This document shows, piece after piece, positions 1-64,000 of a DNA stretch of 64,000 nucleotides. The number at the start of each line of letters is the position of its first letter. Position 1 is the first letter of the stretch. The notes under the pieces are model-generated. The model saw nothing but the letters and a program-made list of their open reading frames with translations, had not been told where the DNA came from and did no database searches. The stretch comes from Desulfovibrio sp. (GTDB lineage Bacteria > Desulfobacterota > Desulfovibrionia > Desulfovibrionales > Desulfovibrionaceae), in the NCBI GenBank assembly GCA_031272715.1, contig JAISTH010000028.1, forward strand, positions 1 to 64,000, in the 5' to 3' direction. A program made the position numbers and the translations under genes.

Positions 1-258
1 AAGACGGCAACATGATGACCTCCTTGTAGGCATTGATTAAGGAAGGTCTATCATGTGCTTTCCGCAAGAAAATCGCAAGAATTTTTTGGGGAACGCACCG
101 AATGGCGGAAGTTCTTGCTGGTACGGTTTGGGAAGCGAAACCCAGTCTGGATGTCAGAAAATGCCGTGGCAGGTGTCGGCCGGCGCTGGCAATCCCACGG
201 AGAGGGCAAATCCTGTCAAGACTCATATTCTATGAGACTCCATTTAATTTTTCATGTA

Positions 259-576
259 TCATGATTTTTCTGTGACTGCAACACTCTTAAGTTTGGCTGG
301 AATAAATTTTTGGATAAGCTCTAAGAAGGGCAAAAAATAATTAAGGAGAATTGTGTAATAGGAATATGGTTTAAAATTAAGAAACCCGATAAACGTGATA
401 ACCGCTAGAACCACTTGCATAAATAAATAGACAGTAACTGGAAAAGGTGTAGTTCTATCTTGAGCGACTGCTATCAGCATAAGAATGCCAAGTATGACAG
501 TCGCCGGCATCACGATATAGTGGGCGAATTTATGAAATTTCAGCGGCGGTGTATGTCTGTCGTAATACGTTTTCAT
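259..576 (-). CDS. Small multi-TM membrane protein, paralogue of the next three genes but lacking the C-terminal zinc ribbon
   Basis: ORF with the shared N-terminal motif TPPLKFHKFAHYI and hydrophobic segments. Confidence 0.6.
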   Translation of the reverse strand: MKTYYDRHTPPLKFHKFAHYIVMPATVILGILMLIAVAQDRTTPFPVTVYLFMQVVLAVITFIGFLNFKPYSYYTILLNYFLPFLELIQKFIPAKLKSVAVTEKS

Positions 577-593
577 TTTAGAACACTTTGCAT

Positions 594-1127
594 TTAATGT
601 TTATAGAGTAGATTCGTACCGCACCGTGGACAGAAATTGGCTTTTTGTTCAATTCGAGCGCCACAGCTGCTGCAAAAGTTGACGCCTGGGGGCGTGTTTG
701 CTAAATCAGGAGCATTTGCATCAAGACCAGAGTCTGTAAATAGCGGCCTTCTTTTTTTGTAGTATACATAAACGATGGCGAACCAAATACATGAACCGAC
801 AACCTGTCCAATTGCGAAAGACCTTGATATAGTCGGATCTGCCAGTGAAATTATAGAGTATGGAATTGCTATGAAAAATGAGATGAGCACTGCATACCAG
901 GAATAGAGTTGCCACTTGAAAAATCCTACGAATATGGCAATGGCTAGGACTAATTCCGCAAGCATGAAAACCATGAAGAATTCGTCATTCAGGCTGGCCC
1001 TGACAGCATAATCTGTCATGTAGAAATAAAATACGACAAGATACAATAGAATTATAAGTGGATAGTAGATGTAGTGCAAAAATTTATGAAACTTTAACGG
1101 CGTGGTGTTTCTATTGGTGTAGATCAT
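594..1127 (-). CDS. Multi-TM membrane protein with C-terminal zinc ribbon
   Basis: TTPLKFHKFLHYIYYP N-terminus, TM segments, CSSCGARIEQKANFCPRCG zinc ribbon. Confidence 0.75.
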   Translation of the reverse strand: MIYTNRNTTPLKFHKFLHYIYYPLIILLYLVVFYFYMTDYAVRASLNDEFFMVFMLAELVLAIAIFVGFFKWQLYSWYAVLISFFIAIPYSIISLADPTISRSFAIGQVVGSCIWFAIVYVYYKKRRPLFTDSGLDANAPDLANTPPGVNFCSSCGARIEQKANFCPRCGTNLLYKH

Positions 1128-1298
1128 GGGTAAGCCCTCTGATAATCCCTTTGGATTTTTGTCGTGACGGTTATAAGGTGGCCAAAATATGTTTCGATAT
1201 CATTAACGATTGCTGAATCATCTTGCGTATCAATTTCTTACAGTGTGGAGAGTCGGCTGGAGTCTCTGCAAGAGCTTTGATACACGTGGATACATTTT

Positions 1299-1808
1299 TT
1301 AGAAAGAGATATTCGCCCCGCAATGAGGGCAGAAATTCACGCCCTTTTGCAAAGGCTTGCCGCACTTGCCGCAGAAACTTTCTGCCGAAGGATTGGCCGT
1401 GTCCAGTTTGCTGCCGTTGAACAAGGGTTTTCTCTTTTTATAATAAATGTAAACCATTGCAAACCATAATATTGAACCCGCAAGTTGAGCCTTCGGGTAG
1501 AACGTCCCTAGGGTCACGTCGTTGATTGTGAAAATTGCATATAAAATGCTAACGAGAAAAAATAGAATTGTCGCATACCATGCGCACAACTGCCAAGTGA
1601 AGAACCCAACAAATACTGCAATGCATAATGCAAGCTCGAATAATGTGAAAACCATATCTCCTTCATAGTATGGAGATTGCTTGACACTTGGCTCAAAAAT
1701 CGCAGTATATGAAAAAAAAGCAAATGCGATTATGCAAATCGGAAAATAGATATAATGCAAGAACTTGTGAAACTTCAATGGCGTTGTGAGCTTGCTGGTG
1801 TAGGTCAT
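1299..1808 (-). CDS. Multi-TM membrane protein with C-terminal zinc ribbon (paralogue)
   Basis: TTPLKFHKFLHYIYFP and CGKCGKPLQKGVNFCPHCG. Confidence 0.75.
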   Translation of the reverse strand: MTYTSKLTTPLKFHKFLHYIYFPICIIAFAFFSYTAIFEPSVKQSPYYEGDMVFTLFELALCIAVFVGFFTWQLCAWYATILFFLVSILYAIFTINDVTLGTFYPKAQLAGSILWFAMVYIYYKKRKPLFNGSKLDTANPSAESFCGKCGKPLQKGVNFCPHCGANISF

Positions 1809-1961
1809 ACATATGTCCTTTGTTAGTACAGAATGATATTTTCTGTCTTTGGCGCGTGGCGATCAAAATTGTTCAAGTGTCACCAGTGATCCCCGCTTTC
1901 ATTTTTGACGCATATGGCAAAAATACTCATCAAAGATTATACAAAAAAGTAAAAACTTTAG

Positions 1962-2495
1962 TTAAATCGGAGTCACTGCCCCACACTTCAGGCAGAACTT
2001 TACGTTAATCTGCAACGGTTCGCCGCACCTGATGCAAAAATCCTTGGGCATCAGCTCATCCTCTGTAATTACGACATTATCAAGTCCACCCCTGCCGTTG
2101 AATAATGGTTTTCTTTGTATGTAATAAAAAAGAACAATGGCAAACCAAATAGTGCACCAAACGAAAAAGAACTTATAGTAATTAATCTCAAATATTGGTT
2201 TTAAAACAGCCAATATCAGAAAATATGGTATTGCCAAGAAAAATGAAACAAGTACCGTATACCATGCATACAGTTCCCAGTGGAAAAATCCGTGAAACGT
2301 AACAACAAACAGAACAAATTCTGCAAAGAAAAAGAACATATTCAACCAGTATACTGGATATATATAATACCAATAGCACCACCCCAAAAGACCAAGCATT
2401 GACAGAGAAAAAACTATTGAAAATGGACAAATCACGAAACGTATTACCTTATGGAATTTGAGCGGAGTCGTATCCTTATAGTAGTAGGTGCTCAT
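1962..2495 (-). CDS. Multi-TM membrane protein with C-terminal zinc ribbon (paralogue)
   Basis: TTPLKFHKVIRFVICP and CIRCGEPLQINVKFCLKCG. Confidence 0.75.
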   Translation of the reverse strand: MSTYYYKDTTPLKFHKVIRFVICPFSIVFSLSMLGLLGWCYWYYIYPVYWLNMFFFFAEFVLFVVTFHGFFHWELYAWYTVLVSFFLAIPYFLILAVLKPIFEINYYKFFFVWCTIWFAIVLFYYIQRKPLFNGRGGLDNVVITEDELMPKDFCIRCGEPLQINVKFCLKCGAVTPI

Positions 2496-3228
2496 GTGCT
2501 TGTCTCAAAATGATTTCATATGCTTTTCATTTTTGTGATGCGAGGCCCATAACAAAGAGTGTCGTGCAGGCAACATACTTCAGAAGTTTTGGAATTTCTG
2601 CTTGCAGACGGAATGGCGAGAATTCTGTCGGCATTCCCTTTCACGGCATGATCGTTCATGCCGAACTGGCATTCGGCGTTCGCAAGCGCTTGCAGCAGTC
2701 CAACTCTTCATCGACTCCGGCTTGACGCAACAAATCCATGCCGTCCGGAGGTTGCCCCGCCTTCGCATGGTGGCGCGGCAAGGAACCATGGAGGCCCAAG
2801 GGGCGCCTCCATGCCACATCGGCCGTCCGATCCCGGCGCCCATGCCATCCCGTCCCCTGTACACCTAAAAGTCCACCTCCGCAAGGACTTTCCCGAACCG
2901 CCCGCGTCCTCGTGCGCCCGCAAGGCGCCCCAAGGACCCCAATGGCCTCGCCCCCGCCTCCCCTGTCTCCACTCCCGCCGCAAACGTCCGGCGCCGCCAC
3001 GCCTTGCCTCTCCCCCGTCCCTTGGCCGCAAGTCACGGGCTTGACATCCACTGGGGCGCGTGGCATCTAGCATCGACAGGGTCGCCTTCGGCGTCCATGA
3101 GGATCCAGGGGACAGCGCCGCCGCATCCCGCAGGCATCGCTTCCCTGGCGCTTTCCATCGACATCGCCCGGCGTCGGCCAATCCGTCGCGCCGGCGTCCA
3201 ACGCGCGCCGCAAAACGGGCGGGGGTTC

Positions 3229-3717
3229 ATGGGGCAGGACATCTTCGATCTGGCCATCATCCTGACGATGGTGTTCTTCGTCATGCGCGGGTACTTCAAC
3301 GGATTCTTCGGCGAGGTGGCGGGCATCGTCTCCATCGTCGGCGGCCTGGGAGCGGCCCACGGCTTCAGCGACCGCCTGGCGCCAAGACTCACCGCCATCA
3401 CCGACCCCGGCCTCCAGAACATCGCCGCCTACGTCGTCATCTTCCTGGGCGTGCTGATCGCGGTGGCCGTGACCGCCCGCATCCTCCAGAGGGTGGTCAC
3501 CTTCTCCTTCGCCGCCGGAGCCGACAGGGTGTGCGGCGCCGGCGTCGGCTTCGTCAAGGGGACGATCCTCTGCGCCTTGACGCTGATGGTGTTGCGCAAG
3601 TTCTTCATGGAGTCCGCCTTCATGAAGCAGTCCCGGGTGCTGCCCTACTTCAACACCGTCATCGAGCAACTGCGCACCTGGCTGCCCCCGGATCTGCTGA
3701 CGCGGGTCGGCATGTGA
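3229..3717 (+). CDS. cvpA: CvpA family protein
   Basis: Internal ATG of ORF 3004..3717; FDLAIILTMVFFVMRGYFNGFFGEVAGIVS, typical CvpA TM protein. Confidence 0.8.
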   Translation: MGQDIFDLAIILTMVFFVMRGYFNGFFGEVAGIVSIVGGLGAAHGFSDRLAPRLTAITDPGLQNIAAYVVIFLGVLIAVAVTARILQRVVTFSFAAGADRVCGAGVGFVKGTILCALTLMVLRKFFMESAFMKQSRVLPYFNTVIEQLRTWLPPDLLTRVGM

Positions 3718-3831
3718 CGGCCGGTCCCGAGGACGCGAACCGGCCCCTTCGTCCCATGGAACGACGGCGGCGCGGACGACGGACCGGGCCGGCTCCCCTT
3801 CTCCCACGCAAACGACAAGGACAGCTTCCTG

Positions 3832-4323
3832 ATGGAATCCAAGGACATCTTCGATCTGGCCATCGTCCTGACGATGGTCTTCTTCATCGTTCGGGGGTAC
3901 TTCAACGGATTCATCGGCGAGGTGGCGGGCATCGTCTCCATCGTCGCCGGCCTGGGAGCGGCCCACAACTTCAGCGACCGGCTGTCGCCCAATCTCACGG
4001 TCATCGCCGACCCCGGCTTCCGGAACATCGCGGCCTACGTCGTCATCCTCGTGGCCGTGATGATCGTGGTGGCCGTGATCGCCCGCGTCCTCCAGAAGGT
4101 GATCAACTTCTCCTTCGCCGCCGGTGCCGACAGACTGTGCGGCGCCGGCATCGGCTTCATCAAGGGGACGATCCTCTGCGCCCTGGTGCTGCTGATGCTG
4201 CGCAAGTTCTTCGCGGACGCCGTCTTCATGACGCAATCCCGCGTGCTTCCCTACTTCGACGCCATCGTGGAGCAAATGCGCTCCTGGCTGCCGCCGGATC
4301 TGCTGACGCGGGTCGGCATGTGA
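3832..4323 (+). CDS. CvpA family protein, tandem duplicate
   Basis: Very high similarity to the protein at 3229..3717 over its full length. Confidence 0.8.
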   Translation: MESKDIFDLAIVLTMVFFIVRGYFNGFIGEVAGIVSIVAGLGAAHNFSDRLSPNLTVIADPGFRNIAAYVVILVAVMIVVAVIARVLQKVINFSFAAGADRLCGAGIGFIKGTILCALVLLMLRKFFADAVFMTQSRVLPYFDAIVEQMRSWLPPDLLTRVGM

Positions 4324-4430
4324 GGCCGCGTCCCCGGGACGCGAAGCGCCCCTCGCCCACGGACCGGCGCTGACGGCGGAACGGGTCGGCCCCCTTTTTC
4401 CCACACGCAAACGACAAGGACGGCTTCTTC

Positions 4431-5321
4431 ATGGGATCCAGCGCGCTTGAGGACCTGCAGGAAGTTGTGGAGCGACTCCTCGCCCCGGACGGCTGCCCCT
4501 GGGACAGGGAACAGACCCCGGAGAGTCTCGCCGACTACTTCGTCGAGGAGAGCCACGAACTGGCCAGCGCCATAAGAGGCGGGGATCCCGGCCAGGTCTG
4601 CGAGGAACTGGGGGATCTGGCCTTCCTGATGGTGATGCTGGCCCGGATCTGCCAGGGCCGCGGCCAGTTCAAGCTGGACGACGCCCTCGAGACGAGCCGC
4701 GCCAAGATGGTCCGGCGCCACCCCCACGTGTTCGGGGACACGGTCTTCGACTCCAGGGAGGAGCAGCTGCGGACCTGGGAACGGATCAAGCGGGACGAGC
4801 ACGCCGAAGGGGAGGACGCGCCCCAGGGGGTCTTCGACAGCCTGCCCCAGTCCCTGCCGGCGCTGATCAAGGCGTACCGGATCCACTCCAAGGCGGCCCG
4901 GGTGGGCTTCACCTGGCCCGAGGACGAGGACGTGGAGACGCAGGCGGAGTCGGAGTGGCTGGAATGGCTGGACGCCAGCATGAGGAAGGACAAGGAGGCC
5001 CAACGCCATGAGTTGGGGGACCTGCTGTTCACGCTGGTGGAACTCGGGCGGCGCAACGGGCTCAAGGCGAACGAGGCGCTGGATCTCGCGACCCGGCGCT
5101 TCCTGAGGCGTTTCGCCGCCATGGAGGGGATGGCGCGGGCGCAGGGAAAGGAATTCGCGAATCTGGATCTGGACGCCCAGAACGATCTCTGGGACGCGGT
5201 CAAGGCGGAGGAGGGGAAGGGCGCCGGGACGGCGCCGACGGGTGAGGGAAGGGAATCCGGAGGCGGAGACGCGGGTGACGCGTCCGCGGCCGGGATCGAC
5301 GGGGGCGAGAAGAGGCCGTGA
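4431..5321 (+). CDS. mazG: Nucleoside triphosphate pyrophosphohydrolase MazG
   Basis: LLAPDGCPWDREQTPESLADYFVEESHELASAI and a second MazG half (HELGDLLFTLVELGR). Confidence 0.93.
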   Translation: MGSSALEDLQEVVERLLAPDGCPWDREQTPESLADYFVEESHELASAIRGGDPGQVCEELGDLAFLMVMLARICQGRGQFKLDDALETSRAKMVRRHPHVFGDTVFDSREEQLRTWERIKRDEHAEGEDAPQGVFDSLPQSLPALIKAYRIHSKAARVGFTWPEDEDVETQAESEWLEWLDASMRKDKEAQRHELGDLLFTLVELGRRNGLKANEALDLATRRFLRRFAAMEGMARAQGKEFANLDLDAQNDLWDAVKAEEGKGAGTAPTGEGRESGGGDAGDASAAGIDGGEKRP

Positions 5322-8300
5322 CGCAGGCGTTCCGGGGGTTCCGGGGAAGGCCGCATCCGGCGCTTCTGGCGTTCCTGCTCCTTCCCCTCCTTTTCCTTCT
5401 CGTCTGCTGCCGGCCCCCCAGGGGGGCCACGGGAGAGGTGCTGCGCCTCTCCGGGGAACTGCCCAGGCCGTCCCCGGCCTACATGCAATGGCTTGAACGG
5501 CAGTCCATGCTGGCCAAGGTCCCCGAACTGACCGCGCAGGTCTCGGGGACGCCGTTCCTCTGGGGGAACGGGGGCGGACGGACGGATGCGTCGAGACTGG
5601 CGCTGCTCCTCGATGCCTGCGGGAACTGGCTGGAGGTGGACCCTTCCGCGGTGATCGACGAGCGGCCGCTGTTCAAGGCGCTGGCCCGTCCGGAGATCCT
5701 TCCCTTCCTGCGCGAGACGGCCCTTGGAGGCGTCTACGTCGCGCCGGACGGGGAAGGGGACGGGATATGGCTCGAGGGTGGCGAATCCCCGCCGCAGAAG
5801 GGGGATGGGCCTGACGGGGGGACGAGAGTGGTCTCCCTGTCCTTCGGTTCCGGGACGGGAGGGCCCGAGGCCTACGAGGCGCTGCTGACGCGGCTTGAGG
5901 CCTCCCAGGTGCAGGCCGGGGGGGATCTGCTTCCGGCGGCCACGGGAGTGGGGCCGGATTTCATGCTCCAGGCGAGGGTGTATCAGGGCTTCGCGGGTCT
6001 CTACGTCCTTTTGCCGGTGCCATCGAAGGCTTGGGGGGATCTGCCGCCGGACACCGGGGAGTGGCGTCTTGCGGCGCTTTCGCCGGAGGCGGTGGAGCGG
6101 CTTTCCAAGGAGGGAACGCTCCCTCCGGCCTTCGCGAGGGATGGCGTCCTCTGGATGGAACCCGCCGGATGGGGGGCCACTGGCAAGGTCAGGGGCTTCG
6201 ACGGAAATCCCAGACGCTGGGTGTATCGCTTCGCCGGTGACGTAAGACGGCCGGTCCTGCTGTGGCAGGATCCCTCGGGGCAGGCGAGACGGCTGCTGTC
6301 CGCGGCGGTGATCAGACGGACGGGGCTGCTGCGCCAGACCCTGACGGGCGTCAGGATGGAATCCCTGCTGGGGCTGGACGTGGGAGAGGGTGCGAGGATC
6401 GTCGCATCGAACGAAGCGTCGCGGGAACAGGCCCAAGGGGGTGAGGGCGTTCCCGGGAACGGCGAGGAGAGAAGCGGCACGGCCGTGGAGAGTCGGGAGG
6501 GCCGGACTGCCGGGGATGCCGGCCGGAGCGACACCGAGGGCGTGCAATCCCGGGCGGGCGCCTCCTCCGATGGGGGTGACGGGAAGGCGCAAGGCGGCAA
6601 CGGGCGCGCACGGCATGGGACCGGGGACGGCGCATCCCGTTCCGGCGACCGGAAAGAGACTCCCGGCAACGATGATGCCAAGGGATCCTCAGCCGCGGGA
6701 AACCCATCCGCGGGCGCCGAGGACGTCGGGACGAAGCCCAGGGCGGCCGTGCCTGCTGACGCCGAAGGGGATGGACGTCCAGGGACGGTGTCGGAGGAGG
6801 GCAAGGCCAAGGGGACGGCCGGTGGCGTGAAGGGGGGAGATGGCGCGAAGTCCTCCCGGAAGGCAGATGGCGATGGTTCGTCGGCATCGGGGGATACCGA
6901 GGGATCGGACCGTGCCCGCAAGTCCTCCCGCAAGTCCCGGAAGTCCGACGAGGAGGGCGTCTCGGCGTCTGAGGATGGCGAGGGATCCGATCGCGCCCGC
7001 AAATCCTCCCGCAAGTCCAGGAAGTCCGACGAGGAGGGCGTCTCGGCGTCTGAGGATGGCGAGGGATCCGATCGCGCCCGCAAATCCTCCCGCAAGTCCC
7101 GGAAGTCCGACGAGGAGGGCGTCTCGGCATCGGAGGATGGCGAGGGATCCGACCGTGCCCGCAAGTCCTCCCGCAAGTCCCGGAAGTCCGACGAGGAGGG
7201 CGTCTCGGCATCGGAGGATGGCGAGGGATCCGACCATTCACGTAAGTCCTCCCGCAAGTCCCGGAAGTCCGAAGAGGAGGGCGTCTCGGCCTCGGAGAAC
7301 TCCGAGGGATCCGACCGCGCCCGCAAGTCCTCCCGCAAGTCCCGGAAGTCCGAGGAGGAGGGCGTCTCGGCCTCGGAGAACCCCGAGGGATCCGACCGCT
7401 CCGGCAAGTCCTCAGGCAAGTCCCGGAAATCCCCTCGGGACTCGGACGAGACACCGTCTGACAAGGCCAGCGAAGCCGCCAAAGCCGCCAAATTCCCCCA
7501 GATCCCACCCTCGGACGTGGCCCGGGTGGCGTCCCTCGGCCCCGGCATGGAGGCCATGGCGGAGGTCGGCCGACAGATACGCCGCTACGGCGGATGGTCC
7601 TTCCAGGCCGACGTCCTTCCTGTCTCCCTGACCCCCGCCGTGCTGCAGGCCGTGGACTGCGCAAGGGACGCCGCGACCCCGGCGGCCGCCGCCTGCGCGC
7701 TTCTCACAGGCGATGCAGGAATACTGGTCGATGTCCTCTCCGAACATCTGGCCGACGAGGTGGACCAGCGAAGGCTCGTCCGCGGCTACGGGGACTGGCG
7801 AGGCGTGGATCTTCGACCGCTGCTGGCGATGCCCGGCGGGGGGGATGCGGTCTCCCGGGCCGTCGCGAGCCTCTCCCTGCCCCCCGGAACCCTGTGGATT
7901 CCCGGAAGTCAGGCGACCTTGGCGGCCAGGGCCCTCGGCCGAGAGGACGATCTCGCCCGGACCTGCCTGCTGCTCGCGGCCTTTCGGATCGGCCTCCCCG
8001 GCCTCGCCTTCGTGAGCCTTCAGGACCTGACGGGGGCCTTGCCCCCGGGATCCGGGAACGCCTCGGGCGTGGCGGGCGTGCCCCTCTGGAACGAAGGGCG
8101 GGCGACCGCATTGCCGAAGGCGCGTCTCGCCTTCGGGACGATCCCGAAACAGCTGGCCGATCCGGGAAGCTTCCTGCGCCGCATGTGCACGTTGTTGCAG
8201 GCGAGGGTGCGCCACGGGGTGCCCGCAGGGACCCTGGAGAGGATCGACAAGGGGCCGGCGGGATGCATCGCCACCCTGACACGGCTCCCCGGAGGGGGAC

Positions 8301-8491
8301 TGTGGATCGTTGCGGGAAACTTCTCGGACAAGGACCGGGAGATGTCCGTGTGGCTTCCCCGCAGGGGAACGCCTGGCCCGGCCCGTGACGTGCTCGACGG
8401 GAACCGCTCCTTCGGGGTGGGCGACGGCGTCCTGCGTCTGGAACTTCCGGCCCGCGGGGCGCGGCACATCGTCATCGGCGGGGCGTCCTGA
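5318..8491 (+). CDS. Large predicted lipoprotein with central Lys/Ser-rich repeat insert; terminal parts distantly resemble GH13/trehalose-synthase-like proteins
   Basis: Lipobox-like LLFLLVCC near the N-terminus; C-terminal NFSDKDREMSVWLP...VLDGNRSFGVGDGVLRLELPARGARHIVIG; 4-nt overlap with mazG. Confidence 0.6.
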   Translation: MTQAFRGFRGRPHPALLAFLLLPLLFLLVCCRPPRGATGEVLRLSGELPRPSPAYMQWLERQSMLAKVPELTAQVSGTPFLWGNGGGRTDASRLALLLDACGNWLEVDPSAVIDERPLFKALARPEILPFLRETALGGVYVAPDGEGDGIWLEGGESPPQKGDGPDGGTRVVSLSFGSGTGGPEAYEALLTRLEASQVQAGGDLLPAATGVGPDFMLQARVYQGFAGLYVLLPVPSKAWGDLPPDTGEWRLAALSPEAVERLSKEGTLPPAFARDGVLWMEPAGWGATGKVRGFDGNPRRWVYRFAGDVRRPVLLWQDPSGQARRLLSAAVIRRTGLLRQTLTGVRMESLLGLDVGEGARIVASNEASREQAQGGEGVPGNGEERSGTAVESREGRTAGDAGRSDTEGVQSRAGASSDGGDGKAQGGNGRARHGTGDGASRSGDRKETPGNDDAKGSSAAGNPSAGAEDVGTKPRAAVPADAEGDGRPGTVSEEGKAKGTAGGVKGGDGAKSSRKADGDGSSASGDTEGSDRARKSSRKSRKSDEEGVSASEDGEGSDRARKSSRKSRKSDEEGVSASEDGEGSDRARKSSRKSRKSDEEGVSASEDGEGSDRARKSSRKSRKSDEEGVSASEDGEGSDHSRKSSRKSRKSEEEGVSASENSEGSDRARKSSRKSRKSEEEGVSASENPEGSDRSGKSSGKSRKSPRDSDETPSDKASEAAKAAKFPQIPPSDVARVASLGPGMEAMAEVGRQIRRYGGWSFQADVLPVSLTPAVLQAVDCARDAATPAAAACALLTGDAGILVDVLSEHLADEVDQRRLVRGYGDWRGVDLRPLLAMPGGGDAVSRAVASLSLPPGTLWIPGSQATLAARALGREDDLARTCLLLAAFRIGLPGLAFVSLQDLTGALPPGSGNASGVAGVPLWNEGRATALPKARLAFGTIPKQLADPGSFLRRMCTLLQARVRHGVPAGTLERIDKGPAGCIATLTRLPGGGLWIVAGNFSDKDREMSVWLPRRGTPGPARDVLDGNRSFGVGDGVLRLELPARGARHIVIGGAS
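6905..7432 (+). repeat. In-frame 81-bp (27-aa) tandem repeat, 6 full plus 1 partial copy
   Basis: SDRARKSSRKSRKSDEEGVSASEDGEG repeated; near identical at DNA level. Confidence 0.95.
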
Positions 8492-8766
8492 CCGGGCGCG
8501 CGAGAGGGAGGGGAAGGCATCGGCGGACGGTTCCCGTCGCCTTCCGCCATCGGACGTCATCGTTCCCGGCATCCACGTGCGGCGTCTCACGGCCCCTTGC
8601 AGGGCGGCGACGGTTCGGGTATGTTCGGACATTCCGACCAGAACGAAGACTTCAAGGCCGTCCGCTTGCGGCTACCGGCCTTCCATCTATCCCAACCTAA
8701 GGAACATCATGGAGGGCGCGAATCCTCCCCTGCGGCGAGCCGTCGGGGCACCTCGCGCATAATCGC

Positions 8767-11241
8767 ATGTCCCAGGAGCAGATGCACGACGGACACGGTC
8801 CGCAGAATGAGAACACGGGCACCCAGGAACCCACTTCGACGCCGGAGGACGTGAGCGCCACCGAAGCCGCCGCTGCGGCCGAAGCGACCGAGACGACGGA
8901 CGCGGCCCGAACCGCCGAAGCGACCGACACGGCCGGTGCAGCCGAAACGGCCGACGCCACCGCAACGGCCGAGGCGGCATTTGAAGCCGCAACGGCCGGG
9001 GCTGCAGGTGCTGCGGCCGGCTGGCGTGGAACCGGCGCAGGCGCCGATGCGCACTGGGGTGACGTGCCGGACGGTGCCAAAAAGCACGATATGCCCCCCG
9101 AGACGAAGCCTCACGGACTTGCGGAGAAGGCGCTGGAGTGGACAGGGCTCCTCGCGCCCCTGGTCTTCGCCCTGATCGTGGCGGCCCACGTCTGGCACGG
9201 CATGGTGGCCGCCCCTGGACTCTGTCCCAGCGAGGCCCGATCCCTGTCCGTCGTCGGAGCGGCCATACAGAACGGGGCATGGCTCGCCCCATCGGCGTCC
9301 GGCGCGGCGATGCTCCCGGTGTACGTCTGGTACGTGGCGGGTTGCGAAAAACTCCTCGAACTCCTCGGAATGCCCGGACTCCAGGCGGCAGCGGCCCTCG
9401 GAACCGGCATCGCGGCCCTTATCGCGCTTCTCAGCATCTATCTGCTCACACGATGGGCGGGACGAACCCGTGGCGAAGCGGCCGCGGCAGGCCTCGTCGC
9501 CGGATGCGCCCCCATCTTCATGGCCTTCATGCACCATGCGGGGCCCCAATCCCTCGGCGTGGCGCTGGTCCTCGGCGCACTGGGGTGTTTCTGTCGGGGA
9601 TTCCAGTCGCCACACTTCTCCTTCCTGTTCGTGGTCAAGGGCTTCATCCTGTCCGCCCTCGCCGGACTCACCCAGGGCCTCGCGTTCCTGCTGGTGGCTC
9701 CCCTCGCCGCCTTCATCCACCTGTTCTGGCAGGGAAGGCCGGGCAGGCTTCAGAAGGCCGACGCCCTCGGCGGCTTCACCCTGATGCTGGTGATCGTCGC
9801 CGGCTGGCTCGCCGCGGTGACGATGTTCTCGGGTTCCCAGGAGTACGCGGCATTTCTGTCGGGACTCGTCCCCCACAACCCGATGAACGCGCCGGACTAC
9901 GGACTCCTTCCCCTGCTGCTGGCGGCCCTGGGCCTCGGCCCGTGGCTGCTGGTGATCCTGTGCGTCAACTGGGGCAGGGTGGCGGTCCACGCCTTCAGCG
10001 ACCTCAGACGGTCCCGTCAGGTCGAGGATGGCACGGCCCTCTGCTGGATCGCCTTCGTCCTCGGATGCGCCCTCGCCGTCACGTTCCCGGATCCGCCCGC
10101 CATGGCGCTGCTGTGCGGCTGCCTCGCCTGTCCGCTGATCGGCAAGGCCTTGCTGGGGCTTTCCGGAACCGGCAGCAGGCTGTTCCACGGCATGATGGTC
10201 ATCATCCTCGCGCTGGCGGGACTTGTCGCCATCGCCGCGGGATTCGGCATGAGCCGCGACCTGCTCGCCCAGGCAATCGGCGGCGGGACGCCCGGGCAGT
10301 GGCTGGCCGCCGCAGGGCAGTTCAAATGGATCGCGGCCATGGGCGGAGCCCTTCTGGTGGCCGCCGCGGTGCTGGCGAAGTTCGTGGATCTTCGACGGCC
10401 GGCGGCGGGCCTCATCGCCTGCGCCGTCCTGAGCCTGCTGCTGGCGCAGCCGGCGATGCTCCTCCTCGGCCCCGAATTGGCGACGATCGAGGCGCCGAGC
10501 ACGCCCGCGACGCAAAAAGCCGCTCCCGCACCTGCCGAGCCCGCCGCGGTCCCCGAGAAGGCGCCCGATGCGGCCAAGCAGGCGGCTCCTGATGCCGGCG
10601 CCGCCGACAAGAAGGATGCGGGCGCAAGTCCCAAGGGCGAAAAGGCTCCGGGAGCGGACGCCCCCGCCGCCACGCCTCCGGCCGAGAAGGCCCCGGCAGA
10701 CGGCGCGCCCGCCAAAGCCGCGCCTGAAGCGGCAACACCCGCCAAAGCCGCGCCTGAAGGGACGGCGCCCGCCAAAGCCGCACCCGAAGGGGCCGCTTCC
10801 GAAAAGCCTGCCCCCGAGAAGGCCGCGCCTGAAAAAGCCGCGCCCGAGGCGGCCGCACCCGCATCGGACGCTCCAAAGGCCCCCGCCGGGGACGCCAAGA
10901 GCCCTTCATCCGAAGTGAAGGCCCCGGAGGGCGACGCGCCTCCCAAAGCCGTCCCGGAAGGGGTCGCGCCCGACTGGGAGAAAGGGAACGCCAAGGAACC
11001 CAAGGCGGAACGACAGGGCGCCGACACCCCCGCATCGGCCGGCACCGTCGGCAATCCCCCCACGCACACGGGCGACGGGGGACGATCGGCGGATTCGGTG
11101 AGGCCCGGCAACGCATCGACACAGGAGGCGGGATCCGGGAAAGACGCCCCGACAACCGCCCCTCGGCAATCCCCTCCGGAGAGCGCCGCTCCGTCCGATG
11201 CCCCGCCCCACGTCTCGGAGGCCCCGCCCGCGCAAATATAA
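8767..11241 (+). CDS. Multi-TM membrane protein, ArnT/PMT-like glycosyltransferase fold, with Ala/Pro/Lys-rich low-complexity tail
   Basis: N-terminal TM, multiple TM segments, KAAPEGTAPAKAAPEG-type tail. Confidence 0.55.
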   Translation: MSQEQMHDGHGPQNENTGTQEPTSTPEDVSATEAAAAAEATETTDAARTAEATDTAGAAETADATATAEAAFEAATAGAAGAAAGWRGTGAGADAHWGDVPDGAKKHDMPPETKPHGLAEKALEWTGLLAPLVFALIVAAHVWHGMVAAPGLCPSEARSLSVVGAAIQNGAWLAPSASGAAMLPVYVWYVAGCEKLLELLGMPGLQAAAALGTGIAALIALLSIYLLTRWAGRTRGEAAAAGLVAGCAPIFMAFMHHAGPQSLGVALVLGALGCFCRGFQSPHFSFLFVVKGFILSALAGLTQGLAFLLVAPLAAFIHLFWQGRPGRLQKADALGGFTLMLVIVAGWLAAVTMFSGSQEYAAFLSGLVPHNPMNAPDYGLLPLLLAALGLGPWLLVILCVNWGRVAVHAFSDLRRSRQVEDGTALCWIAFVLGCALAVTFPDPPAMALLCGCLACPLIGKALLGLSGTGSRLFHGMMVIILALAGLVAIAAGFGMSRDLLAQAIGGGTPGQWLAAAGQFKWIAAMGGALLVAAAVLAKFVDLRRPAAGLIACAVLSLLLAQPAMLLLGPELATIEAPSTPATQKAAPAPAEPAAVPEKAPDAAKQAAPDAGAADKKDAGASPKGEKAPGADAPAATPPAEKAPADGAPAKAAPEAATPAKAAPEGTAPAKAAPEGAASEKPAPEKAAPEKAAPEAAAPASDAPKAPAGDAKSPSSEVKAPEGDAPPKAVPEGVAPDWEKGNAKEPKAERQGADTPASAGTVGNPPTHTGDGGRSADSVRPGNASTQEAGSGKDAPTTAPRQSPPESAAPSDAPPHVSEAPPAQI

Positions 11242-11330
11242 GTCATGAGCCATGGCCCCGACGCCCGGGGGATGCCGGGAGACCACCGGATTTCCCCCAA
11301 TCCCCGGGGCTTTGGCGCAGGATAAAAGTT

Positions 11331-11375
11331 TTCCCGCAGGAGGCGCGGCCCGGAAAGCCGCGCCACCTGCGGGAA
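11331..11375 (+). promoter_or_regulatory. Long hairpin in the cstA leader / intergenic region
   Basis: ttcccgcaggaggcgcggc / gccgcgccacctgcgggaa, one mismatch. Confidence 0.6.
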
Positions 11376-11465
11376 CCGGACAGCCGAAATCGCGTTCCCG
11401 GCCTCCTTGGGACGTTTTCGGTGCACGAAACAAGTTGACGTTTTTTTTCCAAGCGCGTACACCCT

Positions 11466-11504
11466 CGAAAAAGTCTTGAAACCCTGCGGGGAGAGACTTT
11501 TTCG
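11466..11504 (+). terminator. Terminator-like hairpin upstream of cstA (possible attenuator)
   Basis: cgaaaaagtct ... agactttttcg with internal ccctgcgggg. Confidence 0.55.
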
Positions 11505-11658
11505 GACGTGCGTCCGGCTTGGGCGTTTTGCGCAAGCGTCCCGGGTCCCAGGTCGGGTCCCGGGGGAGGCATCGACTCCGGCGTCGAGACACCGGAGGCA
11601 ATGCGGGGGGCATCCGGCCTCGGACGACTTCCTGCCAATTTCCACATGGAGGGTGAAC

Positions 11659-13122
11659 ATGCCAAATTCCATGTATTTCGTGATTTCCGTGGTGGCATTG
11701 ATTCTCGGCTATGTGCTCTACGGGACCTTCGTGCAGAAGGTGTTCGGCGCCGACGACAAACGGCCGACTCCCGCGAAAACCATGGCCGACGGCGTGGACT
11801 TCGTCGAGATGCCCTCATGGAGGATATGGCTGATCCAGCTCCTGAACATCGCAGGGGTCGGCCCGGTGTTCGGTCCCATCCTGGGCGCCCTGTGGGGACC
11901 GGCGGCGCTGCTCTGGATCGTCATCGGAACCATCTTCGCCGGAGCCGTGCACGACTACTTCGCCGGCATGCTCTCCATCCGCTACCAGGGCGCCAACGTC
12001 CCCGACATCGTCGGCTACAATCTGGGCAACATCGCCAAGCAGTTCATGCGCCTCTTCTCCGTGGTGCTGCTGGTCCTGGTGGGCGTGGTCTTCGTGGGAG
12101 CCCCGGCGGGCCTGCTGTCCAGCCTCTTCCCGGCCGACGTGAAGGCTTCCGGAGCGATCTACTCCACCAAGACCTTCTGGGTGTGGATCATCTTCGCCTA
12201 CTACTTCGTGGCGACCATCATGCCCATCGACAAGATCATCGGCCGCATCTATCCGCTGTTCGGCGCCGTGCTCATCTTCATGGCCGTCGGCGTCTCGGTC
12301 ATGCTCTTCCTCAACCCCGACATCTCCTTCTACAACTCGGCCGAGATGGTGAACCAGCATCCCAAGCAGCTGCCCCTGTACCCCTTGGTGTTCATCACCA
12401 TCGCCTGCGGGGCCATCTCGGGCTTCCACTCCACCCAGTCCCCCCTCATGGCCCGCTGCGTCGCCAGGGAGAGCCTCGGCAAGCCCATCTTCTACGGCAG
12501 CATGATCTCCGAAGGCTTCATCGGCCTCGTGTGGGCGACGGTGGGCATGAGCTTCTACCACGGTTCCCCGGATCTCGCGGCGGCACTGGCCGGCGGCGGA
12601 CCCGGCAAGATCGTCACCGACTCCTCCATCGCGTTGCTTGGCACCGTCGGCGGCATCCTGGCCATCCTCGGCGTGGTGGTGCTGCCCATCACCTCCGGCG
12701 ACACGGCGTTCCGCGCCGCCCGCCTCACCATCGCCGAAGTCGCCAAGTACAGCCAGCGGCCAGTCCCCAACCGGCTCTACATCGCCGTGCCGGTGTTCAT
12801 CATCGGCATCTTCCTCAACAACATCTCCTTCGACGTCATCTGGCGGTACTTCGGCTGGGCCAACCAGACGCTGGCGATGATCGTGCTCTGGGCCGGCGCC
12901 GCGTACCTCTACCGCAGAGACAAGTTCCACTGGATCTGTTCGATCCCGGCGACCTTCATGACCGCCGTGACGATCTCCTACATCTGCTACGAACCCAAGA
13001 TGGGCTTCAACATCCCCATCGACTACTCGAACATCATCGGCGTTGCCATCGCCATCGTGGCCTTCGTGGCCTTCATGATCGGAGGGCGGCGCTGCGGCGT
13101 CGGCGAACCCGAGAACGCATGA
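11659..13122 (+). CDS. cstA: Carbon starvation protein CstA (peptide/pyruvate transporter family)
   Basis: Internal ATG of ORF 11407..13122; MPNSMYFVISVVALILGYVLYG, AGAVHDYFAGMLSIRYQGANVPD, SGFHSTQSPLMARC. Confidence 0.92.
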   Translation: MPNSMYFVISVVALILGYVLYGTFVQKVFGADDKRPTPAKTMADGVDFVEMPSWRIWLIQLLNIAGVGPVFGPILGALWGPAALLWIVIGTIFAGAVHDYFAGMLSIRYQGANVPDIVGYNLGNIAKQFMRLFSVVLLVLVGVVFVGAPAGLLSSLFPADVKASGAIYSTKTFWVWIIFAYYFVATIMPIDKIIGRIYPLFGAVLIFMAVGVSVMLFLNPDISFYNSAEMVNQHPKQLPLYPLVFITIACGAISGFHSTQSPLMARCVARESLGKPIFYGSMISEGFIGLVWATVGMSFYHGSPDLAAALAGGGPGKIVTDSSIALLGTVGGILAILGVVVLPITSGDTAFRAARLTIAEVAKYSQRPVPNRLYIAVPVFIIGIFLNNISFDVIWRYFGWANQTLAMIVLWAGAAYLYRRDKFHWICSIPATFMTAVTISYICYEPKMGFNIPIDYSNIIGVAIAIVAFVAFMIGGRRCGVGEPENA

Positions 13123-13172
13123 CGATGGGCCACAGGCCTGCATTGCGGTCCTGACGACCGCTGACAACGAAA

Positions 13173-13209
13173 ACGGAAAAGGCAGGGCGCGAGGCCCTGC
13201 CTTTTCCGT
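13173..13209 (+). terminator. Strong hairpin terminator after cstA
   Basis: acggaaaaggcaggg / ccctgccttttccgt perfect 15-bp stem. Confidence 0.8.
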
Positions 13210-13277
13210 CCCGGGCCCCCGCATCCCCCGGACGGGAAGGCACCAGGGACGATACCGGGGGAAGGGAGGAGCGCAGG

Positions 13278-14072
13278 ATGGGCTACAAGACGCCGAACAT
13301 CCTCACGGTGGCAGGTTCCGACTCCGGCGGCGGCGCCGGGATACAGGCCGACCTCAAGACGATCATGGCCCTCGGAGGCTACGGCATGAGCGTGGTGACG
13401 GCCCTGACGGCCCAGAACGGCATGGGCGTGACCGGCATCTTCACCCCGGACCCCGACTTCGTGGCCCTGCAGCTCACGACGGTCCTCGAGGGCTTCCCCG
13501 TGTCCGCGGCCAAGACCGGCATGCTCTTCTCCGCCGCCATCATCCGCGCCATCGCCCCCATCCTGAAGACCAGGAAATTCCCCCTGGTGGTGGATCCGGT
13601 GTGCGTCAGCACCAGCGGCAGCAAACTCCTCGAGGACGACGCCATCGAGGCCCTGGCGACGGAGCTCCTGCCTGATTGCGACCTGCTCACCCCGAACCGT
13701 CCCGAGGCGGAGCGCCTCACGGGCATGACCGTCGCCTCCCTGGAAGACGCCGTCGCGGCGGGGGAGAAGCTGATCGAGATGGGGGCCAAGGCCGTCCTGG
13801 TGAAGGGAGGGCACGCCGGCGGGGGCATCATGGCGACGGACGTCCTCTGCGAGAAGGGGGAGTCCCCGAAGAACCTCTCCCAGGCATGGATCGACACGAA
13901 GAACACCCACGGCACGGGATGCACGCTCTCCGCGGCCATCGCCACGGGTCTGGGGAACGGGCTTCCGGTGCGGGCCGCCGTGGCCCGGGCGCAGGAGTAC
14001 GTCAACCTCGCCCTGCGCAAGAGCTACTCCCCGGGGAAGGGACACGGTCCGGTCAACCACGCGGCGAAGTGA
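13278..14072 (+). CDS. thiD: Hydroxymethylpyrimidine/phosphomethylpyrimidine kinase
   Basis: TVAGSDSGGGAGIQADLKT, KGGHAGG, NTHGTGCTLSAAIATGL. Confidence 0.94.
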   Translation: MGYKTPNILTVAGSDSGGGAGIQADLKTIMALGGYGMSVVTALTAQNGMGVTGIFTPDPDFVALQLTTVLEGFPVSAAKTGMLFSAAIIRAIAPILKTRKFPLVVDPVCVSTSGSKLLEDDAIEALATELLPDCDLLTPNRPEAERLTGMTVASLEDAVAAGEKLIEMGAKAVLVKGGHAGGGIMATDVLCEKGESPKNLSQAWIDTKNTHGTGCTLSAAIATGLGNGLPVRAAVARAQEYVNLALRKSYSPGKGHGPVNHAAK

Positions 14073-14190
14073 CGGCGCAGTCCCTTGCGGCGAGAAAGAC
14101 GGGTCCCCGGTACGGAGACTCTGGGTAGCTGTGCGCCTGAAATCCGCTTGAGTGGCGGGGCGCAGGGTGTTTTGCAACGATCGGCAAGAA

Positions 14191-14222
14191 TTCTTCCCGA
14201 TTCGTTATCGAATCGGGAAGAA
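14191..14222. repeat. Perfect 14-bp inverted repeat with TTAT loop
   Basis: ttcttcccgattcg-ttat-cgaatcgggaagaa. Confidence 0.9.
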
Positions 14223-14539
14223 AAATAGCCGGATCACCGAAAGCCATGCCGCTCTAGGCCGTGGAGGGCGTCCTGCCCAGTCCTGGAGGGATCGCCACCC
14301 CTTCCGGCGAGGCCTCCCGTCGTCACCTCGAAGGCCCCATGTCGCCATCGTCCCGTCGCCGAGGGCCCGGGCAGAGGCCGTCCGACGGCTGCGTCCGCTC
14401 CGGGCGGCGCCTCCTGCTTCCAGAAGACAGGTGGATATCGGAAAGATTTTTTACCGATAATGGCTTGAATCGGCTGCGGTTTTTGTCAATAGCCTGAGAT
14501 TGGCCTAGATCAAAGGTTTCCGGGGCATGTGGTTTGGTC

Positions 14540-15560
14540 GAAGTGCGGTTTTTGGGCAAGTTTTGCAGGGTCGGTATGAAATCATCCCGATATGCGAATA
14601 ATCGGTTATAAATTTTACCGATCATCGGAGAGCCGTGCTGGACGGGGATTTCAGGGGGGGCTGCAGGCAATCAGGAACCAGCAAGGTCCATTGGAGTATC
14701 CGACCGGGGAGAGACGGCTCTTTTCCCTTGTGATGGTTGGGCGGCCGCCGAGGGTGCAGACGGAGGCCGATTCTGGCGTCCATGGCCAGCTTGGGACAGC
14801 TTCGCGCCGACAAGACGGGCTGCCCAAATCGGGAGGATAACCTGCCGATGCTGACAAAAATCGGTCACCAATCCCGCCGATATGCTTTAACATGCGCAAC
14901 TCAACGCCTCCGGGGGCGTCCACAACGCCCGGATAGCAACTATGAAGTGGTTTTTGCAGGGGTGGTAAGGGCTATTGACGATTGCAGGCTGATGTGGTAA
15001 ATAAGATTACCGATCCGAGGACGACAGCGCCAGATCAGGGCCCAGGCCGCTCCGCAGGGCAGAGGGCAGCATGCCGTGTTGCAAAGTCGCAGCGGCGAGG
15101 CGGTGTTGCGCCTTGGAGGAAGGTGTGCCTCCCGGGCCGCAAGCGGAGGGCCGAACCGGTGCCGTAGTAGGCTTGGGGAGTGCGTCATGCTTCAATGGCG
15201 GCAGAGGGCGTCAGCAGGGCTTCCTGCCGAGCCCTACGATGACAGGACACCGTCCTGCCGGTATGCCGAAGAGTGCGCGGTTCAAGGGCCTGCAGGCGTT
15301 TGCAATGTCGCTGAGGGTGGAACCGAGGCTGGTTTTGCGGAAAAAGCACGATCCCCATCAGACCGGTCATGTAGCGGCAGCAAAAGGTGCCGATCTGCGG
15401 GAGACCGGGCCGAATCGGGATTCCTGGCCGATCCGCAGGCAAGGGACAGCATGCCGTGCTGCAAAGTCGCCGTGGTGAAGCGGGTCTCACGCCTTGTGGC
15501 GGCGGAGCGGCAGCCGAGGATGCATACTACCGGCATCAAGAACAGAGATCGTAACCCACG
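14540..15560. repeat. Diverged tandem repeat, about 380-400 bp period, two clear units plus a weaker third
   Basis: gcagcatgccgtgYtgcaaagtcgc... at ~15068 and ~15449 with collinear flanks; related gaagtg.gttttt...ttaccgatc block at ~14541. Confidence 0.65.
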
Positions 15561-15771
15561 TCACATATGCGGTGTCCTAGAAGGGTTATTGACGAACGAC
15601 TAAAGATTTTGGAGTTTAATGTTCCACGGATTCTTACTTGTACTTGCACTCAATAATTTTTTCTTTTCAAATGGATGTCACTATCCATTAGAATATCTTT
15701 TATTTTTTAATATTTATTAAGAATACATACTCTAAACAATATCACATAAAATTATTTTACAGGAGGCTAAA

Positions 15772-17091
15772 ATGCAGATAAATGAATTGCAAGATTTACT
15801 CATCGACATGCAAAAAAATAATTTGCCGCTTGGCATTCCGAGGCAGATATCAATAAATGAAGCTCCGGGAATGGCAACGACAATAATCGGCGTTAGGAGA
15901 TGTGGCAAATCTACACTGTGCCGTCAGATCTCCCATAGACTTCTGGAAAATGAAGTTCCGCAGGAGAATATCGTTTTTTTAGACTTCTTTGATGACAGGC
16001 TGTGGGAACTACTTCCAGCAGGCAACATAGGATTACTCCCTGACGCATATTATAGTCTTTTTCCCATGAAGAGATATGCTGAATGCGTCTACTTCTTTTT
16101 TGATGAAATCCAGCTTGTGCAAAGATGGGAACCTTTTATAGACAGGTTGCAACGCACAGAAAATTGTAAAATATATCTAACGGGTTCATCTGCAAAACTT
16201 CTATCAACTGAAGTCTCAACTGAAATGCGTGGACGCTCACTATCATGGGAACTTTTTCCTATATCATTTAGAGAATTCCTGAGCTGGAAAGGCCTGCAGA
16301 CGACACTGCCAATGGCCGCAAAAGATAAAGCCCATGCAATGCATGCTTTTGATGAATATTGGAACGTAGGCGGGTTCCCACGAGTTCTGTCTTCTGATGC
16401 CTACATGCGAATCATGATACACCAACAATACTTTGAATCCATGATCCTGCGTGATATAGTGGAGCGGCATGACATTTCACACCCCAAGGCTCTTTCAAAC
16501 TTAATGCACCGACTCGTAGCGAGCATTGGATCGCTCTATTCTGTAAATAAGCTTACAGAGTATGTGAAAAGTATAGGGTATAACGTACCGAAAGCGTCTA
16601 TTTCAGATTATCTCGAGTGGATAGATGACGCTTTCGTGCTTTTCACTGTTCGCAAATACGATGAGTCATTCTCAAAATCAAATGTAAATTCTAAAAAAAT
16701 TTATTGCATAGACCATGCTCTTGCGAGGTCAATTTGTCCAAAAATTTCAAAAGATGATGGGCATTTGCTCGAGAATGTTGTTTTCATAGGGTTGCGTTCT
16801 ATGACGAAATCTGTGTATTATTACAGAACATCCAAACTTACAGAAGTAGATTTTTTTGTGCAGCGTAGGGATCTTTTCCCACTACTTGTTCAGGTATGCT
16901 ATACTATTGAGGATACTAAAACACGACGGCGTGAAGTAGATGCGCTTTCCCAAGCAATGAAAGAAGTTGGCGCACCACAAGGATATCTTGTCACATACAG
17001 TCATGAGGAGCGCATCGATACCTCTGCCGGTGTGATTGCAGTCATGCCTGCATGGCGATTCCTCCTGGAAATTGCTTCAATGTTGCCATAG
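15772..17091 (+). CDS. AAA family ATPase with DUF4143 domain
   Basis: GVRRCGKSTLCRQI Walker A, FFFDEIQLVQRWE Walker B, LTGSSAKLLSTEVSTEMRGRSLSWELFPISFREFL. Confidence 0.88.
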   Translation: MQINELQDLLIDMQKNNLPLGIPRQISINEAPGMATTIIGVRRCGKSTLCRQISHRLLENEVPQENIVFLDFFDDRLWELLPAGNIGLLPDAYYSLFPMKRYAECVYFFFDEIQLVQRWEPFIDRLQRTENCKIYLTGSSAKLLSTEVSTEMRGRSLSWELFPISFREFLSWKGLQTTLPMAAKDKAHAMHAFDEYWNVGGFPRVLSSDAYMRIMIHQQYFESMILRDIVERHDISHPKALSNLMHRLVASIGSLYSVNKLTEYVKSIGYNVPKASISDYLEWIDDAFVLFTVRKYDESFSKSNVNSKKIYCIDHALARSICPKISKDDGHLLENVVFIGLRSMTKSVYYYRTSKLTEVDFFVQRRDLFPLLVQVCYTIEDTKTRRREVDALSQAMKEVGAPQGYLVTYSHEERIDTSAGVIAVMPAWRFLLEIASMLP

Positions 17092-17104
17092 ACGCAGGCA
17101 GAAC

Positions 17105-17535
17105 GAGCGGAAAGCCTTGACCAGCATGGGTATTTCGGATCCGACATGCTATGCTTACCAGTTTGGCGTAAAACTGGTGTAGTCTCCATCCCGGATGCCA
17201 GAGAGCCTTGATAGCCGCGAGGATCCTGTCCAACACCACGTACAGCACATCCGTCCGGCATGATGCCGATGGGCGAAAGTCAACGGAGCGTATGGCGATT
17301 TCGGATCTGGGGTGGCGGCGCAGCCGGCTTGCCGCAAGACTGGTCCGCCCTCCGCGCCGGAGGGCAGAAACCATTGCAGGACGCGAGGATCCCCGGCAGT
17401 GCCGACGATCCCGTCCATCGCTGGGCAGACGTGCGGAAATCCTTGGCGCGTGCGGCGATTCTTGATCTGGCAGCGGCGACGCGACCGGTTTGCCGGGATT
17501 CTGGTCGCGCCTCTGCTCCGGTCGCCCGGAAGGCT
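17105..17535. repeat. Diverged tandem repeat, about 165 bp period, ~3 units
   Basis: cggaaa.ccttg...gat(c/t)tgg...ttgccg...ctggtc blocks starting near 17109, 17273 and 17435. Confidence 0.6.
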
Positions 17536-17781
17536 TGACGGCAACAGGCGCCTGAACAACGAGGCGAGGCAGGTCCCATCGCCTCCATGTCGGGCTTCGG
17601 CTTCGCCGATTTTGCCTCGACCTGTCCGCCGGAGAGCGTCGGGGACTCTTGCTGTTGCTGCAGATGAAGGCGATGGAGATGGCCACGCCAAGAGCTGCGG
17701 CCCGAGTTGCCGGCCGTCCCCGCCCCTCGCGCAGGAGGCGCTCCTGCCACGAACTGGCATCCTTTTTGGTGTAGGCGGGGG

Positions 17782-17810
17782 TTGACGTGGGGCGGCGACG
17801 AGGCTATCCT
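17782..17810 (+). promoter_or_regulatory. Sigma70-type promoter upstream of the HTH-PIN operon
   Basis: TTGACG - 17 bp - TATCCT, about 75 bp upstream of the ATG. Confidence 0.6.
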
Positions 17811-17884
17811 CCCGCATGCTCGTCGGTCTATGGCCGCAACCGCCCACACCGGACGGGCACCACGATTCCCTCGGGAGATCCGCC

Positions 17885-18523
17885 ATGTCACAAGTCGCAC
17901 AAGACATCCCCAAGGTCACGCCCTCCCCTCCAGTCCAGGTTCCCCCACGCCGCAAGAAGGCAACGAAGCACGGTGTCCCTTCTGGGACGGCCACAGCCTT
18001 GTCTCGTGAGGTGCCGAAGGAGGCACCCGCCTGCCAAGTCGAGAGAGGGAAGGGGGAAGGGTCCCTGCTGACCGCCAGCAAGACGGCCGACCTCCTCGAA
18101 CTGACGGCCGAGCAGGTCGATCGTCTGCTGGATGAGGGACGGATCCCGTTCAGCATGGTTGATGGCCATCGCATGGTTGAGTTCAATGATATGGTTAAGT
18201 TTAGGTTCGCAAGAGCCCGGGAGAGGGATGCCGCAACGGACGAGGCCTTCAGGAACGGTGCGGTGACCGTCGAGCAGGCAGCGAGAATACTGGGTACGAC
18301 TGTTGAGATTCTTCTCCGAAGGATCGAAATGGGCGATGTTCCAGTGCATGAGGACATCGATGGGAAGCGTGTGCTCCACTCCGAGGAAGTTCTGGCATTC
18401 AAGGAGACGCTGAAAAGAGAGGGCCGTGCCGCCATGGCTGAGATCATCCGCATGACCGGGGAGACTGGCGCCTACGAACTCCAGACGCCAGAACTCCTGA
18501 AGGAATACTTCGAGTCGCTCTGA
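17885..18523 (+). CDS. Excisionase/HTH-domain antitoxin-like protein
   Basis: Internal ATG of ORF 17816..18523; LTASKTADLLELTAEQVDRLLDEGRIPFSMVDGHRMVEF excisionase-like HTH; TGATG overlap with the PIN gene. Confidence 0.7.
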   Translation: MSQVAQDIPKVTPSPPVQVPPRRKKATKHGVPSGTATALSREVPKEAPACQVERGKGEGSLLTASKTADLLELTAEQVDRLLDEGRIPFSMVDGHRMVEFNDMVKFRFARARERDAATDEAFRNGAVTVEQAARILGTTVEILLRRIEMGDVPVHEDIDGKRVLHSEEVLAFKETLKREGRAAMAEIIRMTGETGAYELQTPELLKEYFESL

Positions 18524-18984
18524 TGTCCATCCTGAAATTATCCTCCTTTACATCACCCCCCAAGGCTGTCCTTGACACGAACACACTGTTTCAGCTGGCG
18601 CTTCGAGACATTCTGCTGGATCTTGCATTTATGAAATTCTTTACGCCCTATTGGAGTCAGGGCATCTTCGACGAGTTGGTGAACACTCTCAGCAGGTGGC
18701 GGAAATCGAAACGAAGGGGTGTCTACCAAATAATTAGCCACGATGAGGCAGTTGCACTATGTGAGGATCTGGACAGGCGTTTTCCAGTCGCTATGGTATA
18801 TGGTTACGAGCCATACATCCAACAGACGCACAACGAGATGGATGATCGACATGTCGTTGCAGTGGCTATCAAATGCGAAGCCCCGATTATCGTAACCACG
18901 AATATCAAAGATTTTGTGGGTATCCCTGAGGATATCACGGTGATGTTGCCCGATGACTTCCTCTGCGCCCTGTTTCGACTGTAA
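18523..18984 (+). CDS. PIN-domain toxin-like protein
   Basis: AVLDTNTLFQLALRD, NEMDDRHVVAVAIKCEAPIIVTTNIKDF PIN acidic motifs; overlaps the HTH gene. Confidence 0.82.
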   Translation: MSILKLSSFTSPPKAVLDTNTLFQLALRDILLDLAFMKFFTPYWSQGIFDELVNTLSRWRKSKRRGVYQIISHDEAVALCEDLDRRFPVAMVYGYEPYIQQTHNEMDDRHVVAVAIKCEAPIIVTTNIKDFVGIPEDITVMLPDDFLCALFRL

Positions 18985-19138
18985 TCCTGAGGATTTCCTG
19001 ACGGTTCTCCTCAATCAGGTTGGAGCAAAGCACAAGCCCAACACCCTTGAGGAACTGCTGGCCCGACTCAGTCTTGGCAAGACGGCGAATCTGCCGAAGA
19101 AAGTCAGGGAGTTCCTTGCGAATAGCTCTTGCCCCTGA
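18953..19138 (+). other. +1-frame continuation of the PIN protein C-terminal region
   Basis: CNPEDFLTVLLNQVGAKHKPNTLEELLARLSLGKTANLPKKVREFL reads on from PIN residues DDFLCALF in the +1 frame. Confidence 0.5.
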
Positions 19139-19295
19139 GCTATTTGCGGCATCATCTCTTTACTCGACCTCTCCCAATCCTGTAGGTTGGTTCCGACGCT
19201 TTGGCATGCCTAATGCCATGTCGTCTACCAGTACACTCCAGACGATGGCAATTCAGAATTTATACTTTCTTCAAATCCGGCGCAAGCGACATGAG

Positions 19296-19327
19296 ACGCC
19301 GCCCCGACCGTGCGATCGGGGCGGCGT
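19296..19327. terminator. Terminator-like hairpin between convergent genes
   Basis: acgccgccccga / tcggggcggcgt followed by tt. Confidence 0.6.
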
Positions 19328-19398
19328 TTGCTATGCTCTGGCCATGAGGCGGCGCGGATTCCGGGATCCCGGAACCGATGCGCCCGCGACTTGGCGGA

Positions 19399-19791
19399 TC
19401 AGCGCTTGGAGTACTGGAAGCGGGCGCGGGCGGCGCGCAGGCCGTACTTCTTCCGCTCCTTCTTCCGGGCGTCCCGGGTCAGCAGACCGGCCTTCTTGAG
19501 GATGGGGCGCAGTTCCGGGTCGTGGATGAGCAGGGCGCGGGAGATGCCGTGACGGACGGCCTCGGCCTGACCGGTGACGCCGCCGCCGGTGACGTTGACC
19601 TTCACGTCCAGCTTGTCCGCCAGCTTGGTCAGCACCAGCGGTTGCCGGATGATCATCTGGAGGGTCTTGCGGGGGAAGTACTCGGAGTAGGCGCGCCCGT
19701 TGACGGTGATGCCGCCGGTGCCCTCGTAGATGCGCGTGCGGGCCGTGGCCGTCTTGCGCCGTCCGGTGCCGTATTCGAAGGTGTCGCTCAT
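19399..19791 (-). CDS. rpsI: 30S ribosomal protein S9
   Basis: [29 protein letters not shown] ... [17 protein letters not shown]. Confidence 0.97.
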
Positions 19792-19801
19792 TGCGTGGCT
19801 C

Positions 19802-20236
19802 CTATTTGGGCAAGGTCAGTGGCTGGGGGTGCTGGGCCGCATGGGGGTGCTCGCCGCCGGCGTAGATCTTGAGCTTCTTCAGGATGGCGCGGCCGAGGCG
19901 GTTCTTCGGGAGCATGCCCTTCACGGCGTGCATGAGCACCTGTTCCGGGCGGGTCGCCATCATCTGTCCCAGCGTGGTGGTCTTGAGGCCGCCGACCCAC
20001 CCGGAATGCCGATGGTATTCCTTGGTGGCGAGCTTGGTGCCCGTGACCTTGAGCCTGCTGCAGTTGACGACGACGATGAAGTCGCCGTTGTCCATGTGGG
20101 GGGCGAACTCGGGCTTGTGCTTGCCGCGGAGCCTATGGGCTATCTGGCTGGCCAGGCGTCCGAGCACCTGGTCCGTCGCATCCACCAGGAACCACTCCCG
20201 GTTGATGTCTTTCGGCGTGGGACTGAAGGTCTTCAT
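19802..20236 (-). CDS. rplM: 50S ribosomal protein L13
   Basis: [58 protein letters not shown]. Confidence 0.97.
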
Positions 20237-20528
20237 GGTGAACCCGTCTGGGATGGAGTCGCCATCCCGTGATGTATCCGCAGTTCGGGCGATATTGCCA
20301 AATGTGTGCGCGCCGTGCATCGGGAGGGCCGGAACCGCCGCCGCCACCGCATTCCGCAAGGGTTGTCGGTGTGGAGGCCGCCGCTTCGGGGGCACGAGCG
20401 CAAACGGATGTATTTACACGAGACCGGCTGACGTGTCAACCGGGAAATTTCTTCGGCGACGATTTTTTTTGCAGGCTCCGCCATCGGCCTGAAACGCCAG
20501 TCGCAGGGGCGCTCCCGCCGTGCGGACG

Positions 20529-21659
20529 TCACGTGGCGGTTTCCGGGGCCGGGTCGGCTGCGGGGCCGGGAGCGTCTGCCGGGAACGGGTCGCCTACACT
20601 CGCGTTGGCCTGAAGCGGAGCCTGGCGCATGTCCTCGGGGATGCGCCTGCCCCGAGGGATGGCCTCCATGTCCGGATCGTGGAAGAAGCCCTCCCTGCCA
20701 AGCAACCACCCCGCATAGGCGATCATGGCGCCGTTGTCCGTGCACAGAGGGGGACTCGGCACGAGGAGGCGCACCTTGGGGGAGAGTTCTGCCATGCGTT
20801 GCCGCAGGAGGGAGTTTGCGGCGACCCCGCCGGCGAGGATGACGGTGGAGATGTCCGGATGCCTGGCCAGGGCCCTTGCGACTTTCGCGCAGAGGGTGTC
20901 CACGACGGCGAGGTTGAAGGAGGCGCAGCAGTTCCTGAGGGCTTCCGGGGCGTTGTCCAGAGTCGCGGGTCTCGGCCAGTCGGCGCCATGCTCCTGTATG
21001 TGGGATGCCACGGCGGTCTTCAGACCGCTGAAGCTGAAATCCAAGGTGTCGTTGTCGAGGTAGGGGCGAGGAAAGCATGTCGGATCCGGGACTCCGTTCC
21101 TCGCCAGGGCGTCCAGGTGGGCGCCGCCGGGGTAGGGGAGGCCCAGGAGCTTCGCCACCTTGTCGAAGGCCTCCCCGGCGGCGTCGTCAAGCGTCCTGCC
21201 GAGGACCTGCATCGTCCAGGGAGTCTCCATGCGGTAGATGTGGGTGTGTCCGCCCGATGCCAGCAGTCCCAGGGCGGGGAAGTCCAGGCGGTGCTCGAGT
21301 CCCGTGGCCAGCAGGTGTCCATGGAGGTGGTCGACGCCCAACATCGGGATGCCCGTTCCGATGGAGATGGCCTTGGCGAAGGCCACGCCCACGAGCAGGC
21401 TTCCGAGGAGCCCAGGCCCTCTGGCGACGGCGACGATGTCGATGTCGGCCGGGACCAGGCCAAGGCGTGCGAGCAGTTGGTCCAGGAGGGGCCCCAGGAG
21501 GCGCAGGTGTTCCCTGGAGGCGAGTTCCGGCACGACGCCGCCGAAGATGTCGTGGAGGTCCGCCTGGGACGCCATGACGTCTCCGAGGAGCCTGCCGTCC
21601 TCCACGACGGCCAGGGCGGTCTCGTCGCAGGATGTTTCGATGCCGAGGCAGCGCATCAA
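20529..21659 (-). CDS. tsaD: tRNA N6-adenosine threonylcarbamoyltransferase TsaD
   Basis: [57 protein letters not shown]. Confidence 0.96.
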
Positions 21660-21765
21660 TGGCCATCGGCGGTTGACGTTACGGCGGATGTGGCAGTATG
21701 GCGACTCATCAAAAATCCTGCTTGTGCAGATGAAAAACTGTTGAGAGCATTTCGCTATGCCATTT

Positions 21766-22235
21766 TTATGGCAATGGTTTTTGTGCGAGTGTATTTTTTA
21801 TCTTGTCGTGGAGTTCCGGCAAGATGTATGCTGAAGATTCTTCAGAATCGCGAAAAGGCACAACGACACATGCGTGCTCTTCAGGGATTCCGAGTTCCTT
21901 TATTGTTGCGTGGCCAATTTCCGACATATGCGCCTTTCCGGATGTCTTGCATCCAATTGCAAATAATTTGTGATTTTGCTTGAGAGTAAAATTTATTTCA
22001 TTGTTGTTTTTGTCAGGATAAAAAAGATGCTGCCGTAAGCTGGATTTTTCAAGGTCGTCCTCTTTTTCGAGATCAAGATAGAGGGAACCTTGCAACATAT
22101 CGCATATGTTTTTTGCCAGGTACGATTTGCCGCAATGCCGTGGCCCGATGGTGGCTGTGAGAGGGTTGTTTTCGACGGGATTTCAGGATACTGGCTTCAA
22201 TAAGCCTCGGTATGGCAGCCTCCAGATTCATGCTT
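21766..22235 (-). pseudogene. Remnant of an AAA/DUF4143 ATPase (frameshift plus internal deletion)
   Basis: MNLEAAIPRLIEASIL, then frameshift to NNPLTATIGPRHCGKSYLAKNICDMLQGSLYLDLEKEDDLEK, fused directly to C-terminal NEINFTLKQNHKLFAIGCKTSGK. Confidence 0.7.
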
Positions 22236-22274
22236 ATACATTGCAATTGTGCTGCATGTACGGGTGTTGCAACA

Positions 22275-22967
22275 TCACTTGTTCCCAAAGTTCGCAATGC
22301 AAAATGCCGTTATCGGAACAATGTATTTTCTCCCGAAGCTGTCGATTAGCAATGTCCCGCCAGCCTCGACTTCGATATCACTTATCTCTGCATCTTCAAA
22401 GCAATGTCTTGTGTCTGGATCCAAATCCACGGTCCAGTCCACGCTTGGATAAGGATCACTCCCGTCAGCCAAATCCTTATGCGCCATCCAGTCTGTGACT
22501 TCCAACCTAAAGACTCGTGAGCCATCATAAGATTTGTAGAATTTTGGTTTGGCCTTGATTTTTATATCTTGTACATCGTCACGAGAAATTACTGCATCGG
22601 CCTGTATGGCGCCTCGGGATGCTTTATCTAAATAGCTGGCGCGGTCGTATGTCACCTGAGTCAAGAATTTTACATATTCTGGCGTCCCTTTGCCAAAAAG
22701 CCTGTATGCATCGCGTGCTCTGTGTTTCAGCCACTGGAGTTGTGAAGCCTTTAAGTCTTTCTTGTCTTCAGGATCCGTCTGCGCCATGACCTGCTTGTAG
22801 ACATTGTTCAGTTCCTGTTCCGCTTCCCGGAAATCCTTGTTCTGCAACAGGACCTTGTATTCTTCATCCGTGATTTTTTCTGAGTCGGCGGCTGTGCTGA
22901 CAGCAGGCAGCATCATAATGCACATGATGCAAAGAACAAGGCTTGTCAGGACGATGTATCTTTTCAT
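22275..22967 (-). CDS. Secreted LprI/DUF1311-family protein
   Basis: Signal peptide; FREAEQELNNVYKQVMAQTDPEDKKDLKASQLQWLKHRARDAY. Confidence 0.72.
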   Translation of the reverse strand: MKRYIVLTSLVLCIMCIMMLPAVSTAADSEKITDEEYKVLLQNKDFREAEQELNNVYKQVMAQTDPEDKKDLKASQLQWLKHRARDAYRLFGKGTPEYVKFLTQVTYDRASYLDKASRGAIQADAVISRDDVQDIKIKAKPKFYKSYDGSRVFRLEVTDWMAHKDLADGSDPYPSVDWTVDLDPDTRHCFEDAEISDIEVEAGGTLLIDSFGRKYIVPITAFCIANFGNK

Positions 22968-23067
22968 GAACTCACCTTAATTGTTTTGTTGGGTGATTCC
23001 CATTGATGCCAAAGCATTATGCAAAGCGAGCAAAAGCTTCCTATTGTCACATGTCACAGCAGACGCA

Positions 23068-24054
23068 TCATGTCCGCATGGACTCCGCCACATCCCCGAG
23101 ACGCATCTTGGCGTTCAGAAGATAGGAGCGGATGAGCGTGCCGTTGTTGAAGGGATAGGATGCCATCCATAGTGGATCGTAGGTGCATATCTTGTTCAGG
23201 TTCTCGAGGATCATGTTGAAGTTGACCTCGTTGTATTTCTCCTTGACGGGATAGAGCGTGTAGAGCACGGCGAGGAAGTCCCTGACCACGAGGGCGATCC
23301 CCTGGGCCTCGTAGATCTTGTTGTCCACCGTGTACCACGGGAGCTTGTCGGCGTCCTCGAGGATGCCGATGGCGTAGCCGAGGAGCTTGTCGGACATCAC
23401 GAGCTGGAAGGACGTGTAGATGTCGTTCGTCTTGCAGTTGTAGACGGCCTTCCCTTCCGCGAGCCGCTTCTTGTAGGACTCGATCCGCTTCAGCCCCCTC
23501 TCGTAGTAGTACTCGCTGGTGTCGGTGAAGGGCCGGAACCCCCAGCGTTCCGGGGAGAAGACGAAGTCGGTCTGGCGCGCCTGGAAGAGGTCGGTGTCCT
23601 CCTTGTCGTTCTGGCCGAGCCTTGCCACCACCATGGAGTAGTTCTCGACGAGTATCTTCGTGGCGTTGTAGACGCCGAACTGCCGGTAGGCGCGGTTGTC
23701 GAGGAGGTACTTGTTGAAGAGGATGTCGTTGGCGCTCCAGCCGAAGGTGGAGCCGAGTTCGTAGCGCATCTGGTTGACGATGGCGTCGATGACGGCGACC
23801 CCCTTCTCGTAGTCGGAGGCCTTTTCGCCGTAGGTGGTCTCGTAGAAATACGGGAAGTTCGTCCGGTCGATTTTGGAGTACAGGCCTTCCACGCCCCACA
23901 TGCAGAGGATCACGAGGACGACGGAGATGGCGGATGTGGCGAGGCTCCGGACCAGGTTGGCGAACATGTTCCCTCCGGACTCTGACGCCCGCCACAGGGC
24001 GCCGACGAAGGGGATGTCGGGGAGGTTCGGCATTGGGAGTTTCGGCAGTTGCAT
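23068..24054 (-). CDS. DUF2333 family protein
   Basis: Single N-terminal TM; TTYGEKASDYEKGVAVIDAIVNQMRYELGSTFGWSANDILFNKYLLDNRAYRQFGV. Confidence 0.7.
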   Translation of the reverse strand: MQLPKLPMPNLPDIPFVGALWRASESGGNMFANLVRSLATSAISVVLVILCMWGVEGLYSKIDRTNFPYFYETTYGEKASDYEKGVAVIDAIVNQMRYELGSTFGWSANDILFNKYLLDNRAYRQFGVYNATKILVENYSMVVARLGQNDKEDTDLFQARQTDFVFSPERWGFRPFTDTSEYYYERGLKRIESYKKRLAEGKAVYNCKTNDIYTSFQLVMSDKLLGYAIGILEDADKLPWYTVDNKIYEAQGIALVVRDFLAVLYTLYPVKEKYNEVNFNMILENLNKICTYDPLWMASYPFNNGTLIRSYLLNAKMRLGDVAESMRT

Positions 24055-24503
24055 ATGTGCCTCTTGGTGCTGGCGCGATGGGAGGGCGTTGCCGGCCCGT
24101 CGGGGGCATGGGCCGACGTCCTCTTGCGGCCTGCGGTTTGGCGTCTCGTTGCAGTGGTCTCACGTCCCGGTGGGGCGGGGCGTCTGCGGAAGAGCGGGGT
24201 GGTGCGTTGCCGTTTCGGAGGTGGGGACCTGACGGGGCGCAAACGAGGAACGTGCCTGGCCGTGCCGGCGCGATTCACGGAGCGGGGTCACGGGGTGCCG
24301 GCGTCCACGGGGACGGGGTCGTTCCGGCCTGGCTTGCGCAGGGTGTCCGGGGACTGCCACTGCGACCGACGGACCTCTCTTCCCGCCCCTTGCGGGAATT
24401 CCCCTGCGACCCGCACGGGGACGCAGGAGGAGGCCGTCCCGGTCGCGGCGACCGGCACGCCTTCCCTTGGCCTTGCCCGCGGTCCCGACCTCCGGACGTC
24501 CGC

Positions 24504-25511
24504 CTACGCCCCGCCCTCCTCGGCGTAGATCCGCTCCACCGTCTCCACGTCCTCCTTGGAGCCGATGAAAAGCGGCGTGCGCGCATGCAGATGGCCCGGG
24601 GTGCGGTCGAGGATCCGCCCGCGGCCGTCGCTGGCCTTGCCTCCCGCCTGTTCCGCGAGGTACGACAGGGGGAATGCCTCGCACATCATCCGCAGCTTGC
24701 CCTCCGGCTTCTTCGTGTCCGCGGGGTACATGTAGATGCCCCCGTAGATGAGCGTCCTGTGGAAGTCCGCCACGAGGGATCCCACGTATCGCGCGGAGTA
24801 GGACTTGCCGTCCGAGGCCTTCCCGGTGCGGAACCAGTCCACGGCCTTGCGGGTCGCCGGCGACCAGTTCCTCCAGTTGCCGTCGTTGACGGAATACGTG
24901 TGCCCCACGACGGGCAGATGCATGTCCGGGTGGGAGAGGAGGAACTCTCCCACTCCCGGGTCGAGGGTGAAGCCGTGGACGCCGTTGCCGGTGCTGAACA
25001 CCAGCATGGTGGACGGGCCGTAGAGGATGTATCCCGCCCCCACCTGCCTCGAGCCCTTCTGCAGCACGTCCTCGGTCTCCACCTCGCCCTTCCGGCCATC
25101 GGGGCGGCGCATGATGGAGAAGATGGTCCCCACGTCGATGTTGACGTCGATGTTGGTGGAACCGTCCAGGGGGTCGAAGATGAGGATGTAGTCCCCGATG
25201 GGGAACTCGGGGCGCACGCGGATGATGTCCGCCTCCTCCTCGCTGCCCATGGCGCAGAGGGCGCCGCACCGTTCCATCCGGTACTTCATGATGCGGTTGG
25301 CGATCTCGTCCAGTTTCTGGACGTTCTCCCCCTGCACGTTCACCTCTCCCGTCCCGCCGAGGACGTCCATGAGTCCGGCCTTGCCCGTGTGCCTGGCGAT
25401 GGTCTTCCCGGAGAGGATCAGGTCGTAGAGCAGTCCGGTGAACTGCCCCGTGGCGTGGGGCGAGAGCTTCTGGTGGAGCAGGAGGTGTTCGGTGACCGTG
25501 ATGTCCGCCAT
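24504..25511 (-). CDS. fbp: Fructose-1,6-bisphosphatase class 1
   Basis: [64 protein letters not shown]. Confidence 0.96.
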
Positions 25512-25552
25512 GGGTGTCTCCTTGTGCTTGTCGTCGGATCGTCGGGCGCCGG

Positions 25553-27010
25553 CTATTGGTTCCCGGAGTCCTCGGACTGGCCTTTCTGTGCAGGCTTCTC
25601 GCCTCCCTGGAAGTCCTTGGAGAGGGACGGCGCATCAGACGGGCCGAAGGGGCTGGGCCGTCCGCTGGGCAGCAGCGTCGGCTGCTTCGGCGTTTCCTTC
25701 GGCTTCTCGGACTGCTCGGCCGGCTGCTCCTGCGTCCTCTTGGGGGACTCTTGCCGCGGGGGCTCCTGCTGGCCGTCGGCGGGTCCGAAGGGACTGGGCC
25801 GCTGCAGGGGCGGAGGCGGAGGCAGGCGTTCCGGAGCCGTGGACGGCATCTCCGTCCGTGGCGCGGGCCGGCGTCGCTGGGACTCCTGCGGGGTCTCCGG
25901 CGGGGCCTCGGGCAGGGGTTCCGGTGCGCCCTCGCCAAGTTCCCGTTCCTCCATTTTCCGCCTTGCCGGCGCCTGTTTCCGGAGGAGCATGCTGTCCCGG
26001 CTGCCCGGCTCGATCTCCCTGGTGCTGCGTCCGGAGGGCTGCACGGCGGGCGGGACGGGCCTTCCGGCCTGTCTCGCGGGCGGTTCCGCGGGCATGACGA
26101 CCGGGGCGGGGGGCTCCGGCGCCGGCGGGGCCATGGCGTCTTCCCTGGGCTTGCGTTCCGGCATGGGCGGCGGCGGGAGCTTCTCCCGTTCGGGGAAGAA
26201 CTGCAGTCCCTGGTTGACGTCGCCGTTGCCGTTGGGGAACTCCCCGGACGCCGGCACGGCGAAGATCAGGGGCAGGTTCGCCAGGTAGCGCACGATGTAA
26301 TAGAAGGTGCCGGTGGCGTTGGTGCAGGTGCCCTGGGAGCTCTGGATCACGGTCTCCCCCCAGTCCACCTGGGAGAGGGGAGTCGATGCGTAGTCGTACT
26401 TGCCGGGCCAGAGCAGGGCGAAGGGCGTCAGGACCACGATGTTCTCGGCGCCGCTGGAATAGGTCATGAGGGTGCGCATGTCGAAGTTGGCGGCCACCAG
26501 TCCCAGGAAGTCCGTGGAGTCGTAGATGGGCGTCGCGACGATGACCTCCGGGCCCGCCGGGGTCTGCTGCACGTCGCCCCTGAGGGCGCGGCTGTTCTGG
26601 CGCTTGTCTTCGTAGAGCAGGTAGTTGTAGTCCAGCTTTTTCAGGGGGACGGCGGGTTCGGTGCCGAGGATCGTGCCGTCGTACTTGACGCCGGCGAAGC
26701 CCTCGAGCCAGGGGAAGGTGGTGAGCAGGCTCGAGATCCAGGCCCTGGTGGGGGGCTTGTCCGCGTTCTGCATGATCCGCTCGAACTTCGTCAGTTCCAT
26801 GTCGACGCCCAGCATGCTGGAGGAGAGGGCGGTGGCCAGGGGCCCCAGATTGGGCTTGTCGCCGTAGTCCACCGAGGCCGGCGGGCTCACGTAGGAGTTC
26901 CAGAAGCTCTTGGTGGACTTCCAGATGTTCTTCGTGGGCTGGTAGGAACTGCATCCCGCCGAGAGGAACAGCAGGGCCGCGATGAGCAGATGTATGACGG
27001 GTGATTTCAA
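25553..27010 (-). CDS. Lipoprotein with PDC/Cache-like sensor region and Pro-rich C-terminus
   Basis: Lipobox [37 protein letters not shown]-rich tail. Confidence 0.6.
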
Positions 27011-27025
27011 TGTCGTCTCCGGATG

Positions 27026-28703
27026 TTAGCCCTTGGCTCTGGCTTCCATGCGCTCGGCCAGGGTCGCCAGCTTGCCGATCAGCGCATCCTTTCCGTCGGC
27101 GGCGGGTGCCGCGGACGGCGGCGGGGGGGGCGGCGGCTGGTGGCCGTGGATGCGTGCAGTCAGCGCCCCGACGTGCCGCTCCAGTTCGGCGCGGGCGTCC
27201 TCGGAGTCGCTGGTGCCCAGCAGTTCGAGATAGATGTCCAGGGCTCCCTGCAGGTCTCCCTGATCTTCCAGCACCTGGGCCATGGAGCGGGTGCGGAGGT
27301 TGATCACCGGTCCGGTCCCTTTGTCCGTTCCGGAGGCGTCGGCCTCGGGGGAGTCGTGGGATTCCGGGGATTTTTTCCTGCGCTGGTGGGCGGCGGGGCT
27401 CTTCGGGGGCGTCGCCGCGCCGTCGTCGGCCGCCTGCCGGGACTCCTGGATGCGGGCGGACAGGTCATTGACGCGTTGTTCCAGTTCGGCGCGCCTGTCA
27501 TCGGAGTCGCAGGTGGCCAGCAGTTCCTCGTAGATGTCCAGGGCCTCCTGCAGATGTCCCTGGCTCTCCAGGGTCTGGGCCATGGAGAAGGTGCGCACGC
27601 TGATCGAGACGTCCGGCTCGTGGGTCTTGCCCGCCTTGCGTCCCTTGGCCGCTCCCGGGGCCGGGCGGGGCTCCTGGGGGGGCGATGCGTCGGTGATGGG
27701 GGGGGCGGGTTCGGGCCTGGTCATCCCGGACTCGTCCCCGGCGTCCAGGAAGTCCGGCGCGGGCTGCGCCGGAAGCGTCGGGGACCCCAGGGCGTCCTCC
27801 ATGGGGAAGACGGATTCCTCCGTTTCGGGCTCTTCCGTCTCCGGGGGGGCGACCGATGTCCCGGGTCCCTTCCCGTTCGTGAAGTCCAGGTCCGGCGCGG
27901 GCTGCGTCGGAAGCTTCGGGGACTCCAGGGCGTCCTCCATGGGGAAGTCGTGTTCCTCCGTCTCGGGCCTCTCGACCTCGGAGGGGGCGACCGACGTTTC
28001 GGAGCCGTCTCCGGCGTCCGGGAAGTCCGGCGGGGACTGGGGCGGAAGCGTCGGGGACCCCAGGGCGTCCTCCATGGGGAAGGAGGGTTCCTCCGTCTCG
28101 GGCGCCTCGACCGTGGGCGGGGCGACGGGTGGTTCGGAGTCCCCCGGGCCTGCCTCCGGAGCCTGTGCGGGCTTTTCCGGGGCTTCCGGTTCGGGCGCCT
28201 GGCCCTTCGCGACGGGGGCGGCTTCCCCGGGAACCCCGGCACCCTCGGAGGGCTTGCGGACAACGGCCCCGGCCGTTCCGGGACTTCCGACGCCCTCCTC
28301 CAGGATGGCCTCGAGCCCCCGGTTGACCACGTCATGGAAGGTCAGCCCCTTCCGGGACAGGGATGCGGCAAGGAAGCGCATGGCCGCCGCCGTGTCGAGA
28401 CGCATCCCCGAGGCCAGGGCGCTGGCCCAGGCCAGCCAGAATCCCTCGTAGGAGGAGAGCATCTCCCCCATCTTCTCGAGATGGCGGCCGCAGGCGTCGT
28501 GTTCCCCCCGCCTGTAGAGAAGGTCGATGAAGAAGAGGCGCGCCTCGAGGAACTCCGGGTGCCGCCCCAGGCCCTCCTCGAGGTAGACGACCGCCTCGTC
28601 GGCGCGGCCGGCCTCCACCATGAGCTTCGCCAACGGGAAGAAGAGCTTGGAGTTGGGCTCAAGCTCCATGACTTCCTTGTACAAGTCGATCTTCTCGATC
28701 ATT
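27026..28703 (-). CDS. Tetratricopeptide-type protein with internal acidic repeats
   Basis: Internal ATG of ORF 27026..28933; LAKLMVEAGRADEAVVYLEEGLGRHPEFLEAR; two copies of RT.SMAQ.LE.QG.LQ.ALDIY.ELL. Confidence 0.7.
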
Positions 28704-29001
28704 CCCGTCTCCTGGCGTCGGCGCTCTCGTCGAAGATGTACAGGATCTCGTTGTCTCGCACGTAGTGCAGCCGCTGGCGTATCATCCGGGCGATGTACCG
28801 GTCGTCGGACTGCAGAAGGCGTATCTCCCTGCTGAGGGAGAGGTTCTGCTTCTCCAGGTTGGCGATCTGCCTCTCGATGCCGGCGTACTGCCGCTTGAGC
28901 TCCTTGTACTCCAGCAGCCCCGTCGGCCCCCACACCGTGCGCTGGAACAGCATCACGTTGATGAGGGTGAGCAGCACTATGAGGAAGACCCGCCAGAACA
29001 T
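28699..29001 (-). CDS. FtsB/DivIC-like septum formation initiator
   Basis: Short TM plus coiled coil: VFLIVLLTLINVMLFQRTVWGPTGLLEYKELKRQYAGIERQIANLEKQNLSLSREI. Confidence 0.8.
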   Translation of the reverse strand: MFWRVFLIVLLTLINVMLFQRTVWGPTGLLEYKELKRQYAGIERQIANLEKQNLSLSREIRLLQSDDRYIARMIRQRLHYVRDNEILYIFDESADARRRE

Positions 29002-29070
29002 GGCGTCACCTCCCCCACTGCCGCGCGTGCCCAGCGGCACCGTCCGGAGGATGTCGCCGCCCCCGGTCCG

Positions 29071-29646
29071 TCATGTCCCGCCGCCCTCGGCCATCGCGGC
29101 CCGATTGCGCCGCCGCAGATGGGAGTAGAAGTCGTAGCAGTAGTTCACCCCGGACACGATGGCCAGCACCAGCGCCAGATAGAGGAGCCACTCCCCTATC
29201 GGCCACAGCTCGTGCCCCAGAATGGGAAAATGCAGGATCAGCGGCACGATGGCCACGATCTGGAGCACCGTCTTGGCCTTGCCGAACTTGTCCGCGGCGA
29301 GGACGATCCCCTCGTCGATGGCGATGGCCCTGAGTCCCGTGACCACAAGCTCCCGGCACACCATGAGGATGACCACCCACGCCGGCGCCCAGTCCAGCAT
29401 CACGAACATGATCAGCACCGAGCAGATCAGCACCTTGTCCGCCAAGGGATCCAGGAACTTCCCCATGCTTGTGACGGTGTTGCTCCGCCGGGCGATGTAG
29501 CCGTCCAGCAGGTCCGTTATGGCCGCGAAGACGAAGGCCGCGGCCGCAAGGACGCAGCTCAGCCGTCCGGGAAAGTAGAGCAGCAGGATCACCATGGGCG
29601 TCATGAATATCCTGAGCAGGGTGATCTTGGTGGCCAAAGTGAACAT
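29071..29646 (-). CDS. pgsA: CDP-diacylglycerol--glycerol-3-phosphate 3-phosphatidyltransferase
   Basis: TKITLLRIFMTPMVI, DLLDGYIARRSNTVTSMGKFLDPLADKV CDP-alcohol phosphatidyltransferase motif. Confidence 0.93.
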   Translation of the reverse strand: MFTLATKITLLRIFMTPMVILLLYFPGRLSCVLAAAAFVFAAITDLLDGYIARRSNTVTSMGKFLDPLADKVLICSVLIMFVMLDWAPAWVVILMVCRELVVTGLRAIAIDEGIVLAADKFGKAKTVLQIVAIVPLILHFPILGHELWPIGEWLLYLALVLAIVSGVNYCYDFYSHLRRRNRAAMAEGGGT

Positions 29647-29915
29647 GACGGCTGGGAGTCCTCGCTGGTGTTGCGGGAGGCCGCGCGAACCCGGTGCCGG
29701 CCGGGACGTGACAGAAGAGGGGTCGTGGTCTCACGCCCCCGGCATGGCCCTCGAGGCGGCACGGCAGTGACGTTCCGCCCATGCCCGAGGCCGCATGCAA
29801 GGCCGCATCCGCAAGGGCGCGTTCGCTTTCGTGACGCATTATCGAATCGATTCTAGCATATTCCCGCGAGATGGGCAAAAGGAAATCTCTCCCCGGGGGA
29901 ATTCCGCGCCTTTCG

Positions 29916-30803
29916 TCAGTTCCCGGCCTCCTCCATCCCGCATTCCCTGGCGATGTTCCGGGCGAGGGCCAGGAAGGCGATCTTCGCCGGATGGTCCCCG
30001 TCGAGGCACACCACCGGTTCCCCTCTGTCCGCGGCCACCACCGTGGCGGGATCCAGGGGGATGGCCCCGAGGAAGGGGAAGCCGTACCGGGCCGCCAGCG
30101 CCTTCCCCCCGCCTTTCAGGAAGAGGTCGATGGTCCCGCCGCAGTGGGGGCAGACCAGGCCGCTCATGTTCTCCACGATGCCCAGGACCTTGGCCCCCGC
30201 GTACTGCAGGAAGTTTATGGCCTTGCGCACGTCCGCGAGGGACACCTCCTGGGGGGTGGTCACCACGATGCATTCCGCGTCGGGGACGGTCTTCAGGACC
30301 GTCATGTGCTCGTCCCCGGTGCCTGGAGGGGAGTCGATGAGCAGATAGTCCAGGTCCCCCCAGGCCACGTCGGAAAGGAACTGGCGTATGGCGGCGTTCT
30401 TCTTGGGGCCGCGCCAGAGGACGGCCTGGTCCTTGTCCTGGAGGAGGGAGTCCATGGAGAGGACGCTCAGGTTCTCGAAGGCCGGGGCCGGGACGAGGCG
30501 CTCCCGGTCGTCCATCTCCACGCCGCAGGTCAGGCCCAGGAGTCTCGGGACGCTGGGGCCGTGCATGTCCACGTCGAGGATCCCCACCCGGGCGCCCTCG
30601 TGGGCGAGGGCGGCCGCCGCGTTGACGGTCACGGAGCTCTTCCCCACGCCCCCCTTGCCGCTCATCACGAAGAGTTTGTGGCGTATCCTCGACAGGGTTT
30701 CGCCGATGGACTCGTCCTGGATTCGGAGCATTTCGTCGCAGCCGCCGCCGGCGGCCGCGCCGGGACAGGATCCGGCGGTGGAGCAGGTTGAACAGGATGC
30801 CAT
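29916..30803 (-). CDS. mrp: Mrp/NBP35-family iron-sulfur carrier ATPase
   Basis: VMSGKGGVGKSSVTVNAAAALAHEGARVGILDVDMHGPSVPRLLG; GIVENMSGLVCPHCG. Confidence 0.93.
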   Translation of the reverse strand: MASCSTCSTAGSCPGAAAGGGCDEMLRIQDESIGETLSRIRHKLFVMSGKGGVGKSSVTVNAAAALAHEGARVGILDVDMHGPSVPRLLGLTCGVEMDDRERLVPAPAFENLSVLSMDSLLQDKDQAVLWRGPKKNAAIRQFLSDVAWGDLDYLLIDSPPGTGDEHMTVLKTVPDAECIVVTTPQEVSLADVRKAINFLQYAGAKVLGIVENMSGLVCPHCGGTIDLFLKGGGKALAARYGFPFLGAIPLDPATVVAADRGEPVVCLDGDHPAKIAFLALARNIARECGMEEAGN

Positions 30804-30847
30804 GGGGACCTCTGGGTGCCTTTGGTTGCGATTTACGGTGGGATCTT

Positions 30848-31570
30848 TCAGCGCCGCGGGGCGGGGGCCTGCCAGCCGTGGTCCCCGATGAGGTCCACGA
30901 AGGCGACGCCTCCGAGGTCCTCCGCGAGGAATTCCCCGGCATGCCTGCGCAGTCTCGCGAGGCGCTGGGAACCGTGCCGCTCCCCCACGGGGATGACCAG
31001 CAGGCCGTCCTCCTCGAGCTGTTCCATGAGGGGGGGCGGGACCACGGGTCCGCCGGCCGTGACCAGGATGCGTTCGAAGGGCGCGGCGGCGGGCACCCCC
31101 AGGGTGCCGTCCCCGCGCATGAAATGGACCCCTTTCACCCCGATGCGGGCCAGCAGGTCCCGGGCCTCGACGTGGAGTTCCCTGAGGCGTTCCACGGTGA
31201 AGACCGTGCAGCCCATGGCGGCGAGCACCGCGGCCTGGTAGCCGCTTCCCGTGCCGATCTCCAGCACCCGCATCCCCGGGGAGACTTCCAGGGCCTGGGT
31301 CATGAGGGCCACGACGAAGGGCTGGGAGATGGTCTGGCCGTGTCCGACGGGCAGGGGGGTGTCCTCGTAGGCCTGGGCCCGGAGGCCGTCCTCGACGAAG
31401 AGGTGGCGGGGGACCGCGGCCATGGCGGCGAGGACGGCGGGGTCGTGGATGCCTCTGGCCTCGATCTGCTCGGCGACCATGCGCTCCCGGAGGCGTCTGG
31501 GGTCTATGCCGTCGAAGGAGAGCCGCCACGAGTCGGTCGCGGCGGCTGGGGATGGGTAGGGGGAGCGCAT
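30848..31570 (-). CDS. pcm: Protein-L-isoaspartate O-methyltransferase
   Basis: [62 protein letters not shown]. Confidence 0.95.
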
Positions 31571-31630
31571 GGGTGACGGTTGTCGCAGATTTTTAGGTCC
31601 GCGTCAACATATGTGACGCACGGGTGCGGG

Positions 31631-31690
31631 GTTGTCGGACTGTTTGGGGAGGTGTCGGACTGTTTGGAGAGGTGTCGCACTGTCGGGGGC
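31631..31690. repeat. 20-bp direct repeat, 3 copies
   Basis: (g/g)(t/g)tgtcggactgtttgg(g/a)ga units; third copy diverged. Confidence 0.8.
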
Positions 31691-33547
31691 GTGGGCGGCG
31701 GGGATCGGCGTGGAGGGCTTCGGGGCGGGGCCGTTCCATGGAGGGACCATTTCGTGGGGAGGGACCGTTCCATGGGCGGGGGCAGGAGAGCGTTCGCGGG
31801 TGGCGTCGGAACGTCCGGTTCGAGGGGGGCATGTGGTGCCGGGGGCGGCGGGATCCGCGGCATCAGGCGTTCCTTGCGGCACGGCGGCCGACAGGGCGTC
31901 CCGCGTGCCCGGGGCGCATTTTGGGTTTTTCGTCGTGGAAGAGGGAGGCGGCAATCGGGATGGGGTGTTCGGGAGGATCCGCACGGGCATGCCGAGGGCG
32001 AGTTCCACGGCGATGGGGGCGGGGAATGCCCCAGTGCACTTCTCCAGCGTGTTTGCGTTGCGGTTTTGCCAAACGCTATTGCAGAATGCGTGAGCCAATG
32101 TGCGGTCTAGAATCCAATGACATGTGACGTATTTTTGAGCTGAGTGATGATATAATAGTGTACATTATTGGCGTTGAGATCTTTAATTGTGAAGATTGCT
32201 GCATCTGCAAGATAGACATAAGGTTTAAAATTGATTATACTGATCGACAAATATATTTTGCTCTGAAATTGTGTGACTGATATGTGTCTTTTGTTTTGAC
32301 AATAATCTTTATTATGGAAATATTAGTGTGTATGCTTTAAGATGTATATGTTTGAGATTCTGTTAAAGTTAAAATGATTTTATAAATGTATGAAATTGTT
32401 ATGATAAATAATCCTAATGGTATGTTAAGCAATTAACTGCATTATCGTATCGACATTGAAGAACCTGCTAAGATAATCTGCATTGTGATAAATGCTTATT
32501 GAGCAATACAGATATTTTTGTTATTGCAGACACAACCATAAGGAATTATCGCTACAAACAATGTATCCACAGTAATTGAATCCATAAGTATCCAAGAAAG
32601 AAAGCATTTCCAGAATATTGCAAACGGCATTGCCCCATTTGCTAGTTGCCATGCGTTTGCGTTGCAGGAATGCAAGTCGAAAATTTAAGGCCGCAATACA
32701 CGATCCGCATGGAACAAGGAAGACACGTGGGACAGTTCCGGCACGGACGTGGACACGCAAGAAGATGGCCGCTTGGCGGGGCGCCGCTTCGACGATGGCC
32801 CGGAGCCCTGGATCCTCCGCAGAGCCCGGCATCGGGAAGAGGGGGGAGACCCGAGGCGATTTTCCCTGTGTGGCACGCTTGGCGCTTGACCCTGATCGGC
32901 CTGGAGGCGGCGAAAACTCTGGACGGCATCGCTGCCGGAAGGGCGCGACCTGCGGCAACGGGCAGCGGCCCGGATGGGCGCTCCACCTTCAGAGCTTCAA
33001 ATGTTCGCCGACGGCTTCCACATGATGCGGGATCCCATGACGGGACGGGCGCAACCCGGAGGATCGGACGCCGGGACGAACGGCTCGGCGACGCGCTCGC
33101 CGGACATCGGCATCGCGTCCGGACATCGACGCCCCGCAAGGTTTGCCGAAGGCTCCCGGACGCCAGCCGCATGGAACACTTCGGCCGTTTTCCGGATTCC
33201 TCCTTCCCGTTCCCCCTCCCCCGATGCCCATGCGTCCGCATCTACCGGAGCCCCCATGCCCCGGCATCCTCACGCCCCCTACGGCCGCATCGAAGGAACG
33301 AATGCGTCAGGGTCCGGTTCACCAGGACCCCCGCCCGTTCACCGGCATCATGGACGGCGTGCGTCTTCACGGGGAACGGGAATCCCGACGGCACACCCCG
33401 TCAAGTCACTGTCTGCGCCCCCTTGCCGCCGCCATGCATGCGGGGGTTGACCGATGCCGGTCAACAAAGTATTTTCGCCTCCGTGCGTGTCCTTCCCACA
33501 TCCTCCATCCGCAACGGCACCGGGTCCGGTGCGAGGTCCAGTCCGTG

Positions 33548-34375
33548 ATGCATCCGGCGTCCCCCTCCCGCGTCTTCCTGCTCACCCTTCTCGCGGCCGC
33601 GTTCCTCCAGTTCGCCGCCCTGTCCCGCATCGCCGCAGCCGGCGATTCCCTCTTCCCCGACCGGGTCGTCACCCCGGGGGCGCCAAGCGCGCTCCTCCCC
33701 CCGGGAGAGGAGAAGACCGGAGCCGGCGACGTGAAGGGGAAGGAGGAATCGCAAGATTCCTCCAGATCCCGGCAACGGGCCCTGATGGAGGACAGCGCCT
33801 CGGAGGCGGAGCCCCGGGACCAGCAATCGGCCGGCCTCCTCATGCCTCCCGGCGAGGACAACGTCGAACAGGACAACGCCTCCGGCAGACCCGCCTACCA
33901 GCGACGTCTCATCGAAGTGGACGCCGCCTACGCCCGGTGCCTCGACGATGCCCAGGGAGTCGCGGAGGCCCTGCGGGAATGCGGCGACGTCGCCAGCGAC
34001 GCCCTGAACGGGATGATCACCGAGGCCACGGACAGGCTGCGCCGCAACGTCGAGGACGATCCGGCCCTGCTCGAGGCGCTGACCGCCGACCGCAAGGCGT
34101 GGATGGCCCTGCGCCGCGCCTTGGTGGACAGCAATCTCGCCGACGGGCAAGGACTCGCCGCGATCCTTCTGGCGGACAAACTCTGGTACGACCTCACGTG
34201 GAGAAGGGCGGAACTCCTCGGCTATCTCGCCCGAAGCACCGATCCCGACGGCGGGCGCGGCCAGGACGAGAAATCCGGCGACGGGAACGAAAAGGCCGGC
34301 GCCTCCGCCGAGGAGGAAGCCGACACGGCCAAGGCGAAAGGATCGGAACGGCACGAGGAGAAGGACAAGGACTGA
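33548..34375 (+). CDS. Secreted LprI/DUF1311-like protein
   Basis: Internal ATG; signal peptide MHPASPSRVFLLTLLAAAFLQFAALSRIAAAG; DRLRRNVEDDPALLEALTADRKAWMALRR. Confidence 0.55.
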   Translation: MHPASPSRVFLLTLLAAAFLQFAALSRIAAAGDSLFPDRVVTPGAPSALLPPGEEKTGAGDVKGKEESQDSSRSRQRALMEDSASEAEPRDQQSAGLLMPPGEDNVEQDNASGRPAYQRRLIEVDAAYARCLDDAQGVAEALRECGDVASDALNGMITEATDRLRRNVEDDPALLEALTADRKAWMALRRALVDSNLADGQGLAAILLADKLWYDLTWRRAELLGYLARSTDPDGGRGQDEKSGDGNEKAGASAEEEADTAKAKGSERHEEKDKD

Positions 34376-34737
34376 GGGATCCCCCAGCGGCTTGAGACCT
34401 CCGTCCTCCGGCATGGCTTCGGTCCTCCGGCATGGCTTCGGTGTTGCGGCATGCGTCCTTCCCGGGGCGTCTCGCGTGCCTCCCGCCTCCCTGCGGCCCT
34501 TCTTCCAGGTCGTCCGCAATCGACCTGCGGGTCGAAGGGACATGCACGAACGCCCTCGAACATGTTCGAGAACATGACATCAATCCCAAAGAGACACGAT
34601 CCCATTATAGACGATGTCGGCGATCACGATGCAGCGGGTGATTGCAACCGCATCCAATTTTTCGCGCTGACATCGTCGGCGATTTGAATCTCCAATGAAA
34701 ATGGGGATCCCTATACATTTACGGGACTGACAAGCAC

Positions 34738-35394
34738 ATGCTTGCGACGGGAACGCGGCAGCTTCCCCCCGGGCATGGGATGCGACCCCCGGAGACCCTG
34801 CATCTGCGCAGTGGCGTTAATGGGAGTCGGCGACCCGCCCGGGAGACCGGAACGATGCCATCCCGTCGCTTTTTCAGGGGGACGCGTGTGAACATCGAAG
34901 GAAAGATCGACCAACGGTCGGAAAAAACGGCCCGGAAGGACAAGGCGGCCTGGAACGGCGACGCATGGCCGATGCGGACGGCGGTCCTTGACGGATCCCG
35001 CGGCTGGCGCGCCGAGGGCGGCGAGGGGCGCGTCCGCTCCGCCGCGACGGGACGGACTCCCTCCCGGGACTGGGCCGTCCTGAAGCGTCTCGAGGACGAA
35101 CTGCGGGAGACGCGGCGCAACTACAACGAACTGCTGGACGCCTACATGGAACTCGAGCGGGAGGCCGTGCGCACCGGCGCCGTCGATCGCCTGCACGCGG
35201 ACCTGCTCGCCCGTGACGACGGCCTCCGGCTGACCCTGTCCCGCGAGGAGTACGAGGAGCGTCTCGCCGTGTTGACGGATGCGTGCGCCTTCGACGTGGA
35301 GTTCGGCAGACCCAAATTCCACCCGCGCTACGAAACCGACGGTCCCCCCTCCCAGGGCGCCGGCCGGGGAGGACGTCCCCGCAGGGGCCACTGA
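34738..35394 (+). CDS. Hypothetical coiled-coil protein upstream of recombinase 1
   Basis: Open frame, DWAVLKRLEDELRETRRNYNELLDAYMELEREAVRTG; start uncertain. Confidence 0.4.
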   Translation: MLATGTRQLPPGHGMRPPETLHLRSGVNGSRRPARETGTMPSRRFFRGTRVNIEGKIDQRSEKTARKDKAAWNGDAWPMRTAVLDGSRGWRAEGGEGRVRSAATGRTPSRDWAVLKRLEDELRETRRNYNELLDAYMELEREAVRTGAVDRLHADLLARDDGLRLTLSREEYEERLAVLTDACAFDVEFGRPKFHPRYETDGPPSQGAGRGGRPRRGH

Positions 35395-35555
35395 GGCGTC
35401 TCGAGGATGTCCCGGGGATCGGGATCGCCTCTTCCGGGCGACGCACGGCCCGTTCCCGGTTCCCGACACATCCCCCGCTCCGGAATTGCGTGGGCGCCCG
35501 CGGGCTGCGGGCGTGCCACGGCACGAAACGCGTTAATCAATCAACAGGCGGCGAG

Positions 35556-36929
35556 ATGAGTCCAGCGGCAAGGCAGAAACGACACGGGACCGGCCACGCC
35601 GGCGTCTACTACAGATGGTCCGCCACGCGGACGGACGGGGAACGGGACAGGATATTCTGCATCATCTACCGCGTCGACGGGAAGGTGCGCGAGGAGTCCG
35701 TCGGCTGGGAACGGCGGGACGGCATGACCGCGGATCGGGCCGCGGGCATCCGGGACGAGCGCCGGACCCTTCCCCCCGAACCGGCCCCGGACGTCCTCGC
35801 GGACATCCCCGAGCGCCGGGACGGGAAGCCCTCCGTGGCGGCGCTGCTGAGCCTCTACAGGAAGGCCCGCCCGACGCGGGCGTGGGCCGCGGACATGTCC
35901 AACTACAAACTCCACCTCATGGAGCGGTTCGGACACAGGACCCCGGAGGAACTCACCACCCTCGACCTCGACACCCTCGTCGCCTCCCTGCGGGAACAGG
36001 GGAAGTCCCCCCAGACGATATGCCACGTCCTGGGACTGCTGCGCCGCACCATCAACTTCGGGGCGAGACGGGGCCTGTGTCCCCCCATCGACGGGTCGAA
36101 GCTCTTCTTCGACATGCCGAAGGTCGACAACGAGCGGACCGAGACGCTGTCGCCGGAACAGCTCAAACGCTACGCCATCGCCCTGAACGAGGAGCCAGAC
36201 CAGACGCTGGCCTCGATGCTGCGCCTCGCGCTGGTCACGGGGATGCGGCGGGGGGCCCTGATGGCCCTCGAATGGGACGACCTGGACTTCGACCAGAAGT
36301 TCATCACGCTGCGGGGCGCGAACGCCAAGAAGGGCAAGACCGAGCGCATTCCCATGTCCACGGTGGCGGAGTACGTGCTCAGGAACGTCCCCCGCACGGA
36401 GAGCCGGTACGTCTTCCCCGGACGCCAGGGCATGAAGCGGGTGGAGGCCCGGGGGATCGCGAACCGGGTCAAGGAGAGGGCGGGACTGCCGGCGGAATTC
36501 CGGCCGTTCCACGGCCTGCGGCACGCCTTCGCGTCCTTCCTGGCGTCCTCGGGAAAGGTGGACATCTACACCCTGCAGAAGCTCCTGACCCACAGCACCC
36601 ACGCCATGACGCAGCGGTACGCGCATCTCGCCGACGAGACGCTGCAGCGGGCCGCCGGCGTGACGGACGAGGTCTTCGGCAAGGTCGCGGGCGGGAGCGA
36701 ACCGGAAGAGGAGCGGACGCCCCAGGAGGAGCCGGCGTGGTACGCCGGGATCACCGTCGAGGACATCTGCTTCTTCCAGCACACCCTGAACCCCCACCTG
36801 GTGTACATCCTGCGGAACATCAGCAAGTACACCTCCATGAACATCCCCTGCGTGTGCCTTGTGCCGCCGCTGCTGGACTTCTCCGGCGGCGCGGGCTGCT
36901 CCATCCAGGCGCGGCTCGCCGCCTGCTGA
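35556..36929 (+). CDS. Tyrosine recombinase/integrase 1 with C-terminal extension
   Basis: ALVTGMRRGALMALEWDDLDF, HGLRHAFASFLASSGKVDIYTLQKLLTHSTHAMTQRYAHL; C-terminal LVYILRNISKYTSMNIPCVCLVPPLLDF. Confidence 0.92.
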   Translation: MSPAARQKRHGTGHAGVYYRWSATRTDGERDRIFCIIYRVDGKVREESVGWERRDGMTADRAAGIRDERRTLPPEPAPDVLADIPERRDGKPSVAALLSLYRKARPTRAWAADMSNYKLHLMERFGHRTPEELTTLDLDTLVASLREQGKSPQTICHVLGLLRRTINFGARRGLCPPIDGSKLFFDMPKVDNERTETLSPEQLKRYAIALNEEPDQTLASMLRLALVTGMRRGALMALEWDDLDFDQKFITLRGANAKKGKTERIPMSTVAEYVLRNVPRTESRYVFPGRQGMKRVEARGIANRVKERAGLPAEFRPFHGLRHAFASFLASSGKVDIYTLQKLLTHSTHAMTQRYAHLADETLQRAAGVTDEVFGKVAGGSEPEEERTPQEEPAWYAGITVEDICFFQHTLNPHLVYILRNISKYTSMNIPCVCLVPPLLDFSGGAGCSIQARLAAC

Positions 36930-37046
36930 CGGGGGCCGTCCTTCCGGACGGACTCTTCCTGTGCGCCCATCCGCATGTCCTTTTGATGGGCGCGGCCCGA
37001 GGGCGACGCGGCCTGCGAGGGTTCCGCGATCCTCGTTTCGTTCCCT

Positions 37047-37531
37047 GCGTCCCGCGGGGGCGCGGGCGTTTCCGCGCATTCCGCCGACCTGACCACGGCC
37101 AGGGCCCGTGTCCCACGGGGGGCGGGCGCTTCCGCTCCATGACCGGGGGCGCCCCGACCGTCCCCCGCATCCCGATGGGGCGCGAGGATCGGGTTTTTTG
37201 GGGACGAAGGCTATCGAATGGAAAGATCGCGTCCCGCAGGGACGTGGGCAGCCGTGGGCGGTTCCGGGGGAACCGGAGTCTCGTCTCCCGCGTACTGCCG
37301 AGGCGCGGAGATCGGGTGTCTTTGGACAGAGGATGTCGAACGCAGAAACCGCGTCCCGCCGAGACGCGGGGTTCGGGCGGCGACGGCCGGGACCATGAGG
37401 TCCATGGAACCGCGTCCTGCGGGGGCGTGGGTAGACGTGGGCGATCCCGAGGGCGCCGGAGTTTCTCCCCCGCGTATTGCCGAGGCGCGGAGATCGGGTT
37501 TTTTGGACAGAGGATGCCGAACGCAGGAACC
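37047..37531. repeat. About 61-bp-period array of imperfect palindromes, 8 units
   Basis: Cores gcgtcccgcgggggcgcggg-like at 37047, 37108, 37167, 37229, 37290, 37351, 37412, 37472; spacings 61,59,62,61,61,61,60. Confidence 0.75.
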
Positions 37532-38137
37532 GTTGAGGAGTGCGGCTTGTCCCCCACATCCCTCGGGATGCGGCCGAAGAGCCGTTCCCTGGACGGTCAC
37601 CCTCCGGCATCGGCGGCGGGAGTTCCCGATGGCGATCCCTTGGCGCCGGCCAGGATCTTCCGCTCCAGTCGTCTCCGCTCCTGACTTCGGAAGGAAGGAG
37701 CCATGGCATGGATGCAGGGCGGAGCCCCCCGCATTCCTGAACTCCAGAGGAGAATGGCATCCGCCGCGATCCTCCGTATCCCGGCGGATCCGGTCCATCC
37801 CTTCAGGCGTTTCGGACGGCCATCCCGGTCTGACGCCGCGGACGGAATCTTCCAAACCGTGCCGTCGGCGTCCACCGCGAGGCGCCTGTCCGACGGCCCG
37901 GGTGCAATCTTCCAACGGCGATGCGACGCCTCGGCGCTCCCGCCTCGGCGCCGCATACATCGTCCGCTCCTGCGCAAGCCCCTGTCGGTTCCGCCTGCGG
38001 AGCTCCGAACGCTAAGCCGCTTTCCGATGCCAGGCGTCCCCTGACGCGGCCCCAGGCCAGCCTCCGTGGCTCGCCAAGCCGTCCCCGCTTGCCGCCGCCA
38101 GACGCCCCTGCCGCGGACTCCTCCACAAGCGCCGCCG

Positions 38138-39559
38138 TCAGTTCCCCTCCGGCGCGTCCTCCGCAGCCGCCGGCCGCCTTCCCTGCTCCTCCTGCCCGGG
38201 CCCCGGCCCGAAATCCAGCGCCGGCGGCTCGAACACGAGGAAGGGGATGCGCATCGACCTGTACTTGTCGATGTTCCGGACGATGAAGACCATCTCCGCA
38301 CGCAGGGCGTTCCCCTTGATGTCCACGGGGTTGACGAGCAGGTGCCCGTACTGCGTCGCCTGCGCCATCGCGTTCCCATCGGGTGACGGGGCGCCCGCGA
38401 TGAGCCCCCCGAAGATCTCGTCCGTCACCTGCGTCGCCCGGTGCAGCGCCGTGTCCGCCAAGTGCGCGTACCGCTGCGTCATGGAGTGGGAACTGTGCGT
38501 CAGGAGCTTCTGCAAGGTGTAGAGATCCACCTTCCCCGAGGACGCCAGAAAGGACGCGAAGGCGTGGCGCAGACCGTGCAAAGGCCGGAAATCCTCCGGC
38601 AACCCCGCGTTGCGCTTGACCCGGTCGGCGATGGGCCAGATCTCCTTGCGCCGTCCGCCGTTCCCGTCCGGGAAGACATACGGGCTCGCCGTCTCCGGAA
38701 GCCCCCGCAGGATCCTCTCGGCCGTCGCCGACATGGGGATCCTCTCCGTCCTCCCCTTCTTCGCGTGCTCCCCCCGCAGCACGATGAAGCCGTTGTGGAA
38801 GTCGATGTCGTCCCACTCCAGCGCCAGCAACGCCCCCTTGCGCATCCCCGTCACCAGCGCGAGCCGGAGGAGGGACGCCGCGACCTGGTCCGGCTCCGCG
38901 TCCAGCGCCGCGACATACCGCTTCAACTCCTCCTCCGAAAGGGACTCCGTCCGCTGGTTGTCCACCTTCGGCAGTTCGAAGTAGAGCCTGGTCCCGTCGG
39001 GCTCCCGGCAGAGGCCCCGACTGGCCCCGAACCTGATGATGCGGCGCAGCAGTCCCAGAACGTGCCGGATCGTCTGGGGGGACCTCTCCCGTTCCCGCAT
39101 GATCGCCTTCAGCGTGTCGAGATCGAGGGTCGTGAGTTCGTCCGGGGAGGCGTCCCCCAAGGGTTCCCTGATGTGGGTCCTGAAAGCGGAGAGGTCGGGG
39201 CCCCATTTGCGCATGGGCTTGGCCCGGCGGTAGAGGTCGAGGAGCGTCGCGATCGTCACCTTCCCGTCGTCCCGCACCGGCACGCCGGAACCGTCGGGGA
39301 CGGGGGCGGGGGACGGGCGCTTGCCGTCCTTGCATTTGGCGGCGAGGATGGCGAAGGCCTTCGCGGCGTCCATGCCGTCCTTCGTCTCGTAGCCGACGCA
39401 TTCCTCCCGCATGCCGCAGCCATCGGCCCAGGTGACGTAGAAGGCGCGATCGGGTTTTCCGTCCTCCCCGGCGCTCCTCCATCTGAAGTACACGCCGGGA
39501 TAGTCGGTCCGATACCTTCTGCCGTGCAATCGGCGCGTTCCTGCGGCCTTCCCGGACAT
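38138..39559 (-). CDS. Tyrosine recombinase/integrase 2 (paralogue, convergent) with C-terminal extension
   Basis: ALVTGMRKGALLALEWDDIDF, HGLRHAFASFLASSGKVDLYTLQKLLTHSSHSMTQRYAHL; C-terminal MVFIVRNIDKYRSMRIPFLVFEPPALDF. Confidence 0.92.
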   Translation of the reverse strand: MSGKAAGTRRLHGRRYRTDYPGVYFRWRSAGEDGKPDRAFYVTWADGCGMREECVGYETKDGMDAAKAFAILAAKCKDGKRPSPAPVPDGSGVPVRDDGKVTIATLLDLYRRAKPMRKWGPDLSAFRTHIREPLGDASPDELTTLDLDTLKAIMRERERSPQTIRHVLGLLRRIIRFGASRGLCREPDGTRLYFELPKVDNQRTESLSEEELKRYVAALDAEPDQVAASLLRLALVTGMRKGALLALEWDDIDFHNGFIVLRGEHAKKGRTERIPMSATAERILRGLPETASPYVFPDGNGGRRKEIWPIADRVKRNAGLPEDFRPLHGLRHAFASFLASSGKVDLYTLQKLLTHSSHSMTQRYAHLADTALHRATQVTDEIFGGLIAGAPSPDGNAMAQATQYGHLLVNPVDIKGNALRAEMVFIVRNIDKYRSMRIPFLVFEPPALDFGPGPGQEEQGRRPAAAEDAPEGN

Positions 39560-39698
39560 GTTCAGCCTCCCCGCCGCCGATGGAAGCAGAACGTCGTCCT
39601 GACGCCGGAAGGCATCGGACGGCCGGATCCCGCCTTGGCGCGCCCCCCGGCGCATCCCCGAAACATCGCCAGGCGCGACGTCGATGTCCGCCCCGTCG

Positions 39699-40217
39699 TC
39701 ACGCCGCCACCCACCTGCACAGTGCGACGCAGGGCATGGCGTAGATCCCTGCGAGAACGTCGTCGATCATGATGCCGTACCCTCCCGGCAGCCAGTTCTC
39801 GCTGGCGGAGACGGGCCAGGGCTTCAGGATGTCGAAGACGCGGAAGAAGAGGAAGGCCGCGACGAGCGTCCCCATGCCGACGTCCTGGAAGGGCAGCAGG
39901 ACCACCCAGAGTCCCAGGAGTTCGTCCACCACCACCTCTCCCGGATCCTTGCGGCCGAGGAGTCGCTCCGCCCGGGTCGCGGCCAGGGACCCCGCGAAGA
40001 AGATGCACAGGAGCAGGAGAAGCCTGAGGGCGAAGGAGAGGGGCACGAAGCAGAAGGGGGCCAGAAGGCAGGCAACGGCGGTGCCCGCCGTTCCCGGAAC
40101 CCATGGGGAGAGGCCCGCTATCCACAGCCGGCACAGGGCGAGAACCGCCCTGTCCGCAAGACTTCTCCGGGGGGCGTCCTGGCCATGGGATGCATGCCGT
40201 TCCGTGGTGTCGCTCAT
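39699..40217 (-). CDS. pgpA: Phosphatidylglycerophosphatase A
   Basis: GLSPWVPGTAGTAVACLLA, DPGEVVVDELLGLWVVLL, FFRVFDILKPWPVS, GGYGIMIDDVLAGIYA. Confidence 0.93.
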   Translation of the reverse strand: MSDTTERHASHGQDAPRRSLADRAVLALCRLWIAGLSPWVPGTAGTAVACLLAPFCFVPLSFALRLLLLLCIFFAGSLAATRAERLLGRKDPGEVVVDELLGLWVVLLPFQDVGMGTLVAAFLFFRVFDILKPWPVSASENWLPGGYGIMIDDVLAGIYAMPCVALCRWVAA

Positions 40218-40634
40218 GGAAGACCTTCGGTGCCGCCCATCATGGGCATGGACGGGGAGGGTGGGCAAAAGGTGCCGGGGGCGCAACGGGGGATCCCTGT
40301 CCGATGGCGGAAGATGGCTTCCCTTGGGGCCGTCGGCGTGGGGAAAAGGGATGTCGCGGGTCTTCGGGGCATGTTTCTTGCTTGATTTCGGCGTCACCCG
40401 TTCCCCGAAGGGAGCGGGACGGTCCCGGCCGCCGGGAAGGGGCGGACGCGGGACGAAACGAGGGCGCAGGATACCAGACATCCACCACATACCACAACCC
40501 TCCGATGTCGGCCCTTCCGGTAGGTCCGCCGCGGTTCCCCTCCCGCCCTCGACTTCATGGAGGGCAGGGGCCGAGGCCCGGCCCGTCCATCCGGAAGCGC
40601 CCGGCAACGAAGCGATGGAGCGAGGAAGGCAAGG

Positions 40635-41075
40635 ATGAACAGATACGGCGGCGAACTCTTCGGCCGGTTCTCCTACGACGACGAACTCACCTACGAGGAG
40701 ATGACGGCGTCCGAAAGCGCCCTCATCGCCGAACTGAGCGGCCTGCTGCCGCTGGCCGGCGCCGGGCACGTGGACTTCAGCCCCACGGGGGAGTACCTCT
40801 GGTTCCAGTGCGTCTTCGATCGGCCGAAAGCCTACGTGTTCCGCAAACTGGCCATGGAAATGGCGGCCAGGGCGCCCGAAGGGGTGAGCGGAAGACTCCT
40901 GTGCCTGGACAAGGGGCTTGACACCTTTCTGGTCTATTACGTAGAAAGGGGGAGCTGGCAGGAGGAGAAGGTCACCCTTCCCGTGGAACCCTCCGGGAGA
41001 GGAGGCATCCACCGGATCGTCCCCTGCCGCGACGCTGGCGGACACGCCCCGGAGCCCTTCGGGGAGTGCGGGTGA
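40635..41075 (+). CDS. Conserved hypothetical protein
   Basis: Internal ATG after aaggcaagg; MNRYGGELFGRFSYDDELTYEEM...GEYLWFQCVFDRPKAYVFRKLAMEM. Confidence 0.6.
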   Translation: MNRYGGELFGRFSYDDELTYEEMTASESALIAELSGLLPLAGAGHVDFSPTGEYLWFQCVFDRPKAYVFRKLAMEMAARAPEGVSGRLLCLDKGLDTFLVYYVERGSWQEEKVTLPVEPSGRGGIHRIVPCRDAGGHAPEPFGECG

Positions 41076-41096
41076 TCCGAAGGCCGGCCGGACAAT

Positions 41097-41181
41097 GCCT
41101 GGATGGTGGAATTGGTAGACACAAGGGACTTAAAATCCCTCGGCGCGAGCCATGCGGGTTCGAGTCCCGCTCCGGGCACCA
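41097..41181 (+). tRNA. tRNA-Leu (anticodon TAA), CCA encoded
   Basis: GCCTGGA/TCCGGGC acceptor, AGGGA-CTTAAAA-TCCCT anticodon arm, GGGTTCGAGTCCC T-arm, long variable arm. Confidence 0.95.
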
Positions 41182-42011
41182 GCGGGTTTGCGGGAATGGG
41201 GAAATCGCCGTCCGGTCGGGATGGGCGATCTGGTACCCATGTGGTACATTTTTTTCGTGATGCATGATCGCCCCGACCTTCCTGTCTTGCTCCCGCCAGC
41301 GCGAGAAAACGTCCGCCTTCTCGAGGCCCGCGGCATCCGCGAAAATCCGTGCGGCTGACCGATCGGGGATGCATCCTCCTGGATCGGCCACCAACCGATG
41401 CCCCAGGTTTTGAGATGGCGTCCGGGATGACCCTCGGCATGCGTCTCGCACGAATCGGCCAGCACGGCCGCTTCCAGAAAACACGCGCATATCCTCCCTG
41501 ACGGGGACTTGCAGCATGCGCAGGCACGATCAACGTCGTGTCGGCCATCCTCCCCCGAACATGGAGACGGCCATGATCAGACTCCTGCGCGACTCGGGAC
41601 CGGCATCTCCGCCTTGATCCTCGGCGCGAGGGCGCTCCCGGACAATCCGCCGGACAAGAAGGTCCGGGATCGCATGGAGAGGTACGCTCCATGTCGATCC
41701 GGGACGCGGTCCTCATCGACCGGCAACCTACGAGGTGACAGCCGGCGGGCCGTGGAGCGGCTCGATGCCGAAGTGCGCCGGGGTCATGGCCCCGATGCGA
41801 CCCCCTCCCTCGGGCGGCGCACGCAGGCCGTTTCGACCAACCACGGCGGGGAGCGGGTCGGCACCAGGGAATCCTGCATCGGCATCTCCCGCACCACGAT
41901 GTCCTGCGCGGATACGAGGCGGCCTGTCCTGGGCGGCCGACAGGCTGGTCGCGCTCGTCGAACGGGAGCAGAGGGGGCGCCGGAGCGGGAACGAAAGATG
42001 CTAGCCCAGAC

Positions 42012-42233
42012 ATGATGCCGGAAGGCTGGAACGAGGGGCGGAAGCGGCCCGACGTCATGGTCGACGTCTTCTCCTTGGCATGCTTCCTCGGCGGCCTTCT
42101 TGCGCTCATCACCGACGGGCCGAAGGGAGTCGCCGAAGGAGTTCCTAGCGCTCCCGTCCTCGCTACGATGGCATCCCTTGTCGTGCGTCTGCGGAACGGC
42201 GGGAAGATCGAGAATCCCTACAAGTCGGCCTGA
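42012..42233 (+). CDS. Small hypothetical protein
   Basis: 73-aa ORF with a hydrophobic segment FSLACFLGGLLALITDG; weak support. Confidence 0.25.
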   Translation: MMPEGWNEGRKRPDVMVDVFSLACFLGGLLALITDGPKGVAEGVPSAPVLATMASLVVRLRNGGKIENPYKSA

Positions 42234-42443
42234 CGCCGTGCCATTGCATCAGGGGGCGCAGGAGTGTCGGGCGTCCTGGGTTTCAGATGTGTCCGCAGAT
42301 GGCGATTGCGGCCCACTGTGTCTCAGCATGATGTGTCCCTGGAGGCAGGCGGAGGTGGAGAGCTTCCCACAGGATTCCCGGCATGATTGAGGCGGAAGCC
42401 GTGAGGTGGTGCTCCCATCGCGATGCGATGCCCGTAGTCGAAG

Positions 42444-43330
42444 CTATCTTGCGATGGCCTCATGCAGCGTGTTCTCAACGGTGCGCTCGAAGGCCGCCAA
42501 ATCGTTGTGTTCTTGGGTTGCATCGAGCAGACAGTACAGAGATCCTGGCTCCGTGATGCTACGTATCTTGGCGACAAGGGATGCGCTGACTGAAGGGTAA
42601 CGAATGTTCAGGATACGCAGCAGGCCGTTCTGAATCTCTTTAGCTTTGATCTCGGCATAGCCCTTGGCAAAGCCATCGGCATAGTACTCGGAATATGTCT
42701 CGGTTTTGGCCATTTCTTCGGCTAGGGTTTTGCCCATATTGAAAGCCAGTTTTTTCATGAACGGCGTCAACCGTGCCTTGGCCATAAAATCCTCCACTAA
42801 GTTATTTGTGTTTGAGTAGTGTTTAGACAGTTCTTCGCACGGACCGTAGTTATCTGCCTTTGGCCTATAGAGAAAGACAATGAAGCCGTCAATGATGGAT
42901 ATAATGTCAAGCAAATAATTTAGCAACCTTTTTTTATCTTCTCGATTTCCTCCTTGATAAAAGCATAAATGTTTGACAACCTCATCAGTTGAGTCTTGGC
43001 CTAAGTCGTGCTTCAACAGAAGAGTAATCAAGTCGTCAGGGAAAAGTCCCTGCAGCCATTGTTTACCTGAATTGAGAATGCTTATGAATTAAAAATTCTG
43101 GGCCATATGTAGGTATTCCTCAAACGACACGCCACTTTTGAACAGCGTGGCAATTAGTTTACGTGTGGAGTTTCTCTGGTCAATTAACAACTCAGAAAAT
43201 TCTGAAAGATTTTCCTATTTTTCGAGGGATTTTTACCAAGGATTGTGATTCATCTAGGGAGAACTGTAAGGAACTGCTCATTGCCGTAAAGGGTTTCTCC
43301 GTCTTATGCCACACAGTCGCCTATATCACG
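42444..43330 (-). pseudogene. N-terminally decayed copy 1 of the Rpn/PD-(D/E)XK transposase-like family
   Basis: ORF 42444..43031 matches the C-terminal half of 44421..45650; decayed N-terminal sequence recognisable upstream (gtgtggagtttctc). Confidence 0.7.
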
Positions 43331-43406
43331 GTTCAACGTACTGAAATGGGAGACAACCAATCGGCAAAGGTTATCTCCCATCGCGATGCGGCGCCTGGAG
43401 TCCAAG

Positions 43407-44270
43407 CTATTTTGTACAGGTCTGTTGCAACGTATTCTCTACGGTGCGCTCGAAGGCGGCAAAATCGTTATACTGCTCAGTTGTATCGATCAGACTGTAT
43501 AGGGATTCTGGTTCTTTGATGCTGCGTATCTTGGCATCAAGGGATGCGCTGACTGCGGGATAGCGTTTTTCCACAAAGCGCAGTAGGTACTTCTGAAGCC
43601 CCTTAACTTTGTATTCGGCAAGGAGCTCGTCAGAGCGCTCATCTAAGCCCTCGGCAAAGCCATCAACAAAGTGCTTTGCGAAGCTCTCGGTGTAGCCCTC
43701 GACGTGGGCCATTTCTTTGACTATGTCCTTGCCTTTGTTGAAGACCATTTCCTTCATTAATGGCGTCATCCGTGTAGTAGACTTGCCCATAAAAACCTCC
43801 ACAAAGTTTTTTGTGTTTGCGTAGTGTTTATACAGTACCTTAGCCGACTTGTCGTTATTGGTTCTTGCCTGTGGAGAAAGACTATAAAGTCGTCAATAAA
43901 GGCTGTAATATCTAGTAAATTTTTTTCAACCACTGTTTTATCATTCTCGATTTCCTCCTTCATAAAAGCGTCAAGTATCCTGATGACCTCATCGGCGAAG
44001 TCGTAATCTAAGTTGTGCTTAAATAGAAGGAGAAGTATGTCGTTGGAGAAATGATCCCGTAACAATTCCTTGCTTGTGTTGCGTGTATTTATGAATTCAA
44101 ACCATTGGCCTGATGGGCGTATTCATCAAGTGACTTGCCACCTTTGAATAGTGAGGCAATTGGTTTAAGTGTGGGATTGTTTTAGTCCATATAGACTATG
44201 ATCCTGAAGATGTTAGGTAAGGCCTATGATTTCTTGGGGGATTGTTCTCAGAAGCTCGTAACTTCACTCA
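43407..44270 (-). pseudogene. Frameshifted, N-terminally decayed copy 2 of the Rpn-like family
   Basis: ORFs 43407..43802 and 43766..44065 in different frames match LRDHFSNDILLLLFKHDLDHD...FERTVENTLQQ of the intact copy. Confidence 0.75.
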
Positions 44271-44359
44271 GGGTAAACTGCGTGGCAGTGTCCCCTGACG
44301 CAAGGGATTTGACCATCTCTGCCAAACGATAGCCAATGCTTCATTTTCAGTGTAATAAA

Positions 44360-44395
44360 ATGGGAGACAACTCTTCGGCAAAGGTCGTCTCCCAT
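44360..44395 (-). terminator. Terminator of the intact Rpn-like gene; related hairpin follows copy 2 at ~43347-43381
   Basis: atgggagac...gtctcccat with T-rich minus-strand tail. Confidence 0.65.
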
Positions 44396-44420
44396 CCCGA
44401 TACTCCGCATGAAGTCGAAG

Positions 44421-45650
44421 CTATCTTGCGCTGGCCTGTTGCAGCGTGTTTTCCACGGTGCGTTCGAAGGCTGCCAAATCGTTATATTGCTGCGTTGCGT
44501 CAACCAGACCGTATAGGGTTTCTGGCTCTGTGATGCTACGGATCTTGGCGCCAAGAGATGCGCTGATCGGAGGGTAGCGTTTTTCTACAATGCTCAGCAG
44601 GCATTTCTGAAGCGCCTTGGCTTCGCCCTTGGCTTCGCCCTCGGCTAAGCCCTTGGCTAAGCCCTTGGCTTCGCCCTCGGCTATGAGATTTTCTTCTTTG
44701 ATGTTTAAGGCCATTTCCTTCAAGAACGGCGTCAATCGTGTAGTAGTCTTGCCCATAAAACCCTCCACACAGTTTTCTTTGTTTGTGTAGTGTTTAGACA
44801 GCGCCCTAGCCGATTTGTCGTTGTTGGCCCTTGGTCTGTCGAGAAAGACTATAAAGTCGCCAATGAGGTCTGCAATATAAAATGAATAATTTGGCACCCC
44901 CTTTTTATCTTTCTCGATTTCCTCCTTCGTAAAAGCGTCTAATGTCTTGACAACCTCATCGACGGAGTCGTGGTCTAAGTCGTGTTTAAACAGGAGGAGA
45001 AGTATATCGTTGGAGAAATGATCCCGTAACAACTCCTTGCTTGTGTTGCGTATACTTATAAATTCAAACTTCAGGTCGAGTGGGGCGTATTCATCAAGTG
45101 ATTTTCCGCCTTTGACCAGTGAAGCAAATGGCTTAAGTGTGGAGTTTCTCCGGCCAGTATAAATAAAAACCGTGAAAACTCTGGGTAGCGCCCCATATTT
45201 TCTGAGGGATTCTTCCCCGAAGCGCTGTAAGATCAAATTGTGGTAATTATAGAATTGCCACGTATTTTTTTTGCTGATAGACGTATTGAATTCGATCAAC
45301 AGGTAGTGCCACTGACCGGATCCGCCATCTGTGGTGAATTGGAATCTAAACAGTATGTCGCAAATTTTGTTTTTAAGCCCGCTACTGAAGAAATTTGTGT
45401 CTAGCTGCTCGATGGTGTCAATATCTACCTGATTGTAGACTTTGTTAGTGAGAACAGATTTGATAAGGCCTTTTATGAATTTTGCTCCCCATTTCCTACC
45501 GAAAACGTCAGATGCATTACGCCTTGAAATGTTTAAGTCAGTAGTGCTCGTTGTGATGCTGGGAGAAGGGTTTGTAGCGGCCACAGGGGCCGCATCCAAT
45601 GTGGTATCTGGAGCGGCATTCGCCGCATTATCGGGGGTGTTTTTAGACAT
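44421..45650 (-). CDS. Rpn family recombination-promoting nuclease / PD-(D/E)XK transposase-like protein
   Basis: NISRRNASDVFGRKWGAKFIKGLIKSVLTNKVYNQVDIDTIEQLDTNFF, LLIEFNTSISKKNTWQFYNYHNLILQRF; C-terminal AKGLAKGLAEGEAKGEAK. Confidence 0.75.
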   Translation of the reverse strand: MSKNTPDNAANAAPDTTLDAAPVAATNPSPSITTSTTDLNISRRNASDVFGRKWGAKFIKGLIKSVLTNKVYNQVDIDTIEQLDTNFFSSGLKNKICDILFRFQFTTDGGSGQWHYLLIEFNTSISKKNTWQFYNYHNLILQRFGEESLRKYGALPRVFTVFIYTGRRNSTLKPFASLVKGGKSLDEYAPLDLKFEFISIRNTSKELLRDHFSNDILLLLFKHDLDHDSVDEVVKTLDAFTKEEIEKDKKGVPNYSFYIADLIGDFIVFLDRPRANNDKSARALSKHYTNKENCVEGFMGKTTTRLTPFLKEMALNIKEENLIAEGEAKGLAKGLAEGEAKGEAKALQKCLLSIVEKRYPPISASLGAKIRSITEPETLYGLVDATQQYNDLAAFERTVENTLQQASAR

Positions 45651-46549
45651 GCAATCTTCCTGGTGTGGCAGACTTGTTTATCTTAATAAGAATGAGCCGC
45701 TGGTGCATTCTCTGTCATATTCGTTCAGCCTACTGTCCACATATTGCAAACATCGACAAAAAATTGATGCATTCCTAGTCTTGCCTAGACAATAATCGGA
45801 TATGCACCATCCCGGGCGCATCCGCATCTGCAACGTACCGCCATCGGCGGGAGATCTCGCCTCCCGGTCGCCCTCCTCGAATCGCCCCGCGTCCGTTCCC
45901 CGTCCCCGGCAATCCTGGCCGTGCCCGTGCTCGCGCACTTTCCTGACCGCGGACCGGCCTGGCAGGCCCGGAGGGTGGACGGTGCGACGTGCCGCAACGC
46001 ATCGTCGCTTTCAAGGTGCCCAAGTTATCAAAGATGCGGCATCTTGTCAACACCTTCTATGACGCCCAAATGGCGCCACTTTCTCCACCCCGGTGCGTTT
46101 TGCCTGCGACCTGCCGAAGACGCCGAAACACCTCCCGCAACGTCCGGGATCCGGTCCGTGCGCCGTCTCGGGGACTCTGCGCCGTGGGCGGAGGGGCCGG
46201 GGTCAGCGGACTCCCTCGTCCTGGCGGAAGGCAATGTTGCACGTGCCGATGTGTCACCATGTTCGTGGTGGTCTACCTTCAATGGTAGTGCTTGCAGAAA
46301 AAAAGTCAATGGGCGAGGCCTGCCCTGCCCGTCCCCTTTGGTGCTGCGGATCGGCCTGAGGAGAGGACTGCGGTCGTGATGTCAGCTTGCGTCTGGATGG
46401 GGCGAACGATCCCCTTCGGCCGCGCTTCATCGGGAGGACGCCCTCCCATTTCGCCCGTGGCGGCGTAATGGGGCGTGGGCGAGGCAGCGCATCTCCTCCG
46501 CGGCGCGTCCGGACTTGCGGAAACCCCTTTTTTCTGCAACCCTTGCGCC

Positions 46550-47140
46550 ATGACAGCGGAACGCACGCCCGGACGCAAGGCGAGACTGATGGCCGTCCTC
46601 GGACATCGCCAGCCCGATCTGACCTTGGTGCTGGCCAACATTCACGACCCCCACAACGTCTCGGCCATCTACCGGTCCTGCGACGCCTTCGGGGTGGGGT
46701 GCGTGCATCTCTACTACACCCGCACGCCCTTCCCGTCTCTTGGGAGCAAGACCTCGGCATCGGCTCGCAAATGGGTGGAGAGCCGGCGTCACGGCGACAG
46801 GGAGGAACTCCGCGCGGCGCTGGCGTCCCAGGGGATGCAGGTGCTGGCCACGGCGTGCTCTCCCGAGGCCATCCCTTTGCGGCGCTGGGATTTCAGGCGT
46901 CCGACGGCCGTCATCCTCGGCAACGAGCATGCGGGCGTGGACGAGGAACTGCGTCCCTTGGCGGACGGCGAGCTTTACATCCCCATGCACGGCATGATCC
47001 AGAGTTTCAACGTCTCCGTGGCCGCGGCCATCATCCTGGCCGAGGCGGCCCGGCAGCGCGAGGACGCCGGAATGTACGACGCCCCCCGGTTGCCGCCGGA
47101 GGAACTCGCCGCCACCTACGAGTCCTGGCTCAAGCGCTGA
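46550..47140 (+). CDS. trmH: TrmH-like tRNA/rRNA 2'-O-methyltransferase
   Basis: LVLANIHDPHNVSAIYRSCDAFGV, AVILGNEHAGVDEEL, IPMHGMIQSFNVSVAAAIIL. Confidence 0.93.
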   Translation: MTAERTPGRKARLMAVLGHRQPDLTLVLANIHDPHNVSAIYRSCDAFGVGCVHLYYTRTPFPSLGSKTSASARKWVESRRHGDREELRAALASQGMQVLATACSPEAIPLRRWDFRRPTAVILGNEHAGVDEELRPLADGELYIPMHGMIQSFNVSVAAAIILAEAARQREDAGMYDAPRLPPEELAATYESWLKR

Positions 47141-48455
47141 GGTGCGGGAGAGCCTCGTCCAGGAAGGATGGGCGGATCCATCGGACGCGCCGGATGTCTG
47201 GCGGCATCCTCGTCGGTTGTGGCGCTTCGGGCTTGTGGGCAACACGGTCTCGGACCCGGTGCGCCTCGCCATGGAAGCGGTCCTGCCTGGGCGATGAGCC
47301 CCGCCAGACGGCGTCCATGGCGGTTTTGATGGAGTCGAGTCCTGCCCCGGGCGGATGCGTCCCGCCCTGGGCGATGGGGCAGCCGCGTACGGCAGCCACA
47401 GCTTCGACACGGGCATTTTCCATCGGCCATCGGCGCCTTGGGCATGAGGATCTCCATCTGCTTCTGCATCGGCATCTGGAGGAGCGGCGGGCGGGACGTC
47501 GCACTCGGGTTGTTGACTTAGGTCTCCTTCCGTTGTATCCCGATGCACGATCTGCTTGAAGGCGCATGAATTTTCCGCCCGGTGCCCCATAATGGGGGCG
47601 GCCGAGGGGCCGGCCGGCCTGTTCTCGGGGAAATGTGTGTGGCGCCATGGAGCGGGAATCCCATGATGGGCGTGCCGGAGTGCGATCCGGGAGGATTGGC
47701 GCAGCTCCGCCGGAGGGAGGTTTCGTCCGCGGCCCGGAACCTGTACTCCCGACAATGCGAGGGCGGATTGGCGCTGTTCCGCCAGAGGGATGTCCCGTCT
47801 GCGCGGGGGAGGGACGAGGCCAGGCCGATGCCGGGGCGCGATGGGATGCGAGGAGGCGCGGCGCCGGGATGCCATGCCCCAGTCCGGAAGGCCATCGCCC
47901 AGTCTGGAAGGTCGGATCTCGGCCAGGAAGGCCGGGTCCCGGTTCGGGGTGTCGTACCCCCGGCCGGATGCCACGTCCCTGGAAACGGTGTGCGTGGGCG
48001 GGAAGGAACTGGCCGTCTCTCTTGGAGGACTCCAAGACGCGGGTGTCGCTCTTGGGGATCCGAGTGTGCGCTCGCCCCTCCCGATTGCCCGCGCCACGGT
48101 GGAAACGGGCCGGTTCGACGCCTGCAGGGGCGGGGGTGCGCCGTGCAGGAATGGGTTGCCGCCATGGCATCTCGTCTGATATGCGAGGCCATGCGTCCCC
48201 CAAGCCTTCTGGCATGTTCGGCGAGGGCAGGGTGAAGGTGCTTGTGCCTCGCGGATGAAAGACGGGACTGTTTCTTGGGTGGTTCGCAAGCCATTGGCCG
48301 ATGCAACCTTCTCTGAAATGGTGATTCCACTGGTTTAATTTTGGCATGAGGTTGGACTTCATGCATTGTGCTTGTAGATATGCTTGGGGTTCATCGCGTT
48401 TACATGCTTATTTTTTGCAAGATTGTACTTAGAGTGTTTAAACCCACAACATAAA

Positions 48456-49892
48456 ATGAGTGGTGCAATGTACAAAAAAGAAAATAGTAATGTAGAATTG
48501 TTATTGAAAATAACAGGAGACGTTACTCCAAATTTTCAAGACGCTGCCGTGATCGGCACGGCAATTTTTTACTATCTCTTATACCTTTGCACGCTTGCCG
48601 GGAATATTTCAAGCGAACGTGAATCGTTCCTCCGTTATTGCTTTGACGACTTAAGAAAACAAAATGAATCCATGCATGGCACTGACCTTTTTGACTACGA
48701 CAAGAATACAAACGTGATGTTACATGTTAAAAATGTTAATTATATGAAGGAACTGCTCACTTTATATTTAGATCTGTTCATCGCTCAGGATAATGACTTT
48801 TGCGAGAAATCGGAGTCACGTGAACTTCCCATTCCTTCTTCATTTGAGGGCTCTGCTCAAATGGCATTAACGCTACTCTATGACATTGGCGTGTCGCTTC
48901 TCGCCTGCGATGATGTCACAGTTGAAGAAGCAAAATGCCATGCTACTTTTATGGATAGCCTAAATATTTATATGGCGGATAAATCAAGGATATTTAAACT
49001 GGAGCATGCATCCGAGCCTCAAGATCAGGACTCTTCAGGTAAAGATAAACCTCCAGTTGCTGTAGATGACTGGAAAATGCTTGAATATCTGCTGTGTGAT
49101 TTGCATGATCTTGTTGGACTTTCTGAAGTTAAGCTGGATGTCCTTGCAATTCTAGCTCTTACGCAAATTCGGAAAATCCGCAAGAAACGCAGACTTCAGC
49201 CACCATCAATATCACGTCATCTTGTCTTTACCGGCAATCCCGGAACGGGAAAGACGAGTATTGGCGTATTTATTTCTACTATTTACAAGTGTCTAGGTTT
49301 TGTGTCAGAGGGATACCTCGTAAAACCAGATTGGTCAGAAATCGTTTGTGAAGATATAGGAAAGACAGTTCTCAGTGTGCAGAATGTCATCGATGATGCC
49401 AGTGGTGGAATTCTCTACCTTGATGTAGTATATTTCCTTACGGCGGGCACGGAAGAAAATGGCCATGGCAATAAAATTCTAGAGATGCTTCTCAAGGCCA
49501 TGGAAGAAAACCGTGACAACTTTATTGTCATTGTGTCAGGTCGTGCGGATGAGGTGGAAAAATTTTTGGAATCATATCCTGAATTTCGGTCAAAATTCAG
49601 CATGGCCATCAATTTTCCTGACTATAATGCAGATGAACTGATAGAGATTTTCAACATGTTTTGTCATCAGGATCGCATCAAGATAACGCCGGAGGCATCT
49701 GATTGTGTCGCAATGGCTCTAAAAAAATACCATGCAGCAAAAGATGAAAACTATGCAAACGCTCGTGATGTCAGTAGATTCTTCGAGAAGGCGGTGGAAA
49801 ATCAAAAAAATAGAATAGCACAAATTAATATGCCAACGGATGATGATTTACATATGCTTGTGAAGAGCGATGTCGAGAACATCACGCTTTAA
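48456..49892 (+). CDS. CbbX/SpoVK-like AAA+ ATPase with N-terminal helical domain
   Basis: GNPGTGKTSIGVF Walker A, GGILYLDVVYFL variant Walker B, FIVIVSGRADEVEKFLESYPEFRSKFSMAINFPDY. Confidence 0.85.
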   Translation: MSGAMYKKENSNVELLLKITGDVTPNFQDAAVIGTAIFYYLLYLCTLAGNISSERESFLRYCFDDLRKQNESMHGTDLFDYDKNTNVMLHVKNVNYMKELLTLYLDLFIAQDNDFCEKSESRELPIPSSFEGSAQMALTLLYDIGVSLLACDDVTVEEAKCHATFMDSLNIYMADKSRIFKLEHASEPQDQDSSGKDKPPVAVDDWKMLEYLLCDLHDLVGLSEVKLDVLAILALTQIRKIRKKRRLQPPSISRHLVFTGNPGTGKTSIGVFISTIYKCLGFVSEGYLVKPDWSEIVCEDIGKTVLSVQNVIDDASGGILYLDVVYFLTAGTEENGHGNKILEMLLKAMEENRDNFIVIVSGRADEVEKFLESYPEFRSKFSMAINFPDYNADELIEIFNMFCHQDRIKITPEASDCVAMALKKYHAAKDENYANARDVSRFFEKAVENQKNRIAQINMPTDDDLHMLVKSDVENITL

Positions 49893-50478
49893 GCAGATTA
49901 TTGTGGTTACTTTGCTGGCAATCACATGTTAATCTTGGACACAAAGAAACTTGAACAAATTATAGAGGAAGACATTGAATGTCTTGACTTTGCTTTGGAT
50001 TATCACGGTGCAATACAACGACTTTATTAGAACAGTAGCACAAAGTTTACTTGTTTTTTGCAAAAGACTTCAGTTAAGTTTTATGTAAAACGTGAACAGT
50101 CCTATGGACGAATCCCCCAACATGACTTTGATGCCGCATGCGCAAAGATTGGCGTGACGATGACTGCGATGCTCAATTCTTTTGCAAGAATGATATGCTG
50201 CAGGAACATAAATCCAAGTATGCTGTTTGCGCCTACTGTAGAGGGAGTAACGCTGGCAAGCGAAAAATCCCTCTAAAGAGATCGGTAGCGTCCAAAGGAA
50301 GATGTAGATTTGACAAACTTGCAGTGTGCTATTGTCGTCCTCATTACAGATGTGAGTCTGGTCTTGTATTGGATTGCCGTATAAATTCAGAAATACTGAA
50401 AGCAGCCATGGAAAACTTTATTGCAATTTTTACACATTGAAATAGCTGTGACATCGGCGTCGCATTGCGTTGCACGTT

Positions 50479-50963
50479 TCGGTCCTGCAACGGCTTCCGG
50501 GACGAGGCGCGCGCATCGTGGCGACTCAGGCACGCACCACATGGCCCCTGCCGGCAGGATCCCGGTCTCGGCCAGCATATGGATGGGCGCCACCGACACG
50601 CCCACGAGGAGAAACTTTGCGCGATGTCGCCGTCCCGAGGATGCTGGTGCTGGCCACGGCATCTCCTGCCATGGCCATCCCTTGCGGCGCCGGGATATCC
50701 GCCATCGACGGCCGTTGGCCGTCGGCCCCGGCATCAAGCATGGGGGCATGGATGGGGAACTGCGCCTGTTGGCTGCCGAGGGACGTAAAATCCCTCGGCG
50801 TGGCACGTGTGGCATGATACGGCGTTTCGACGTTTCCATGGCCGCGGCCGTCATCCCGGCCGCGGCAACCTTGCGGCGTGAGGACGCCGCAACGGGCGAC
50901 GTCCCCCGGCTTCCGCCGGAGGGACCCGCCGCCACCCGCAAGACCCGGCACAGGCGCTGAGGC
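50479..50963 (+). pseudogene. Decayed duplicate of the trmH middle and 3' part
   Basis: Collinear with 46673..47140: cggtcctgcRacg, ggtgctggccacggc (15-nt exact), gccgcggccRtcatcc, ttgc/ttccgccgga, gcgctgag. Confidence 0.75.
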
Positions 50964-51013
50964 GCCGGACACCCGCACCCCGGCAGGATGGCCGGCCCCT
51001 TCGGACACACCCG

Positions 51014-52567
51014 ATGCCCAGCGACACCCTCGCCCGTCGCTATATCTTCAAGCTCGTGGCCAACATGGCCTCGGTCCCGGTGTATCTCGCCATGGAGGCG
51101 ATACTGCCCCGGGCGCTGGGCCCCGCCATGTACGGCAACTACAGCTTCGCCACCAGCATCTTCCAGCAACTGTCCGGCTTCCTGGACATGGGCACCTCCA
51201 CCTGCTTCTACAACGCCCTCTCGAGGCGGCAGCAGGAGACGGAACTCGTGGGCTTCTACACCGGGGTGGGCTGGCTCGTGGCGATCATCACCCTTGTGGC
51301 GGCCCTGTGCATGCAGATTCCCGCGATAGGCGGGATCGTCATGCCCGACGTGCCCCTCTGGCTCGCCCCTCCGGCGGCCCTCTGGGCCTTCCTCACATGG
51401 TGGGGCAGGGTGCTGAGGTCCATGAACGATGCCGTGGGGGCGACCGTGGCGTCGGAGACGGCGCGCACGACGGTGTCCCTTCTCGCCGTGGCATTGCTGA
51501 TCCTTCTCTTTCTCGGGGACGTCCTCAATATCGCGACCCTCTTCCTGCAGCAGTACCTCATGCTCGCCGCGACGGCGATATGCTACCGCAGGGTGACCCG
51601 CAAGCACTGGGAGCGCAACGGCATCCCCCCTTCCTCGCGTCCCTCCCCCCGGCAGCGGCGTCGCTATGTCAGGGAGTTCTTCGACTACAGCCATCCGCTC
51701 TTCATCCAGTCCCTCCTCTCCTTCCTGCTCCTCACCTCGGAGCGGTGGCTGCTGCAGTGGTTCGACGGCAGCGTCGAGCAGGGCTTCTTCGCCCTCTCCC
51801 AGAAGGTGAGCATGGCCTGCTTCCTCTTCGTGTCCGCCATGACCCCCCTGGTCATGCGGGAACTGTCCATCGCGTGGGGAGACAAGGATCTGGACGCCAT
51901 GGGGCGGCTCCTCAGCCGTTTCGCGCCTTTGCTGTACGTCGTGGCGGCGTACTTCTCGTGCTTCACGTTGGCGGAAGGGCCGGCCATGGTCAGGCTGTTC
52001 GGCGGCGCGGAATTCGTCGCCGCCATCATCCCGGTGCAGGTCATGGCCCTCTATCCTCTGCACCAGGCATACGGACAGCTTGCCGGGTCGGTGTTCCACG
52101 CGACCGGCAGGACCCACATCCTGCGGAACATAGCGGCTCTGGAGTGCGTCTACGGGTTCGGGACGGCGTGGGTGTGCCTGGCTCCGGCGGAATACTTCGG
52201 GCTGAATCTCGGCGCGACGGGGTTGGCCATCAAGACGGTCCTTGTGCAGTACGTGACCGTGAACGTGTACTTCTGGCTGGTCTCCAGGTTCCTGCCCCTC
52301 TCCTTCAAGCGGAACTTCCTGCACCAGTTGTGGAGTCTTGCCGTGCTGCTGGCGGTGGCGTTCCTGAGCCGCGAGGTCACCGTCCACATGGGGTTCGGGT
52401 CGGTGGACTCGATCTGGCGGTTCCTGGTCTCGGGAGTGTGCTACAGCGTCGCCGTCGCGGCGGTCTGCTGGAGCTGCCCGGCGTTGCTGGGGCTGTCGCG
52501 GCAGGACGTCCGGGAGTTCGTCATCCGGATCAGGCTGCACTACAAAAAGGACGTCCCCGAGGCGTGA
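51014..52567 (+). CDS. Polysaccharide biosynthesis flippase (Wzx/MATE-like)
   Basis: MEAILPRALGPAMYGNYSFATSIFQQLSGFLDMGTSTCFYNALSRR and many TM segments. Confidence 0.82.
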   Translation: MPSDTLARRYIFKLVANMASVPVYLAMEAILPRALGPAMYGNYSFATSIFQQLSGFLDMGTSTCFYNALSRRQQETELVGFYTGVGWLVAIITLVAALCMQIPAIGGIVMPDVPLWLAPPAALWAFLTWWGRVLRSMNDAVGATVASETARTTVSLLAVALLILLFLGDVLNIATLFLQQYLMLAATAICYRRVTRKHWERNGIPPSSRPSPRQRRRYVREFFDYSHPLFIQSLLSFLLLTSERWLLQWFDGSVEQGFFALSQKVSMACFLFVSAMTPLVMRELSIAWGDKDLDAMGRLLSRFAPLLYVVAAYFSCFTLAEGPAMVRLFGGAEFVAAIIPVQVMALYPLHQAYGQLAGSVFHATGRTHILRNIAALECVYGFGTAWVCLAPAEYFGLNLGATGLAIKTVLVQYVTVNVYFWLVSRFLPLSFKRNFLHQLWSLAVLLAVAFLSREVTVHMGFGSVDSIWRFLVSGVCYSVAVAAVCWSCPALLGLSRQDVREFVIRIRLHYKKDVPEA

Positions 52568-52621
52568 ACGTCTTGGCGGCTTCCGTGCCTGGCTTCCATG
52601 GCGTGCCGGAGCCTTGATGCA

Positions 52622-52659
52622 CCGAAAGCCCCCCTGCCTTGATGCAGGGGGGCTTTCGG
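52622..52659 (+). terminator. Perfect 16-bp stem terminator after the flippase gene
   Basis: ccgaaagcccccctgc-cttgat-gcaggggggctttcgg. Confidence 0.85.
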
Positions 52660-52986
52660 CGCATCGGGAGTTGCCGTTCGTCTTCCCTTGCGTTGTCGGG
52701 CGCGGCGCATCGGCGTGACGCGCCATCGGGGTGCATGTCGCCAATGCCCCAGGAACGGCACCGCAACAACAACGCCGTGCGGCGGGCCGCGAACGTCCCA
52801 ATCCGCATCCTGTCCTTCGGGCGGGATGTCCTCGCCAGATACTGCCCTTCGGGGGGGATGCCTCGTCCTGCGTCTTGCGCCTTCAGGGAACTCCCGGGGA
52901 CGTCACACGAGTCGCCCTGGGATGGACCCTCCGGCCGTTCCGCGGATTCCCCGGGGCCGTCACGGGGATGTCCCCACAGACGCGCC

Positions 52987-53158
52987 GCAGACGCCCCTTG
53001 GGCGCCCCACGGACGCCCCTTGGGCGCCCCACGGACGCCCCTTGGGCGCCCCACGGACGCCCCGCAGATGCGCCACGGACGCCCCGCAGATGCGCCACGG
53101 ACGCCCCGCAGATGCGCCACGGACGCCCCGCAGATGCGCCACGGACGCCCCACGGCCT
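52987..53158. repeat. 22-bp tandem array, ~7.5 copies in two sub-variants
   Basis: acggacgccccttgggcgcccc x3, then acggacgccccgcagatgcgcc x4. Confidence 0.95.
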
Positions 53159-53292
53159 CCCGATGCCGGGGGCGCCGGCATCTCCCGGAATCCAGCCCCT
53201 CGGCCCACGAGGACGATTCCCCGGCCCCCGCAGGAACGCATCCTGCGGGGGCCGCAAGGTCGGCGCGCCATCCCGCCTTTTGGGCCGTCGCT

Positions 53293-53793
53293 TCAGTTGA
53301 CCTTCTTCTTGGATCGCAGCATCGCCAGAGGACCCGTGCGCGCGAGCTCCTTGATGCCGAAACGCTGGAACAGCGTGAGGATGGCCTCCAGCTTCTCGTG
53401 GTTGCCCGTGGCCTCGATGATCATCTCGTTGGGGCTCACGTCCACCACCTTGCACCGGAAGACCTCCACCGTGCGCAGGATCTCCCCCCGGTCCGGCGCC
53501 TCCGCCTGCACCTTCAGGAACATCATCTCCCGCTCCACGGCCGGCGAATCCTCGTAGTCCGTCGCCTTGATCACCGAGACCACCTTGTTCAGCTGCTTCA
53601 TGATCTGCTCGATGATGTAGTCGTCGCCGAACGTGGTGATGTTCATGTGGTGGACCCCCTCCTCGTTGCTGGGGCCCGCGTTGATGGTCTCGATGTTGAA
53701 CCCCCTCCCGCTGAAGAGCCCGCACACCCTGGACAGCACCCCGGGCTCGTTCTCCATCAGTATCGAAATCACGTGCCGTTTCATCAAAAGCAC
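53293..53793 (-). CDS. ilvN: Acetolactate synthase small subunit
   Basis: HVISILMENEPGVLSRVCGLFSGRGFNIETI, ACT domain. Confidence 0.95.
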   Translation of the reverse strand: MLLMKRHVISILMENEPGVLSRVCGLFSGRGFNIETINAGPSNEEGVHHMNITTFGDDYIIEQIMKQLNKVVSVIKATDYEDSPAVEREMMFLKVQAEAPDRGEILRTVEVFRCKVVDVSPNEMIIEATGNHEKLEAILTLFQRFGIKELARTGPLAMLRSKKKVN

Positions 53794-53799
53794 CTCCCG

Positions 53800-55491
53800 C
53801 TACACGAGTAGCATTTCGTTCAGAGCCGCGCCCGACGGCACGAAGGGATAGACGTTCTCCTCACGCTCCACCCGCACGTCCACGAAGGTCGTCGCAGGGG
53901 ACGCCAGGGCCTTGGCCAGGACCGGCCGGAGCTGGTCCGCCGTCTCCACCCTGAACCCCTCGGCCCCATACGCCTCCGCCAGCTTCACGAAGTCCGGCTG
54001 GGCATCCATGTTCGTGGCGTAGTACCTGTGCTCGTAGAGGAGCTCTTGGAACTGGCGCACCATCCCCAGATACCGGTTGTTCAGGATGACGACCTTCACG
54101 GGAAGCCGATTCGCCACGGCCGTCGCCAGCTCCTGGATGTTCATCTGCAGGGATCCGTCCCCGGCGACCACCACCACCTTTCTGTCGGGGAAGGCGAGCT
54201 GGGCGCCTATGGCGGCCGGGAAGCCGTAGCCCATGGTCCCGAGCCCCCCGCTGGTGAGCAGGCTCCTGGGCGTGAGGAAGTCGTAGAACTGCGCCGTCCA
54301 CATCTGGTGCTGCCCCACGTCCGTGGCGACGATGGCGTCCCCGCCGGTCAGCTCGTTGAGCGTCCGGATGACCTGCTGGGGCTTGATGTTGCCGTTCTCG
54401 TGGAAGGTCAGGGGCCTCTCCTGCATCCATCCTTTCAGGTCGGCGATCCATTCCGCATGGCGCCCCTTCCAGTCCCGGTCGGCGTACTTCGCATCGCATA
54501 TGCCGAGTATCCCCTCCAGGGAGAGACGGCAGTCCCCCACCACGGGTATCTGCACCTGCACGTTCTTGCGTATGGACGTCGGGTCGATGTCGATGTGGAC
54601 GATCTTCGCGTTGGGGGCGAAGGCGGAGAGCTTGCCCGTCACCCGGTCGTCGAACCTCGCCCCCACGCACAGGAGCAGATCCGTCGTGTTCAGCGCGGTG
54701 TTCGCGGCGTACGAGCCGTGCATGCCCACCATCCCGAACCAGAGGTCGTCCGAGGCGGGGAAGCCCCCCAACCCCATCAGCGTCGCCGTCACGGGTATGG
54801 AGAGGCGATGGGCCAATTCCGTGAGGGCCGCGGAAGCGTTGGAGAGGATGACGCCGCCTCCGACCAGCAGCAGCGGCCGGGATGCCGCGTCCAGCGCCTC
54901 GGCGGTCTTGCGCAGCTGGTTCATGTGGGGCTTGTAGGTGGGGTTGTAGCTGCGCAGGGATATGTCTTCGGGCCAGACGAACTCGGTGACGTCCTGGATG
55001 ACGTCCTTGGGCAGATCCACAAGAACCGGGCCGGGACGTCCGGACCTGGCGAGATGGAACGCCTCCCGGATCGTCCTGGCCAGCGTGCGCACGTCCTCCA
55101 CGATGTAGTTGTGCTTCGTGCATGGCCGGGTGATGCCGATGATGTCCACCTCCTGGAAGGCGTCGTTGCCGATGAGCTTGGTGGGAACCTGCCCGGTGAG
55201 GACGACGAGGGGGATGGAGTCGCAGTTGGCCGTGGCCAGGCCCGTGACGGTGTTCGTGGCGCCGGGGCCGGATGTCACGAGGCAGACCCCCACCTTCCCG
55301 GATGCCCGGGCGTATCCGTCGGCGGCGTGGACCGCCCCCTGCTCGTGCCGCACGAGGATGTGGCGGAGTTCGGGACGCTTCGGGAGTTCGTCCAGGATGT
55401 CGGTGATGGCGCCTCCCGGGTAGCCGAAGAGGAGTTCCACGCCTTCGCGTTGGAGGGATTCGAGGAGAATCCATGCACCTGTTTGCTTCAT
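53800..55491 (-). CDS. ilvB: Acetolactate synthase large subunit
   Basis: GAWILLESLQREGVELLFGYPGGAI, GPGATNTVTGLATA, GDGSLQMNIQELATAVANRLPVKVVILNN. Confidence 0.97.
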   Translation of the reverse strand: MKQTGAWILLESLQREGVELLFGYPGGAITDILDELPKRPELRHILVRHEQGAVHAADGYARASGKVGVCLVTSGPGATNTVTGLATANCDSIPLVVLTGQVPTKLIGNDAFQEVDIIGITRPCTKHNYIVEDVRTLARTIREAFHLARSGRPGPVLVDLPKDVIQDVTEFVWPEDISLRSYNPTYKPHMNQLRKTAEALDAASRPLLLVGGGVILSNASAALTELAHRLSIPVTATLMGLGGFPASDDLWFGMVGMHGSYAANTALNTTDLLLCVGARFDDRVTGKLSAFAPNAKIVHIDIDPTSIRKNVQVQIPVVGDCRLSLEGILGICDAKYADRDWKGRHAEWIADLKGWMQERPLTFHENGNIKPQQVIRTLNELTGGDAIVATDVGQHQMWTAQFYDFLTPRSLLTSGGLGTMGYGFPAAIGAQLAFPDRKVVVVAGDGSLQMNIQELATAVANRLPVKVVILNNRYLGMVRQFQELLYEHRYYATNMDAQPDFVKLAEAYGAEGFRVETADQLRPVLAKALASPATTFVDVRVEREENVYPFVPSGAALNEMLLV

Positions 55492-57127
55492 CGTTTACGC
55501 TCCTGTTGTTCCTGTACGTGGGATTTTGGGTCCGTTCCCTGGCGGGGCCGCGAAAGGCCCGGTGCCCATCAGGTTCCCAAACCGGTTCTTGCGGGCGCGA
55601 CGTCCCTCGTCGCGCCATGGATGTGTCCGCATCTTTCCCGTTGCATGTCCGGAAGCCGCGATGCCCTTTGGCGCCCCTGCCCCCTGGCGATACACGGCCG
55701 TGACGGCCGGGATGGGAGGGACGGGACGGGATTGTCCCATCCCGGCGCATGCCGCCGTTCCCGCTGCAGACACAGGTACGGCGGTGGGGCGGGATCGACG
55801 GAGATGTGGGCGTCGGTTCCGGGGGATCGGCCGGCATCAGGCGTGCATGGCAACCAGGGTGAGGGGCGATCTCCGATGCGTCGGGGCGGTTCGGTGCGCA
55901 GACGCATCCCGGAGGCGCGGACGTATCTCGAAGGCGGCACGGCCACTTCGACGGGGCGAAGGATCGTGAACGGCTTCCGGTGGCGGACGACCTGCAACTG
56001 CACCATCCGTGGGCATCCGCTCAAAACTATGCCATGGACGCAAAAAATGCAAGACGCAAGGGAAGTTGCGCTCAGGCGCCTGCATTTGGCACGCTTCGCG
56101 TGCCCGATGATGCCGGCCATTGGGGCCGTCCGGACAAGGACGGTCGCGGGGCGCTCCGGCCCCTATGCAAGTCCGCGGCGATCGATGCCAAGGCGGGGAG
56201 AGAGCGTGGCGCCGACCCCGAAATCGGGAGCGGACGGTTCCCTCGGGAGTGGACAGTTCCTTCCGTGACGCCGGGGCAGGGGAGACGGGGCGGGATCCGG
56301 GCTCGCTCGCCGGGATCATCGTCCTTTGCCAGATGTGGCCGTTCCGCTCCCGGGTTGCCCCCGGACTCGAAGAAACGGTCCCAGAAACCATCGTCCCCAT
56401 GCGAGGCGACCGCTCCGCCCCTTGCCGACAAGGCCATGGCAGGCATCTTCCCCGGTTCCCGGGAACGTGGCCTGCCAAGACCGGAAAGGCCCCCTGTGAC
56501 GGCATCAACAAAGAAGCCTTGGGCATCTTCCGGCGCCAGTGGCGACCGCATCACCCACACCATCAAACGGGACGCCACGGCAGTGGAGACATCCCAGGCA
56601 ACCCACCACGGCGGTTGCGGCCGTACAACGGCGATGGGGGTGTTTCCATGGGGGGATTCGGGCCGGGGGATGGGGGCTTTCGAGGGAGGGCGATGCAGAA
56701 AAATAGAGAGCAGAGGGTCTTGCCCTTACCATCGGCTTGCCGTATGGATGTCCTGCATGGCAGAGGAGGGCATCCGCCATGGCGTGGCAGGAGATGGCGA
56801 AGAACTTGCGAATTTTCTGCCTGCTTGGCATCATCGAGCCATGTTCCGTGTCTTGACAGATCCTTCGGGCGTCTTATCAATGTCATTAGGTGCACTAATT
56901 TCTGTCTCAGGCTGGATTCCTATGATTGATTTTAGGAAGTGAAAATATGAGTTTGTTTCGGTCTTGTCGGCAATTTTTGTCGAAAATATGAGTTAATTAT
57001 TCATGCGAAAATTGTTTAACAACTATGAAATGTAGGTGGTTTGAACACTATGTGTTCTAAATTCGTTGTTGTCTCGGTACAGTTTTTTGTATCTAAAATT
57101 TAACGAAATAATGGAGAAATTTGCGTT

Positions 57128-58857
57128 ATGGCGACCTTACAATCAATAAAGACAGATACTTACGACTTTGCGGTGATCCGCAAGAGTGATTCTCTCTATA
57201 TAGATAAAACTCAATATCTCGTAAAGCTATTCAAGCAGAATACGCGTGTGTTCTTTTCCAGACCACGAAGATTCGGGAAATCACTCATGCTGGCCGTGTT
57301 CGAAAATCTTTATCTCGGGAAAAGAGATCTGTTCAAAGGCCTTGCAATCGAGAAGCAACTTGATGAACCGATCTTCCAGCCCCATCCAGTGATTTTTCTG
57401 GATATGTCAGGTCTACCCACTGAAGATGGGATAGAAATATTTGATGCCAGTTTAATCAAAAAAGTTGTTGCCATTGCGAAGTCTTATAATGTTTCCGTTG
57501 ACACTTTATCTTCTGCATGCGCATTTAGCGATTTAATGTCTATGGTTGCGAACAAATATGCAAAACCAGTGATTCTAATTGATGAGTACGATTGTCCTCT
57601 TGTTGATACCTACGATGATGTGACTATCAAGAGAAAATACGTAAATTGCTTCGCAGTTTCTATAGACAGATAAAAGTATGCGATCAATTCGTCCATATAG
57701 CATACATAACAGACATCAGCAAGTTTTCTGGAGCTGGCGTTTTCTCTGTGGCGAATAATATTCGTGACTGCTCAATGAATCCAGTATATAGTACTATGTT
57801 TGGGTTTACACATGAAGAGATTGGCAATAGGCTTACACCATATGTATCAAAAATTGCAAAATCAATGAAAATTGAGGTCAATACTCTCCTCGCAAAAATG
57901 AATGAATATTATGATGGCTACGCTTTCGGCAGTGAGAAGACTGTCTATAATCCGATCTCAGTTCTATCCTTTCTTGTAGACAAAGCCTTTGATGACTACT
58001 GGATACAAACCGGAGATCAACATTTTATAGCAGAATATATGGCATCAAAGGACATAAACATTGAGGATTTTGACAGGTCTACATTTAAAGTACGTAAAAA
58101 GGACATCGAGTCACCTGGAGAAATCACGAATAACCTCGCTCCCACCCTTTACCTCTATCAGGCTGGTTACCTTACGCCTAGAAAACAAAAGTCTACAGGA
58201 ACATATTATCTTTCATATCCCAATTTTGAAGTTCGCATTGCAATGCATCGTCTAATTAACTTTGATTTCTTTGAATCTGAAGAAGAAAGAGAATCTGTCG
58301 TAAATAGTCTTGAACGTTCTCTTGTAAAAGATGACTATGTTGGCATTCTTGCCACGCTTAACCGTATCTTCTCAGGAGAAAAAACTGAACAATATCGAGG
58401 CATTAATTCTGGTAAAGAATCAGAACGGGAAGCTGCTTACAAGAGTATTATGACTACTTATTTAAGAGTTGAAAAATTTCAAACTGATGTCGATATCCCC
58501 AGCAGGATCGGCCAATCAGATATCGTCATAAAATTGCCAAAGAAGACCTTTGTCTTTGAGCTCAAAGTTGCTAAAAGTGGAACGCCATACAATATAAATA
58601 AAAAACTTAAAGATGCTGTCGACCAGATGGTCGGCAAGGATTATCTTGGAGCCTACAAGAACGCCATCCCTATCAGCTTATCGATAGACGGCACACGCCG
58701 TTGCATTGCCTTGGCTGCCGTGGGCAAGAATGTGTATAAATTAGTCCTGCAGAAACATGACACTGTGCCACCAACATTTGAGCTACTGAGTGAGGATCTT
58801 GAAATTTTCCTCGCAAACATATCAGCAGAAATCGCTAGGAAGAAACGAAAGAAATAG
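57128..58857 (+). pseudogene. AAA-ATPase_like / PDDEXK_9 (DUF1703-type) protein, frameshifted near 57645
   Basis: DFAVIRKSDSLYIDKTQYLVKLF...FFSRPRRFGKSLML in ORF 57128..57673, continuing as LRSFYRQIKVCDQFVHIAYITDISKFSGAGVFS in ORF 57646..58857. Confidence 0.8.
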
Positions 58858-59090
58858 AGAGTGAATGACCAAAGGCGTCCAATCGGACGCCTTTCTTTTT
58901 TCCTGCTGCCTGCCAAGCGCACATGATATCCGCACTGCGTAGAAAACTCGGAATCCGGCGGGTCACTCGCAAAAAAATGTGCCAAGGTTGGGCGGATTCG
59001 CGCCCTGGATGACTGTTGGCGTCCGGCATGCCACGGAAGCCTCGGCGCCGACAGGGCGGATCCCAGGGCACTGGAGCGTCGGGATGCTCG

Positions 59091-59215
59091 CCAATGGAAC
59101 CATCTCGCTGGCGGGTTGTTGGAGCCACACTGCAGGTGGCCTGATGGAGCCACCCCGGAGGCACCTGAAGGAGCCACCCTGCAGGTGGGCCGTTGGAGCC
59201 ACGACAAGGTGGAAT
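59091..59215. repeat. Imperfect ~24-26-bp tandem repeat, ~5 copies
   Basis: t(g)ttggagccac.ctgcaggtggcc-type units. Confidence 0.8.
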
Positions 59216-60084
59216 CTCTGCACCGGACTGGTTCCATCATGGGCAAGAAGAGCGTGAGGTAGACAGGTGCCAGTCCAGCACCACGGGGCCGTAGTCCTCA
59301 GAGCGGCCGCAAGGAGTCCCTGCCGGCCGGACACGAGGGGCACGTCCAGGATGGTTGCGGCAGGCCGGCGCCCTCAACTTTGGACTCCAGCAGACCAAAG
59401 GATCTGCCCGGGACATGGCCGTGGCGGGGGTTTCCACGAAGCGGACCGGTTTCCTGGAGAGTCCCGTGGTCGTGCCGAGGCCCCCTTACCACGTGCCGAC
59501 CATCCAACGGGAACCGACCTTCATCCACATCGCACCCATCTGCCGGAACTGTCGGGCCCGTCCCGGTTCCTGTTCCACGACATGCCGCCGCTGGGGACGG
59601 CCATCCACAACTGGAGGCGCTCCATCCATCGGGTTCTGGAGAAGGACGCTGGACATCGGCCCCTTGGTTCACTTCCTGGACATGGAGAGAGTCGATCCGG
59701 AGCGGTTCGGCACCAACGGCCTACTTTTTGCGATGGAGGGCGAGTCCTCCATCGTGGATACTCCTCCGCCTGCCCCCCGGCGAGGCTTCGCCGTGGGCGA
59801 AGTCCCGATGCTGGATGCGCCCCGCCACGTTGCAAGGTCCTGCCCGATGGAGAAGTGCACCCCTGTGCGATGTTGGGACGCCGGGGGCGCCTTCGCCCGC
59901 GGCGGGATGCGCTGCGAACGTCCCCCATGGATGTGCCAGGAACAGGTGGTTTGGGGGTCGCCGGAGGCATCGTTTTGAAAAGGCAGGGGGTGGAAAATAA
60001 ATTAACACGCATGGGCAATCGCCCGGAAAGCTAGGCCCCAGGCCGCTCGGAGGCGGGTATGTGGGGCGGTGCCGTCCCCTCTAT

Positions 60085-60290
60085 GCGGCTTTCAAAGCCA
60101 AGAGCGAATGGAACGTATCATTCGATCTCAGGCAGAATGGAAATTTCAGCAGTCACGTAACAGGTCGTGGTAAAGGAGGTGAAGATCAATTTGAGGTCAA
60201 ATAACTTTTCAGGACGGATTTTGAGGCCGTGGCTTCTGAAGCGTTGTCAGGCCACTCAAATTTGAAGTTGGACGACTTTACTGGGTGAAT
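60085..60290 (+). pseudogene. Porin fragment, inverted relative to the porin at 60446..62011
   Basis: FKAKSEWNVSFDLRQNGNFSSHVTGRGKGGEDQFEVK*LFRTDFEAVASEALSGH matches FKAKGEWIMVFDYGQNGQFTGG...DEFEAGQRVRLQLDAVASEALSGE. Confidence 0.8.
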
Positions 60291-60401
60291 GGGCAAATAT
60301 ATAGCAATATTAAGAACATTGTGAGTAACATAAAGCAGTTTGACAATTGAACACAAATAATTTCATGGCTTTTAAGATCAGTTATTATTGTGCACAAAAG
60401 A

Positions 60402-60422
60402 AGAGGGGCCTAAGGCCCCTCT
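60402..60422 (-). terminator. Terminator after the porin gene
   Basis: agaggggcc-taa-ggcccctct. Confidence 0.7.
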
Positions 60423-60445
60423 CTACATACAGATAATTTTATGAA

Positions 60446-62011
60446 TTAGAATGAATAAACGAAGCTCAAATTGATGTTCCAAGGATCGCGCACTTCATCA
60501 TTCTTCCCATTCATCTTGGACTTACCCCAAACTGAATCTGAATGGTCTAGCCATGTAGCGATATAGGCACCTTCAAAATAGATTTGGAAATTCTCGTACA
60601 TTTGATAGACATTACGCAAACCAATTTCAAGGGCGTGGTCAAGTGTTGTCATATATAATGGGTCAAACCCATAGTCTGTACGATTAGGAAGCCCATTGGG
60701 TTTCCTTACGCTATCTTTGCCCCAGTTACTACTAGAAATTTTCTTTGCCATAGCTGGACTATTGGTTCCGCCCATCAAATTTATCCATAAGGTATGCTTT
60801 AGATCCTCAACAAAACTTACGTCCTTTAGGCGAACCCCAATGCCCCATGTCCCGGTCATGTTGTAGCTAAGAACACCCTCGCGGCTATGCCACCACGGCG
60901 CACCATTCATTGCAAAATCAGAGAAGCCATTATTTGTGTTATCTGTTGAAACACTGGGCATACGCTCTGAACCATTAGATGGGGCTGAATCATCACCAGA
61001 ACCATACCATCCATAAATGCCAGGAATACCCCAATCTAATTTGTATTCAAACAAGAGAGATGCTAGCCAACCTTGACGATTTAGCCTGCCATCGTCTGGC
61101 CACACGACAGAACCGTAATTAATATCCCAAGCGATCCGGAATGGATCAAGAGCAGTCACATCACCAGTAAGTCCAAACCACCATGCATTTCCGTATGATG
61201 TAAGCCGTCTACCTCCCTCACCATCATTTGCAGCAGTGCCATCTTTATGACGAGCTCCACCAGCTGGGAACATCCCTGCCGAAATCCATCTCTTAGATGT
61301 TCCCCAATCCGCCAACTCACTAGGTATTCCTCCGTCACTTGTTGTCTTACTCCAGAAATTTGGCCCTAATGCAGCATACATGGCCCAAGGTGTCACCTTA
61401 ATTCCATCGAATGATAATGGAAGTACTAAAGAAAATGCGTCAACATTATCTAGAAAGCCACCACGATTTTGGTAATGTGTAGTTGAGTCTGGAGCATAAT
61501 TATCGTTATAAGGCCGAGCCCAAATTGCACTCAGGCTAACGTTGTCATTAAACTTATATGATGCTACAATGCCAGCAACATCATCATTAAATACCATAGA
61601 TTGTGTCGTGAAGCTAGGCAATGCCATCCCTTGAAGGCCCATTCGAATTTTAAGGTCTGTCTGTGGAACTACCCAATCTATGAATGCTCTACGTAATTTT
61701 ATTGTATCAACTTGATCTGCTCCAAGTGCCGTACCACCGCTGCCACCTGTAGCTGCCTTCCCCCACTTATGTCCACCGATTTCAAAAAAAACTTCACCTG
61801 AGAGTGCCTCTGACGCTACAGCGTCTAACTGCAAACGCACACGTTGACCAGCCTCAAATTCATCTCCATCTCCAAACCCAGAACCAGTGCGACCATTGCC
61901 GCCGGTGAACTGCCCATTCTGCCCGTAATCGAAGACCATTATCCACTCGCCCTTGGCTTTGAAAGCAAATTTGTCTGAGATGGGGGTGCAAGTGACGATA
62001 TCCCATCGCAT
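60446..62011 (-). CDS. Desulfovibrio-type outer membrane homotrimeric porin lacking a recognisable signal peptide
   Basis: FAFKAKGEWIMVFDYGQNGQF...FEAGQRVRLQLDAVASEALSGEVFFEIG; C-terminal NINLSFVYSF; N-terminus MRWDIVTCTPISDK is not a signal peptide. Confidence 0.82.
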   Translation of the reverse strand: MRWDIVTCTPISDKFAFKAKGEWIMVFDYGQNGQFTGGNGRTGSGFGDGDEFEAGQRVRLQLDAVASEALSGEVFFEIGGHKWGKAATGGSGGTALGADQVDTIKLRRAFIDWVVPQTDLKIRMGLQGMALPSFTTQSMVFNDDVAGIVASYKFNDNVSLSAIWARPYNDNYAPDSTTHYQNRGGFLDNVDAFSLVLPLSFDGIKVTPWAMYAALGPNFWSKTTSDGGIPSELADWGTSKRWISAGMFPAGGARHKDGTAANDGEGGRRLTSYGNAWWFGLTGDVTALDPFRIAWDINYGSVVWPDDGRLNRQGWLASLLFEYKLDWGIPGIYGWYGSGDDSAPSNGSERMPSVSTDNTNNGFSDFAMNGAPWWHSREGVLSYNMTGTWGIGVRLKDVSFVEDLKHTLWINLMGGTNSPAMAKKISSSNWGKDSVRKPNGLPNRTDYGFDPLYMTTLDHALEIGLRNVYQMYENFQIYFEGAYIATWLDHSDSVWGKSKMNGKNDEVRDPWNINLSFVYSF

Positions 62012-62080
62012 TTATGAAGTATGAGGCCACTAATAGATCGGCAAGAGGCGATTGAACTGATCTGCGATATCTAATAGAGA

Positions 62081-62884
62081 TTACTTGACCGCGGCAACTA
62101 TAGCATCAGCCGATGCCTGAGGCAGCACCTTTCCGTCAACTATGATGGCTGGTAGTTTCTTCACGCCATAGTATGCTGCAATCTGGACGGCTTGATACAT
62201 GTTCACGTTGCCAGCATCGTAGCAATACCTGCTCAGGGTCACCTCGTCCATCTCGCGCACCGGCGGGACGAGTTTGTTCATGTAGTCAAAGATCATGGGG
62301 TAGTCCGTTTGCGATGCCACGGCGTCAAACTCCATCTCGAACGGGATCGCCGCCCCCCGGAGGCGCTTCTGGTCCGCCTTGATCGTGTCCCATCGGGCGA
62401 GGGCCCAGGTGAGGTAGTCCATCCCTCGCCCTTTGCGGGAGTAGCTGAGCCATATGGCGAAGCCCATGAGATCAGTCCCGTACTTCTCGGCGCTGTTGCC
62501 GAAGACGGCGATCTTGGCCTTGGAGGGAGAAACGGTCCGACTGGCCTGCACTACGGCATCCCATACGTTGTGGGTGATGGGGTTGGCGAAGTCCAGCAGG
62601 ACGAGGATCTCATGGGGGGCCATCGGTTCGCCGAAGATCACGGGGTACAGTTCTTCACGCCAATGGGGGCGGTGGCCCGCCTCCCCTTCGATGCGCTGGG
62701 CCGAGCTGCCCATCTGCTGCAGCATGGCCGCCCCTTCTCCGGACGTGTCCCGTGCGTTGGGGAGTGTCTTTCGCACATAGGGGTTGAAGGCATTCGCATC
62801 ACCCTCGGACGCTGCCGGTTGGGGAAGGGTTAGGCCGGACAGCAAGAGAATCCCTAGGCAAAGTGTCAACGGCAGGCCACGCAT
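62081..62884 (-). CDS. Exported thioredoxin/DsbA-fold-like protein without CXXC
   Basis: Signal peptide; ILVLLDFANPITHNVWDAVVQA in place of a CXXC region; VKKLPAIIVDGKVLPQASADAI cis-Pro-like end. Confidence 0.6.
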   Translation of the reverse strand: MRGLPLTLCLGILLLSGLTLPQPAASEGDANAFNPYVRKTLPNARDTSGEGAAMLQQMGSSAQRIEGEAGHRPHWREELYPVIFGEPMAPHEILVLLDFANPITHNVWDAVVQASRTVSPSKAKIAVFGNSAEKYGTDLMGFAIWLSYSRKGRGMDYLTWALARWDTIKADQKRLRGAAIPFEMEFDAVASQTDYPMIFDYMNKLVPPVREMDEVTLSRYCYDAGNVNMYQAVQIAAYYGVKKLPAIIVDGKVLPQASADAIVAAVK

Positions 62885-63360
62885 ATTCGTCGTCCCCTAC
62901 ATTCTGCATTGTGACACCCGCAGCAAGGGTGCCTTGGTGGAGTTTGGCCCCTGGTGTCTGGCGTCCCCCTGAATGCGCTCTGGACTGACGCCCAAGCACT
63001 CGGCGACACCGGCCGACTGCCGTGCGAGAACACCGTGGCGGCATGGATGCCAGCGCATCGGAGTGAATGCCTCAGGGCGGCGCAGGTCATGAGGAACCGG
63101 ACAATATCAGTCAGCGTACACGAAACGGCAGGGCAGGGCAACATCAAGTCTGCAATTGCTGGACGTGGCCCGGTTGGCCGACTTTAAAGTGATTTGTCGA
63201 TGGGGTGTCTCGTCAGTCGTGTGCCGACTCCACGAGGATGGCATGGTTGTCACGACTCGATTAACTTCCACGCCCAGAATAAGCCCACGCAGGCAGAATT
63301 GATGGTCCTCGGGAGCGTCGTCATAAAGAAGTCCGTTTTTGCTGACGGTGCCACCTGCCT

Positions 63361-63820
63361 TGCCCGCCTCTTGGCCTTTGGCCGTGCCTGCGGATGGCTC
63401 ATGAACGTGCTGACGGCCGGCCCTGGACATGCCTGCCCGCGGCCCCTGGCCGTGCCTGCGGGTGGTTCCAAGCCGTGCTTGCGGATGGCTCATGAACGTG
63501 CTGACGGCCGGCCCCTGGACATGTCTGCCCGTGGCCCCTGGCCGTGCCTGCGGGTGGTTCCAAGCCGTGCTTGCGGATGGCTCCTGAACGTGCTGACGGC
63601 CGGCCCCTGGACATGCCTGCCCGTGGCCCCTAGCCGTGCCTGCGGATGGCTCCAAGCCGTGCTTGCGGATGGCTCCTGAACGTGTTGACGGCCGGCCCCT
63701 GGCCGTGCCTGCGGATGGCTCATGGACATGCCGACGGTTGCCCCCTGGCTTGTCCGCCGAGTGGCCCACTGCCGTGGCCCCGGGTGGTTCCTGAACGTGC
63801 GCAAAGGCGGCTCCAGAACC
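63361..63820. repeat. 23-bp tandem array, ~20 units, with 92-bp (4x23) higher-order periodicity
   Basis: tgcttgcggatggctcatgaacg / tgctgacggccggcccctggaca / tgcctgcccgtggcccctggccg / tgcctgcgggtggttccaagccg cycle. Confidence 0.95.
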
Positions 63821-64000
63821 TTCGATCCGGGACTCTCGGGCAAGCCGACCAGTTCGGCCTTATCACCAAAAAATCTTAAAGTTCTGTCATAATTGCTCAA
63901 AAAAACTATCGCCGAAACTTTCTTCTTCTGTTATATTTAACACTTCAAGACATTGGACGACCCCATTCCAATTTTTTTGAATTGGGGTCAAAGCTTAAAA

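Follow-up and report, generated by a model that had tools for sequence, protein, structure and literature searches.

What is the row of palindromes that lies in the 1.2-kb gap separating two convergent paralogous tyrosine integrase genes in this Desulfovibrio genome, and how did it arise? The window analyzed here is a stretch of 64,000 nucleotides within the 71.5-kb contig C79 of a 2.99-Mb assembly (101 contigs, ~80% complete). Eight imperfect palindromic cores of 21 bp were found between positions 37045 and 37490, one every 59–62 bp. The cores start at 37045, 37106, 37165, 37227, 37288, 37349, 37410, and 37470, and the core-to-core spacings are thus 61, 59, 62, 61, 61, 61, and 60 bp. Their consensus is CCGCGTCCCGCNGGGACGCGG. 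The features of the region are as follows.

35553-36929, + strand: integrase A, a tyrosine recombinase (PF00589) with catalytic residues apparently present
37045-37065, + strand: core of unit 1, CTGCGTCCCGCGGGGGCGCGG; linker without clear relation to the others
37106-37126, + strand: core of unit 2, the most diverged; linker without clear relation to the others
37165-37226, + strand: unit 3, core and type B linker; related to units 5 and 8 as an older copy (linker z 6.1 and 5.5)
37227-37287, + strand: unit 4, core and type A linker (linker z 6.9 with unit 7)
37288-37348, + strand: unit 5, core and type B linker (linker z 11 with unit 8)
37349-37409, + strand: unit 6, core and a unique type C linker; its dyad is the most complete of the eight (9 of 10 pairs)
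37410-37469, + strand: unit 7, type A; a duplicate of unit 4 at a 183-bp offset (124-bp match, 85.5%)
37470-37530, + strand: unit 8, type B; a duplicate of unit 5 at a 183-bp offset
37533-37598, no strand assigned: long imperfect hairpin bordering the array on the right (z of folding -4.57 for the + strand and -2.02 for the - strand)
38138-39655, - strand: integrase B, a convergent paralogue of A (PF00589), 56% identical to A

The sequence-only reading had reported eight palindromic copies at 59–62 bp, and this was borne out by comparison with shuffled sequences. The mean identity of the eight chained 21-mers is 0.80; 40 dinucleotide shuffles, in which any period from 40 to 80 was allowed, reached no more than 0.64. 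The statistic remains significant when the youngest duplicate, that at 183 bp, is left out (0.80 vs at most 0.66 in shuffles). The 61-bp autocorrelation that had been proposed as a check was also recovered against shuffled sequence (z 4.6 at lag 61 and 3.3 at lag 122), the highest lag being 182. The best value over all lags is not decisive alone (0.395 observed; largest shuffled maximum, 0.409), because the spacing of the array varies. Matches to the consensus with three or fewer mismatches are confined to the array within the window, where 0.03 would be expected by chance. Relaxed tandem repeat finding returned periods of 122 and 61 bp, while default settings did not detect the array. Extra copies suspected by eye near 36988, 37552, and 37771 were ruled out by a position-weight scan. 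Judging from a period (61/122) that is not a multiple of 3 and from the position between the integrase gene ends at 36929 and 38138, the array is a non-coding, DNA-level repeat; the sequence-only reading was right in describing it as such, with imperfect palindromes in a 61-bp rhythm between two recombinase genes.

How are the units related to each other? The intervening segments had been put at about 30 bp, but the actual linkers beyond the 21-bp core are 38–41 bp in length. They had also been described as mostly different, with three related blocks. The three related blocks were confirmed: units 3, 5, and 8 carry a type B linker (z between 5.5 and 11 for the pairs), but a further type, A, is common to units 4 and 7 (z 6.9). 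In total, five of the eight linkers fall into two duplicated types, and the others have no clear relation. Written by linker type, the array reads x-x-B-A-B-C-A-B. Two longer blastn matches span core and linker alike: 37228-37351 matches 37411-37532 over 124 bp with 85.5% identity, and 37159-37248 matches 37282-37370 over 90 bp with 72% identity. In the former, units 4 and 5 recur as units 7 and 8 at a distance of 183 bp. Since the linkers were copied in blocks, the "spacers" of the array are not independent of each other, and since the repeats at ~122 and ~183 bp take in the linkers, the array grew by such duplications.

The cores have a clear dyad, with an average of 6.6 out of 10 Watson-Crick pairs compared with 2.7 in background 21-mers, the copies not being independent. 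Was the palindrome preferentially maintained? In the four pairs within linker types, the core identities are 0.67, 0.62, 0.95, and 0.81 and the linker identities are 0.71, 0.71, 0.90, and 0.75. The averages are 0.76 for the cores and 0.77 for the linkers; thus, the palindrome has not been preferentially kept among the recognizable duplicates. Between linker types, in contrast, core identity still amounts to 52–86%, but linker identity does not exceed chance. This likeness of the cores is the only trait of the array left unexplained by plain neutral duplication of one 61-bp unit; it calls for an older constraint, homogenization of the palindrome, or linkers of independent origin.

Do the flanking genes explain the array? 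When their alignment was inspected by eye, integrases A and B were seen to retain the positions typical of a tyrosine recombinase (R, K, HxxR, H, and Y). The two genes diverge by 0.33, 0.27, and 0.41 at the three codon positions, values that alone are no proof of strong purifying selection. Most relatives in the genus can be aligned no further than about residue 376–390 of integrase A. Thus, the ~80-residue C-terminal extension, which is common to integrases A and B and was not recognized elsewhere in the genus alignments, seems peculiar to this pair. The closest plasmid-borne relatives of the integrase were found in Lawsonia. Twin integrases that converge in this way are an unusual setting, which may have a meaning. 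The idea that the integrases were duplicated in inverted orientation, giving homologous downstream regions, was ruled out: the homology between A and B stops where the genes end, which leaves the array outside any mirrored duplication. Integration linked to a tRNA was likewise rejected, as another gene intervenes before the tRNA-Leu gene at 41097 and a tRNA was found in none of 29 related integrase loci. The neighboring gene at 39699-40226, presumably pgpA, was found in 68 other genomes of the genus in an empty-site comparison; in the 11 of these 68 loci that were examined, no integrase related to A or B lies within ~1.5 kb of the homologue. Further along, on the - strand from 42444 to 45650, several successive ORFs (42444-43031, 43407-43802, and 44421-45650) appear to be related, as if they were copies from one repeated gene family.

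Is the array found in other genomes? When 79 genomes of the genus were searched with a covariance model built on the unit, all eight copies were recovered, and elsewhere there were only single weak matches. Two such matches in the same genome (L009 and L061) were inspected, and both lie in apparently coding sequence. The sequence-only reading had held that a lack of conservation beside related recombinases would speak against it, and conservation is indeed lacking: the array is next to none of the 29 related integrase loci and nowhere else in the 79 genomes. Any tandem array of at least 120 bp was found at only one of the 29 loci, with a period of 42–45 bp. In blastn searches, the array was absent from 297 genomes of the order, with a single marginal match of 48 bp that contained no unit according to the model. 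Two marginal DNA matches in other genera (L002 and L086) were without a unit by the model, and blastn of the region against phage and plasmid records gave no match. As far as these searches can tell, the array occurs in a single species.

The same genome has other tandem arrays. In ~243 kb sampled, I found further GC-rich arrays with non-triplet and often nested periods (22, 23/92, 98, 79, and 19/38 bp). Two are in the window, at 52972-53155 (11 and 22 bp) and at 63342-63800 (23 and 92 bp; more narrowly delimited, 63379-63732), and three are in the stretch L071, at 8928-9233 (98 bp), 13811-13944 (19 and 38 bp), and 17560-17999 (79 bp). Overlapping ORFs occur on both strands in the GC-rich DNA of these arrays. 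A minisatellite reading of the palindrome array is thus unremarkable in this genome. Two other repeats were seen as well. A 25-bp tandem repeat at 59094-59202 has a unit that holds the palindrome CCACC-CTGCA-GGTGG, while positions 2-2827 of the stretch L066 consist of an 81/243-bp tandem repeat of ~35 copies, whose period is a multiple of 3 and which is probably a gene for a repetitive protein.

Given the observed periodicity, the nested duplication, the absence of conservation elsewhere, and the other non-triplet arrays of the genome, the array is probably (at a rough probability of 0.62) a species-specific intergenic minisatellite of imperfect palindromes that has grown by stepwise duplication and has since drifted, with at most a passive role at the 3′ ends of the genes. 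The units lie head to tail and stand out significantly against shuffles. Like bacterial intergenic minisatellites or variable-number tandem repeats, the array is non-coding and GC-rich, has nested periods, and occurs in one species among those searched. Unlike them, its unit has a clear dyad, and at least two linker types alternate as A-B. The likeness of the cores across linker types, the spacing held within 59–62 bp, and the twin-integrase setting speak against a plain minisatellite.

Could the array instead be one of the known kinds of palindromic or spaced repeats? Some type I CRISPR arrays have a comparable ~61-bp period with palindromic repeats, and it had been suggested that the locus, although not an intact CRISPR array, might be a decayed one. 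The former point was correct. The latter is extremely improbable, because CRISPR repeats should be near-identical, whereas the core identities here range from 0.52 to 0.95; because spacers should be unrelated and diverse, whereas the linkers here recur in duplicated blocks; and because cas1, the only cas gene sought, was not found (no Cas1 match, PF01867, in the ~80% complete assembly). Tandem repeats make up 54% of the false CRISPRs in PMC5294841. The present array resembles those in its superficial repeat-spacer pattern, the absence of cas genes, and the non-diverse spacers, but it stands apart by its far more diverged repeats, and tandem repeat finding at default settings overlooks it. Tandem clusters of palindromes together with their flanks have been documented for REPINs (PMC3116915), and the array is similar in that palindromes with flanks stand in tandem near a recombinase-type gene. 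It differs from REP/REPIN clusters in that no Y1 (RAYT) transposase (PF01797) was found in the ~80% complete assembly and the palindrome is not scattered through the genome in extragenic copies, good matches being restricted to the array. A structured or small RNA locus, which had also been considered because palindromic units could form RNA hairpins, is very improbable. The array RNA folds at the level of shuffles on both strands (z -0.54 and -0.31), and nothing relevant to the array was found in Rfam at either gathering or permissive thresholds. The covariance folding that had been recommended showed stability like that of shuffles and variation in the dyad that is not compensatory: 87.5% of cells are paired compared with a shuffled mean of 86.7%, and there is one double change.

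Two further explanations ascribe a function to the palindromes. They may be bound by one of the integrases, by both, or by a regulator of theirs, and would then be accessory recombination sites or an autoregulatory operator array. Their location between paralogous recombinases with apparently intact catalytic residues, their dyad symmetry, the cores common to linker types whose linkers are not, and the restriction of the motif cluster to this intergenic region of the genome are consistent with such sites. Against this, the array is missing beside the 29 related integrases and elsewhere in the genus, it is located where both genes have their 3′ ends and not at a promoter or a recognized attachment site, and the cores within duplicates are kept no better than the linkers. 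I therefore regard this explanation as unlikely. A more specific version, in which the palindromes are species-specific operator or accessory recombination sites co-acquired with the C-terminally extended convergent integrase pair and would control or perform local rearrangement, is distinctly improbable. An integrase binding-site role is the most interesting alternative left, although an unsupported one. The palindromes might also be a tandemly amplified transcription-end region, in which hairpins, some followed by T runs, would stop or stabilize both convergent 3′ ends. The genes are convergent, unit 3 reads CCCGAT-(11)-ATCGGGTTTTTT, unit 8 has a T run, and the strong hairpin at 37533-37598 is possibly a transcript-end structure for the two integrase genes. 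But the terminator scan found a single site in the region, at 36960-36977 outside the array, where 0.7 would be expected, and the whole array folds no better than shuffles. This explanation is likewise unlikely.

It seems best, then, to return to a minisatellite of imperfect palindromes. The starting point may have been an older set of similar GC-rich palindromes ~61 bp apart. The set would then have grown in no fewer than two larger tandem duplications, an earlier one spanning ~122 bp (the A-B pair) and a younger one spanning ~183 bp (the A-B-C block), presumably through replication slippage or unequal recombination, and near-neutral drift may have followed. The array has no dedicated partner gene, and its role would be passive at most, namely to form hairpins, as DNA or RNA, at the 3′ ends of the convergent integrase genes. 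As a minisatellite, the array has little import, except that it illustrates cleanly how a palindromic unit duplicated in nested fashion can take on the geometry of CRISPR. If the palindromes were integrase sites, they would define an arrangement of a site array with twin integrases.
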